In this document: one piece after another, positions 1 to 38,608 of the stretch
How positions within the stretch are numbered: position 1 is the stretch's first letter
Layout of the letters: every line of letters begins with the position of its first letter
Source: a bacterium
Lineage (GTDB): Bacteria; Spirochaetota; Spirochaetia; Treponematales; Rectinemataceae
Assembly (NCBI GenBank): GCA_021782015.1
Contig: JAJXVS010000002.1
Location: 1-38,608, forward strand
Reading direction: 5' to 3'
Length of the DNA: 38,608 nt
The notes under the pieces: generated by a model
What the model was told of the DNA's origin: nothing
What the model saw: the letters and a program-made list of their open reading frames with translations, nothing else
Database searches by the model: none
Made by a program: the position numbers and the translations under genes

Positions 1-2
1 TC

Positions 3-929
3 CAGGACCTCGTCATTCCCGTGGGTTCGAAGGATCCCGCCAAGGCGACGAGCGTCGTGGACCTCGCCTGCAACCTCGACAAGCGCACCCCCGAAATTCC
101 CCAGGGCGGGACGGCCGACGCCGTCGACCAGGGCACCTGGCGCATTGAGGAAAAACTCTACGACAGCTTCGGCCAGGTCCACAATCTCCGCGTCGATTTC
201 ACGAAGGTGCCCGGCCAGCCCAACCAGTGGACCGGCACGGTGAATGTCGATCCCGGAACCGCGACCCCGACGAATACCGCCGTCGCCATCGGACAGCCCG
301 TGACGGGCCAGCCCAATTCCTTCACCGTGGAGTTCGACAACAACGGCCTCCTCCGCCGCGTAACCGACAGGCAGGGACAGAACGGACCGGCCACCGGTTC
401 CCTCGACATGGGCGTTTCCTTCGACGTCCAGGGCGCGACGCCAGTGGCCGGCGCGCCGGCTCGTCAGACCTTCAGACTCAATCTCGGCAGCGTCGGCTCG
501 GCCACCGACACCGTGACCCAGTTCGCCGAACGCTCTTCGACGAAGGTCTTCAGCCAGGATGGATACCCGATGGGCTACCTCGATACCTTCAAGGTCGATC
601 AGTCGGGCGGGGTGACGGCCGTCTACTCGAACGGCTCGAGCCGCAGCATCGGCCAGGTGGCCCTGGCGAGCTTCACCAATCCCAACGGCCTGGAGAAGGC
701 GGGCGAGACGAATTTCGTCCAGTCCAACAACTCGGGCATGGCCAATGTCGGACCTTCTGGCATCGCGGGAAAGGGCAAGATCATTGCGGGCACCCTCGAA
801 ATGTCGAACGTCGATCTCGCCGACCAGTTCGTCGACATGATTGTCACCCAGCGCGGATTCCAGGCCAACTCCCGCACCATCCAGACGGCCGACCAGCTAC
901 TCCAGGAGCTCCTGCAGCTCAAGCGATAA
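3..929 (+). CDS. flgE: Flagellar hook protein FlgE, 3' part (5' end outside window)
   Basis: FlgE polymerises into the flexible hook joining the periplasmic motor to the filament. The open frame runs in from the window edge (QDLVIPVGSKDPAKAT), so the GTG start at 21 in the ORF track is not the real start. The C-terminus (DLADQFVDMIVTQRGFQANSRT) is the conserved D0 helix of axial flagellar proteins. A Lys at 30-32 and a Cys-Asn pair starting at 69 lie 13 residues apart. That is the spacing I recall for K165/C178 of Treponema denticola FlgE, which form a self-catalysed lysinoalanine crosslink, so the hook is probably crosslinked. It is the first gene of the flagellar operon seen here and is followed by a stem-loop and flbD. 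Confidence 0.95.
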   Translation, partial: QDLVIPVGSKDPAKATSVVDLACNLDKRTPEIPQGGTADAVDQGTWRIEEKLYDSFGQVHNLRVDFTKVPGQPNQWTGTVNVDPGTATPTNTAVAIGQPVTGQPNSFTVEFDNNGLLRRVTDRQGQNGPATGSLDMGVSFDVQGATPVAGAPARQTFRLNLGSVGSATDTVTQFAERSSTKVFSQDGYPMGYLDTFKVDQSGGVTAVYSNGSSRSIGQVALASFTNPNGLEKAGETNFVQSNNSGMANVGPSGIAGKGKIIAGTLEMSNVDLADQFVDMIVTQRGFQANSRTIQTADQLLQELLQLKR

Positions 930-947
930 TGCGGTAGATCATTCATG

Positions 948-990
948 ATGGAGTCGCCGTCAGGCCCACCGGCCATGACGGTGACTCCAT
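948..990 (+). other. Long stem-loop between flgE and flbD
   Basis: Two 15-nt arms (ATGGAGTCGCCGTCA and TGACGGTGACTCCAT) pair with only one G-U, around a 13-nt loop, and a short TTTT follows. The U-tract is too short for a convincing terminator. The structure more likely works as an mRNA processing or stabilising element, or as a partial attenuator, that lets the hook protein be made in excess over downstream genes. The structure is seen; the role is inferred. Confidence 0.6.
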
Positions 991-1012
991 TTTGGGTCCT
1001 AGGAGCCTTCCC

Positions 1013-1210
1013 TTGATCGAACTCACCCAGCTCTCCGGCAAGATCTTCTGGATCAACCCGCATCAGATCGAGACGGCCGAGAGCACGCCCGACACGACCC
1101 TGCACATGATTTCGGGCAACCGCATCGTCGTGCGCGAAGACATCGCCACCCTCAGGGCGAAGATCGTGGAGTACAGGCGGAGCATAGCGGCATTTGGCGA
1201 TCAGGCCTGA
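1013..1210 (+). CDS. flbD: Flagellar protein FlbD
   Basis: A 65-residue protein of the small FlbD family found next to flgE in spirochaetes and Firmicutes (LIELTQLSGKIFWINPHQIE, then ETAESTPDTTLHMISGNRIV). The biochemical role is not well defined. I place the start at TTG 1013 because AGGAG at 1001-1005 precedes it by 7 nt; the track start at 992 lies in the stem-loop tail and has no ribosome site. In Treponema and Borrelia the next genes are motA and motB; here they are absent. Confidence 0.9.
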   Translation: MIELTQLSGKIFWINPHQIETAESTPDTTLHMISGNRIVVREDIATLRAKIVEYRRSIAAFGDQA

Positions 1211-1310
1211 GCCGCATCCTTCGGTTCGGGCCGCCGCCGCCCCCACCGCGCCGTCGCCACCCCTACCGCAGCGCCGCCGACATTAGCGCCGCGCGGCCCC
1301 CACGGGAGTC

Positions 1311-1339
1311 TTTCATCCTGCGATACCTTCATGTATACT
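1311..1339 (+). promoter_or_regulatory. Weak candidate promoter for fliL
   Basis: A good -10 (TATACT, 1334-1339) lies 17 bp after a poor -35 (TTTCAT, 1311-1316). It would give a leader of about 140 nt before fliL. It sits where motA/motB would be expected, so an extra promoter here is plausible. Confidence 0.3.
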
Positions 1340-1390
1340 CATGATGTCCTTGCGCCCGCCCGATAATTGATGGGAGGCCCCGGGGGAAAG

Positions 1391-1449
1391 GGGCGACGCA
1401 TCGCCCGGGAGCGCCCCAGCGCCTCGTGGCGCCACGCCGCCTGGGGGCG
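1391..1449 (+). other. Structured leader upstream of fliL
   Basis: A GGGCGA/TCGCCC hairpin with a CGCA loop (1391-1406) is followed by a perfect 12-bp palindrome CGTGGCGCCACG (1425-1436). The palindrome is nested between CCCCAG and CTGGGG arms. No ORF with recognisable coding character occupies 1211-1487. The function is unknown; it could simply be GC-rich spacer. Confidence 0.35.
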
Positions 1450-1487
1450 GCCGAGACCATTCGCGCCGGCAAAGGGAGGAACAGCGC

Positions 1488-2042
1488 ATGTCCGACAATA
1501 TCGACGACCAGGACATCAGTTTCAACGAAGGCGCCGAGGCGGAGGCCGCACCGGCGAAGGCCAAGGGCGCCGGTCCCGGTATACTCCGCATTCTCATGAT
1601 CGTCGGCATCGCGCTCGGGGCGGTCATCCTCATCGTCACGGTCGTCGTCGTCACCGTTGGAATCATGAATTCCAGCGGGAAGCCGGTGAGTCAAAGGCCC
1701 GTTTCCGAGGCCTATCAGGCTGCCACGCCCGAATACCAGTACATAGGCACGATAGCCGAAGTCAGGACCAGGACGATCGACGCCGAGCCGCACACGGCCA
1801 TCGTCAAGATCAACCTCGGCCTCGACAAGGATGACAAGGACGGACCTGTCGAGATCAACGCGCGGGCTCCCCAGATCGCCGATTTTCTCAGACATTATTT
1901 CGCGATGAAGTCCGCCGCCGATCTGGCGCCCGAAAACGAGGAGCAGCTCAAGGCCGAACTCCTCGAACAGCTCAACGGCATCCTCTCGAAACGATATATA
2001 CGAGAGGTGCTTTTCCAGCGCCTCGATGTCATCGCCCAGTGA
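1488..2042 (+). CDS. fliL: Flagellar basal body-associated protein FliL
   Basis: FliL is a single-pass inner-membrane protein that surrounds the stator at the motor and supports torque. The 184-residue product has an acidic cytoplasmic N-terminus, one membrane helix at about residues 32-58 (ILRILMIVGIALGAVILIV), and a periplasmic stomatin-like domain ending in the typical LSKRYIREVLFQRLDVIAQ. A GGGAGG site lies just upstream of ATG 1488. Its stator partners MotA/MotB are not in the adjacent DNA. Confidence 0.93.
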   Translation: MSDNIDDQDISFNEGAEAEAAPAKAKGAGPGILRILMIVGIALGAVILIVTVVVVTVGIMNSSGKPVSQRPVSEAYQAATPEYQYIGTIAEVRTRTIDAEPHTAIVKINLGLDKDDKDGPVEINARAPQIADFLRHYFAMKSAADLAPENEEQLKAELLEQLNGILSKRYIREVLFQRLDVIAQ

Positions 2043-2067
2043 AAACCGGGCAGGGGACGGATGAACG

Positions 2068-3102
2068 ATGACCGAAGTCCTGTCGCAAGACGAAATAGAT
2101 CAACTACTCACGGCCATCAACGCGGGCGAGACCGAGATCGAGACGATCAAGCCGACCGCCGATACCCGCAAGATAAAGATTTACGACTTCAAGCGACCGG
2201 ACAAATTCTCGAAGGAGCAGATTCGCACCGTCCAGATAATGCACGAGACCTTCGCGCGCCTCACGACGACCAATCTCTCGGCGAGCCTCCGCACCCTGGC
2301 CCATGTCCATGTCGCCTCGGTCGATCAGCTTACCTATGAAGAATTCATCAGGTCGATCCCGACCCCCACGACCCTCGCCAACATCAGCATGGACCCACTC
2401 AAGGGGTCGGCCATCCTCGAGATCGATCCGTCGATCACCTTCACGATAATCGATCGCCTCTTCGGCGGCACGGGCGAGGGCGCCAAGCTCAACCGGGAAC
2501 TCACCGACATCGAGCACTCGGTAATGGAAGGCATCATCGTCCGCATCCTCGGCAACATGCGCGAGGCCTGGACCCAGGTCATCGATCTCCGGCCGCGCCT
2601 CTCGCAAATCGAGACGAACCCGCAGTTCGCGCAGATCGTTCCGCCGACCGAGATGGTCGTCCTCGTGACCCTCGAGACGAAGGTGGGCGAGGTCGAGGGC
2701 ATGATGAACCTCTGCATTCCCTACATCACGATCGAGCCCATCGTATCCAAGCTCTCCGCCCAATATTGGTACTCATCGGTGCGCCGCGGCGCGACCACGG
2801 AAAATCTCAATATCCTCAAGGAAAAACTCTCGACCGTTGAGATTCCCGTGATAGCCGAGATCGGCAAGATCGAGATTCCCGTGAGGGAGGTCCTCGCTCT
2901 CAGGGTGGGCGATGTCGTCCGCCTGCATTCCGTCCGCGTGAACGATCCCATGTCACTCAATGTCGGCACCAAGAAAAAGTTCCTCTGCAAGCCAGGGGTC
3001 ATCGGCAAGAAAATGGCCGTCCAGATCACGAAAAAGCTCGAGGACGTCGGGCAGGACGAATTCGAGGAGTTGACCTCCGAAGGAGAAGACTACAATGGGT
3101 GA
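2068..3102 (+). CDS. fliM: Flagellar motor switch protein FliM
   Basis: FliM is the middle C-ring protein that receives CheY-P and relays the switch signal to FliG. The 344-residue length is normal. The N-terminal peptide LSQDEIDQLLTAI is the CheY-P docking motif; the FliM middle domain follows, and the C-terminal SpoA domain occupies roughly residues 250-330 (VGDVVRLHSVRVNDPMSLNV). ATG 2068 is chosen because it places the docking peptide at the very N-terminus. It overlaps fliY by 8 bp, implying coupled translation of the two switch proteins. Confidence 0.96.
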   Translation: MTEVLSQDEIDQLLTAINAGETEIETIKPTADTRKIKIYDFKRPDKFSKEQIRTVQIMHETFARLTTTNLSASLRTLAHVHVASVDQLTYEEFIRSIPTPTTLANISMDPLKGSAILEIDPSITFTIIDRLFGGTGEGAKLNRELTDIEHSVMEGIIVRILGNMREAWTQVIDLRPRLSQIETNPQFAQIVPPTEMVVLVTLETKVGEVEGMMNLCIPYITIEPIVSKLSAQYWYSSVRRGATTENLNILKEKLSTVEIPVIAEIGKIEIPVREVLALRVGDVVRLHSVRVNDPMSLNVGTKKKFLCKPGVIGKKMAVQITKKLEDVGQDEFEELTSEGEDYNG

Positions 3103-4273
3103 CGCAGCCCTTTCCCAGGACGAGATAGACTCCCTGCTCGCCGGTCTCGACGGCGGTCCTTCGCCGGCCCCCCGCAGCGGGCATGTCGCCTCGGCGACGC
3201 CGGAGGCTTCGGCCTTCCGCACGATCCTCGAGGGAATCGTCGGCGCCCAGTCGCAAAACATTTCGGTGATCACGGGTCTGCCGGTGACGGTTTCGCCGCC
3301 GACGGTAGACGTGGTGAATCGTGACGCCTTCCTCCGCGAACTGCCCGAGCAGGTCCTCGCCGTCATGGTGCCCTTCGCCGGCTCACTTCCCGGCGAGCAT
3401 CTCTTCGTGTTGCCGAAGGAACTCGCGATCTCCATCGCAGCCAACGCCAACCACGAGGAAGGCCTCACGGAACTTGACGACATGGCCGTTGCGACCGTCC
3501 AGGAATGCGTCTCGAACCTGACGGGCACGACGATCAACGTGCTCTCCGAAAAGACCGGGAACAGGGGCATGCAATCCGGCGTGGCTGAGGGCAGCTTCGG
3601 CCCAAAGGCCATGGCCAGGGTGCCCGGCGGCGACATGGTGCGCGCGGCCTACCAGGTGTCCATCGGCGATCTGCCGCCCGAACGCATGGTGGAGATCTTC
3701 TCCCTGCCCTTCGTCCGTGACGTTGTTCTGGCCTCGGGCGGCGGAGCCCCCTCGCCCCAGGCCCAGATGGCGCCTTCCTATGGCGGAGGCGGCGGCATGG
3801 GCCAGATGGCCGGCGGCATGATGGGGGGAGGCCAAGGCGGCGGAATGCAGATGGGCATGATGCCCCAGCAACAGGGCTACGGTATGCCGCAAGGTTTCGG
3901 CGGCGTCCCCCAGGGGCAGATGCAGTATGGCGGCTACGGCTCCGGCATGGCTCCGCCCAACGTCCAGCCAGTCCAGTTCGGCAGTCTCCAGATGGGCGCC
4001 CCCTCGCACGAGTCCGGCAACATCGGCCTCATCATGGACGTCTACATGGAGATGACGGTCGAACTGGGCCGCACCCGCAAGCTGATAAAAGAAATCCTCG
4101 GCATGGGCGAGGGCACGATCATCGAGCTCGACAAGCTCGCCGGCGAGCCCGTCGACATCCTCGTCAATCACAAGCTCATCGCCAAGGGCGAGGTCGTGGT
4201 CATCGACGAGAATTTCGGCGTCCGCGTCACGGAGATCGTCTCGCAAATCGAAAGGGTATCAGACCTCGGATAG
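3095..4273 (+). CDS. fliY: Flagellar motor switch protein FliY/FliN with long Gly/Met/Gln-rich linker
   Basis: Lower C-ring component. The 392-residue product starts with a second CheY-P-type docking peptide (LSQDEIDSLLAGL) and continues with a CheC/FliY-like domain (about 35-215). A low-complexity linker of roughly 80 residues rich in Gly, Met, Gln and Tyr follows (about 220-305), then a FliN SpoA domain (MTVELGRTRKLIKEILGMGE to the end). I do not see an intact CheC phosphatase ExxN motif (QECVSN has ExxxN), so phosphatase activity is doubtful. The architecture matches treponemal FliY. A candidate promoter lies in the 142-bp gap downstream. Confidence 0.93.
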   Translation: MGDAALSQDEIDSLLAGLDGGPSPAPRSGHVASATPEASAFRTILEGIVGAQSQNISVITGLPVTVSPPTVDVVNRDAFLRELPEQVLAVMVPFAGSLPGEHLFVLPKELAISIAANANHEEGLTELDDMAVATVQECVSNLTGTTINVLSEKTGNRGMQSGVAEGSFGPKAMARVPGGDMVRAAYQVSIGDLPPERMVEIFSLPFVRDVVLASGGGAPSPQAQMAPSYGGGGGMGQMAGGMMGGGQGGGMQMGMMPQQQGYGMPQGFGGVPQGQMQYGGYGSGMAPPNVQPVQFGSLQMGAPSHESGNIGLIMDVYMEMTVELGRTRKLIKEILGMGEGTIIELDKLAGEPVDILVNHKLIAKGEVVVIDENFGVRVTEIVSQIERVSDLG

Positions 4274-4363
4274 GCCTGGCCCGGCGAGGAGTCGGCGGCA
4301 TCGGGCCCCGTCTGTCCGGCGCCTCCGAGGTGATTATTTTTTATCAATTGGTGCGATTCACGC

Positions 4364-4392
4364 TTGCAATGTCCCGACCACTGCTGTACTCT
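4364..4392 (+). promoter_or_regulatory. Candidate internal sigma70 promoter for fliO-fliP onward
   Basis: TTGCAA (4364-4369) is followed after 17 bp by TACTCT (4387-4392), ending 23 nt before the fliO start. It lies in the only sizeable gap (142 bp) of the central operon. The same -10 hexamer recurs in the candidate promoter at 12916-12945. Confidence 0.5.
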
Positions 4393-4415
4393 AAGTAGGT
4401 ATTGGGAGGGGTCTT

Positions 4416-5108
4416 TTGAAAATTTATGCTCTCGTCCTGTGCGCCATGATGGCGTTCGGAGCGGGGGCGTCTGTCTCGGCGCAGCAGGCGGTCAAGCCGC
4501 AGGCGACGGGAACGGCGAACGCCCAGGCGTTGGGGAATGCCCAGGCGGTCGACGAGACGACCCTGTCTTTGGATGCGCCGGCGCCCGCGGCGAATCAGGC
4601 GGCCGGCTCTGCCCAGGCCGCAGGTCCGAATACCTTTGCCTATTTCCTCAGGATGATTGTCGTCCTCGCCCTCGTGGTCGGGGCGATGTATCTCGTCTTC
4701 TCGGTCATGCGCCGTCTCGCCAAGCCCAGGGATTCGGGCGACTCCCCCATCCGCGTCCTCGGTTCGAGGGCTCTCGGCGCGGGCAAGTCGGTGCACCTCC
4801 TCGGACTCGGCTCGAAGGCATGGCTCGTGGGCTCCTCCGAACATTCGATTTCGCTCATCGCCGAGATCGACGACAAGGAACTTCTCGACGGGCTCGAGCT
4901 CGAAACGACGACGCGCGCCGCCTCGGCCTCGACCGATTTCGCGGCGCTTCTCGGATCGCTCCTCTCACGCAAAAAGGGCGGGGGGAGGGGGCTTCACGCC
5001 TCGGCCGTCGACGGTCCTGAGACATCGGCCCACAAGGCCGAGGGTTCAGGCGCCTTTATCGCGCGACAACGCGGCAGGCTTGATCGCTTTAATGGAGAGC
5101 GGCCATGA
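4416..5108 (+). CDS. fliO: Flagellar export apparatus protein FliO (FliZ of spirochaetes)
   Basis: FliO helps assemble the FliP ring of the flagellar export gate. The 230-residue product has a cleavable-looking signal sequence (residues 1-23, ending VSAQQ), an Ala/Gln-rich periplasmic stretch, one membrane helix at about 76-97 (RMIVVLALVVGAMYLVF), and a cytoplasmic FliO domain (IRVLGSRALGAGKSVHLLGLG). The start is TTG 4416, preceded by GGGAGGGG. Its end overlaps fliP by ATGA. Confidence 0.88.
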   Translation: MKIYALVLCAMMAFGAGASVSAQQAVKPQATGTANAQALGNAQAVDETTLSLDAPAPAANQAAGSAQAAGPNTFAYFLRMIVVLALVVGAMYLVFSVMRRLAKPRDSGDSPIRVLGSRALGAGKSVHLLGLGSKAWLVGSSEHSISLIAEIDDKELLDGLELETTTRAASASTDFAALLGSLLSRKKGGGRGLHASAVDGPETSAHKAEGSGAFIARQRGRLDRFNGERP

Positions 5109-6013
5109 GGCTGCATCGAAAATTCCTCCTCGCGGCGGCCATTGCCGGCCTCGCCTTCGGCGCCGTCGCCCAGACGGGTCCCGCCTCGGGTTCGGCGACC
5201 CGCGTCTTCACGCCCTCGCAACCGATGGCTCCCCGATCGCCGGCCCTTTCGGGCAACGCGGGCAGCACGCGCACCCCGACCGTGCCCGCGGCCATTTCGC
5301 GGGGAGTGACGGGCCTGCCTACCCAGTCGAATATCGTGCCCCTCGTTGACCTCCGCGTCCGAAATCCCCAGACCGGCCAGGAGGTCGCCTTTTCGGTCCA
5401 GATCCTCCTCCTGCTCACGGTGCTCTCGCTCGCCCCGAGTCTCCTCATACTCGTGACGAGTTTTCTCCGCATTGCCATCGTCCTCGATTTCATCAAGCGG
5501 GCGCTCTCCCTCCAGCAGATGCCGCCCAACCAGGTCCTGATGGGCATTGCCTTCTTTCTGACGATCTTCGTCATGTGGCCCACCTTCGACACGATCTGGC
5601 AGAGATCGATCCAGCCGCTTTCGCAGGGACAGATAGGGGTCCAGGAGGCCTACAAGCAGGCCGAGGGGCCGCTCAGGCTCTTCATGTTCTCGCAGATGAA
5701 GAAGGACCCGCAGAGCATCAGGCTCTTCATGTCGATGCGCGGCCTGCCCAAGCCCAACACCCTCGCCGACGTGCCTACCTATGTCCTTATTCCCGCCTTC
5801 ATCCTGAGCGAGATGACCATCGCCTTCAAGATAGGAATACTGCTCTTCGTGCCTTTCATCGTCATCGACATGGTCGTCGCTTCGGCCCTGATGTCGATGG
5901 GCATGATCATGCTGCCGCCGGTGATGATCTCGATGCCCTTCAAGCTCATCCTCTTCGTCCTGGTCGACGGCTGGAACCTCCTCACCCAGCAGCTCGTGAG
6001 GTCCTTCTCGTGA
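5105..6013 (+). CDS. fliP: Flagellar export gate protein FliP
   Basis: Core channel subunit of the flagellar type III export gate. The 302 residues include an N-terminal signal peptide (ending AVAQ), a Pro/Ala-rich spacer, and the membrane core with conserved SFLRIAIVLDFIKRAL and the C-terminal FKLILFVLVDGWNLL region. Length and motifs are normal for a spirochaetal FliP. Translation is coupled to fliO by a 4-bp overlap; fliQ follows after 16 bp. Confidence 0.96.
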   Translation: MRLHRKFLLAAAIAGLAFGAVAQTGPASGSATRVFTPSQPMAPRSPALSGNAGSTRTPTVPAAISRGVTGLPTQSNIVPLVDLRVRNPQTGQEVAFSVQILLLLTVLSLAPSLLILVTSFLRIAIVLDFIKRALSLQQMPPNQVLMGIAFFLTIFVMWPTFDTIWQRSIQPLSQGQIGVQEAYKQAEGPLRLFMFSQMKKDPQSIRLFMSMRGLPKPNTLADVPTYVLIPAFILSEMTIAFKIGILLFVPFIVIDMVVASALMSMGMIMLPPVMISMPFKLILFVLVDGWNLLTQQLVRSFS

Positions 6014-6029
6014 CCCGGGGAGGCGCCCG

Positions 6030-6299
6030 ATGAGCGTCGGCGATGCGGTCAACATCATGCGCGGAGCCATCATCGAGACGATGATCCTCTCCTCGCCCAT
6101 GCTTCTCGTGGCGATGGTGGTCGGCCTCGTCATCTCGATCTTCCAGGCGACCACCTCGATCCAGGAGCAGACCCTCACCTTCGTTCCCAAGATAGCGGCG
6201 ATCATGCTCGTGCTCGCGATGCTCGGCGGCTGGATGTTCGGCAGTCTCGCCCAATACACCCAATCCCTCTTCGCGATGATCCCCAGCATGGCGCATTGA
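6030..6299 (+). CDS. fliQ: Flagellar export gate protein FliQ
   Basis: An 89-residue protein with two membrane helices (about 16-38 and 50-72), the family's standard size. The SIFQATTSIQEQTLTFVPK loop between the helices is the FliQ hallmark. It packs around FliP and FliR in the export gate. It lies between fliP and fliR with short gaps. Confidence 0.95.
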   Translation: MSVGDAVNIMRGAIIETMILSSPMLLVAMVVGLVISIFQATTSIQEQTLTFVPKIAAIMLVLAMLGGWMFGSLAQYTQSLFAMIPSMAH

Positions 6300-6309
6300 G
6301 GCGAGGGAC

Positions 6310-7086
6310 ATGGGCTGGCCCTTCGACGACTGGAACCTCTTCCTTCTCATCGCCGTCCGGATTCTCGCGTTGATCGAAGTGGCCCCCCTCCTTTCCGGCG
6401 ACGGGGTTCCCCAGGTGGCCAAGGTCGGCCTCGCGGGCTTCGCCGCCGTCTCCGTGTTCCCTTCGGTGAAGGCCCAGGGCTACCCGATCCCCGCGGACGG
6501 GGCGACCTACGCCCTCCTTGTCGTCGGGGAGGCGATGATCGGCCTCATCATCGGCTTTTTCCTCAACGCCCTCTATTCGGCCTTCCAGGCAGCCGGCCAG
6601 CTCTTCTCGCTCCAGATCGGCTTTTCGGCGATGGAGACCTACGATCCGCTCGCCCAGGTCGAGCTCCCCCTCGTGGGCCAGTTCCTCAACCTCGTCGCGA
6701 TGTTCGTCTTCCTCGTGGTCGACGGCTTCAACAAGCTCTTCGTCATCGGCGTACAGGGCTCCTTCCATGCGATGCGGGCCATCGACCTCGTGACGCGGCG
6801 GAACGACATCGTCGACTTCCTCTCGCGGGCCGTCGGGGCCCTCATTCAGCAAAGCCTTATCCTCGCAATGCCGATATTGGGTACACTGTTCATCATGACC
6901 GTTGCGCTCGGACTTCTCTCGAAGGCGGCTCCCCAGATGAACCTCCTCACCGAGGGCTATCCGATCACCCTCACCGCCGCGTGGCTCATCATGATCGCAA
7001 CTATGCCGTTTATTGCCGAGGCCTTCTCCCGCATGATAGACAACGGTTTCGGCGACCTCGGCCGGATGCTCGGGGGGGTCAGATGA
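6310..7086 (+). CDS. fliR: Flagellar export gate protein FliR
   Basis: A 258-residue polytopic membrane protein that completes the FliPQR gate. Conserved features are RILALIEVAPLLSG near the N-terminus, the FQAAGQLFSLQIGFSAMETYDP stretch in the middle, and a C-terminal helix pair. The stop overlaps the start of flhB (ATGA at 7083-7086). Confidence 0.94.
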   Translation: MGWPFDDWNLFLLIAVRILALIEVAPLLSGDGVPQVAKVGLAGFAAVSVFPSVKAQGYPIPADGATYALLVVGEAMIGLIIGFFLNALYSAFQAAGQLFSLQIGFSAMETYDPLAQVELPLVGQFLNLVAMFVFLVVDGFNKLFVIGVQGSFHAMRAIDLVTRRNDIVDFLSRAVGALIQQSLILAMPILGTLFIMTVALGLLSKAAPQMNLLTEGYPITLTAAWLIMIATMPFIAEAFSRMIDNGFGDLGRMLGGVR

Positions 7087-8495
7087 GGGCGGCCGAAGGC
7101 GACCCCCGCGACAGTAGTCGCGTCGCGAACCACTGCGATGTTCGCTCCGATGTCGCGAACATTGATTTTAATTGGTTCGTCGCGAACCACTGCGATGTTC
7201 GCTCCGATGTCGCGACCATTGATTTGCAGTGGTTCGCGGCGGAGGACGAGGGGAGGACGGAGGAGCCTTCCGAGTACAAGATCCGCAAGGCCCGCGAGGA
7301 GGGGCGCGTCGCGAAGAGCCAGGAGCTCGTCGGGGCTCTCGGTCTCCTCATCCCGGCCTCGGTGCTGGTCATCCTGGCGCCGTCGATGCTGCGGACCCTG
7401 CGTGAAATGATTCTCTACTATTTCATGATCGCCACCGAGACGGACATCACGACGGACGGAGGGGTGGTCGCCGCCAGTTTTGTCGCCTATTTCGCGCGTC
7501 TGGCCCTTCCCCTCGGCATCGCGGGCATGGTGTCCGGGATCGCCTCAAATATGCTCCAGGTGGGCTTCGTGTTCTCGGCCAAGCCCATCACTCCGGATTT
7601 TTCGCGCATCGTGCCCCGCATCGGCCAGTGGCTCAAGAAGAGCATGTTCTCCGCCGAAGGGATCTTCAATCTCGCTAAGACCATCGCCAAGGTCGCCATC
7701 GTGGCGGCCGTTTCGTGGGTGACGATTTCGAGCCAATTGGGAAAGCTTCTTTCTTCCATCACCACCTCGTTCTGGGTGGCCGTCGCCTTCGTCGGCGGTC
7801 TGGCGATGCGCCTGGTCATCGAGGTCGCGGTCCTCCTCCTCGTGCTTTCGGTGCCCGACTTCCTGTTCCAGAGGCGGCAGTACCGGGAATCCCTCAAGAT
7901 GTCCCGTGAAGAAGTCAAGGAAGAGCGCAAGATGATGGAGGGCGACCCCCTCGTCAAGAACAGGCTCCGGCAAAGGATGCAGGAGCTCCTGGCGAAGAAC
8001 ATGGCGGCCAACGTGCCCAAGGCCGATGTCGTCATCGCCAACCCGACGCACTATGCCGTTGCCCTCGAATGGAACCGGGAGGCGATGGCCGCGCCCGTTG
8101 TCACGGCCAAGGGCGTCGACGACATGGCCCTCCGCATACGCCGAATAGCCGAGGAAAACGCCGTGCCGGTCGTCGAAAACCGCCCCCTGGCCCGCGCCCT
8201 CTACGCGGAGGTCCAGATCGGCGATGCCATCCCCGAGAAATACTATCAGGCGATCGCCGCCGTCCTCGCCTCCGTCTACTCGGCGAGCGGCGAAGCCCAA
8301 GCCATCCGCGGAGCGGCGGCGCAAGGCTCCCGCGACGCCTCGGCTTCGGAAGGGGACGGGTCGGCGGGGGCTTCGGCTGGGGCCGTGTCGGCGGGGGCCG
8401 TGTCGGCTGGGGCCGTGTCGGCTGGGGCCGCGCGCGAGACCGCCGGCCTGGCCGATGGCCCCGGTCGGCGCGGTTCGATGAGGGCAGAGGTATGA
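7083..8495 (+). CDS. flhB: Flagellar export switch protein FlhB with duplicated N-terminus and repeat tail
   Basis: FlhB sets the switch from rod/hook to filament export by cleaving itself at NPTH, seen here at residues 320-323. The product is 470 residues, about 100 longer than usual. ATG 7083 overlaps the fliR stop; the longer track start lies inside fliR. The extra length has two sources. Residues 14-51 are two 19-residue copies, the second running into the normal treponemal start IDLQWFAAEDEGRTEEP. A tail of about 80 residues after the core contains GAVSA repeats. Four membrane helices and the linker KMMEGDPLVKNRLRQRMQEL look intact, so the protein is probably functional. Whether the true start lies after the repeat cannot be decided; no better ribosome site is visible there. 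Confidence 0.94.
   Translation: MRAAEGDPRDSSRVANHCDVRSDVANIDFNWFVANHCDVRSDVATIDLQWFAAEDEGRTEEPSEYKIRKAREEGRVAKSQELVGALGLLIPASVLVILAPSMLRTLREMILYYFMIATETDITTDGGVVAASFVAYFARLALPLGIAGMVSGIASNMLQVGFVFSAKPITPDFSRIVPRIGQWLKKSMFSAEGIFNLAKTIAKVAIVAAVSWVTISSQLGKLLSSITTSFWVAVAFVGGLAMRLVIEVAVLLLVLSVPDFLFQRRQYRESLKMSREEVKEERKMMEGDPLVKNRLRQRMQELLAKNMAANVPKADVVIANPTHYAVALEWNREAMAAPVVTAKGVDDMALRIRRIAEENAVPVVENRPLARALYAEVQIGDAIPEKYYQAIAAVLASVYSASGEAQAIRGAAAQGSRDASASEGDGSAGASAGAVSAGAVSAGAVSAGAARETAGLADGPGRRGSMRAEV
7122..7235 (+). repeat. 57-bp tandem duplication at the 5' end of flhB
   Basis: Two 57-bp units (7122-7178, 7179-7235) differ at only a few bases and encode VANHCDVRSDVANIDFNWF and VANHCDVRSDVATIDLQWF. 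Each unit begins with CGCGAACCACTGC, the exact reverse complement of GCAGTGGTTCGCG, which encodes the conserved LQWFA just after the array. The unit junction can fold as TGGTTCG-TCG-CGAACCA. The frame is kept. Confidence 0.95.
8379..8432 (+). repeat. 15-bp tandem repeat in the 3' end of flhB
   Basis: Three units of GGGGCCGTGTCGGCN (8379-8393, 8394-8408, 8409-8423) and a partial fourth encode successive GAVSA pentapeptides in the C-terminal tail of FlhB, beyond its conserved domain. Confidence 0.95.
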
Positions 8496-8516
8496 TGAAC
8501 ATGTCCGGAGGCCACC

Positions 8517-10610
8517 ATGGCTGACACTACACAGAGGGCCCAGTTCGGCAATCTCCTGGCCAATCCCTCGGACCTCGCGGTCGCGGGGGGCACGATCTCG
8601 GTGATCCTGATGATCATGATCCCCGTGCCCACCATCCTCCTCGACGCCCTTCTCGCCTTCAACCTCACCGTTTCGATACTCATAATACTTATTGTTCTCT
8701 ACACGCGGAAGGCCACCGATTTCTCCATCTTCCCGACGATGCTTCTCGTGACCACCGTCTTCGGGCTGGCGCTCAACATCTCCTCGACGCGCCTCATCCT
8801 CTCCAAGGGCTCGAACTTTGACGGCCACCTCATCCGCGCCTTCGCGAGCTTCGTAGTGGGCACAGGCGGCGCCGAGGGCCTGGTCATTGGCTTCATAATA
8901 TTCATTGTGATCATCGCGGTGCAGGCCATTGTCATCACGAAGGGTGCGACCCGCATCGCCGAGGTGGCGGCCCGCTTCACCCTGGACGGACTGCCGGGCA
9001 AGCAGATGGCCATCGAGGCCGAGTACAATTCCGGCTCGATCTCCGAGGAAGAGGCGGTCAAGCGCAAGTCCGAGGTCCAGCGCGAGGTCGATTTCTACGG
9101 CCAGATGGACGGCGCCTCGAAATTCATCTCGGGAAACGTCAAGATCGCGATATTCATTTCGGCCGTCAACCTGGTCGCCGGATTCATCATCGGGATGGTC
9201 CTCCACCACGAGGATTTCAACACGGCGATCACCACCTATACCTCGCTCACGATCGGCGAGGGGCTGCTTGCCCAGCTTCCCGCCCTCCTCGTCTCGACGG
9301 CGACCGGCATAATTGTGACGAGAGCCAATGCGCAGGGGACCTTCGGCGCCGAGGTGGCGACCCAGTTCTCGCAGAACTCGCGGGTCTACCTCATCGCGGC
9401 GGCCGTGCTCGCCCTGATGTCGATCCTTCCCGGCTTTCCCTGGTACGTCCTCATCCCCATGGCGGCCGCCTTCGCCTTCGTGGGCTTCCGGCTCGCCCGC
9501 AAGGAGACGGTTGCGGCCGAGAAGGCCAAGGCCACGGCGGCCGGGCTTGGCCGCAAGGCCGAGGCGCCCTCGGACCTTTCGCCCGTCGTGCCCCTCGATC
9601 CCATCAGTCTGGAACTCGGCTACGGGTTGATTCCCCTCGTGGACAAGGACAAGGGCGCCGACCTCCTGGAGCGCATCACCCGCATCCGCAAGGAGACGGC
9701 CCTTGAGATGGGCCTCGTCGTCCCGCGAATCCGCATAATTGACAACATGCGTCTTGAACCCTCCGAATATTCCTTCAAGATAAAGGGTGTCCAGGTCGGC
9801 CGCGGCCTCATTCGCGTCGGGCTCTATCTCGCCATCAACCCCGGAGGCGTCTCGGAGGAGGTCCCCGGCGAGAAGACGAAGGACCCCACCTTCGGCCTTC
9901 CGGCCCTCTGGATCGCCGAGGAGCAGCGCGACCGCGCCGAACGCGCCGGCTACACGATCGTCGACGCGCCGAGCATCATCGCGACCCACCTGGCGGAACT
10001 CATCAAGCGGCACGCATCGGAGATCCTCGGGCGCCAGGAAGTGCAGTCGATCCTCGACACGCTGAAGAAGGACTACCCCGCCGTCGTGGAAGAGACTTCC
10101 AAGCGGCTCTCCCTCGGCGAAATCCAGAAGGTCCTCCAGGGACTCCTTCGGGAGCAGGTCTCGATCCGCAACATGGTGGCCATTCTCGAGACCCTCGCCG
10201 ATTACGCCGGCGTCACCAAGGACCCCGGCTTCCTCGTCGAAAAGGCCAGGCAGGCCCTGTCGCGGCAGATATGTCAGCAGTATTCGGACGATGACCGCAG
10301 CATCAGGGTGCTCACGGTCGAGCAGGGCCTCGAACAGAAGATCATCGATTCGCGCGTCGACCAGCCCGGCGGGGCCATTTCCGCCCTTGAGCCGGCCCTG
10401 CAGCGCCAATGGGTCAAGGCCCTCACCAAGGCCGTGCAGGCAGTCCAGCAAAAGGGCTGGTTCCCGATCGTCCTCTGCTCAGAGGCTGCGCGCGCCCTCG
10501 TAAAATCAAGTACTGAACGTGAGATACCCGACCTCGTCGTCCTGTCCGTCCCGGAAATCGTCGTGGACGCCAGGGTCGAGGCGGTCGGCGAAATAAGGCT
10601 GGAAGGGTGA
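8517..10610 (+). CDS. flhA: Flagellar export gate protein FlhA
   Basis: FlhA is the large nonameric gate subunit that receives chaperone-substrate complexes in its cytoplasmic ring. The 697 residues are normal: seven to eight membrane helices in the first half, with the conserved cytoplasmic loop (TKGATRIAEVAARFTLDGLPGKQMAIEAEYNSG), then a soluble domain with EVQSILDTLKKDYPAVVEE and LPDLVVLS-like segments. GGAGG precedes ATG 8517 by 7 nt. flhF follows after 4 bp. Confidence 0.96.
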   Translation: MADTTQRAQFGNLLANPSDLAVAGGTISVILMIMIPVPTILLDALLAFNLTVSILIILIVLYTRKATDFSIFPTMLLVTTVFGLALNISSTRLILSKGSNFDGHLIRAFASFVVGTGGAEGLVIGFIIFIVIIAVQAIVITKGATRIAEVAARFTLDGLPGKQMAIEAEYNSGSISEEEAVKRKSEVQREVDFYGQMDGASKFISGNVKIAIFISAVNLVAGFIIGMVLHHEDFNTAITTYTSLTIGEGLLAQLPALLVSTATGIIVTRANAQGTFGAEVATQFSQNSRVYLIAAAVLALMSILPGFPWYVLIPMAAAFAFVGFRLARKETVAAEKAKATAAGLGRKAEAPSDLSPVVPLDPISLELGYGLIPLVDKDKGADLLERITRIRKETALEMGLVVPRIRIIDNMRLEPSEYSFKIKGVQVGRGLIRVGLYLAINPGGVSEEVPGEKTKDPTFGLPALWIAEEQRDRAERAGYTIVDAPSIIATHLAELIKRHASEILGRQEVQSILDTLKKDYPAVVEETSKRLSLGEIQKVLQGLLREQVSIRNMVAILETLADYAGVTKDPGFLVEKARQALSRQICQQYSDDDRSIRVLTVEQGLEQKIIDSRVDQPGGAISALEPALQRQWVKALTKAVQAVQQKGWFPIVLCSEAARALVKSSTEREIPDLVVLSVPEIVVDARVEAVGEIRLEG

Positions 10611-10614
10611 CGAC

Positions 10615-11988
10615 ATGCAATATTTCACCGAACAGGCATCATCGCACCGCGAAGCGGTCGAGACGGTGCGCAACAAGTACGGGGAGCAGGCCCAGATCCT
10701 TTCGCACCGGACCGTGAGATCGGGGGGCATCCTCGGTCTCTTCGCCCGCGAGGTGGTCGAGGTTTCGGGCTACCTCAAGCCCAGGTCGGCGACACAGGCG
10801 ACAGCTCTCGCGGCGGCGCAGGCGATGGCGGCCCCTCGATCGCGCGACCCCGATTTGGAGGAGGAGAAGCGCCGGATCATAGACCTGGCGAGGGCCGGCG
10901 GACAGGGCGCCGCTGCCGCGAAGGCGGGTTCCGGTCCACAACAGCGGCCTGCCACCGCCGCTACGGCCGCGGCCACACCCCAGGCTGAATCGCGCAACGG
11001 CGACCGAGCCCTCGACAAGGTCCTCGAGGAGATACGTGACCTCAAGAGCTCGATGGGCGCCTCGATGGCGGGCCAAGGGGAGGGGCACGAGTCCATCTCG
11101 AAGATCGACGCACTCCTCGCCGACAACGACTTTTCGGAAACCTACCGCCGGGACATCGTCGCGCGCATCCGCCGCGATTTCACCCTCGAGACCCTTGAGG
11201 ATTTCGACCTGGTCCAGGATCGGGTGCTCGAATGGATCGGGGACTCCATCACGACCTGGCGCGAACAGGAGGGGAGCAAGCCGCGCATCCTCGCCCTCGT
11301 CGGGCCGACAGGGGTGGGGAAGACGACGACCATCGCCAAGCTGGCTGCCATCTACACGGTCGGCATCGGCGTCGAAAAGCCCCTTTCCGTGCGGATGATC
11401 ACAATTGATAACTATCGCATCGGCGCCCGCCAGCAGATCGAGACCTACGGCAACATCATGGGCGTGCCCGTCTCCTGCGTCGAGACCGAGGAGGACCTGC
11501 GCAAGACCCTCGATCTCCATTCGGACGCCGACCTCATCCTCGTCGACACGATTGGCAAGAGCCCTCGGGACTCGGTCAAGCTGGCGGAGGTGCAAAGGCT
11601 CGTCGCCGTGTGCGGGTCCAGGGCGGAGATCCACCTCGCCCTCGCCTCGACCACGAAGGCCAGCGACATGGCCTCGATCCTCAGGCAATTCGAACCGTTC
11701 AACTACCGCGCCGTCGTGCTCACGAAGCTCGACGAGACGGATCGCGTGGGCAACGCGATCTCCGTCCTCGCGGAAAAGGGCAAGGCCATTTCCTACATGA
11801 CGACGGGTCAGCGCGTGCCGCAGGACATCGAGAGGGCCCAGGCCCTCCGCCTGCTCATGCGGCTCGAGGGTTTCAGGCCGAACAGGGCCGAACTCGAGGA
11901 GCGCTTCGCGCCGCCCTCCGGCACGCCGAGGCAGCAGAGGGGATCGATGCGATCGGCGGAAGGCGCCGCGCGAGGGGGGAGGCAGTAA
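10615..11988 (+). CDS. flhF: SRP-like GTPase FlhF
   Basis: FlhF fixes the site and number of flagella, which in spirochaetes is subpolar. The 457-residue product has the N-terminal B domain (QYFTEQASSHREAVETVRNKYG), a variable Ala-rich region, an N domain, and the GTPase G domain with LVGPTGVGKTTTIAKL, the VDTIGKSPRD switch and LTKLDETDRVGNAI. The stop overlaps the start of flhG by one base (TAATG), so the antagonistic pair is translationally coupled. Confidence 0.96.
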   Translation: MQYFTEQASSHREAVETVRNKYGEQAQILSHRTVRSGGILGLFAREVVEVSGYLKPRSATQATALAAAQAMAAPRSRDPDLEEEKRRIIDLARAGGQGAAAAKAGSGPQQRPATAATAAATPQAESRNGDRALDKVLEEIRDLKSSMGASMAGQGEGHESISKIDALLADNDFSETYRRDIVARIRRDFTLETLEDFDLVQDRVLEWIGDSITTWREQEGSKPRILALVGPTGVGKTTTIAKLAAIYTVGIGVEKPLSVRMITIDNYRIGARQQIETYGNIMGVPVSCVETEEDLRKTLDLHSDADLILVDTIGKSPRDSVKLAEVQRLVAVCGSRAEIHLALASTTKASDMASILRQFEPFNYRAVVLTKLDETDRVGNAISVLAEKGKAISYMTTGQRVPQDIERAQALRLLMRLEGFRPNRAELEERFAPPSGTPRQQRGSMRSAEGAARGGRQ

Positions 11989-12884
11989 TGGAAGACCAGG
12001 CACAGGCGCTGCGGGAGCTCATGAACTCGTCGAAACCCGCACCCAAGGCGCCGGAGCGCCCCGGTGTTCAATCCGGGCCCGAAAGGAAAACCCGCATCAT
12101 AGCCGTGACGAGCGGAAAGGGCGGGGTCGGCAAGACCAATGTGTCGGTCAACCTGGCCATCGCCTACGCGAAAATCGGCAAAAAGGTCATCGTGATGGAC
12201 GCGGACCTCGGTCTGGCCAACGTGAACATCATGCTCAACGTCATCCCGAAGCACAATTTGTACCACGTGATCCGCAAACAGAAGACGATGCGCGACATCA
12301 TCTACGATACGGACTATGGCATCCAGATCGTGGCTGGGGCTTCGGGCTTTTCCAAGATCGCCAACCTGAGCGAGGACGAGCGCCAGAGTTTCATCGACGA
12401 GCTCTACGCCCTGTCCCAGGCCGACATCGTGATCATCGACACGAGCGCCGGCGTGTCGAGCAACGTGCTTTCCTTCGTTGCGGCCGCCGACGAGGCCATC
12501 ATCGTAACCACCCCGGAACCGACGGCCATCACCGACGCCTACGGCATCATCAAGATCATCGCCACCGAGGTGGAGAACCTCAACATCGGCCTCAAGCTCG
12601 TCGTCAATCGGGCCAAGACCGTCATCGAGGGGCGGAAGGTGGCCGACCGCATCATCGAGATCTCGGCCAACTTTCTCAATCTCAAGGTCGAGTATCTCGG
12701 CTGCATTTTCGACGACCCCGTCGTTCCCCAGGCAGTCCTTCGGCAAAAACCCTTTATCGTTTCCGATCCGAAATCCAAGGCCGCCATTTCCATCCAGCAC
12801 CTTGTCGGGCGCCTCGAAAAGACCGAATTCGAGGCCGACGCCGGGCTCGGCCGCTTTATCCGCAAACTATTCGGCAAGGAGTGA
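11988..12884 (+). CDS. flhG: MinD-like ATPase FlhG (YlxH)
   Basis: FlhG stimulates FlhF GTPase and limits flagellar number. The real start is ATG 11988, overlapping the flhF stop and preceded by GGGGGAGG; the track ORF begins 378 bp earlier inside flhF. The 298 residues carry the deviant Walker A TSGKGGVGKTNVSVNLA, an N-terminal DQAQALRELM activator helix like that of FlhG, Walker B-like IIDTSAGVSSN, and a C-terminal amphipathic membrane-targeting helix (FIRKLFGKE). Confidence 0.95.
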   Translation: MEDQAQALRELMNSSKPAPKAPERPGVQSGPERKTRIIAVTSGKGGVGKTNVSVNLAIAYAKIGKKVIVMDADLGLANVNIMLNVIPKHNLYHVIRKQKTMRDIIYDTDYGIQIVAGASGFSKIANLSEDERQSFIDELYALSQADIVIIDTSAGVSSNVLSFVAAADEAIIVTTPEPTAITDAYGIIKIIATEVENLNIGLKLVVNRAKTVIEGRKVADRIIEISANFLNLKVEYLGCIFDDPVVPQAVLRQKPFIVSDPKSKAAISIQHLVGRLEKTEFEADAGLGRFIRKLFGKE

Positions 12885-12915
12885 GGCGATGGGGCCGTAC
12901 GCTATGTCGGCGAAC

Positions 12916-12945
12916 TTGACGGCGCTTTGTCTTTCATCCTACTCT
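12916..12945 (+). promoter_or_regulatory. Candidate sigma70 promoter upstream of the fliA segment
   Basis: TTGACG (12916-12921) and TACTCT (12940-12945) are separated by 18 bp, in the 86-bp gap after flhG. It would drive the membrane-protein gene, fliA and the genes behind them independently of the main flagellar promoter. Confidence 0.5.
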
Positions 12946-12970
12946 TTCGGAATGGGCTGGGAGGGAGCCG

Positions 12971-13702
12971 GTGAATGCTGACCTGCGCGCGCCGCTCCTC
13001 GTCGGCGCCGTGGCCGCCGGGCTTTCAATGCTCGTCGGGCTCATTGCTCATGTCTCGTTCTTCCCCCTCATTCTGAGGGCCCTGCTCTTTGGCGCGGTTT
13101 TTGGCGCTCTCACTTGGGGGGCGACCGTTTTGCTCCATTCCTATGTGCCTGATCTCTTCGATGTCGCAGGCGGGGGCAATGACGTGGTCGGGTCGACCTT
13201 CGGCCTGGAGGAAGGTGCCGACGAACAACTCGGTGGCGCCGTCGACATCGTTCTCGATGATCGCGAAGACGAGGGTCTTGCGGCCGTCGGTCACGGTTTC
13301 GGCGGATCGGCGGGCCCCGCTCGCCATCCGGCCAGGGCCTCGGTCGGCGATGAAGAGGTTCTCGATGTCGCTCCCATGGGCGACCTTACGGATACCGAGG
13401 CGGCCGAGCCTCCGATAGTCGAACTGGCGGAAGAGGCCGAGCCGGCCGGCGCGATTGTTTCGGCGGGTGCCGCGGGCGGCATGGACGACCTGGATATCCT
13501 GCCGGACCTCGATGCCCTCGCCGGAGAGTACGGAACCTTCGACCTTGCTCCTGCCCGCTCGGCGGAAACTTTCGCGCCGTCGCATGGGGCCGGAGGGGAC
13601 GATTCCCATCCGGGCTCGTCGGCCGTCGGTACGGGCGGCTCGGATCCGGCCACCCTGGCTGCGGCGGTCCGGACGATGCTTAAACGAGATCAGAAAGGCT
13701 AG
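12971..13702 (+). CDS. Uncharacterised membrane protein between flhG and fliA
   Basis: A 243-residue protein starting at GTG 12971 after GGGAGG. Two N-terminal membrane helices (about 6-27 and 30-55) are followed by a long acidic Ala/Gly/Asp/Glu-rich region and a short basic C-terminal helix (LAAAVRTMLKRDQKG). I recognise no domain. An uncharacterised gene in this position between flhG and the sigma gene is, from memory, also seen in treponemes. A motility-related role is suggested only by position. fliA starts 6 bp after it. Confidence 0.8.
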   Translation: MNADLRAPLLVGAVAAGLSMLVGLIAHVSFFPLILRALLFGAVFGALTWGATVLLHSYVPDLFDVAGGGNDVVGSTFGLEEGADEQLGGAVDIVLDDREDEGLAAVGHGFGGSAGPARHPARASVGDEEVLDVAPMGDLTDTEAAEPPIVELAEEAEPAGAIVSAGAAGGMDDLDILPDLDALAGEYGTFDLAPARSAETFAPSHGAGGDDSHPGSSAVGTGGSDPATLAAAVRTMLKRDQKG

Positions 13703-13708
13703 GCGACG

Positions 13709-14497
13709 ATGGCGGAAAACCCCCTGGCTCGAATGAGCGAAGATGAACTCTGGGCCCTGTACAGGAAGGCGAAGGATCCCTGGATCCGCGATGCCTTTAT
13801 CAAACAGTACGCGCCCCTGGTCAAATACGTGGCCGGCAAGGTGGCCGCCAGCATGCCCAATTCCGTGGAATTCGACGACCTTGTGGGCTTCGGTGTCTTT
13901 GGCCTTCTCGACGCCATCGAGAAATTCGATCCGGAAAAGAACGTCAAGTTCAAGACCTACGCGGTGACGAGGATCAGGGGGGCGATTTTCGATGAACTTC
14001 GATCGATCGATTGGGTGCCCCGATCCGTTCGCCAGAAGACCAAGGAGATCGAGGAGGCGATAGTCGTCCTCGAAGCCTCGCTCGGCCGGCCTGCGACTGA
14101 CCAGGAAATCGCCGAGTCCCTCGGGGTCAGCGAGGAGGAACTCCTCAAGACCATGCTCAAGATTTCCGGCACCGCCGTGCTGTCCCTCAACGATGTGTGG
14201 TTTTCGGGCGACGAGGCGGACAAGATTTCCATCGGGGAGAGCATCGAATCCCCCACGAGCTTCAACCCCGATTCCTCGGTGGAGCGCGAAGAGATAAAGA
14301 GGGTGATCGTCCAATCGATTTCCGAACTCCCCGAAAAGGAAAAAAAGGTTCTCATTCTTTATTATTATGAGGATCTTACTCTCAAGGAAATCGGGCAGGT
14401 GCTCGAAGTCACGGAATCGCGCGTGAGCCAGCTCCACACCAAGGCGATCCTTAGGCTTCGCGCCAAGCTCACGAACATGCGGAAGGGGATCTTCTGA
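13709..14497 (+). CDS. fliA: Flagellar sigma factor FliA/WhiG (sigma28)
   Basis: This sigma factor directs RNA polymerase to late flagellar promoters such as those of filament genes. The 262 residues show region 2 ([39 protein letters not shown]), the sigma28-typical [10 protein letters not shown] junction, region 3 ([20 protein letters not shown]), and region 4 with an HTH ([25 protein letters not shown]). No anti-sigma FlgM gene is seen beside it. Confidence 0.95.
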
Positions 14498-14546
14498 GCG
14501 TCCGGCCGCCACAGACGCGCGGACGGGCGGGGAGGGACGGCAAGGC

Positions 14547-16529
14547 ATGACAGGCAAGCTCGGGCTCGCGGAGATAACGGGTCTCATGCGCCGCTATCTG
14601 GACGAGGACTCCTCGCGGAAGTCCCTCGCCGTCGAGGGGAAGACCCTCGACGAGGCTCTCTCCAACGCGGCCATCCAGCTCGAGGTTCCGGTCGTCCGCG
14701 TCGAGTACGAAATCATCGAGCAGGGGGCCGAGGGGCTCTTCGGAGCCGGTCGCAAGGTCTGGAAGATCAAGGCCTGGGTCGCCGCCGAAAAAAAGACCGT
14801 TGAACGCGTCGCGGCCGAGGCCGCGGAAATGCCCGACGATGGTATTCCGATCGCCCCTGTCCAGCGCGACACCGACGGCGAATGCTTTGTGCGGCTTTCC
14901 CCGGACGGCGTCCTTCTCAAGGTGACTTCCCCGACGGGCGCCGGCAAGAAGGTCACAGAGCGCCACGCGACCGACCGACTCGAACAGCGGGCCGTGCACG
15001 ATTTCGACGACGCCCTCGTGCGCGAGGTCGTGAAGCGGGCTTCGGGAGAGTATATCCGCGTCGGTTCCTTCATCTCCAATCCGGCCAACGACGCCCTGTT
15101 CTCGGTCGACATCACCGATCAGGAGATGAAGGCCTTCATCACGATCACTCCACCGGGGCCGGGGGGCTGCGATCTGTCGAAGGACACCCTGCTTTCCGTG
15201 CTCCGGAACAACCGCGTCGTCTACGGCGTCAACGAGGGCGCGCTGCAGGCGATCGAGGACAAGCCGCGCTACCGGGAGCCGGTCCTCGTCGCCGAGGGCA
15301 TGAAGCCCCAGAACGGCAAGGACGCCGGCGTCCTCTTCAACTTCGAGACGGACAAGTCCCGCATCCATCTCAAAGAAGCGGCCGATGGCAAGGTCAATTT
15401 CCGGGAACTCGGCCTCATCCAGAACGTGATGGCGGGCCAGCCCCTGGCCAGGCGGATTCCCCCGGAAACGGGAAAGCCGGGCCGCACGGTGACCGGGAAG
15501 ATCATACCCGCGAGGAACGGGAAGGACGCGAGTCCGCCCCTTGGGCGCAACGTCCACCTGGGCGACGACGGCCTCACCATCATCGCCGATCTCAACGGAC
15601 AGGTCACCTTCATCGGCGGCAAGATCAACGTCGAGGAAATCCTCACAATTCAAGGCGATGTCTCGCTCAAGACGGGCAACGTGATGTTCCTCGGAACGGT
15701 GATCGTCCAGGGCAACGTCGAGGACGGCTATTCGGTGAAGGCCTCGGGCAACATCGAGGTCCGCGGAAACGTGGGCAAGGCCGAGGTGGTCGCCGAGGGC
15801 GACGTGGTCATCCACCAGGGCATCAACGCCAAGTCGGGCGGCATCATCTCGGCCGGCAAGAATCTCTGGTCGAAGTTCATCGAGAACGCCACCGTCGACG
15901 TGGGCGAGAACCTCATCGTCTCCGAGGGCATGATCAACTCGACGGTGGTGGCCAACAGGAAAATCATCTGTCAGGGCAAGCGGGCGGCCATCGTGGGCGG
16001 CAAGTACCGCGCCTGCGAGGAGATCAACGCGAAGACCCTCGGCTCCCCCGTCGGCGGCGCCGAGACCATCCTCGAAGTGGGCTACGACCCGAAGAGCAAG
16101 GAAAGGGCGGACGCCCTGCAGATGCAGGTGCAGAAGATGAAGCGCCAGCTGGACACCTTCGACAAGAACATCGCCACCCTCAACGCCCAGAAGCAGAAAA
16201 AGGAACTTTCCGAGGAGAAGGCCGCCATCCTCCAGGATCTTCTCCTCCGGAGGGATGACCTCATCGGCGAGATGCGCGCCCTCGCCAAGGAGATCGAGGC
16301 AATACTGATCTATCTCAACGGGCTCAAGGCGAAGGGCCGGGTCAGCGCCTCGGGCCGGATTTATCCAGGCGTCAAGATCCGCATCAAGGAAGCGAGCGAG
16401 GACATCAGGACCGAAGCCAAGGGGCTCACCTTCTACCTCGAAGGGCTCATCATCAAGACCACCCGCTACGAAGAGCCCGAGGACGATGTCCTCAAAAAGG
16501 GGCCGCCCGATGCCTATAAGGCCGATTGA
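14547..16529 (+). CDS. Jag-N/FapA (DUF342) family protein
   Basis: The 660 residues begin with a Jag-N-like domain (VEGKTLDEALSNAAIQLEVP, then EYEIIEQGAEGLFGAGRKVWKI) and continue with the FapA/DUF342 architecture. That consists of a beta-helix region rich in hydrophobic/Gly repeats (GNVMFLGTVIVQGNVEDGYSVKASGNIEVRGNVGKAEVVAEGDV) and a C-terminal coiled coil (about 515-600) before a final beta segment. FapA proteins are called flagellar assembly proteins from genomic context, or membrane-associated polymerising scaffolds; the molecular role is unsettled. The Jag-N domain suggests RNA or membrane association. The 3' end overlaps the next gene by 20 bp. Confidence 0.88.
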   Translation: MTGKLGLAEITGLMRRYLDEDSSRKSLAVEGKTLDEALSNAAIQLEVPVVRVEYEIIEQGAEGLFGAGRKVWKIKAWVAAEKKTVERVAAEAAEMPDDGIPIAPVQRDTDGECFVRLSPDGVLLKVTSPTGAGKKVTERHATDRLEQRAVHDFDDALVREVVKRASGEYIRVGSFISNPANDALFSVDITDQEMKAFITITPPGPGGCDLSKDTLLSVLRNNRVVYGVNEGALQAIEDKPRYREPVLVAEGMKPQNGKDAGVLFNFETDKSRIHLKEAADGKVNFRELGLIQNVMAGQPLARRIPPETGKPGRTVTGKIIPARNGKDASPPLGRNVHLGDDGLTIIADLNGQVTFIGGKINVEEILTIQGDVSLKTGNVMFLGTVIVQGNVEDGYSVKASGNIEVRGNVGKAEVVAEGDVVIHQGINAKSGGIISAGKNLWSKFIENATVDVGENLIVSEGMINSTVVANRKIICQGKRAAIVGGKYRACEEINAKTLGSPVGGAETILEVGYDPKSKERADALQMQVQKMKRQLDTFDKNIATLNAQKQKKELSEEKAAILQDLLLRRDDLIGEMRALAKEIEAILIYLNGLKAKGRVSASGRIYPGVKIRIKEASEDIRTEAKGLTFYLEGLIIKTTRYEEPEDDVLKKGPPDAYKAD

Positions 16530-16839
16530 CCTGCAGACGATGCTCGTCCAGCTCAGCCAGGTCGGCAGGGAGCAGGCCGCCGAAAAGGAGGGGGCCGCCC
16601 TCACCGCCGCCATGAAGGGCGCCGCCGACCAGAAGCGTCTCGAGGAAACCAAGGAATCCGTCCACCGCCCCGAGGACGAGGAGACGGCGGCGAAGGCCGT
16701 CGGAGAGGGCGGGGGGCAGGGGGCAGGCGGCAAGCAGGCCAGGGGCGGATCGGAAGAGAGTCCGGCCGACGGGACGCCTCCGACTTCCGAGGTCGTCAAG
16801 GATCCCGACCTCGGCCGGCGCGTCGACCTTTCGGGCTAG
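16510..16839 (+). CDS. Small conserved-looking protein of unknown function
   Basis: A 109-residue product if it starts at ATG 16510, inside the end of the FapA-like gene. The first 24 track residues less fit because MPIRPIDLQTMLVQLSQVGR reads as a natural N-terminus. The N-terminal half is helical; the C-terminal half is a disordered Gly/Glu/Lys-rich tail. It has no membrane segment and no recognised domain. It sits in the overlapping gene chain between the FapA-like gene and a membrane-anchored protein. Confidence 0.7.
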   Translation: MPIRPIDLQTMLVQLSQVGREQAAEKEGAALTAAMKGAADQKRLEETKESVHRPEDEETAAKAVGEGGGQGAGGKQARGGSEESPADGTPPTSEVVKDPDLGRRVDLSG

Positions 16840-16842
16840 ACC

Positions 16843-17622
16843 ATGACAGGCATCATCGTCAGCATTGTCATAGACTTGGGTGGCCTGGTCCTGATCTGGT
16901 TCCTCCTCCGGGCCAGGATCGCGAAGGCCCTCGAGATCGACGGCCTCCTCGCGGAAGCGCGCAAAGAGGCGCGACTCCTCACAATTGAGATTAATGAGAC
17001 GACCGACAGGAATATCACCCTCGTCGAGGACAGCCTCACCTCCCTGCGCGAGCTCCTGGCCGAGGCCGATAGGCGGATGGGCGTCGTCAGGCGCGAGGCG
17101 GGCAGGAGGCAGGTCGAGGGCGAAGTCTACAGCCGGCTGGGGCGGCGGGCGCCGGTCGGGCCGACCATTCCATCGGACGAGGACGAGGGGCCGGGCGGCG
17201 AGATGCCACGCAGCGAAGGGCCGGGGGGGGCCAGCCCCGTGCCCCTGGTATTCGGCGGCAGGCGGGCCGAACGCAATGACTCGGCGACGAGGGGCGAGGC
17301 GGGGTCGAGGGGCGAGGCGGGGTCGAGGGGCGAGGCCCAGCCGCGCTTCGAGGCGGCGGTCCCGCCGCCGGCCTCGGCACCTGTCCCGAATCCCACCGCG
17401 ACGCCGACGCCCACAGCCCCTCCGAGGAGGCCGGAGATCAGTCACTCGGCCGCCTCCGTCATCCCCCCCCGCAGTCTTCGCGAAAGGGCGATCGAGCTGT
17501 ATCGCTCAGGTTTTTCCGCCGATATCATAGCCGCGCGCCTGGGCGCGACCGTGTCGGAAATCGAGCTCCTCGTCTCCCTGGAGGAGGGGCGCGCCGGCAT
17601 GGAGGAGATGGGCGGGACATGA
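16843..17622 (+). CDS. Membrane-anchored coiled-coil protein with C-terminal HTH-like segment
   Basis: A 259-residue product with one N-terminal membrane helix (about 4-22), a charged helix likely to be a coiled coil (25-90), a low-complexity Pro/Gly/Ala/Glu linker with RGEAGS repeats (about 105-205), and a C-terminal helix-turn-helix-like segment (LRERAIELYRSGFSADIIAARLGATVSEIELLVSLEEG, 212-249). This layout resembles DUF2802/DUF6115-type proteins encoded near flagellar genes in other bacteria, but I cannot confirm the family. It overlaps the Hsp70 gene by ATGA. Confidence 0.75.
   Translation: MTGIIVSIVIDLGGLVLIWFLLRARIAKALEIDGLLAEARKEARLLTIEINETTDRNITLVEDSLTSLRELLAEADRRMGVVRREAGRRQVEGEVYSRLGRRAPVGPTIPSDEDEGPGGEMPRSEGPGGASPVPLVFGGRRAERNDSATRGEAGSRGEAGSRGEAQPRFEAAVPPPASAPVPNPTATPTPTAPPRRPEISHSAASVIPPRSLRERAIELYRSGFSADIIAARLGATVSEIELLVSLEEGRAGMEEMGGT
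17290..17336 (+). repeat. 18-bp tandem repeat in the membrane-anchored protein gene
   Basis: Two full copies of AGGGGCGAGGCGGGGTCG (17290-17307, 17308-17325) and a partial third encode RGEAGS repeats in the disordered linker. The frame is preserved. Confidence 0.9.
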
Positions 17623-19376
17623 CCTCAGGCTTTGTCGGCATCGATTTCGGAACGACCAATTCCCTTGTTTCCTTCATGGATGGCGAACGCCCGGCCCTCG
17701 TGCCGAACGCCCGCGGGGCGAGGAGCACGCCGAGCGTCGTGGCCCTTTCGTCCCGTGGCGAGGTCCTCGTCGGCGAGTCGGCGAAGAATCAGGCCTTTCT
17801 CAACCCCGGCAACACGGTCATCGGCATCAAGCGGCTACTTGGCTCGCGCGAGGTCCTCCGGATGGGCGATCGCGACTATCGGCCCGCCGAAATCGCCGCC
17901 CTCATCCTCGGTGCGCTCAGGGCCGACGCGGAGCGCCACCTGGGTCGGTCGGTCGATCGGGCGGTGGTGACGGCTCCGGCCAATTTCCCCGAGCCGGCCA
18001 GGCGTGACCTCATCGAGGCCGGGCGCATTGCCGGCCTCGACATCCAGCGCATTCTCAACGAGCCCACCGCGGCCGCGCTTTCCCGGGCCTGGCACAGTGC
18101 CGCCGAAGAGGGGCGCGATGGGGGCGGCGGCAAGGGGCGCGAGGGGGAGAGCGGCAAGGGGGAGGGCGGCAAGGGGCGCCTCCTCCTCGTCTATGATTTT
18201 GGCGGCGGAACCTTCGATGTCACCATTCTCAGGCAGACCGGGCGGGACTGCACGGTCCTCGCCTCCCGAGGTGAAAGCAGACTCGGGGGGATGGACATCG
18301 ATCTCGAACTCGTCTCCCGTGCCACGACAGATTTCGGGAAGCGCTACGGCCTCGATGTCGATTCGGATCGCCTCCTCGCCCAGCAGCTCGCCGATCAGGC
18401 CGAAAGGGCGAAAATCGAGCTCTCCGAACTGATGGAAACGACCATCGCCCTACCTTTCGCCTTCCGCGCGGGCGATGGCGGACTCGTTCACCCGCAGCTC
18501 TCCCTGACGAGGGAGGAGTTCGAAACCATCGCCATGCCCTTCGTCGAAAAGACCCTCGAACTCACCGCTCGAGCCCTCTCCGACGCGAAGATCGAGGCCT
18601 CGAAGATCGACCGCCTCATCCTCTCGGGAGGCTCGAGCCGGATGCCGCTTGTGCGCCGCCTCCTCGCGGAGCGCTTCGCCCTCCTTCCCGAGGGGGCGGT
18701 CAATCCCGAGGAGGTCGTCGCCCTCGGCGCCGCCGTCGAGTGCGCTCTCATCTCCGGCTCGGAGCGGCTCCGCGTCCGCGACGTGGTCTCGCGGACCTAC
18801 GGCGTGGAAATCGACGGCGGCCGTTTCGTCCCCCTCATCCGGAAGAACAGTCCCGTTCCCTCGACCAAACAGCGGATGTTCACCACGGTCTCCGACGATC
18901 AGGATTCGGTCGAGGTTCATGTCCTCCAGGGCGAGTCGACGAAGATCGCCGACAATCTCTCGCTCGGCCGCTTCCTCCTCGCGGGGCTCAGGCAGGCGCG
19001 CGCAGGAGTTCCGCGCATTCAGGTGGATTTCACGATCGACGAGTCGGACATTCTCCATGTCTCGGCCCGCGACCTCGAGTCGGGAAACGAGCAGGCCATC
19101 AGGATAGTCGACCTCCATCGAGGCGTTTCGGACGAGAGTGCCGCGGCCATCGCCGCCAAGATCGTGGAACTCGCCGAAAGGCTCAAGGTGCTTTCGGCGC
19201 GGACCCAGCTCGACGGTGCCCTCGGCTCGGAGATCGCGGATGCCGTCGCGAGGGGCAAGATCGCCGTCGAGGCCGATGGAGAGGGCCGCCTCAGGATTTT
19301 GCGGGCCGAGCTCGAAGGCCTCGTGGGTGAACTCCTTTCGCGCGGCGTCCGTCCGGTCAGGGAGCAGGAGAAATGA
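17619..19376 (+). CDS. Divergent Hsp70/DnaK-family chaperone
   Basis: A 585-residue Hsp70. The ATPase domain carries GIDFGTTNS (7-15), NEPTAAAL (147-154), YDFGGGTFD (192-200) and SGGSSRMP. The substrate-binding beta domain is recognisable (VPSTKQRMFTTVSDDQDSVEVHVLQGES; VDFTIDESDILHVSARDLESGNEQAI), and a shortened helical lid lacks an EEVD or DnaK-like tail. Two things are odd. A Gly/Lys/Glu-rich loop is inserted at 163-187 before the phosphate-2 motif. The interdomain linker reads RDVVSRTYGVEI where DnaK has DVLLLDVTPLSLG. It is probably a specialised Hsp70 rather than the housekeeping DnaK. Its overlapping neighbour encodes a J-domain protein, the likely co-chaperone. Confidence 0.92.
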   Translation: MTSGFVGIDFGTTNSLVSFMDGERPALVPNARGARSTPSVVALSSRGEVLVGESAKNQAFLNPGNTVIGIKRLLGSREVLRMGDRDYRPAEIAALILGALRADAERHLGRSVDRAVVTAPANFPEPARRDLIEAGRIAGLDIQRILNEPTAAALSRAWHSAAEEGRDGGGGKGREGESGKGEGGKGRLLLVYDFGGGTFDVTILRQTGRDCTVLASRGESRLGGMDIDLELVSRATTDFGKRYGLDVDSDRLLAQQLADQAERAKIELSELMETTIALPFAFRAGDGGLVHPQLSLTREEFETIAMPFVEKTLELTARALSDAKIEASKIDRLILSGGSSRMPLVRRLLAERFALLPEGAVNPEEVVALGAAVECALISGSERLRVRDVVSRTYGVEIDGGRFVPLIRKNSPVPSTKQRMFTTVSDDQDSVEVHVLQGESTKIADNLSLGRFLLAGLRQARAGVPRIQVDFTIDESDILHVSARDLESGNEQAIRIVDLHRGVSDESAAAIAAKIVELAERLKVLSARTQLDGALGSEIADAVARGKIAVEADGEGRLRILRAELEGLVGELLSRGVRPVREQEK

Positions 19377-19996
19377 GCGCGGAACGCTGGGTCGATCCGC
19401 GTGCCGTCCTGGGGCTCGGGCCCGGAGCCGACGCCGACGATGTGCGCCTCGCCTATCGCCGCCTGGTGCGACGCTATCATCCGGACGTTTCCGGCGACCC
19501 CGGCACTGCAGCTTCCTTCGCCCGGGTCACCAGGGCCTACAAGCTGCTGACCGCCCTGCCTCCCGCTGCCCTGCCCTCGGCGGGTCGACCTGCTCGCTAT
19601 CGCCGCGTCATCGAGGCGGGGGAGGATCTTTTCGCCCTCGGCCAGGTCCTCGCCTCCGATCCCGATTCGGGAGCGCGGGCCGAGGCGGCCAAGCGCCTCG
19701 GGCTTTCGGGGCGGGTGGCCGCCTGGGTGTTCCTGAGACGGGCGCTCTACGACGAAGACGAATCGGTGGCATCCCAGGCCGTGCGGTCGGTGGCCCTCCT
19801 CGGCGCCCGGCAGGCCGAGGGCGAGGTGGCGAGTCTCTACGTCCGTTCGGGGCCGGCCCTGCGTCGCCTCGTTCTCGAGGTCGCCGAGGCGACCCTCGAA
19901 CCGGTTTTCGCCGGCGCCCTGGGCGCGGCCCGGGGCGACGCCGATCCCCTCCTACGCGCCCGCGCCCGGGGCATTCGCCTCCTCGACCCGGCCTGA
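19373..19996 (+). CDS. J-domain protein with HEAT-like repeats
   Basis: A 207-residue product. Residues 7-60 are a J domain (PRAVLGLGPGADADDVRLAYRR, with HPD at 36-38), which stimulates Hsp70 ATPase. There is no Gly/Phe region, zinc finger or DnaJ C-terminal domain. Residues about 75-205 instead look like three to four HEAT or Armadillo-type helical repeats (SGARAEAAKRLGLSGRVAAW; DESVASQAVRSVALLGARQA). The start overlaps the Hsp70 stop (ATGA), so the two are made as a pair. Its 3' end overlaps the convergent response-regulator gene by 45 bp. Confidence 0.88.
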   Translation: MSAERWVDPRAVLGLGPGADADDVRLAYRRLVRRYHPDVSGDPGTAASFARVTRAYKLLTALPPAALPSAGRPARYRRVIEAGEDLFALGQVLASDPDSGARAEAAKRLGLSGRVAAWVFLRRALYDEDESVASQAVRSVALLGARQAEGEVASLYVRSGPALRRLVLEVAEATLEPVFAGALGAARGDADPLLRARARGIRLLDPA

Positions 19997-21352
19997 ATCG
20001 GTCTCGATTCCGTATTCCTCGATCTTCTGATAGAGGGTCTTCCTCCCGATGCCGAGAATCTCCGCCGTCCTGGACTTGTTGCCGCCCTGGGCGAGGAGGG
20101 TTTCGCGGATGAGGATGGCCTCGGCCTCCTCGAGCGAGGAACCCAGGGGCACCTGGATGTCGCGCTCGCCGCCGCCGCCGCGGAGGCTCGGCGGAAGGTC
20201 GTCGAGTCCGATGATCGTCCCGCGGGCCATCACGACGGCGCTTTCGACACAATTGCGAAGTTCACGCACATTGCCGGGCCAGGAGTGGGCGTAGAGGGCC
20301 TGCCTGACCCGCGCGTCGAAGCCTTCGACACCCTTCCTGTTCTCCTCGGCGAACTCGCGCAAAAAGGCCATCGCCAGGAGCGGTATGTCGTCGCGGCGCT
20401 CGCGGAGCGGGGGAACCTCGATGTTGACGACGTTGAGCCGGTAATAGAGATCCTCGCGGAAGCGGCCCTCGGCGACCTCCTTGGCCAGGTCGCGGTTGGT
20501 GGCGGCGACGATGCGGACGTCGATCTCCACCGTCTCCTCGCCGCCCACGCGCTCGAACTTCCTTTCCTGCAGGACCCGGAGGATCTTGATCTGCACAGTT
20601 GGATTGATTTCGCCTATCTCGTCGAGAAACAGGGTTCCCGAGTCCGCGAGTTCGAAGCGGCCACGCTTGCGGGCCGCGGCCCCGGTGAAGGAGCCCTTTT
20701 CGTGGCCGAAGAGTTCGCTTTCGAGGAGGGACTCGGCGAGGGCGGCGCAGTGCACCTTGATGAGGGGACCGTCGCGGCGCGGGGAGAGATTGTGGAGGGC
20801 GTCGGCCACGAGTTCCTTGCCGACTCCCGACTCGCCCGTGACGAGGACCGATGCCCTCGTCGGCGCCACTCTCCGCACGAGGTCGAGGACCTTCCGCATG
20901 CCGCCGCTTGAGCCGAGTATCGAGGAGCCTCGCCGCTGCGCCTCGATCTCGGCCTCGAGCTCGCGATTTTTGCGGGCGAGTTCGCGCGTCTCGAGGGCTC
21001 GCCTGGCGAGGAGCGAAAGATGGTCGAGGTTGACGGGCTTGGTGAGAAAATCGAAGGCGCCGGCTCTCATGGCCTGAACCGCGTCCTCGATGGTTCCGTG
21101 CCCCGTGAGCACGATGACCGGAAGGCCAGGATAGCGGCCCGTGATCTTGCGCAGGAGTTCGCCGCCGGAGATCTTCGGCATCTTGAGATCGGTGATCACG
21201 AGGTCGACGCCGCCACCCTCGACGGCATTCAAGCCCTCGCCCCCGTCGGCGGCGGTGATGACCCGATAACCTTCGATGCCGAGGGCTTCGGCCAGCCCCT
21301 CGCGGATGTTTTTTTCGTCGTCGACGACGAGAATGGTCGAACGGACCGCCAT
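19952..21352 (-). CDS. NtrC-type sigma54 response regulator
   Basis: A 466-residue activator of sigma54 promoters. The receiver domain has VVDDEKN and the phospho-acceptor Asp in LVITDLKMPKISGGELL; the AAA+ domain has GESGVGKE, GSFTGA in place of GAFTGA, FLDEIGEI and LYYRLNVVNIEVPPLRERRDDI; a Fis-type HTH follows (GNKSRTAEILGIGRKTLYQKI). I prefer ATG at 21352 over the track TTG at 21361, because GGAGG is 10 nt from the ATG but only one base from the TTG. It lies 5 bp after the kinase stop, so the pair is cotranscribed. From memory Treponema pallidum has a similar AtoS/AtoC pair near cvpA and murG. Its targets are not evident. Confidence 0.94.
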   Translation of the reverse strand: MAVRSTILVVDDEKNIREGLAEALGIEGYRVITAADGGEGLNAVEGGGVDLVITDLKMPKISGGELLRKITGRYPGLPVIVLTGHGTIEDAVQAMRAGAFDFLTKPVNLDHLSLLARRALETRELARKNRELEAEIEAQRRGSSILGSSGGMRKVLDLVRRVAPTRASVLVTGESGVGKELVADALHNLSPRRDGPLIKVHCAALAESLLESELFGHEKGSFTGAAARKRGRFELADSGTLFLDEIGEINPTVQIKILRVLQERKFERVGGEETVEIDVRIVAATNRDLAKEVAEGRFREDLYYRLNVVNIEVPPLRERRDDIPLLAMAFLREFAEENRKGVEGFDARVRQALYAHSWPGNVRELRNCVESAVVMARGTIIGLDDLPPSLRGGGGERDIQVPLGSSLEEAEAILIRETLLAQGGNKSRTAEILGIGRKTLYQKIEEYGIETDSGRVEEANAPGAGA

Positions 21353-21357
21353 TTCGA

Positions 21358-22545
21358 TCAAGCCTCCCTGGTTTCCGGCGATGGAAGAAAGCGCTTTTCC
21401 TTCTGCGGCACCGGAATCGAAATCGTGAAGACCGAACCGCGGCCGGGCACCGAATCCACCGTAATCTCGCCGCGATGCTCGCGCACGATCTTGAAGGTGA
21501 TGGTGAGCCCCAGACCCGTCCCCGTCTCCTTCGTCGTGAAATAGGGTTCGAAGATGCGCGCGACGACTTCGGGCTCAATGCCCGTGCCGGTGTCGGAGAT
21601 GGCGATCTTCACGGCCTCGTCGGTGGCGCGAAGCGAAAAGCCCAGCCGGCCGCCCGAGCGCATCGCGGCCATGGCGTTCTTGGCGAGGTTGAGGATGGCC
21701 TGCTTCATATAGCGTCTGTCGAGGGGGACGGCCGGGGCCGAATCGGGAATGCCGAGGTCGATTTCGATGCCCGCCTGCTCGGCTTCGGGCGAAATGAATT
21801 CGGCCACCTCGCGGAGAAGGGCGGCGGGATCGGTGTCGCGCAACTCCATCTCCATGGGGCGCACGGCGAACAGGAAATCGACGACGATGCGATTGAGCCT
21901 TTCGATCTCCTCGGTGACGACACCGAGATGGCGGTCGACCTTCTCGGGGAAATCGGCGTCCATGCAGGCCCCGTCCTTCTTCATCGCGCGCTGGAGGAGC
22001 TGGATGTGGATGGAGATCGAGCCGAGGGGATTCTTGATTTCATGGGCGACGCCGGCGGCCAGGGTCGTGAGCGAGGCCAGACTCTCGGCTCGCCTGAGCT
22101 GGGCCTCGCGTCGGCGCTTGTCGGTGATGTCCTCGAGGTGGATGAGTGTGCCCACGATGCGCCGCCTCGATACGAGGGGCGTCGCGCTCGCGGCCACCAA
22201 GAGGGTCCGGTCGCCCGGCGCGTCCAGCTCGAACTCGCGATCGACCAGCCTCTCCTCGCCGCGGAGCACGTTCTTGATGAAGTCGCCGAACTCGCGGTCG
22301 CGCACGGCGAGCCAGAAGGGACGTTCGAGCGCGTCGACGGGATGGAGACCGAGCATGCGCTCGGCCGACTTGTTCCAGATGCCGGGCTGATGGTTCCTGT
22401 CCAGCACGACGATACCGTCGAGCATCGAGTCGAGGGCGGCCTCAAGCGTGCCGTTTTCCTCGGCGAGATCCCGGAGGAGGCTCCTGAGCTGGTCGGTGTT
22501 CATCCTGGCCGCCTTGGCCAGGGCCCGCTCGATGAAGGGTCTCAC
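21358..22545 (-). CDS. Cytoplasmic NtrB-like PAS sensor histidine kinase
   Basis: Partner kinase of the downstream sigma54 regulator. It has no membrane helices. A PAS domain (LDSMLDGIVVLDRNHQPGIW to LIHLEDITDKRRRE) is followed by HisKA with the phospho-acceptor H-box AAGVAHEIKNPLGSI, then HATPase with LNLAKNAMAAM, SDTGTGIEPE and TGTGLGLTI. The track start at 23703 is far too long. GTG 22545 has GGAGG 6 nt upstream and overlaps the holB stop; this gives 395 residues. ATG 22503 (MNTDQLRSLL, 381 residues) is the alternative. The signal sensed is unknown. Confidence 0.93.
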   Translation of the reverse strand: MRPFIERALAKAARMNTDQLRSLLRDLAEENGTLEAALDSMLDGIVVLDRNHQPGIWNKSAERMLGLHPVDALERPFWLAVRDREFGDFIKNVLRGEERLVDREFELDAPGDRTLLVAASATPLVSRRRIVGTLIHLEDITDKRRREAQLRRAESLASLTTLAAGVAHEIKNPLGSISIHIQLLQRAMKKDGACMDADFPEKVDRHLGVVTEEIERLNRIVVDFLFAVRPMEMELRDTDPAALLREVAEFISPEAEQAGIEIDLGIPDSAPAVPLDRRYMKQAILNLAKNAMAAMRSGGRLGFSLRATDEAVKIAISDTGTGIEPEVVARIFEPYFTTKETGTGLGLTITFKIVREHRGEITVDSVPGRGSVFTISIPVPQKEKRFLPSPETREA

Positions 22546-23876
22546 ACCCTCCCTCCGCCGATGTCGCGCAACTTGTAGGCGAGGGTTTCGAGAAGCGTTC
22601 CGGCCGGGAGGTTGAAGGCCTCCCGCCTCAGCCTTGCCTCGCGGAGCAGGGCCGAGGCGGCCGTCATCCAGGCGAGGTCGAGGGCCTCCAGGTCGGCTCT
22701 CCGGAGGCTTTCGCCGAAGAGACTCTCGATGGCGGCGAAAAGGGCGTCGAAACTGCCCGCGTAGCCTTCGTCCTTTTGTCCGAGATCCTTGCTGCCCGCG
22801 AGGGCCGCCGCGAGGGCCGAGGCGATATCCAGGCCTTCTGCCGCCGCCGCCTCGCCTGCCTCGCGCAGACCGTCGCCATGCGCGCATCCCGTCGCGAGCC
22901 GCTCGCCGACAATGGCGCCAAGGAGGCCGGTGGCGAACTGTCGGGCCCTTTCGGGCGGAAAGGCCCTCTTGGATGCCAACCAGCGCTCGGGCGTGAGGAG
23001 GGCGGGGCCCGAGCCCTCGACGGGGGCGACCTCCGCGCGGAAGACCTTCGCGAGCACCTCCCGCGAGGCCGCAGCGTCGCGCGCGGCGAAGGGGTAGGTC
23101 CGGACCCGCGAGAGGATGGTGCGCATCATCGCCTGACGTCTCGGCGTGACAAGGGCGAAAACGACGGAGGGCGGCGGCTCCTCGAGGATCTTGAGAAGGG
23201 CGTTGCGGGCCGACTCGTTCATCGCGTCGGCGTTCTCGATGATGACCGCCTTGCGCCGGCCCCAGGGGGCGAGGCGGGCCCAGTGTTCGACACAGCGAAT
23301 CTGGGACACGGGGGGCATGTCCGGGACCAGGGCTTCGAGCTTTGTCGCAATTAGTACCAGTTCTTCGGCCGCCTTGAGGGCTTCCTTCGGCTTCCGCCCC
23401 TCTCCCCCCGCCGCGGCGCCCGCTTCCGGATCGATGAAGACGAGGCGCTCCTCCAAATCGTTGACGAGACCCGCCGCCTTCGCGAGCTTTGTCTCCTCGC
23501 CTTCCCAGAGCTGTTGGTCGAAGCGCTTGGCCAGCTTGCGCAGGGCCCTGATGAAGAAGAAGGCCCCGGCCTTTCCCTGCGCCGTCGCGAAGGTGTCGAA
23601 GGCCGCATTGATTTCCTCGGGAAAGCTTCGCCGCCCCAAAAGGAGGAGGTCCGGATGGATCAGGGCGCGATGTCGGGAACAGGAGGGGCAGGGGCAATTC
23701 CACGCTCCGGGCCCGGCCTCTTCGCAGGAAAGGACGCGAGCCAATTCGAGGGCGGCGGTGAGCTTGCCCGAGGCCGGTGGGCCCGACAGGAGGATGGAGG
23801 GCGGCAGCCTGCCGCCACGGATGTCGCCTTCGAGGAGGGCGACCGCTTCGCCCTGGGCGATCAGATTGTCGAACAC
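22542..23876 (-). CDS. holB: DNA polymerase III delta' subunit, enlarged
   Basis: Clamp-loader delta' subunit. The GTG at 23876 (VFDNLIAQGEAVALLEGDI), with GAGG 5 nt upstream and 7 bp after the cvpA stop, gives 444 residues; the track start at 24182 lies inside cvpA. Seen: a P-loop-like SGPPASGKLT (31-40), a four-Cys zinc site (C51, C61, C63, C66), HPDLLLL, and the delta'/tau signature NALLKILEEPPPSVVFALVT. Between the zinc module and the second half lie about 100 extra residues (about 84-190) that are helical and partly low-complexity and are not in typical delta' proteins. The SRC motif reads SRVRTYPF. Confidence 0.86.
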   Translation of the reverse strand: MFDNLIAQGEAVALLEGDIRGGRLPPSILLSGPPASGKLTAALELARVLSCEEAGPGAWNCPCPSCSRHRALIHPDLLLLGRRSFPEEINAAFDTFATAQGKAGAFFFIRALRKLAKRFDQQLWEGEETKLAKAAGLVNDLEERLVFIDPEAGAAAGGEGRKPKEALKAAEELVLIATKLEALVPDMPPVSQIRCVEHWARLAPWGRRKAVIIENADAMNESARNALLKILEEPPPSVVFALVTPRRQAMMRTILSRVRTYPFAARDAAASREVLAKVFRAEVAPVEGSGPALLTPERWLASKRAFPPERARQFATGLLGAIVGERLATGCAHGDGLREAGEAAAAEGLDIASALAAALAGSKDLGQKDEGYAGSFDALFAAIESLFGESLRRADLEALDLAWMTAASALLREARLRREAFNLPAGTLLETLAYKLRDIGGGRV

Positions 23877-23883
23877 CGCCGCC

Positions 23884-24432
23884 TCAGGGTTTCGGGGTCG
23901 GAACGGTCGGCAGGATCGCCTTCGGGGAGATGGCGGGGGGCAGCTTCGAAGGGCTTGTGGACAGGGAGTGGAAGGCCTTGGCCACCTCGGGCCCGACGAT
24001 GGGCAGGAGTGTCCTCGCGAAGATCGACCCGGACAGGAGCTTCTTGACGTCGAAGAGCGGCTGGACCTGGAGCACGATGAGGACAAGGGCCGCGACGACC
24101 AGGCCCTCGACGAGCCCCGCGACGAAACCGAGACCTTTGTCCAACTTGTCCAGATGGGCGGCCTCAAGCCCCTCGCGGACAATCGTAGCTATTATTTTTA
24201 CAATTATGAAGGCAATGACGAACAGGGCCAGGCAGGCGACGACCTCCGGGGCGAACTGGAGCTTGAACTGCGTTCGGAGCACCTCGGCCCCCCATTTGTA
24301 GAGGAAGACCGCCGCGGCCAAGCCCGCGACCGGCGCGGCGATGGTGGAAAGCTCCTTCACAATGCCCTGGGTCAGTCCGCGGATGCCGGCGAGAAGGACG
24401 ATGACGAGAAGTATCCAGTCGAGGGTGTTCAT
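23884..24432 (-). CDS. cvpA: CvpA family membrane protein
   Basis: A 182-residue protein with four predicted membrane helices and the CvpA start pattern LDWILLVIVLLAGIRGLTQGIVKEL. CvpA homologues are linked to colicin V production and envelope homeostasis; the biochemical function is unclear. The C-terminus is a Pro-rich tail. Its start overlaps the murG stop (ATGA), placing it in the pgi-murG operon. Confidence 0.88.
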   Translation of the reverse strand: MNTLDWILLVIVLLAGIRGLTQGIVKELSTIAAPVAGLAAAVFLYKWGAEVLRTQFKLQFAPEVVACLALFVIAFIIVKIIATIVREGLEAAHLDKLDKGLGFVAGLVEGLVVAALVLIVLQVQPLFDVKKLLSGSIFARTLLPIVGPEVAKAFHSLSTSPSKLPPAISPKAILPTVPTPKP

Positions 24433-25595
24433 GCTTGCGCTCCGATTCTTTGGGAGATGAGTCGCGCGATCAGCGCGGCTGAGTCGGTCCTGACGAGGGC
24501 GGCGGCCGCCTTTCCGGCGGCCCGGCCCAGCTCCGGCGCGTCGAGCCAGGTGAGAATCGCCGAGGCGAGGGCCATGGGCGTGGCATCGTCCCCAAGGAGG
24601 ACCTTGGCCGCCCCCTTGCCTTCGAAATGCCGGGCATTGTCCACCTGGTCGCCCCTCGTCCCGGAGCCGGCCAGGGGCACGAGGATCAGGGGCTTGGCGA
24701 GGGCCGCAGCTTCCTGGAGGGCGCCGGCCCCCGCACGGGTTACCACGATATCGGCGGCCGCCATGATGTCGGGCAACTCGCCACGGATGAAGGCGAGGCG
24801 GCTGTACCCTCCGGCGCCCCTGTTCATGGCCGCTGCCGGGCCCGCGCCGCCCGCCCCGCCCGCCCCGCCTGCCTCGCCTGCGCCCGCCGCACCCGCCGCA
24901 CCCGCCGCAGCGCCCGTTTGATGCACGACAAAGGCGCGGCCCCGAAGCGAGGGCAGTGCTCCCTCGACGAGGCGATTGACCTGGAGGGCTCCCTGGCTCC
25001 CGCCCATCGCGAGGACGACAGGCATGCCCGCCTCGACGCCGAGGAGGGCGCGCCCACGGGCCGCGTCGCCCCCAAGGATGGCGGCTCGCATCGGATTGCC
25101 GACGACTTCCACCCGGTCGCGGAGCGAGGGCGCAAAGGCCCCGCGGGTTTCCTCCCAGGCGACGAGGATCTTTTCGGCCCTGGCCGCGTTGAGCCTCGTG
25201 GCGAGGCCGGGGGAAAGATCCGATTCGTGGGTGAACACGGGAATGCCGAGGTCGTTCGCGGCCCTGCAGGGAGGAACGCTCACGTAGCCTCCCTTGGAAA
25301 ATACAAGGAGTGGTCGCAATTCGCGGAGGATGCGTCTCGCCGCAAAATAGCCGGAAAGGACGCGAAAGGCGTCGGCGACGTTCGAGGGCGAGAACTCGCG
25401 CCTCAGCTTTCCCGAGGGCAGGGCGACATATTCGATGCCCTCAGCCTCCACCGCATTGCGGTCCGAGTCCTTTTTCGAACCCAGCCAGACGATCCGGCCC
25501 TCGAAGGATTTGCGGAGTTCGGCCGCCACGGCGAGGCCCGGGTAGATGTGCCCGCCCGTCCCCCCGCCGGTGAAGGCCACGCAGCGCCCCGTCAT
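24429..25595 (-). CDS. murG: UDP-GlcNAc:lipid I N-acetylglucosaminyltransferase MurG
   Basis: MurG converts lipid I to lipid II on the inner face of the membrane in peptidoglycan synthesis. Seen: N-terminal FTGGGTGGHIYPGLAVA, the second glycine loop GGSQGALQVN, and VVTRAGAGALQEAAALAKPLILVP with the UDP-binding region. A low-complexity Gly/Ala insertion (AAGAAGAAGAGEAGGAGG) occupies a loop of the C-terminal domain between HQTG and LAFIRGELPDIMAAADI. ATG 25595 overlaps the pgi stop; the GTG one codon earlier is equally possible. No strong ribosome site is present, so it is probably translated by coupling. Confidence 0.94.
   Translation of the reverse strand: MTGRCVAFTGGGTGGHIYPGLAVAAELRKSFEGRIVWLGSKKDSDRNAVEAEGIEYVALPSGKLRREFSPSNVADAFRVLSGYFAARRILRELRPLLVFSKGGYVSVPPCRAANDLGIPVFTHESDLSPGLATRLNAARAEKILVAWEETRGAFAPSLRDRVEVVGNPMRAAILGGDAARGRALLGVEAGMPVVLAMGGSQGALQVNRLVEGALPSLRGRAFVVHQTGAAAGAAGAAGAGEAGGAGGAGGAGPAAAMNRGAGGYSRLAFIRGELPDIMAAADIVVTRAGAGALQEAAALAKPLILVPLAGSGTRGDQVDNARHFEGKGAAKVLLGDDATPMALASAILTWLDAPELGRAAGKAAAALVRTDSAALIARLISQRIGAQA
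24841..24916 (-). repeat. 9-bp imperfect GC-rich repeat tract in murG
   Basis: Tandem 9-bp motifs (CCCGCCGCA three times, GCCCCGCCC-like units beside them, + strand) encode Ala-Ala-Gly and Gly-Gly-Ala runs in a loop of MurG. The reading frame is maintained. Confidence 0.85.
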
Positions 25596-27304
25596 CACGC
25601 GCCCGCGCCAGTCCCGAGGAGCCTCGCGTAGGCCGCCAGAGCCGAGTCGGCGGCCGAGGCCGCCAGCGCCGAGTCGGCGGCCGAGGCCGCCAGAGCCGAG
25701 TCGGCGGCCGAGGCCGCAGCGGTCCCTGTATCCAGCGCGAGGACCTTTTTCGCGAGGACCTTGCCGAGCTGGACGCCCTCCTGGTCGAAGGAATTGAGGT
25801 TCCAGGCAAAGCCCTGAAAGGCGACCTTGTTCTCGAAATGGGCGAGAAGGGCACCCAGGGCCCGCGCGTCGAGCCTGTCGCCGTGGATCAGGGTCGAAGG
25901 GCGCCCGCCGGGGAAATTCTTCGAGGCATCGGTGCCGACCTTCTCTTCGACCTCGGCCTTGCCCATCGCGAAGGCGAGTATCTGGGCGGCCAGATTGGCG
26001 TTGAGCTTGGCACGGCCCGTGGAGCCTTCGGACCGCGAGTCCCTGGAGGCCTGGTTCTCCCGAAATCCTATGAATTGGAGGGGAATAATGTCCGTGCCCT
26101 GGTGGAGGAGCTGGTAGAAGGAGTGCTGACCGTTGGTCCCCGGCTCGCCGAAGATCACGGGGCCCGTCGAGTACGCGAGGGGCGACCCGAAGCGGTTGAC
26201 GCGTTTGCCGTTGGATTCCATGTCGAGCTGCTGGAGGTGGGCGGGAAAGCGCGAGAGAGCCTCCGAGTAGGGGAGGATGGCCGTCACGGGCCGGCCCGCC
26301 CCGTTGCGGTACCAGACCCCGATGAGGGCGTCGAGGAGGGCGGCGTTTTTGCGGGGATTGGGCTCGAGGGCCAGGAGGTCTTCCTCGTGGGCGCCGCGGA
26401 GGAGCTCCGCGAAGGTCTCGGGACCGAAGGCGAGGGAGAGGATGAGGCCGCCCACGGCGCTCGTCGAGGAATAACGGCCGCCGATGAAGTCGTCCATGAA
26501 AAAAGAGGCGAGGAAATTCGGGCTCTTGGCGAGGGGGCTCGTCTCGCTCGTCACGGCGACGAAGTGCCGCGCCGGATCGAGGCCGGCGGCGGCAAGCCTG
26601 CTTCGCACGAGGGTCTCGTTGGCCAGGGTCTCCTGTGTCGTCCCGGATTTCGACACAAGTATGAAGAGGCTCGAGGCGAGGTCGATGGAGCCAATGACGG
26701 AGTCGGCGTCGTCGGGATCGACGTTCGAGATGAAGCGGGCCCCGATCGTGGCGCGTCCGGCGGCCTTCTCGGCGCGCTCCAGTGCCAGGTAGAGGGCGCG
26801 GGGCCCGAGATCCGAGCCGCCGATGCCGACCTGGACGGCCGTCGCGAAGGGCTTCCCGGTCGAACCCCGAATTTCTCCCGAGCGCACCTTCAGGGCGAAG
26901 TCGGAAATCTTCTTCCGCTCGCCTTCGTAGAACTCGTGGTAGTTCCTTCCATTTTTCACGACGGGCCCGGCGAGTTCCCCGCGGGCCAGATGGTGGAGCA
27001 CCATGCGCTTTTCGCCGGTGTTCATCACTTCACCCTCGGCGAGGAGAGCGAGTTTTTCGACGAGTTCCTGCTCCCTTGCGAGGTCGCCGAGGAGTTCGAG
27101 GAGGGCTTCGTCGACAGGGGTCGCCGCATAATTGAAGGAGAGGCCCCCTCCCATCCGGATCTCGCAGGCGCCCACGCGCTCAGCGTCGAGGCGCAGAGGC
27201 TCGGCGCGCACCGCTTGGCCGCGGTCGCGGGTTTTCGCCTCGGCCCCGCGCCCCAGAATTTTCCTTCCCGCCTCGCTCTGGTCGAAGTCCCTGTAGTGCG
27301 GCAT
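25595..27304 (-). CDS. pgi: Glucose-6-phosphate isomerase with repeat insertion near C-terminus
   Basis: Interconverts glucose-6-phosphate and fructose-6-phosphate in glycolysis. ATG 27304 (MPHYRDFDQSEAG), with AGGGG 8-9 nt upstream, gives 569 residues; the track start 204 bp earlier is spurious. Motifs: GIGGSDLGPRALY, SKSGTTQETLANETLV, EPGTNGQHSFYQLLHQGTD and LNSFDQEGVQLGKVLA with the catalytic Lys. A 9-residue unit (ASAADSALA) is repeated three times close to the C-terminus, just after the conserved helix. It is the first gene of the operon and is preceded by a good promoter. Confidence 0.96.
   Translation of the reverse strand: MPHYRDFDQSEAGRKILGRGAEAKTRDRGQAVRAEPLRLDAERVGACEIRMGGGLSFNYAATPVDEALLELLGDLAREQELVEKLALLAEGEVMNTGEKRMVLHHLARGELAGPVVKNGRNYHEFYEGERKKISDFALKVRSGEIRGSTGKPFATAVQVGIGGSDLGPRALYLALERAEKAAGRATIGARFISNVDPDDADSVIGSIDLASSLFILVSKSGTTQETLANETLVRSRLAAAGLDPARHFVAVTSETSPLAKSPNFLASFFMDDFIGGRYSSTSAVGGLILSLAFGPETFAELLRGAHEEDLLALEPNPRKNAALLDALIGVWYRNGAGRPVTAILPYSEALSRFPAHLQQLDMESNGKRVNRFGSPLAYSTGPVIFGEPGTNGQHSFYQLLHQGTDIIPLQFIGFRENQASRDSRSEGSTGRAKLNANLAAQILAFAMGKAEVEEKVGTDASKNFPGGRPSTLIHGDRLDARALGALLAHFENKVAFQGFAWNLNSFDQEGVQLGKVLAKKVLALDTGTAAASAADSALAASAADSALAASAADSALAAYARLLGTGAGA
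25632..25712 (-). repeat. 27-bp tandem repeat in pgi
   Basis: Three 27-bp units (25632-25658, 25659-25685, 25686-25712), differing at a single base, encode three 9-residue Ala/Ser/Asp/Leu-rich copies in Pgi. Confidence 0.97.
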
Positions 27305-27374
27305 CGTCTTACCCCTTTCGCTTCCATCGCTCAGGCTTCCGCCCCGTCGGCAGGAATGCCTTTCCGCCCGATCC

Positions 27375-27403
27375 ATACTAGCCTTCGCCTCCGCCTTCTT
27401 CAA
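27375..27403 (-). promoter_or_regulatory. Candidate sigma70 promoter of the pgi-murG-cvpA-holB-kinase-regulator operon
   Basis: On the minus strand TTGAAG is followed after 17 bp by TAGTAT. This leaves about 70 nt of leader before the pgi ribosome site. The match and spacing are among the best in the window. Confidence 0.6.
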
Positions 27404-27464
27404 TCCGGATTCATGAACATCCCGTCCCCGCCGACAATGATGAGTAGGACTAGGAGAGCGGATC

Positions 27465-28676
27465 ATGGCTGCAGAAATTGACAATGTCGAAAGGGAATTC
27501 GTCCTCACCGAAGCCAGGCAGCGAGGCGAACGCTTTCGCCTTCACGCGCCCGGACGCACGGGAACGGCCTTCCTCGACTCGGTGGGCAGGGAAACGCTCG
27601 TCTTCTCTCCCCTTGCCGAATCGACGTCACGCTTCCGGGCCGGTGAGGGGGTCAGCGTGCATTTTAGACTGCACGAACAGGATTTCGCCTTCGGAGCGGT
27701 GGTCTGGAAGGCCTCGGGCCCCCGTTTCGAGCTGCGGCCCCAGGGTGGGCTGTATCGCGGTCTTGAAAGGCGCTGGCCCCGCATTCCCGAACCCTCGGGC
27801 CTGATGGCGGAGCTCCTCGTGCCCGATTGCATGGCTACAGCCTCCTTCCCTCGAAGTCTCGATTTCGCCGAAATCATCCAGCCCGAGGAGACCGCGGGTC
27901 TCGATACAAAAGATCTCGGCAGCCTTATCGGGAGTTTCCGGGCATCGGCTTCCCATCTGGCCTCGAGCAGCCGTCTTCGGATGCTGCACGACGGGGCCGG
28001 ACCCGAAAACAGGGCCGAAGCCGTCGCCGCGCGCTTCGGGCGCATCCTGTACGTGCCCGCTGGCTGGTCGCCCGGCTTCCTGGAGCGCGATCCCTCGGGG
28101 TATGATCGCCTCGTGACCGAATCGATGGTGCTCGCCGCCGAGGGCATCGAGGCCCTGAGCGGCGAGACTGAACTCTTTCGATTCATCAGGGGCGAGGCGA
28201 GGGAGGGCATCGGGTCATTCTTGATCTGCCCCGTGGTGTACTGGCGCTCCGTTGTAGCCTTCGTCCAGCTTGCCAACGGCCCTGACCGCCCTCGCCCCCT
28301 CGACGACGAAGCCATTCGCCTGGCCTGGGTCTTCTCCCGCCAACTCGCCTGGTTCTTGCGGCATCACGCCTATTTCGGCGGCGAGGAGCGACAATTGGCA
28401 GCCAAGGCCGAAATTCACGACGCGAGCCCCGGAGGGCTTCAGATCAGCCTCGATCCGGAACTTCCCCTTCTGCGGCCAGGCTCCCGCTTCGACCTCAGGC
28501 TGCATTTTCCCCGCGGCCAACTTCCCTGCCGGGCTCGCGTGACGCGACGCATCGAAAGGGGAGGGCGGATTCGCTATGGCCTCTCGCTTGAAGGCCTTGC
28601 TCCCCTTACGTTGAACGCGTTGGAAAAAGGATTCTACGGCCAATCAGAATCACTGTTGCCGGATGAGCGGGCCTGA
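27465..28676 (+). CDS. PilZ-like protein with a large central insertion (putative c-di-GMP effector)
   Basis: A 403-residue soluble protein. Residues about 15-92 resemble a YcgR-N/PilZ-N-type beta domain. An RxxxR element (YRGLERRWPRIP, R98/R102) then appears where a PilZ domain would begin. Its partner motif DASPGG (319-324, matching [D/N]xSxxG) comes only some 217 residues later, followed by PilZ-like strands (GSRFDLRLHFPRGQLPCRARVTRR; IRYGLSLEGL). The stretch between (about 125-305) is mixed alpha/beta and GAF-like in pattern (GIGSFLICPVVYWRSVVAFVQLANG). I infer a PilZ fold interrupted by a GAF-like domain; DUF1577-type spirochaetal proteins are an alternative label. TAGGAG precedes ATG 27465. 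Confidence 0.75.
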   Translation: MAAEIDNVEREFVLTEARQRGERFRLHAPGRTGTAFLDSVGRETLVFSPLAESTSRFRAGEGVSVHFRLHEQDFAFGAVVWKASGPRFELRPQGGLYRGLERRWPRIPEPSGLMAELLVPDCMATASFPRSLDFAEIIQPEETAGLDTKDLGSLIGSFRASASHLASSSRLRMLHDGAGPENRAEAVAARFGRILYVPAGWSPGFLERDPSGYDRLVTESMVLAAEGIEALSGETELFRFIRGEAREGIGSFLICPVVYWRSVVAFVQLANGPDRPRPLDDEAIRLAWVFSRQLAWFLRHHAYFGGEERQLAAKAEIHDASPGGLQISLDPELPLLRPGSRFDLRLHFPRGQLPCRARVTRRIERGGRIRYGLSLEGLAPLTLNALEKGFYGQSESLLPDERA

Positions 28677-28885
28677 TGGATCTCAACGGTTACATCGACC
28701 TATCGATCAAGGTCCTTACGGATTGGCGTGTCCTCATCTGTACCGGCGCCGTCCTCCTCGTCTGGGCCATATTTCGCAGTGTCGGCGTCATCGTTCGGCG
28801 GAAACCTCGCGGCTATGCCCGTCCGAAGGCCCCCTCCCCCTCGCGGAAACCGAAGACCGAGGCTGAAGAAGGCCCTCCCTCATAG
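28676..28885 (+). CDS. Small single-pass membrane protein
   Basis: A 69-residue protein with one membrane helix (about 18-38, WRVLICTGAVLLVWAIFRSVGV) and a basic, Pro/Lys-rich cytoplasmic tail. The ATG shares a base with the stop of the PilZ-like gene (TGATG), so it is translationally coupled and may act with it. No family is recognised. The end lies 15 bp from the convergent recQ. Confidence 0.65.
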   Translation: MDLNGYIDLSIKVLTDWRVLICTGAVLLVWAIFRSVGVIVRRKPRGYARPKAPSPSRKPKTEAEEGPPS

Positions 28886-28900
28886 GCCCAGCCGCGGCCT

Positions 28901-30532
28901 TCATGACGGCAGCCGGGCTTCACGCGACCGCTTCCCTTCACTATTCGTTTCGAGGCAGCCCTTCCAGAGACGGCCTTTCCTTTCGATCAGGCGACCCTCC
29001 GCGATGAGGGAGCGAAGGGCAGCGCCAACCTCCTCCCTATGCCAGCCTTCGAGGTTCCCCGCCTCCGGAAGGGGAAAAGGCTCGCGGCCCGGACTGGCCC
29101 AGAGAGGGCTCTTCTCGCGGCACAGCCTCTCCGCGCTCGCCTCGCGATCCCAGCGCCTCGGGTGACGAGCGACAAATCGCATGATTTCTTCCTCCCCTTC
29201 GTAGGTCTCGCGCGCACTTCCGTCGCAGCGGTCGCAGCCCTGACAGTCGCCGTCGATCCCCGCCCCGAGGAGGGAAAGTAGCCCCCTTCGGCGACAGCCC
29301 TCTCCCTCGCGGGCCCAGGCGAGAAAGGCTTCCCTTCGCCTGTTTCGCCCCTCATCCTTTTCCCTTCCCCGCCTTTCATCCCGACCGAGGAGGAGAATTG
29401 CCCTGGCGGAGAGGCCGTCGCGGCCTGACCTTCCGGCCTCCTGCACATAGGCCTCCACGCTGGCCGGAGCCTCCCAGTGAATCACCGTCCTTATGTTTTT
29501 CTTGTCCACACCCATGCCATATGCACAGGTCGCGACCAGAATGCCCGAGGGCGATTCGAGAAACCAGGCTTCTGTGGCCCGCTTTTCCGGCGCTTCGAGG
29601 CCGGCGTGATAGAGCCGGACATCGAGGTCCGGCCGCCGCGACCTGATGGTCGCCGCGATCTTTTCGACCCCCCGACGCGATGAGGCGAAAACGATGAGGG
29701 GACGGGCCTCGCTCGCAAGAAGGCGGAACAGGCTGTGGCTTCGGGATAAAGTAGGCGCGATCGACCAGTGGATATTCGGCCTGTCGGGATTGCCAGCGAC
29801 AAGACGCCATGGTCGATCGCCGAAAAGTCTCCTTGCCACCGCCTCGAGAACGAGGGGGCTCGCGGTGGCCGTGAAGGCGCTGATATATCGAGGCAGAATC
29901 GCCTCGGCGATGGCTCCGATTTCCAGATATGCCGGCCTGAAGGTCTCGCCCCATTCCGTGACGCAATGCGCCTCGTCGACGGCCAAGTGGTCGATGCCGA
30001 TTCCCGCAAGCTGCTCTCGAAGCTCCATCGACGCGAGCACCTCCGGATTGGCGATCGCGATCGGCGCCTTCCCGGAGCGAAGCGCCTCCAGCCCGGCCGC
30101 CCTTTCCTCAGGCGATTGCCCCCCACGAAACACGGCCGTCGCGATGCCCGCCTGTGCCAGGCGGCGTCGCTGGTCCTCCATCAGGGCGAGCAAAGGATAC
30201 AGCACCAGAGTCGGCCTTCCCAAAACGAGGGCCGGCGCCTGAAAGCAGAGCGACTTGCCCGCTCCCGTCGGCAGGATGACCATTTGGCGCGAAGGGGCTG
30301 CCTCGGGCCGGCCGCCGGCCTCCAGGTCAGGGCCGCCGGCCTCCAGGTCAGGGCCGCCGGCCTCCAGGTCAGGGCCGCCGGCCTCCAGGTCAGGGCGCGA
30401 GCCGTCAAAGGGGCCCTCCCGATCCCCAGCCCCTTCCAGCAGATTGGCTATCGCCAAACGCTGCAGAGGATGGAAGTCCTTGATCCCAAAACGCTCACGC
30501 GCAAGGACAAGAGTCCTTTCGATATCGTCCAT
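28901..30532 (-). CDS. recQ: RecQ-type ATP-dependent DNA helicase
   Basis: A 3'-5' superfamily 2 helicase for recombination and repair. The 543 residues have the Q-motif region (FGIKDFHPLQRLAIANLLEG), Walker A LPTGAGKSLCFQ, the DEAH box VDEAHCVTEWGETFRP, AFTATASP, motif VI VQEAGRSGRDG, and the RecQ zinc-binding cysteines (CRRRGLLSLL to DCQGCDRC). The C-terminus has a winged-helix-like end but no HRDC domain. A 28-residue array of four GPDLEAG units sits between the Q motif and Walker A, a position not expected to tolerate much length; this is unusual. No convincing ribosome site is seen at ATG 30532. Confidence 0.9.
   Translation of the reverse strand: MDDIERTLVLARERFGIKDFHPLQRLAIANLLEGAGDREGPFDGSRPDLEAGGPDLEAGGPDLEAGGPDLEAGGRPEAAPSRQMVILPTGAGKSLCFQAPALVLGRPTLVLYPLLALMEDQRRRLAQAGIATAVFRGGQSPEERAAGLEALRSGKAPIAIANPEVLASMELREQLAGIGIDHLAVDEAHCVTEWGETFRPAYLEIGAIAEAILPRYISAFTATASPLVLEAVARRLFGDRPWRLVAGNPDRPNIHWSIAPTLSRSHSLFRLLASEARPLIVFASSRRGVEKIAATIRSRRPDLDVRLYHAGLEAPEKRATEAWFLESPSGILVATCAYGMGVDKKNIRTVIHWEAPASVEAYVQEAGRSGRDGLSARAILLLGRDERRGREKDEGRNRRREAFLAWAREGEGCRRRGLLSLLGAGIDGDCQGCDRCDGSARETYEGEEEIMRFVARHPRRWDREASAERLCREKSPLWASPGREPFPLPEAGNLEGWHREEVGAALRSLIAEGRLIERKGRLWKGCLETNSEGKRSREARLPS
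30311..30394 (-). repeat. 21-bp tandem repeat in recQ
   Basis: Four identical 21-bp units (30311-30331, 30332-30352, 30353-30373, 30374-30394) encode GPDLEAG four times between the Q motif and Walker A of the RecQ helicase. Identity of all copies suggests recent expansion. Confidence 0.97.
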
Positions 30533-30651
30533 GCTATCAGGACGTTCGCGGGAGTGCCGAATGCTTCAGATGAGGCGCTTTTTTCCTGTCCGCGACGGGG
30601 CCACGGAGAATGGGATATCCAAGTCTCGACTGATTCGGGTGAGGTCCCGCC

Positions 30652-31308
30652 TCACCCCTCACCCTCAAGGCCGATCCGGGGGCAGAACCCCGCAAGCGGG
30701 CAGGTGGGGCATTCGGGCTTGCGGGCGCGGCAGACAAATTTCCCGTGACGATTGATCGCGTGGGACAGGCGCGTCCAATTCGCCCTTTCGACATTGTCGG
30801 CGATGATCTTTTCCACCAGTGCAGGATCGGCCTTTTCGGCTATTCCGAGGCGACGCGAGACGCGGAGCACGTGGGTGTCGACGATGATGCCGGGCTGTCC
30901 GAAGCAGGAGGAAAGCACGAGGTTGGCTGTCTTTCTCCCGACGCCCGGCAGGATAAGAAGCTCCTCCATGCTGGCAGGCACCTGCCCTCCGTGGCTTTCG
31001 ACGAGGATTGCCGCCGATTCCCTGAGATGCCTGGCCTTTGTCTTCCAGAAGCCGATGCTCCGGATCGCGGCTTCCAATTCGGGAATTTCCGCTTCCGCCA
31101 TCGATGGGGCATCGGGCCAACGTTCGAAGAGGGCCGGGGTCACGCGGTTCACCTGCTCGTCGGTGCATTGGGCCGAAAGGACGACCGAGCACAGGAGTTC
31201 GAAGCAGGTATTGTAGTTGAGGAGGGCCTTTGCGTCCGGCCACAGGGGGCCGAGAAGGGCCAGGGTCTTCGCGAGAATGCGGGATCTGTCGTGGCTTGCG
31301 TATGTCAC
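30652..31308 (-). CDS. nth: Endonuclease III
   Basis: A bifunctional DNA glycosylase/AP lyase removing oxidised pyrimidines. The 218 residues include LSAQCTDEQVN, the helix-hairpin-helix LPGVGRKTANLVL with the catalytic Lys, the catalytic Asp in VDTHVLRVSRRLG, and the 4Fe-4S cluster cysteines with canonical C-x6-C-x2-C-x5-C spacing (CRARKPECPTCPLAGFC). The start is GTG 31308, with a -10-like TACAGT ending 6 nt upstream and no Shine-Dalgarno; it may be translated from a leaderless mRNA. It is divergent from the secreted-protein gene. Confidence 0.95.
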   Translation of the reverse strand: MTYASHDRSRILAKTLALLGPLWPDAKALLNYNTCFELLCSVVLSAQCTDEQVNRVTPALFERWPDAPSMAEAEIPELEAAIRSIGFWKTKARHLRESAAILVESHGGQVPASMEELLILPGVGRKTANLVLSSCFGQPGIIVDTHVLRVSRRLGIAEKADPALVEKIIADNVERANWTRLSHAINRHGKFVCRARKPECPTCPLAGFCPRIGLEGEG

Positions 31309-31314
31309 CTCGCC

Positions 31315-31343
31315 ACTGTAGCCGCCCCCGCCCCCTCGCGGAA
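31315..31343 (-). promoter_or_regulatory. Candidate leaderless promoter of nth
   Basis: On the minus strand a weak -35 TTCCGC lies 17 bp before TACAGT, whose last base is separated from the GTG start by 6 nt. This geometry puts the predicted transcription start at the start codon. Confidence 0.35.
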
Positions 31344-31372
31344 GCGCCCCTGTTCTGGGGGCGCCGGTGCGC

Positions 31373-31400
31373 TTGCATTGCTGGCGGGCCGTTCTATACT
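31373..31400 (+). promoter_or_regulatory. Candidate sigma70 promoter of the secreted-protein gene
   Basis: TTGCAT (31373-31378) and TATACT (31395-31400) are 16 bp apart. A GGAGG ribosome site (31412-31416) and ATG 31422 follow, giving a leader of about 15 nt. Confidence 0.6.
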
Positions 31401-31421
31401 AGTGGATGCATGGAGGATTGA

Positions 31422-31814
31422 ATGAAGCGAAGGATCGTCTTCTTAGCGCTCTTGGTCGCGCTTGCCCTCGGCTTGGCCGCCGATACCTCGGCCTATTACC
31501 CAATCCGTCTCGATGTGATGAAGATCTATTCCCACGCGGATGGCTACCGGCTTGTCTACCGCCAGGGCCCGATGGGCATGGCCGATGTCTACATTCCGAT
31601 CGGCTGGTTTGTGCCGGGCGGCAAGGCCGAGATCATTTTTGGTCATGATACGGCCTATCCCTATGCCATGGTCTTTTATAAAGATGGAGTCTTTGATCAC
31701 ATCAAGATTTATGCCTCGAGCACGAGGACCGATAGCAGCTGGGGTGTCCTCGATCCCACTGCGGGAAAGGCCAAGTTCGAGAATATAAAGGACCTTCAAA
31801 TCAAGTTCGATTAG
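31422..31814 (+). CDS. Small secreted or periplasmic protein of unknown function
   Basis: A 130-residue product with a signal peptide (MKRRIVFLALLVALALGLAADTSA, cleavage near residue 24; no lipobox Cys). The mature part is beta-rich and aromatic (YYPIRLDVMKIYSHADGYRL; DVYIPIGWFVPGGKAEIIFG). It is noticeably less GC-rich than its neighbours. I recognise no family. GGAGG lies 5 nt before ATG 31422. It has its own promoter and looks monocistronic. Confidence 0.8.
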   Translation: MKRRIVFLALLVALALGLAADTSAYYPIRLDVMKIYSHADGYRLVYRQGPMGMADVYIPIGWFVPGGKAEIIFGHDTAYPYAMVFYKDGVFDHIKIYASSTRTDSSWGVLDPTAGKAKFENIKDLQIKFD

Positions 31815-31899
31815 GGCCTCAAAGAAGAGGAAGCGTCGGGAATCGCGTGCCGAAGCCGTTTTGTCCCTTCCGGGTCTGGGCGACGGGCCCCTCCTTCGG

Positions 31900-31905
31900 T
31901 ACTAT
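31900..31905 (+). promoter_or_regulatory. Possible -10 box for the M24 peptidase gene
   Basis: TACTAT at 31900-31905 resembles the -10 of the HAD gene, but no acceptable -35 lies 16-18 bp upstream (TGGGCG at 17 bp). Weak. Confidence 0.25.
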
Positions 31906-31973
31906 AGGCGCTACGATTGAGTTCGAGGCCTTCCGCAATGGCATCGGGCCGGATCGGAAAGGACTTCTCTCCC

Positions 31974-33146
31974 ATGTTCGATCTCGCGAAACTGCGCGAT
32001 GCCTTGGTCGGTTCGGGCGCCGACTACTGGCTTTTCTGCAACTTCCACCATCGCGATCCGCTCTCTGACAGGATTTTGGAACTCTCTCCCTCGACGACCA
32101 ACAGCCGTTGGTGGTTTTATTTCGTCCCCGCGACAGGCGAGCCTCTTCGCCTCGTCCACGGGGTCGAGGCCGGGGCCCTCGATTCCCTCCCCGGCAGCCT
32201 CTTGCGCTACGATTCCCGGGCCGCTCTCGAGGCCGCCCTGGCTCGCTTCAAGGGAAAGCGGGTCGGGGTCCAGTGGTCAGAGACCGTCTCGGCCATCTCC
32301 ACCCTCGATCATGGCATGGCCCGCCTCCTCGAATCGGCCGGCATTGTCCTCGTCCCGGCCGACACCCTGGTCCAGCGTCTTTCGGGCCGCATCGACGCAG
32401 CTGGAATTGCAAGCCACGAGAAGGCGGCGGCCAATCTTTACGAAATCGTGCGCCGGGTCTGGGCCCGCATCGACGATCGCTTCAGGCGTCGGGAAAGGCT
32501 AACCGAGCTTGAGGCCCAGGGCTGGATCCTTGGTCTTTTTGAGGAGATGGGCATGGAGACCGATCATCCGCCCATCGTCGGCGCGGGAGTTCATACGAAT
32601 GATCCCCACTTCGCCCCCGATCGGGCCGTCGATCGTGCCTTCGTCGAGGGTGACATCGTCCAGCTCGACCTCTGGGCCAAATTGAAGGCTCCCGCAGCTG
32701 TCTATGCCGACATTTCCTGGCTTGGCGTTTTCGGCAGCTCGGTTCCCGAAAAGGCCCTGGCTCCCTTCGACGCCCTCATCGCGGCCAGGGATGGGGCCGT
32801 ATCCTTCATCTCCGCAGCCAGCGAAGGCGGTCGCCGTTTGAGCGGCGCCGAGGTCGATGCCCATGTTCGAAACGGCCTCATCGCCGCCGGCTATGCCGGA
32901 GCCCTCCGCCATCGCACGGGGCACGGCATCGATCTCGAGGTCCACGGCTCTGGCGCCAACCTCGATTCGGTCGAATTTCCAGACCATCGCGAACTCATCG
33001 ATGGAGCCTGCTTCTCGGTCGAGCCGGGGCTGTATTTCGAGGATTTCGGCCTACGCACCGAAATCGATGTCTACATGAAGGATGGCAGACCCCTCGTGTC
33101 CGGCGGGAAGCCCCAGGCCGCCTTCCTCCTCTGTGGTCGCCCATGA
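31974..33146 (+). CDS. M24-family metallopeptidase (Xaa-Pro aminopeptidase-like)
   Basis: A pita-bread-fold enzyme, probably cleaving X-Pro peptides. Metal ligands visible: Asp in VQLDLWAKL, Asp in VYADISW (three residues further apart than the classic D-x10-D), His in RHRTGHGIDLEVHG, Glu in FSVEPGLYFEDFG, and Glu in LRTEIDVYM. The N-terminal creatinase-like domain is present. ATG 31974 (MFDLAKLRDALVGSG, 390 residues) is preceded by GGAAAGGA; ATG 31938 with GAGG and TTG 31917 are alternatives. The stop overlaps the next gene by ATGA. Confidence 0.88.
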   Translation: MFDLAKLRDALVGSGADYWLFCNFHHRDPLSDRILELSPSTTNSRWWFYFVPATGEPLRLVHGVEAGALDSLPGSLLRYDSRAALEAALARFKGKRVGVQWSETVSAISTLDHGMARLLESAGIVLVPADTLVQRLSGRIDAAGIASHEKAAANLYEIVRRVWARIDDRFRRRERLTELEAQGWILGLFEEMGMETDHPPIVGAGVHTNDPHFAPDRAVDRAFVEGDIVQLDLWAKLKAPAAVYADISWLGVFGSSVPEKALAPFDALIAARDGAVSFISAASEGGRRLSGAEVDAHVRNGLIAAGYAGALRHRTGHGIDLEVHGSGANLDSVEFPDHRELIDGACFSVEPGLYFEDFGLRTEIDVYMKDGRPLVSGGKPQAAFLLCGRP

Positions 33147-34126
33147 AGCCCGTTCCCCCTGAGCTCCTCGAGTTCATCGACGATCATTCGGTATTCTTCG
33201 TCATCGGCCACAAGGAGCCCGACGGCGATTGCGTCGGTTCGCAGCTCGCCCTCGGTTCCTGGCTCAGGCGCCGCGGCAAGAAGATCGCGCTCTGCTCCTC
33301 CGGCCCCTTTACCCGCACCGAGATCATGCCCTTCGAGCATCGGTTTCAGCCCGTCGTTCCCGAGGTTGACGGCACGGAGAGGGCCGCCGCCATCATTCTC
33401 GACTGCTCGAGCATCAAGCGCATCGGTTCGATAGCCGACAGCCTGCCGAAGGTCCCCCTCGCCTTCATCGACCATCACGCCTCGGGAGAAGCCCAGGGCG
33501 ATGTGGTCTTCATCGACGATCGAGCTCCCTCGGTGACCACCCTCGTCCTGGCCCTCATCGAGGCGGCCGGCGACAAACCCACCAAGGAAGAAGCGGAATT
33601 CCTCTTTTTCGGGCTTTCCACCGACACCGGGTACTGGCGTCACCTCGATGAGGCTTCGACCGAAACCTGGCTGGCCGGTGCCCGTCTCGTCGCCGCCGGA
33701 GCCTCTCCCAAAAGAATTTACGCGATGATGAATGGGGGCAAGTCCCTCCTTTCGCGCAAGCTGATGGGCGAGTTCCTCACGCGCGTCGAGCCCCATTTCG
33801 ACGGCAAGCTCCTCGTTTCCTTCATGACTCTTGAAGACCAGCAGCAATTCGGCCTCGCGAGCCGCGATTCGGACATGCTCTACCAGCTCCTCCTCACGGT
33901 TTCGGGCTGCGAATCGGCCATGGTCATCCGGCAAGAAAGCGAAAGCGACTGCACCGTTGGCCTCCGCTCCCGCGAGAGGGTCGATGTCGGTTCCATCGCC
34001 GCCCGCTTCGGAGGGGGTGGGCACCGACTTGCGGCTGGCCTTTCCATCCGCGGTAAGGTCGAGGAGGTGCGCGACATGCTCCTCGAGGCCTTCGAGCCAT
34101 GGTTCAAGGATGAGGGGTTCTTGTAA
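33143..34126 (+). CDS. nrnA: DHH/DHHA1 phosphoesterase, NrnA-like nanoRNase/pAp phosphatase
   Basis: Degrades very short oligonucleotides, including pGpG from c-di-GMP turnover, and/or dephosphorylates pAp. The 327 residues have motif I GHKEPDGDCVGSQLA (PDGD 26-29), motif II Asp in IILDCSS, the DHH motif in FIDHHAS (110-112), STDTGYWR, and the C-terminal DHHA1 GGGGHRLAAG. The start overlaps the M24 peptidase stop, so both scavenging hydrolases are coexpressed. Confidence 0.92.
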   Translation: MKPVPPELLEFIDDHSVFFVIGHKEPDGDCVGSQLALGSWLRRRGKKIALCSSGPFTRTEIMPFEHRFQPVVPEVDGTERAAAIILDCSSIKRIGSIADSLPKVPLAFIDHHASGEAQGDVVFIDDRAPSVTTLVLALIEAAGDKPTKEEAEFLFFGLSTDTGYWRHLDEASTETWLAGARLVAAGASPKRIYAMMNGGKSLLSRKLMGEFLTRVEPHFDGKLLVSFMTLEDQQQFGLASRDSDMLYQLLLTVSGCESAMVIRQESESDCTVGLRSRERVDVGSIAARFGGGGHRLAAGLSIRGKVEEVRDMLLEAFEPWFKDEGFL

Positions 34127-34284
34127 GCGAATGTAAGCATTCTCCGGCGCTCCCTGTCTCCGATTTCGATTTCGGTTTCTCCTCCGGAGCTATTTCACGT
34201 GGCTCAGCAGGCTTGGTTGTGCCCCCTTTTCGTCCTCACCTCGGGTGGCATGTCTTGTGCATGTCCCTCGCCGGGGGGAAAACC

Positions 34285-35322
34285 ATGAAAGAAATTGGGC
34301 TTGAATCACACTGGCGGGAATGGAAAGAGAGCGAGGAGGGGAAAGAGGCATTTTTCGCGCAGCTGGCCAAGATCCTCTACGCCGAGCCCGGACGCTTTGG
34401 CTTCGACGATGTCGATCAGGCGGCCGATACCCTGAGCTACCACCGCGAGCGCGTCATTTCGCTTCTCGATCGTTACGAGGACAGGGGTTCCAGTTTCGAG
34501 CACTATGTCGCGTCGAGTCTCCGCTTTTTCGCCAAGAGCTACAGGCGGGATACAAAACGGCTCCTGGAGCGGGACATGGCCTGTGAGCGCGCCCTGCGCT
34601 TTTCCGACGATGAGGAATGCGAATGGGAGGGCCGGCATGAAGCCATGATCGAGACGGTGGTCGATCGGGCCTCAGGGCGCGCGACAGGGCTTTCCCCCCG
34701 AAGGCACAGGAAGACCCGCGATAGCCGCCTTCTCTGTCTTCTCATGAAATGCGCCTGGGAGGCCGGGGATGTCGAAACGCGCCTTGCGGCCGAGCTGACG
34801 GGGGTTTCGGAGGCCTGGCTTTCGATGGCCCTCGCCCAGGCCCGTCGATTTCTCGAAATCGAGCGTTGCCGTTTCGAAAAGCTGACGGCCAGGCGCAATA
34901 GGGCCTGGAGCGCCCTCCGCATCAATGAGGCCAGGCTCGCCGAAGAGTCGAACGAGGTCCTGCGCGAGGGGCTCGTCCATGGCATCGCAAGGTCGAGAAA
35001 AGAGTATGAATCGGCCTTGGCCGAATTGAAGAATTTCCGACCCCTCGTGCCCAATTCCGTCATCGCCCGCCTTCTCAAACTGCCGAAGGGCTCGGTCGAT
35101 TCCGGCATCCATTACCTCAAGAAACAAGGCCGGACTTGCCCCGGCGATGGCGCACAGGCTAGTCTCGGGGCATGGAACTCCTTGTCGCCACCGGCAACGC
35201 GCATAAGCTCGTCGAACTCGGCCCCCTCTTTCCCGGACACCTCCTCAAGCGTCCCGCGGATGTCGGGCATCCGGCCTTTGATGTCGAGGAGAACGGCACA
35301 ACCTATGTCGAGAATGCCCTGA
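34285..35322 (+). CDS. Sigma-factor-like protein with two HTH segments (uncharacterised)
   Basis: ATG 34285 follows GGGGGGAA and is preferred to the track GTG at 34213; this gives 345 residues. Residues about 36-92 (DDVDQAADTL to DRYEDRGSSFEHYVASSLRF, then RR) follow the pattern of sigma70 region 2, including the R-G-S-F segment. Residues 167-190 look like one HTH. Residues 256-280 (NSVIARLLKLPKGSVDSGIH) strongly resemble region 4 of ECF sigmas. I infer a diverged sigma-like regulator; promoter recognition is not demonstrated. Residues after about 281 look non-native: they are Ser/Pro-rich and the last 50 are read out of frame through rdgB, so the original stop may have been lost. Confidence 0.7.
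   Translation: MKEIGLESHWREWKESEEGKEAFFAQLAKILYAEPGRFGFDDVDQAADTLSYHRERVISLLDRYEDRGSSFEHYVASSLRFFAKSYRRDTKRLLERDMACERALRFSDDEECEWEGRHEAMIETVVDRASGRATGLSPRRHRKTRDSRLLCLLMKCAWEAGDVETRLAAELTGVSEAWLSMALAQARRFLEIERCRFEKLTARRNRAWSALRINEARLAEESNEVLREGLVHGIARSRKEYESALAELKNFRPLVPNSVIARLLKLPKGSVDSGIHYLKKQGRTCPGDGAQASLGAWNSLSPPATRISSSNSAPSFPDTSSSVPRMSGIRPLMSRRTAQPMSRMP
35136..35165 (+). promoter_or_regulatory. Candidate leaderless promoter of rdgB
   Basis: TTGCCC (35136-35141) is followed after 18 bp by TAGTCT (35160-35165), ending 6 nt before ATG 35172. It lies within the 3' end of the sigma-like ORF, supporting the view that that ORF's tail is not under strong coding constraint. Confidence 0.4.
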
Positions 35323-35774
35323 TCAAGGCCAGGGCCCTCTACGCCCTTACCGGGCGTCCATCCCTCGCCGACGATTCGGGCCTCGCCGTCCACGCCATGG
35401 GAGGCGCTCCCGGCGTGCTTTCGGCCCGCTATGGTTCCGAGGATGGAAGGCGCAAACTCGATTCCGTCGAGCGCAACGCCCTCCTCCTCAAAAACTGCGA
35501 AGGCTTCGAGGACAGGCGTTGCGCCTTCGTCTGCGCCCTCGCCCTGATCCTCGACGAAGAGCGCATCTTCATCATCCAGGAAACCTGCCCCGGTGAACTC
35601 CTTCGCGCTCCGCGAGGGGAGGGCGGTTTCGGCTACGACCCCATCGTCTTTCTGCCCGAGCTCGACAAGAGCGTCGCCGAGCTCTCGCAAGACGAGAAGA
35701 ATCGCGTTTCGCACCGCGGAAGGGCGGGGCGAAGGATGGCCTGCCTCCTCGCGGAACTGGAAGCGGCACCCTAG
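35172..35774 (+). CDS. rdgB: Non-canonical purine NTP pyrophosphatase RdgB/Ham1
   Basis: Hydrolyses ITP, dITP and XTP to keep deaminated purines out of nucleic acids. The 200 residues show LLVATGNAHKLVEL, SLADDSGLAVHAMGGAPGVLSARY, GGFGYDPIVFLPE and the C-terminal SHRGRAGRRM. No Shine-Dalgarno precedes ATG 35172. The preceding ORF overlaps its first 151 bp in another frame, but the family motifs start within the first few residues, so this start is right. Confidence 0.95.
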   Translation: MELLVATGNAHKLVELGPLFPGHLLKRPADVGHPAFDVEENGTTYVENALIKARALYALTGRPSLADDSGLAVHAMGGAPGVLSARYGSEDGRRKLDSVERNALLLKNCEGFEDRRCAFVCALALILDEERIFIIQETCPGELLRAPRGEGGFGYDPIVFLPELDKSVAELSQDEKNRVSHRGRAGRRMACLLAELEAAP

Positions 35775-35836
35775 GCCCTGTCTCCGCGCGCAGTGCCATG
35801 CCGCGGGCCCCGCAAGGCTGCCGAGCCTGTCCACCC

Positions 35837-35865
35837 TTGGCCGCGGCGCCTTCGCAGGCTACTAT
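35837..35865 (+). promoter_or_regulatory. Candidate leaderless promoter of the HAD phosphatase gene
   Basis: TTGGCC (35837-35842) is followed after 17 bp by TACTAT (35860-35865), which ends 6 nt before ATG 35872. No ribosome site is present. The expected transcription start coincides with the ATG. Confidence 0.5.
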
Positions 35866-35871
35866 CAAGCC

Positions 35872-36657
35872 ATGGACAGCAATTTCGACACAATCAGGGG
35901 CAAATCCGCCTTCATCATCGACATGGACGGGGTCATCTACCACGGCAACCGCCTCCTCCGGGGCGCCGGGGAGTTTGTCGCCTGGCTCAAGGACAAGAAC
36001 AAGCGCTTCCTCTTTCTGACCAACTCGAGCGAACGATCGCCGATCGAACTTTCGCAAAAACTCGCGCGCCTCGGCATCGATGTCGGGCCCGAGCACTTTT
36101 ACACGAGCGCCCTCGCCACGGCCTCCTTCCTCGCGAGCCAGCGCCCGGGCGGTTCGGCCTACGTCCTCGGCGAACCCGGCCTCATCAACGCCCTCTACGA
36201 GGCCGGCTATACGATGAACAACGTCAATCCGGACTATGTCGTCATCGGCGAATCCCACAGTTACGGCCTCGATACCATCGAAAAGGCGGTGAACCTCGTC
36301 ATCGGCGGAGCCCGACTTATCGGGACGAACCCCGATCTCAACGGTCCCTCGGAAAGCGGCCTTGCGCCCGCATGTGGGGCCCTCATCGCCCCCATCGAAC
36401 TCGCCACCGGGCGCAAGGCCTACTTTGTCGGCAAGCCCAATCCCCTCATCATGCGGCACGCCCTCAAGCGCCTCGGCGCGACTAGGGAGGAGACTGCCAT
36501 CGTCGGCGACCGCATGGACACGGACATCGTCGCCGGGGTCGAAACGGACATCGAGACCGTCCTCGTGCTTTCGGGCGTCACGAGCCGGGAGGAAATTCTC
36601 CATTTCGCCTACGGACCCAAACACGTGCTTGAGGGGGTCTTCGAGATACCGGGCTGA
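35872..36657 (+). CDS. HAD-IIA family phosphatase, NagD-like
   Basis: A cytoplasmic sugar- or nucleotide-phosphatase of the NagD/p-nitrophenylphosphatase group. Of the ORF-track frame only the part from ATG 35872 is real (261 residues). Motifs: AFIIDMDGVIYHGN (nucleophile and acid Asp), FLTNSSERSP (motif II), the cap region, Lys in VGKPNPLIMRHALK (motif III), and AIVGDRMDTDIVAG (motif IV). The substrate cannot be told from sequence. It appears monocistronic. Confidence 0.92.
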   Translation: MDSNFDTIRGKSAFIIDMDGVIYHGNRLLRGAGEFVAWLKDKNKRFLFLTNSSERSPIELSQKLARLGIDVGPEHFYTSALATASFLASQRPGGSAYVLGEPGLINALYEAGYTMNNVNPDYVVIGESHSYGLDTIEKAVNLVIGGARLIGTNPDLNGPSESGLAPACGALIAPIELATGRKAYFVGKPNPLIMRHALKRLGATREETAIVGDRMDTDIVAGVETDIETVLVLSGVTSREEILHFAYGPKHVLEGVFEIPG

Positions 36658-36721
36658 GCCTTTCGATGGAGCCGGCCAGCCACCTCAGCCTCGGCTATAT
36701 GCCACGCCCACATCAGTTGGG

Positions 36722-36787
36722 GTGGCGGCCTGACAGTGGCGATGTGGCAGGCCGATAGTGGCGTCGTGGCAGCCCGATAGTGGCGTT
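36722..36787. repeat. Three tandem 22-bp GTGGC-type repeats, possible IS21-family end
   Basis: Units at 36722-36743, 36744-36765 and 36766-36787 share the form GTGGCrGsCyGAyAGTGGCG plus two bases. Repeated GTGGC(A/G)G motifs about 20 bp apart are typical of the multiple terminal repeats of IS21-family elements. No istA or istB gene is nearby, so this would be a solo end or remnant. Confidence 0.6.
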
Positions 36788-36835
36788 GCGGTCTTGTCAT
36801 CCAACAGCCATGACCGTTCAGCGAATTCCATCGTT

Positions 36836-36873
36836 TGCATGAATATATGTTCATATGAGCATATATTCATGCA
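36836..36873. repeat. Perfect 14-bp AT-rich inverted repeat
   Basis: TGCATGAATATATG and CATATATTCATGCA flank a 10-bp loop that itself contains CATATG. It is strikingly AT-rich in a GC-rich region. It could be a protein-binding operator, a cruciform or transposon-related. There is no U-tract to make it a terminator. Confidence 0.85.
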
Positions 36874-36968
36874 TTAGGGCACTCATGCTTCCGGCTGTGC
36901 TTTTTTGGCATCCAGGGCCTAGGGCGCTAAGGTTCGAGGTGCCTTCGCCAATACGGCCGAGCCGGAAC

Positions 36969-37000
36969 ACGCCACGCACGCCACGCACGCCACGCACGCC
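36969..37000. repeat. 9-bp tandem repeat in intergenic DNA
   Basis: ACGCCACGC is repeated three times (36969-36977, 36978-36986, 36987-36995), followed by a partial copy, just beyond the rpmE terminator. Confidence 0.9.
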
Positions 37001-37010
37001 GCAGTCACAC

Positions 37011-37040
37011 AAATAAAAAAGCCCACCATAAGGCGGGCTT
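37011..37040 (-). terminator. Rho-independent terminator of rpmE
   Basis: On the minus strand AAGCCCGCC-TTAT-GGTGGGCTT forms a 9-bp stem (one G-U) and runs into TTTTTTATTT. It lies 35 nt after the rpmE stop. Confidence 0.92.
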
Positions 37041-37075
37041 CATTCAACCGGCGACGCGGCAGGCCGAGCGGCCGA

Positions 37076-37291
37076 TTATTTCTCGACCGGAGCCTTGATG
37101 CCGTACTTCTTGTTGAAGCGCTCGATGCGCCCGGCGGTGTCGACGAGTTTCTGTTTCCCGGTAAAGAAGGGGTGACAGGCGGAGCAAATTTCCACCTGGA
37201 TGTTCTTCACCGTCGAACGGGTCTCGATGACATTTCCGCAGGCGCAGGTAATCGTTGTCATCTCGTACTTGGGATGAATGTTCGCCTTCAT
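37076..37291 (-). CDS. rpmE: Ribosomal protein bL31 (zinc-binding form)
   Basis: A 71-residue large-subunit protein with the C+ zinc ligands (TCACGNV and [13 protein letters not shown]) and the family ending [14 protein letters not shown] lies upstream of ATG 37291. It follows rho in the same direction, a common arrangement, but has a candidate promoter of its own. Confidence 0.97.
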
Positions 37292-37410
37292 GATCTACCT
37301 CGCTGTGCCACTGCACTGAATGTCTGAAAACCGGCCATCTCGGCTATCGCCGGGACCGACGTCGCGAAGGAGCGGTAAACCGCCGACTTCGCACATGATT
37401 TCGACAAATG

Positions 37411-37439
37411 AAAATATACTCTTTTGCCCCCAAGGTCAA
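37411..37439 (-). promoter_or_regulatory. Candidate sigma70 promoter of rpmE overlapping the rho stop
   Basis: On the minus strand TTGACC overlaps the rho TGA stop. TATTTT follows at 17 bp, or TATATT at 15 bp. The 144-bp gap gives a leader of about 110 nt, in which L31 autoregulation is possible but not visible. Confidence 0.5.
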
Positions 37440-38608
37440 TCGCCTCCCATTGGCGTATTCATTGACTTGAGGAAGGCTTCGTTGTTCTTGGACTTCATCA
37501 TGCGATCGATGAGGAGCTCCATGATTTCGGCGTCTTCCATGGGGTTGATGACCTTGCGCAGAACCCAGATCTTTTGGAGTTCCTCATCGGTGAGGAGGAG
37601 TTCCTCTTTTCTGGTGCCCGATTTCTTGATGCTGATCGCGGGGAAGGTCCGGCGGTCCGAAAGCCTTCGGTCGAGGTTGATTTCCATATTGCCCGTGCCC
37701 TTGAACTCCTCGAAGATGACCTCGTCCATCCTCGAGCCCGTATCGATGAGAGCCGTGGCGATTATGGTGAGAGAGCCACCGCCTTCGATGTTTCGGGCCG
37801 CGCCGAAGAACCTCTTGGGCTTGTGGAGGGCGTTGGAGTCAACGCCGCCCGACAGTATCTTGCCGCTCGTCGGCACGGTCTGGTTGTAGGCACGGGCGAG
37901 GCGGGTGATGGAGTCGAGGAGGATGACGACATCCTTGCCGTGTTCGACCAATCTCTTGGCCTTGTCGAGGACCATCTCGGCGACCTGGACGTGGCGGGTG
38001 GCCTGTTCGTCGAAGGTCGAGGAGATGACCTCGGCCTTGACGGTTCTTTCCATGTCGGTCACTTCCTCGGGCCGCTCGTCGATTAGGAGGACGATGAGGT
38101 AAACCTCGGGATGATTCGTCGTTATCGCGTTGGCGATTTTCTGGAGGAGGATGGTCTTGCCGGTCTTCGGGGGCGAGACGACGAGGGCGCGCTGGCCTTT
38201 GCCGATGGGGCAGAAGAGGTTGATTATCCGGGTTGAGATTTCCTTGGTGTCGGTTTCGAGGTTGAGGCGCTGATTCGGGTACAGGGGGGTGAGGTTCTCG
38301 AAGGGGATGCGATTCTGGGCGACAGCCGGCTCGTCGAAGTTGACCTGCTCGACGCGGAGCATGGCGAAGAAGCGCTCGCCCTCCTTCGGGCTGCGAATCT
38401 GGCCGTAAACCGTATCGCCCGTCTTCAGATTGAAGAGCCTGATCTGACTCGGGCTGATGTAGATGTCGTCGGTGCCAGGTAGGTAGGAATTCTGCGGGGA
38501 GCGGAGGAAACCGTAGCCGTCGGGGAGTATCTCGAGCGACCCATAGGCGTAGATGATGCCGCCGCGATCGGTGTGGGCCTTGAGAATATAGAAGATGAGT
38601 TCCTGTTT
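37436..38608 (-). CDS. rho: Transcription termination factor Rho, 3' part (5' end outside window)
   Basis: Hexameric RNA-DNA helicase that ends transcription. The frame is open to the last base of the window, so the track ATG at 38362 is internal. The visible 390 residues begin in the RNA-binding domain ([39 protein letters not shown]) and include the P-loop [39 protein letters not shown] and [20 protein letters not shown]. The C-terminus is normal. Confidence 0.97.

Follow-up and report, generated by a model that had tools for sequence, protein, structure and literature searches.

Background

Prp is a cysteine protease that cuts the long form of L27 at LQFF^A; the structure of the Staphylococcus aureus enzyme points to the importance of a P3 Gln and a P1 Phe in the substrate, and catalytic roles have been described for its His22, Asp31 and Cys34 (PMC9405229). 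Members of this family (PF04327) act at the motif LQ(F/L/W)F^A on long L27 of S. aureus and on the capsid and scaffold proteins of phage 80alpha. In the L27 motif P2 is occupied by F or L; W at this position is listed for the FlhB proteins of T. pallidum and E. rectale, with T. pallidum FlhB appearing among the proposed Prp sites as IDLQWF^AAE (PMC9405229). Cleavage of FlhB by Prp was proposed by Wall et al.; as cited and tabulated by Hotinger et al. 2022 (PMC9405229), the proposal concerns the same substrate and the same LQWF^AAE as the locus described here, likewise pertains to spirochaetes without long L27, and draws on motif comparison. A literature search for LQFFA with FlhB, or for Prp with flagella, returned nothing beyond PMC9405229. 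The comparisons below bear on what Prp is for in bacteria with a short L27, where FlhB had been suggested by motif likeness only. FlhB as a Prp substrate having been proposed earlier (PMC9405229), what is novel here is the evidence from co-loss and the multiplied site; the leaderless FlhB of a Prp-less clade and the hypervariability of the leader likewise go beyond that proposal.

The L27 system and FlhB are alike in that organisms lacking Prp have a protein that starts at the cut point. They differ in the substrate, in the leader, which spans 5-119 residues in spirochaete FlhB (range at 74 loci; median 30) as against about 9-15 in L27, and in the duplication of the site region at the present locus.

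Palindromic DNA is tolerated inside protein-coding genes in the case of the Rickettsia palindromic elements (RPEs) and similar in-frame dispersed repeats. The repeat unit described below resembles the RPEs in being palindromic DNA read in frame, and is unlike them in having no other copy in its genome.

Results and discussion

A tandem duplication upstream of the conserved block of flhB

In the window, by which we mean the whole stretch of 38,608 nucleotides that was analysed, flhB starts with the ATG at 7083, which forms an ATGA overlap with the stop codon of fliR. Its product matches TIGR00328 over residues 56-402 with 384 bits (cut-off 349.25), which makes it a member of that family. The features of the locus are:

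6310-7086, plus strand: fliR, an open reading frame whose stop codon TGA (7084-7086) overlaps the flhB start
7070-7076, plus strand: G-run CTCGGGGGGGTCAGATGA, a candidate ribosome-binding site
7083-8495, plus strand: flhB, encoding a 470-residue precursor (NCBIfam TIGR00328)
7083-7235, plus strand: leader, a predicted propeptide of 51 residues (MRAAEG...IDLQWF), its position relative to fliR being conserved at 85 loci
7121-7136, no strand assigned: inverted arm 1, complementary to 7226-7241
7122-7178, plus strand: repeat unit 1 in codon register, encoding VANHCDVRSDVANIDFNWF
7167-7178, plus strand: upstream copy of the predicted cut site, decayed to FNWF with V after it; its first two codons hold three of the four positions at which the units differ
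7178-7193, no strand assigned: inverted arm 2, complementary to 7226-7241
7179-7235, plus strand: repeat unit 2 in codon register, encoding VANHCDVRSDVATIDLQWF
7224-7235, plus strand: intact predicted Prp site LQWF (motif of PMC9405229), the cut being expected between 7235 and 7236, LQWF^AAEDEG
7226-7241, no strand assigned: target arm over the LQWFA codons, partner of both inverted arms
7236-8492, plus strand: predicted mature FlhB, first residues AAEDEGRTEEPSEYKIRKAREEGRVAKS, a conserved block in relatives

An earlier note on this DNA had described two near-identical 57-bp units at the start of flhB, each opening with an exact 13-nt inverted copy of the segment encoding LQWFA and together adding about 38 residues with two Cys, and on all these counts it was right. 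The units lie in tandem at 7121-7177 and 7178-7234, are identical at 53 of 57 positions (mismatches at 7159, 7169, 7170 and 7172), and precede the conserved block IDLQWFAAEDEGRTE, beginning 38 nt after the start codon. Both are in the flhB frame and contribute 2 x 19 residues with two Cys. The inverted arms measure 16 nt and are 94% complementary to their target, with a longest exact match of 13 nt, CGCGAACCACTGC. When up to 3 mismatches are allowed, the window contains two occurrences of a 19-mer taken from the unit, against an expectation of 0.02-0.06 from shuffling, and a chance origin of the repeat is excluded. In the 3.85-Mb assembly of the window's own genome this is the single matching place, which argues for a local event rather than a mobile element. 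A dispersed genomic repeat, and specifically an RPE-like dispersed palindromic element, of which further genomic copies would be expected, were rejected as candidates on the same count.

The predicted Prp site and the proposed fate of the leader

Immediately upstream of the conserved protein, LQWF^A at 7224-7238 agrees with the motif LQ(F/L/W)F^A. The sequence that bears this site reads IDLQWFAAEDEG, and its counterpart in the upstream unit is IDFNWFVANHC. Across all six frames of the whole genome LQWFA occurs once, in FlhB. The same genome encodes, beside rpmA, a Prp that scores above the Pfam cut-off, matches the S. aureus Prp structures 4peo and 7kld, and retains the catalytic residues H22, D31 and C34. 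L27 was ruled out as its substrate, as it is short in this genome and needs no cutting; the same short form was found in 31/31 of the L27 proteins checked beside spirochaete prp genes.

We propose that translation of flhB begins at ATG 7083, in coupling with that of fliR, and yields a precursor whose leader has 51 residues, and that Prp would cut this precursor after LQWF to give an FlhB starting AAEDEGRTE. The leader would then be discarded, so that almost any change in it could be tolerated that spares the frame and the last cut site. In such a leader, a 57-bp tandem duplication would have copied the leader end along with the cut site, after which the upstream copy would have decayed from LQWF^A to FNWF^V, leaving the last site as the only one expected to be cut. 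To this account as a whole, namely a leader removed by Prp and a duplication tolerated within it, we assign a probability of about 0.8. The anatomy of the locus, the conserved frame, the presence of Prp, the co-loss and the leaderless starts described below are direct observations, whereas cleavage by Prp, the lack of effect of the repeat and the way in which it arose are what we infer. The earlier note had seen in the repeat an alteration of a core export-gate protein. This is not sustained by the position of the segment, which lies upstream of the predicted cut in a leader that is probably removed; as Prp would normally remove the whole leader, the doubled segment should not reach the finished protein. 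Our account makes the precise prediction that the N-terminus of mature FlhB is AAEDEG.

Co-loss of Prp and FlhB and a clade with leaderless FlhB

The pairing of Prp with FlhB is open to an evolutionary test, for which we compared several hundred spirochaete genomes. Where flagella were lost, in the window's own family (f1) and in f13, Prp is gone too; in one clade that lost Prp yet retained flagella, the predicted cut is where FlhB begins. The Pfam model missed Prp in Borreliaceae and in the genomes G330, G347 and G015, and was by itself too weak to establish absence; for this reason, a profile of 17 sequences was employed. In family f1, Prp is missing from every FlhB-less genome (19/19), and 10 of the 11 that bear FlhB have a Pfam match for Prp, the eleventh (G015) having it at a contig end, where the more sensitive profile alone recovered it. 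Searches with the profile found Prp in 0/9 of the non-flagellated, FlhB-less genomes of f13.

Genus g25 includes, among the genomes checked, 20 that bear FlhB and are without Prp. Leaving out G308, in which FlhB begins at a contig end, the N-terminus begins with M-AAEDEG, M-AAEEEG or M-AADDEG at the predicted cut in 19/19 of those where it can be read, and 36/36 of the Prp-bearing genomes read from this genus keep both leader and motif, the latter being LQWF with one LKWF. The leaderless genomes form one Treponema-like clade (support 98/83), and accordingly stand for one evolutionary event, so that 19/19 is not to be taken as 19 independent trials. Arrival by deletion at the predicted mature N-terminus is nevertheless the outcome that the cleavage model predicts.

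Loss of Prp was thus accompanied by loss of FlhB or of its leader in f1, in f13 and in the g25 clade, with exceptions. The leader is kept, with no Prp detected by the profile, in f41, f55 and f53 and in G410, G158, G123, G157, G220 and G206. The leaders of f41, f55 and f53 close with degenerate motifs (SIGLYF^AAEDEG and SLAMF^AAEDEG, for example), and G410, G158 and G123, with a good motif and no Prp found, may simply be incomplete genomes. Three incomplete drafts (G067, G073 and G350) have Prp, with FlhB not found. Many Borreliaceae were negative for Prp with the Pfam model; the profile found it in 8/8 of those tested, and their FlhB proteins keep a leader with the variant motif PLDFF^S or PLNFF^A/S.

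Two sets of loci are recorded here as observations in their own right. Loci L193, L195, L203, L205, L207, L212 and L215-L218, from f41, f55 and f53, combine long leaders and a degenerate motif with no Prp found; in genus g133 an ATG directly precedes FAAEDEG. The genus g63 (G208, G245, G271 and G316) matches FlhB weakly, has an internal TAA in three of these matches and yielded no Prp; its flagellar genes are possibly decaying.

Multiplied predicted cut sites

Most loci carry one site. Extra LQW copies are present in f1 leaders of the window, G010, G003, G004 and G005, and in the f4 leaders L027, L028 and L029, where there are two to four at a spacing of 23 residues; L037 and L074 have partial extra motifs at 12 and 11 residues, respectively. 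In G010, which belongs to another genus (loci L011/L042), the LQW copy lies at a spacing of exactly 57 nt (19 residues) and is accompanied by a VANHC segment as in the window, which implies that the arrangement is older than the genus or arose twice. The upstream copy of the window (FNWF^V, 7167-7178) is changed at P4, P3 and P1' and is no longer an intact site; only the last site is probably cut there.

The extra copies might have been retained by selection, as a means of faster or staged cutting or as decoys that occupy Prp. Such copies do recur, in f1, f4, L037 and L074, and all copies in the three f4 genomes keep LQWF or IQWF. The copies of L027 differ mostly at synonymous positions in the motif (13 synonymous and 3 nonsynonymous changes) as against the linker (15 and 22), these being pairwise counts among copies that are not independent of one another. 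However, in f1 most upstream copies are damaged at P1 or P3 (FNWF in the window, LQWS, LQWP, LQWA), with only G005 keeping LQWFA; V rather than A follows the cut in most upstream copies, including those of f4; the upstream copies of L037 and L074 are without WF; and a single site is the rule. We regard such selection as unlikely: with intact copies in f4 and a decayed one in the window, it is possible for the former and unlikely for the latter. It is likewise unlikely that a multi-site Prp leader is functional in some spirochaetes, its copy number tuning the timing or rate of export-gate assembly. If this were true, Prp would serve the phylum (Spirochaetota) as a protease devoted to flagellar maturation.

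The leader is read but hardly conserved

The leader could be measured at the 85 loci that allowed the fliR stop to be located. From this stop to LQWF there are 11 to 353 nt, and the frame is kept at 85/85 of these loci, with no in-frame stop in any leader. An NTGA overlap between the start codon and the fliR stop is seen at 74 of the 85; at the remaining 11, a start codon in frame is no more than about 10 nt from that stop. In leaders of at least 30 codons (n=37), stops interrupt the two other frames in 37/37 and 28/37 cases. The open frame and the conserved start thus indicate that the leader is read, though its length and sequence are not kept. An internal restart after the repeat was rejected: no in-frame ATG or GTG lies between 7083 and the conserved block, the sole in-frame alternative before that block is a TTG at 7224 inside the motif, and relatives keep the start position at the fliR stop.

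Among pairs with a mature identity of at least 75%, the median identity is 78% for the mature N-terminus versus 33% for the aligned leader residues. The alignment of FlhB N-termini from relatives, which the earlier note had suggested, thus reveals no conserved length or sequence in the leader, and even the same-genus relative G001 has a short leader unrelated to that of the window. It has to be considered that the leader stays on FlhB, with the repeat forming a functional, Cys-bearing N-terminal extension of the export gate; the extension is, after all, open, in frame and, by its position, translated. This is quite improbable, given that the leaders of close relatives, including G001, share neither length nor sequence and that Prp-less relatives are leaderless and start at the same residue. 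Under removal by Prp, which we favour, the comparisons also account for how an export-gate gene can take up a 57-bp duplication without harm.

In some relatives the leader contains a dispersed CACRGAG-type hairpin, an RPE-like feature. Leaders L012, L013, L014, L027, L029 and L053 carry, in frame, a hairpin element built on the pattern ACCACRGAGNCACRGAG...CTCYGTGNCTCYGTGGT. By a pattern count in which a control pattern scores too, the repeat being periodic, this element has many copies in G002, G015, G037 and G075 and is absent from the genome of the window.

Origin and folding of the inverted segments

The DNA for LQWF-VANHC is nearly palindromic (CAGTGGTTCG TCG CGAACCACTG), as fold-back synthesis would make it. 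When 72 leaders were compared, f1 supplied all six of the best inverted matches to the motif. The position of the inverted segment relative to LQWF differs between genomes, and in the same-genus relative the inverted match is 8 nt and the fold has a z of +1.1. The earlier note had envisaged a template switch or a quasi-palindrome event followed by tandem duplication. Its in-frame tandem duplication with an inverted LQWF copy is well supported, and the recurrence in f1 is consistent with a fold-back or template switch; the VANHC segments, which are antisense to LQWF, are probably products of such a mechanism.

The same note had also expected the mRNA to form a strong hairpin over the translation start of flhB. 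The repeat does fold strongly (z -3.2; over a 130-nt stretch, z -4.4), and inverted motif copies are also present in five f1 relatives, as might be anticipated of a selected RNA hairpin controlling flhB translation. Yet the repeat begins no earlier than 38 nt past the ATG, and the start region (7040-7130) is no more stably folded than shuffled sequence (z -0.03) and pairs weakly with the repeat, so that the idea of a hairpin over the start was rejected. Moreover, in the relative from the same genus the inverted repeat is weak, its place with respect to LQWF varies from genome to genome, and outside f1 the 72 leaders offer no strong inverted match. Selection for a regulatory hairpin is hence very improbable. 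The variable position, the 8-nt match in the relative and the ordinary fold of the start region make a mutational by-product likelier. As for an assembly error behind the duplication, the draft does comprise 393 contigs; yet the two units differ by four substitutions, and G010, from a different genus, has the same 57-nt spacing with VANHC, which makes such an error extremely improbable.

Minor observations on flhB

The C-terminal tail of FlhB contains, at 8342-8430, a 15-bp tandem repeat (TCGGCTGGGGCCGTG) in 3.9 copies, encoding SAGAV repeats. On the minus strand, a 968-residue open frame (7545-10451) runs antisense to flhB and flhA and is most likely a by-product of the high G+C content.

Follow-up and report, generated by a model that had tools for sequence, protein, structure and literature searches.

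The open reading frame at 34285-35322 on the forward strand of a 38,608-nt stretch of Rectinemataceae DNA (contig JAJXVS010000002.1; the window) raises two questions: whether its product is a sigma factor, and why its end lies inside the next gene. The frame is open from an ATG at 34285 to a stop at 35322. A preliminary description of the locus had pointed to a region 2-like stretch, a C-terminal helix-turn-helix (HTH) and an extra HTH in between, and all three segments were backed by profiles and a fold search. Among 59 relatives, tblastn detected a homologue in 45 and a profile in 48, at about one locus per genome. Homologue searches and alignments placed the conserved part of the protein at residues 1-281 (34285-35127, forward strand). 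Domain search and synteny identified conserved neighbours on both sides, a DHH/DHHA1 gene (nrnA-like; 33143-34126, forward strand) upstream and rdgB (35172-35774, forward strand) downstream. The rdgB gene lay immediately 3′ of the sigma-like gene in 30/30 loci examined, and the DHH gene lay 5′ of it in 27/30; the remaining three loci were truncated or gave no match. No anti-sigma gene was present as an immediate neighbour. Judged from its sequence, the reading frame is a real, conserved, essentially single-copy and uncharacterised relative of the bacterial sigma factors.

To place the segments of the protein, we aligned 20 ECF genes from the same and related genomes (alignment A3) and made profile-profile comparisons by hhalign, the E-values of which are given here for single comparisons. 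Residues 18-94 (34336-34566, forward strand) matched sigma region 2 with an E-value of about 8e-6 and a score of 43.9, while 100 column shuffles scored no higher than 17.8 and reversed columns gave 23.5. Within the middle HTH (residues ~144-191; 34714-34857, forward strand), residues 159-190 matched the region 4 HTH with an E-value of 2e-5 using the full profile and 0.001 when sliced. The C-terminal HTH (residues 254-283; 35044-35133, forward strand) fell on the same region 4 HTH with an E-value of 3e-7 when sliced. In alignment A1, residues 40-191 were collinear with a whole ECF sigma factor (E 3e-4), indicating that the spacing from region 2 to region 4 is normal. The middle HTH described earlier as extra does exist; it stands, however, at the place of ECF region 4, and it is the C-terminal HTH that has been added. 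This C-terminal HTH carries PKGSVDSG and is the most conserved segment of the protein. PKG.VD.G was perfectly conserved in alignment A2, which partly reflects selection, as the pattern was used in the collection scan; in alignment A1, which was gathered without the pattern, K268, D272 and G274 were still invariant.

Structure prediction agreed with this layout. AlphaFold2 gave an all-helical model with a mean pLDDT of 90.5 over 284 residues, in which two long helices (191-220 and 224-249) formed a coiled-coil hairpin (residues 191-249; 34855-35031, forward strand). Residues 9-109 modelled alone reached a pLDDT of 91.9, and a Foldseek search with this model returned solved sigma factors first (15/17 top matches), including WhiG (probability 0.95), ShbA, SigI1, SigI6 and region 2 of sigmaE (TM 0.62/0.66). 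The E-values of this search were weak, none being below 0.001, which counts against the sigma reading. The Foldseek search with the full-length model was uninformative and was set aside, since the hairpin dominated and coiled-coil proteins swamped the list. Profile searches of PDB sequences found nothing relevant. The architecture predicted from profiles and models is an ECF-like sigma core extended by a coiled-coil hairpin and by an additional region-4-like HTH. The earlier suggestion of an undescribed sigma or sigma-like family agrees with the profile-profile comparison, with the fold search and with matches to TIGR02937 (sigma70-ECF) in 16/28 members, all of them sub-threshold. No description of the family was found in the literature searched, of which coverage was partial, and no family model names it.

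Two further results count against a sigma factor. None of the Pfam and NCBIfam models, including TIGR02937 and Sigma70_r2/r4, exceeded its cut-off for the sigma-like protein (TIGR02937 reached at best 23 bits in the window protein, against a cut-off of 42.9). Typical ECF sigma factors, including those in alignment A3, carry QE in region 2.2 and W and N in regions 2.3-2.4; column counts showed that QE and W..N are replaced in the sigma-like proteins. Both results would be expected of a sigma mimic or polymerase-associated regulator, which keeps the sigma fold and titrates an anti-sigma factor or binds polymerase without directing initiation. A precedent is PhyR, whose sigma-like domain, joined to a receiver domain, titrates an anti-sigma factor. 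The window protein resembles the sigma-like domain of PhyR in its degenerate sigma fold, but it has no receiver domain and no PhyR_sigma-like match, and it has an extra HTH and a sigma-54 element. Moreover, the region 2.4-like helix is basic by column counts, and together with the strongly conserved C-terminal HTH it points to DNA binding, so that we regard a mimic as rather unlikely. We give a still lower probability to a sigma-54-activated DNA-binding regulator of sigma descent, which would have lost polymerase contact and would bind operators through its two HTHs. A pair of HTHs borne on a potentially dimerising coiled coil would suit such a protein, but the region-2-like domain and its fold are retained, although operator binding does not need them.

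We then asked why the frame ends inside rdgB. As had been described, the last residues are encoded within rdgB in another frame: the stop at 35322 lies 151 nt into rdgB, and 35172-35322 is an out-of-frame overlap within the run-on tail (35128-35322, forward strand). In the homologue alignment, the proteins stop a median of 12 residues past the last HTH, compared with 64 in the window protein, and an rdgB overlap of more than 10 nt was found in 7 of the 59 homologues having rdgB. A sequencing error behind the tail was rejected, as the run-on recurs in the sister species, the sole other genome of the genus compared, where it is in the same frame and overlaps rdgB by 178 nt. The tail was thus shared by one species only, and the shared letters there follow from rdgB conservation. 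Between the window and the sister species, the third position differed in a fraction of 0.42 of the rdgB codons within the overlap and 0.46 of those beyond it, whereas synonymous codon change was 36% in either part. Because rdgB codon change is alike inside and outside the overlap in these two species, the tail shows no detectable selection, and a functional overlapping tail was rejected. These comparisons support the reading of the tail (the last ~60 residues) as a drifting stop, that is, a neutral evolutionary run-on. The earlier view that the tail is non-native and the original stop lost holds in this evolutionary sense, but not as an error in the sequence. Within the explanation favoured below, the C-terminal ~60 residues are dispensable in the window species.

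The strongest feature of the locus, a conserved sigma-54 element, lies just outside the coordinates of the preliminary description and was missed there. In the upstream DNA of the homologues, we noticed a strict motif, TGGCAY-N5-NTGC, which precedes the start by a few tens of bases. The window carries this -24/-12 type element at 34246-34260 (forward strand; TGGCATGTCTTGTGC), 39 nt before the ATG, and it was the only match in the 38.6 kb, with 0.92 expected by chance. Within 120 nt upstream of the gene, the strict form was present in 47/65 loci, compared with 0.32 expected from dinucleotide shuffles, and in the controls it was found in 0/43 regions upstream of the DHH gene, 0/60 upstream of rdgB and 0/65 on the reverse strand. 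At least 8 of 9 positions of the established sigma-54 consensus, which was not fitted to the homologue data, were matched in 65/70 homologues across Spirochaetota, compared with 1.9 expected. The motif-bearing loci are related, so these counts are not independent events, and the element-to-start distances are approximate, since start codons were picked by ribosome-site score and a few by hand. In the aligned elements GG and TGC were invariant, and agreement with the known sigma-54 consensus extended to the purine that follows the -24 box and to the A/T behind GC. That the element serves rdgB, with the reading frame a mere operon leader without a regulatory role of its own, is highly improbable: the tight rdgB linkage and the 4-nt stop/start overlaps in some species would fit, but the protein shows phylum-wide conservation, and the element stays with the sigma-like gene at five loci for which no rdgB was found downstream (L061, L070, L072, L077 and L089, two of them with one mismatch), including L070 and L077, in which the next gene is clearly different and runs in the opposite direction. 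The element as an rdgB promoter was rejected on this ground. These sequence patterns suggest that the sigma-like gene is under a predicted sigma-54 promoter, by which one sigma factor would switch on another.

We identified rpoN in 59/59 relatives and in 243/247 phylum genomes, and the genome of the window encodes 11 strong enhancer-binding proteins. In this whole genome the strict motif occurred at 19 sites and in the reversed control at 18; this lack of enrichment counts against the reading, and single genomic sites are therefore not evidence, whereas conservation and position are. However, 7/19 strict sites lay within ~1.2 kb of an enhancer-binding-protein gene (G000 contigs C132, C28, C315, C92, C353, C52 and C211), compared with ~0.2 expected by simple proportion, which makes the sigma-54 motif credible in this genome. 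Most of the strict sites precede plausible starts, and one away from the enhancer-binding-protein genes lies upstream of an ammonium-transporter-like gene. The window itself contains a sigma-54 activator gene (PF00158 at 20417-20920, reverse strand; ORF 20262-21578), ~14 kb from the sigma-like gene. It also contains a further sigma70 gene (13799-14014, forward strand, with Sigma70_r2 over its cut-off; ORF 13709-14497), which is probably FliA/WhiG-like, judged by size.

Other sigma genes share the element. Two strict sites in the genome of the window precede group-2 sigma70 genes (G000:C105 and G000:C142). In families f1 and f2, TGGCAY-N5-NTGC was located just upstream of all 11 group-2 sigma70 genes read (L152, L154-L160 and L163-L165; ~283-300 residues, two subfamilies). 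The element was absent upstream of RpoD and of the 333-378-residue sigma factors of f1 and f2, and also upstream of 20/20 ECF genes, one of which has a match only 308 nt upstream. Two sigma genes of group-2 size in family f3 were without the element. On these motif positions, several sigma factors may be under simultaneous sigma-54 control.

We further examined how far the gene extends among spirochaetes. A scan of the contig collection yielded 71 loci, some from species already in the 59-relative tblastn set, and all were spirochaete records except a few titled only "bacterium". A profile scan of the phylum gave a match in 174/247 genomes; in distant families the matches covered mainly region 2 and may represent other sigma factors. 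Across these 247 genomes, the scan listed no match in f7 (a family with small genomes), in f33 or in a single f3 genome of 1.1 Mb, which we infer to be Borreliaceae, Leptospira-like and Treponema pallidum-like, respectively. Family f25, which we read as Brachyspira-like, also gave matches, but these were not counted as orthologues, having neither the rdgB/DHH neighbours nor the motif. In f3, the element was upstream in 5/6 loci read. The divergent f3 relatives are mostly syntenic; five of them (L122, L123, L125, L126 and L127) adjoin rdgB or the DHH gene and keep a sigma-54-like element upstream, whereas their C-terminal HTH has lost its PKGTVDSG signature. One weak match from an f33 genome, L219, is a 295-aa ECF sigma factor with an unrelated C-terminal extension and was assigned to a different family; its length is similar to that of LIC_10225, an unclassified Leptospira entry in PMC12655853.

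We consider that the gene probably encodes an RpoN-controlled, putative ECF-like sigma factor that would act at the second level of a sigma cascade. The computed support for this reading consists of the conserved gene, the domain homology, the conserved sigma-54 element and the lack of an adjoining anti-sigma gene. In the proposed mechanism, RpoN (sigma-54) and one of the enhancer-binding proteins of the cell would turn on the sigma-like gene in response to a presumed inducing signal. The region-2-like domain would then bind RNA polymerase, and one or both region-4-like HTHs would contact promoter DNA, the second of them held on the coiled-coil hairpin, a role that we propose for the extension. 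Polymerase would thereby be redirected to a second, putative set of genes, giving a two-tier cascade comparable to RpoN-HrpL and RpoN-RpoS. Because the element is conserved upstream of both the sigma-like gene and the group-2 sigma genes, its distribution suggests that the sigma cascade is an old and general design in the phylum. Testable predictions follow, namely RpoN dependence of the gene and a second-tier regulon.

Compared with the ECF (group 4) sigma70 factors described by TIGR02937, the protein is alike in having region 2 followed by region 4 over residues 18-191 and a C-terminal extension, and it differs as a sigma-like protein under the curated cut-off with degenerate residues in regions 2.2-2.4. 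ECF sigma factors with C-terminal extensions are known, for example ECF41, ECF42 and CorE/ECF238 (review PMC8999054); the extension here is a coiled coil with a second region-4-like HTH, and it comes with a sigma-54 element and no anti-sigma neighbour seen. Control of an ECF sigma factor by RpoN also has a precedent in Pseudomonas syringae, where HrpL is transcribed by RpoN with enhancer-binding proteins (PMC7691447). Both cases place an ECF or ECF-like sigma factor under RpoN, here as predicted from the element and in a different phylum; the HrpL regulon and the activators HrpR/HrpS are known (PMC7691447), whereas the regulon and activator proposed here are putative. Within the spirochaetes, RpoS of the Lyme agent Borrelia burgdorferi is turned on by RpoN (PMC3037356). 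The two systems are alike in having a spirochaete sigma gene under sigma-54, here by a predicted element, but RpoS is a group-2 sigma factor while the window protein is ECF-like, and no relative of it was found in f7, read as Borreliaceae. RpoN control of another sigma factor is thus known from Borrelia, and what is new is a sigma-like architecture with a sigma-54 element kept in nearly every relative sampled. Tentatively, and with less than even confidence, we propose that in much of Spirochaetia sigma-54 acts as a simultaneous master switch over two group-2 sigma factors and a new ECF-like family. Members of this family would carry an additional region-4 module, mounted on a coiled-coil arm, and could engage two sites on DNA or a pair of partners. 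If so, the RpoN-RpoS cascade of Borrelia would represent a reduced version of that network.
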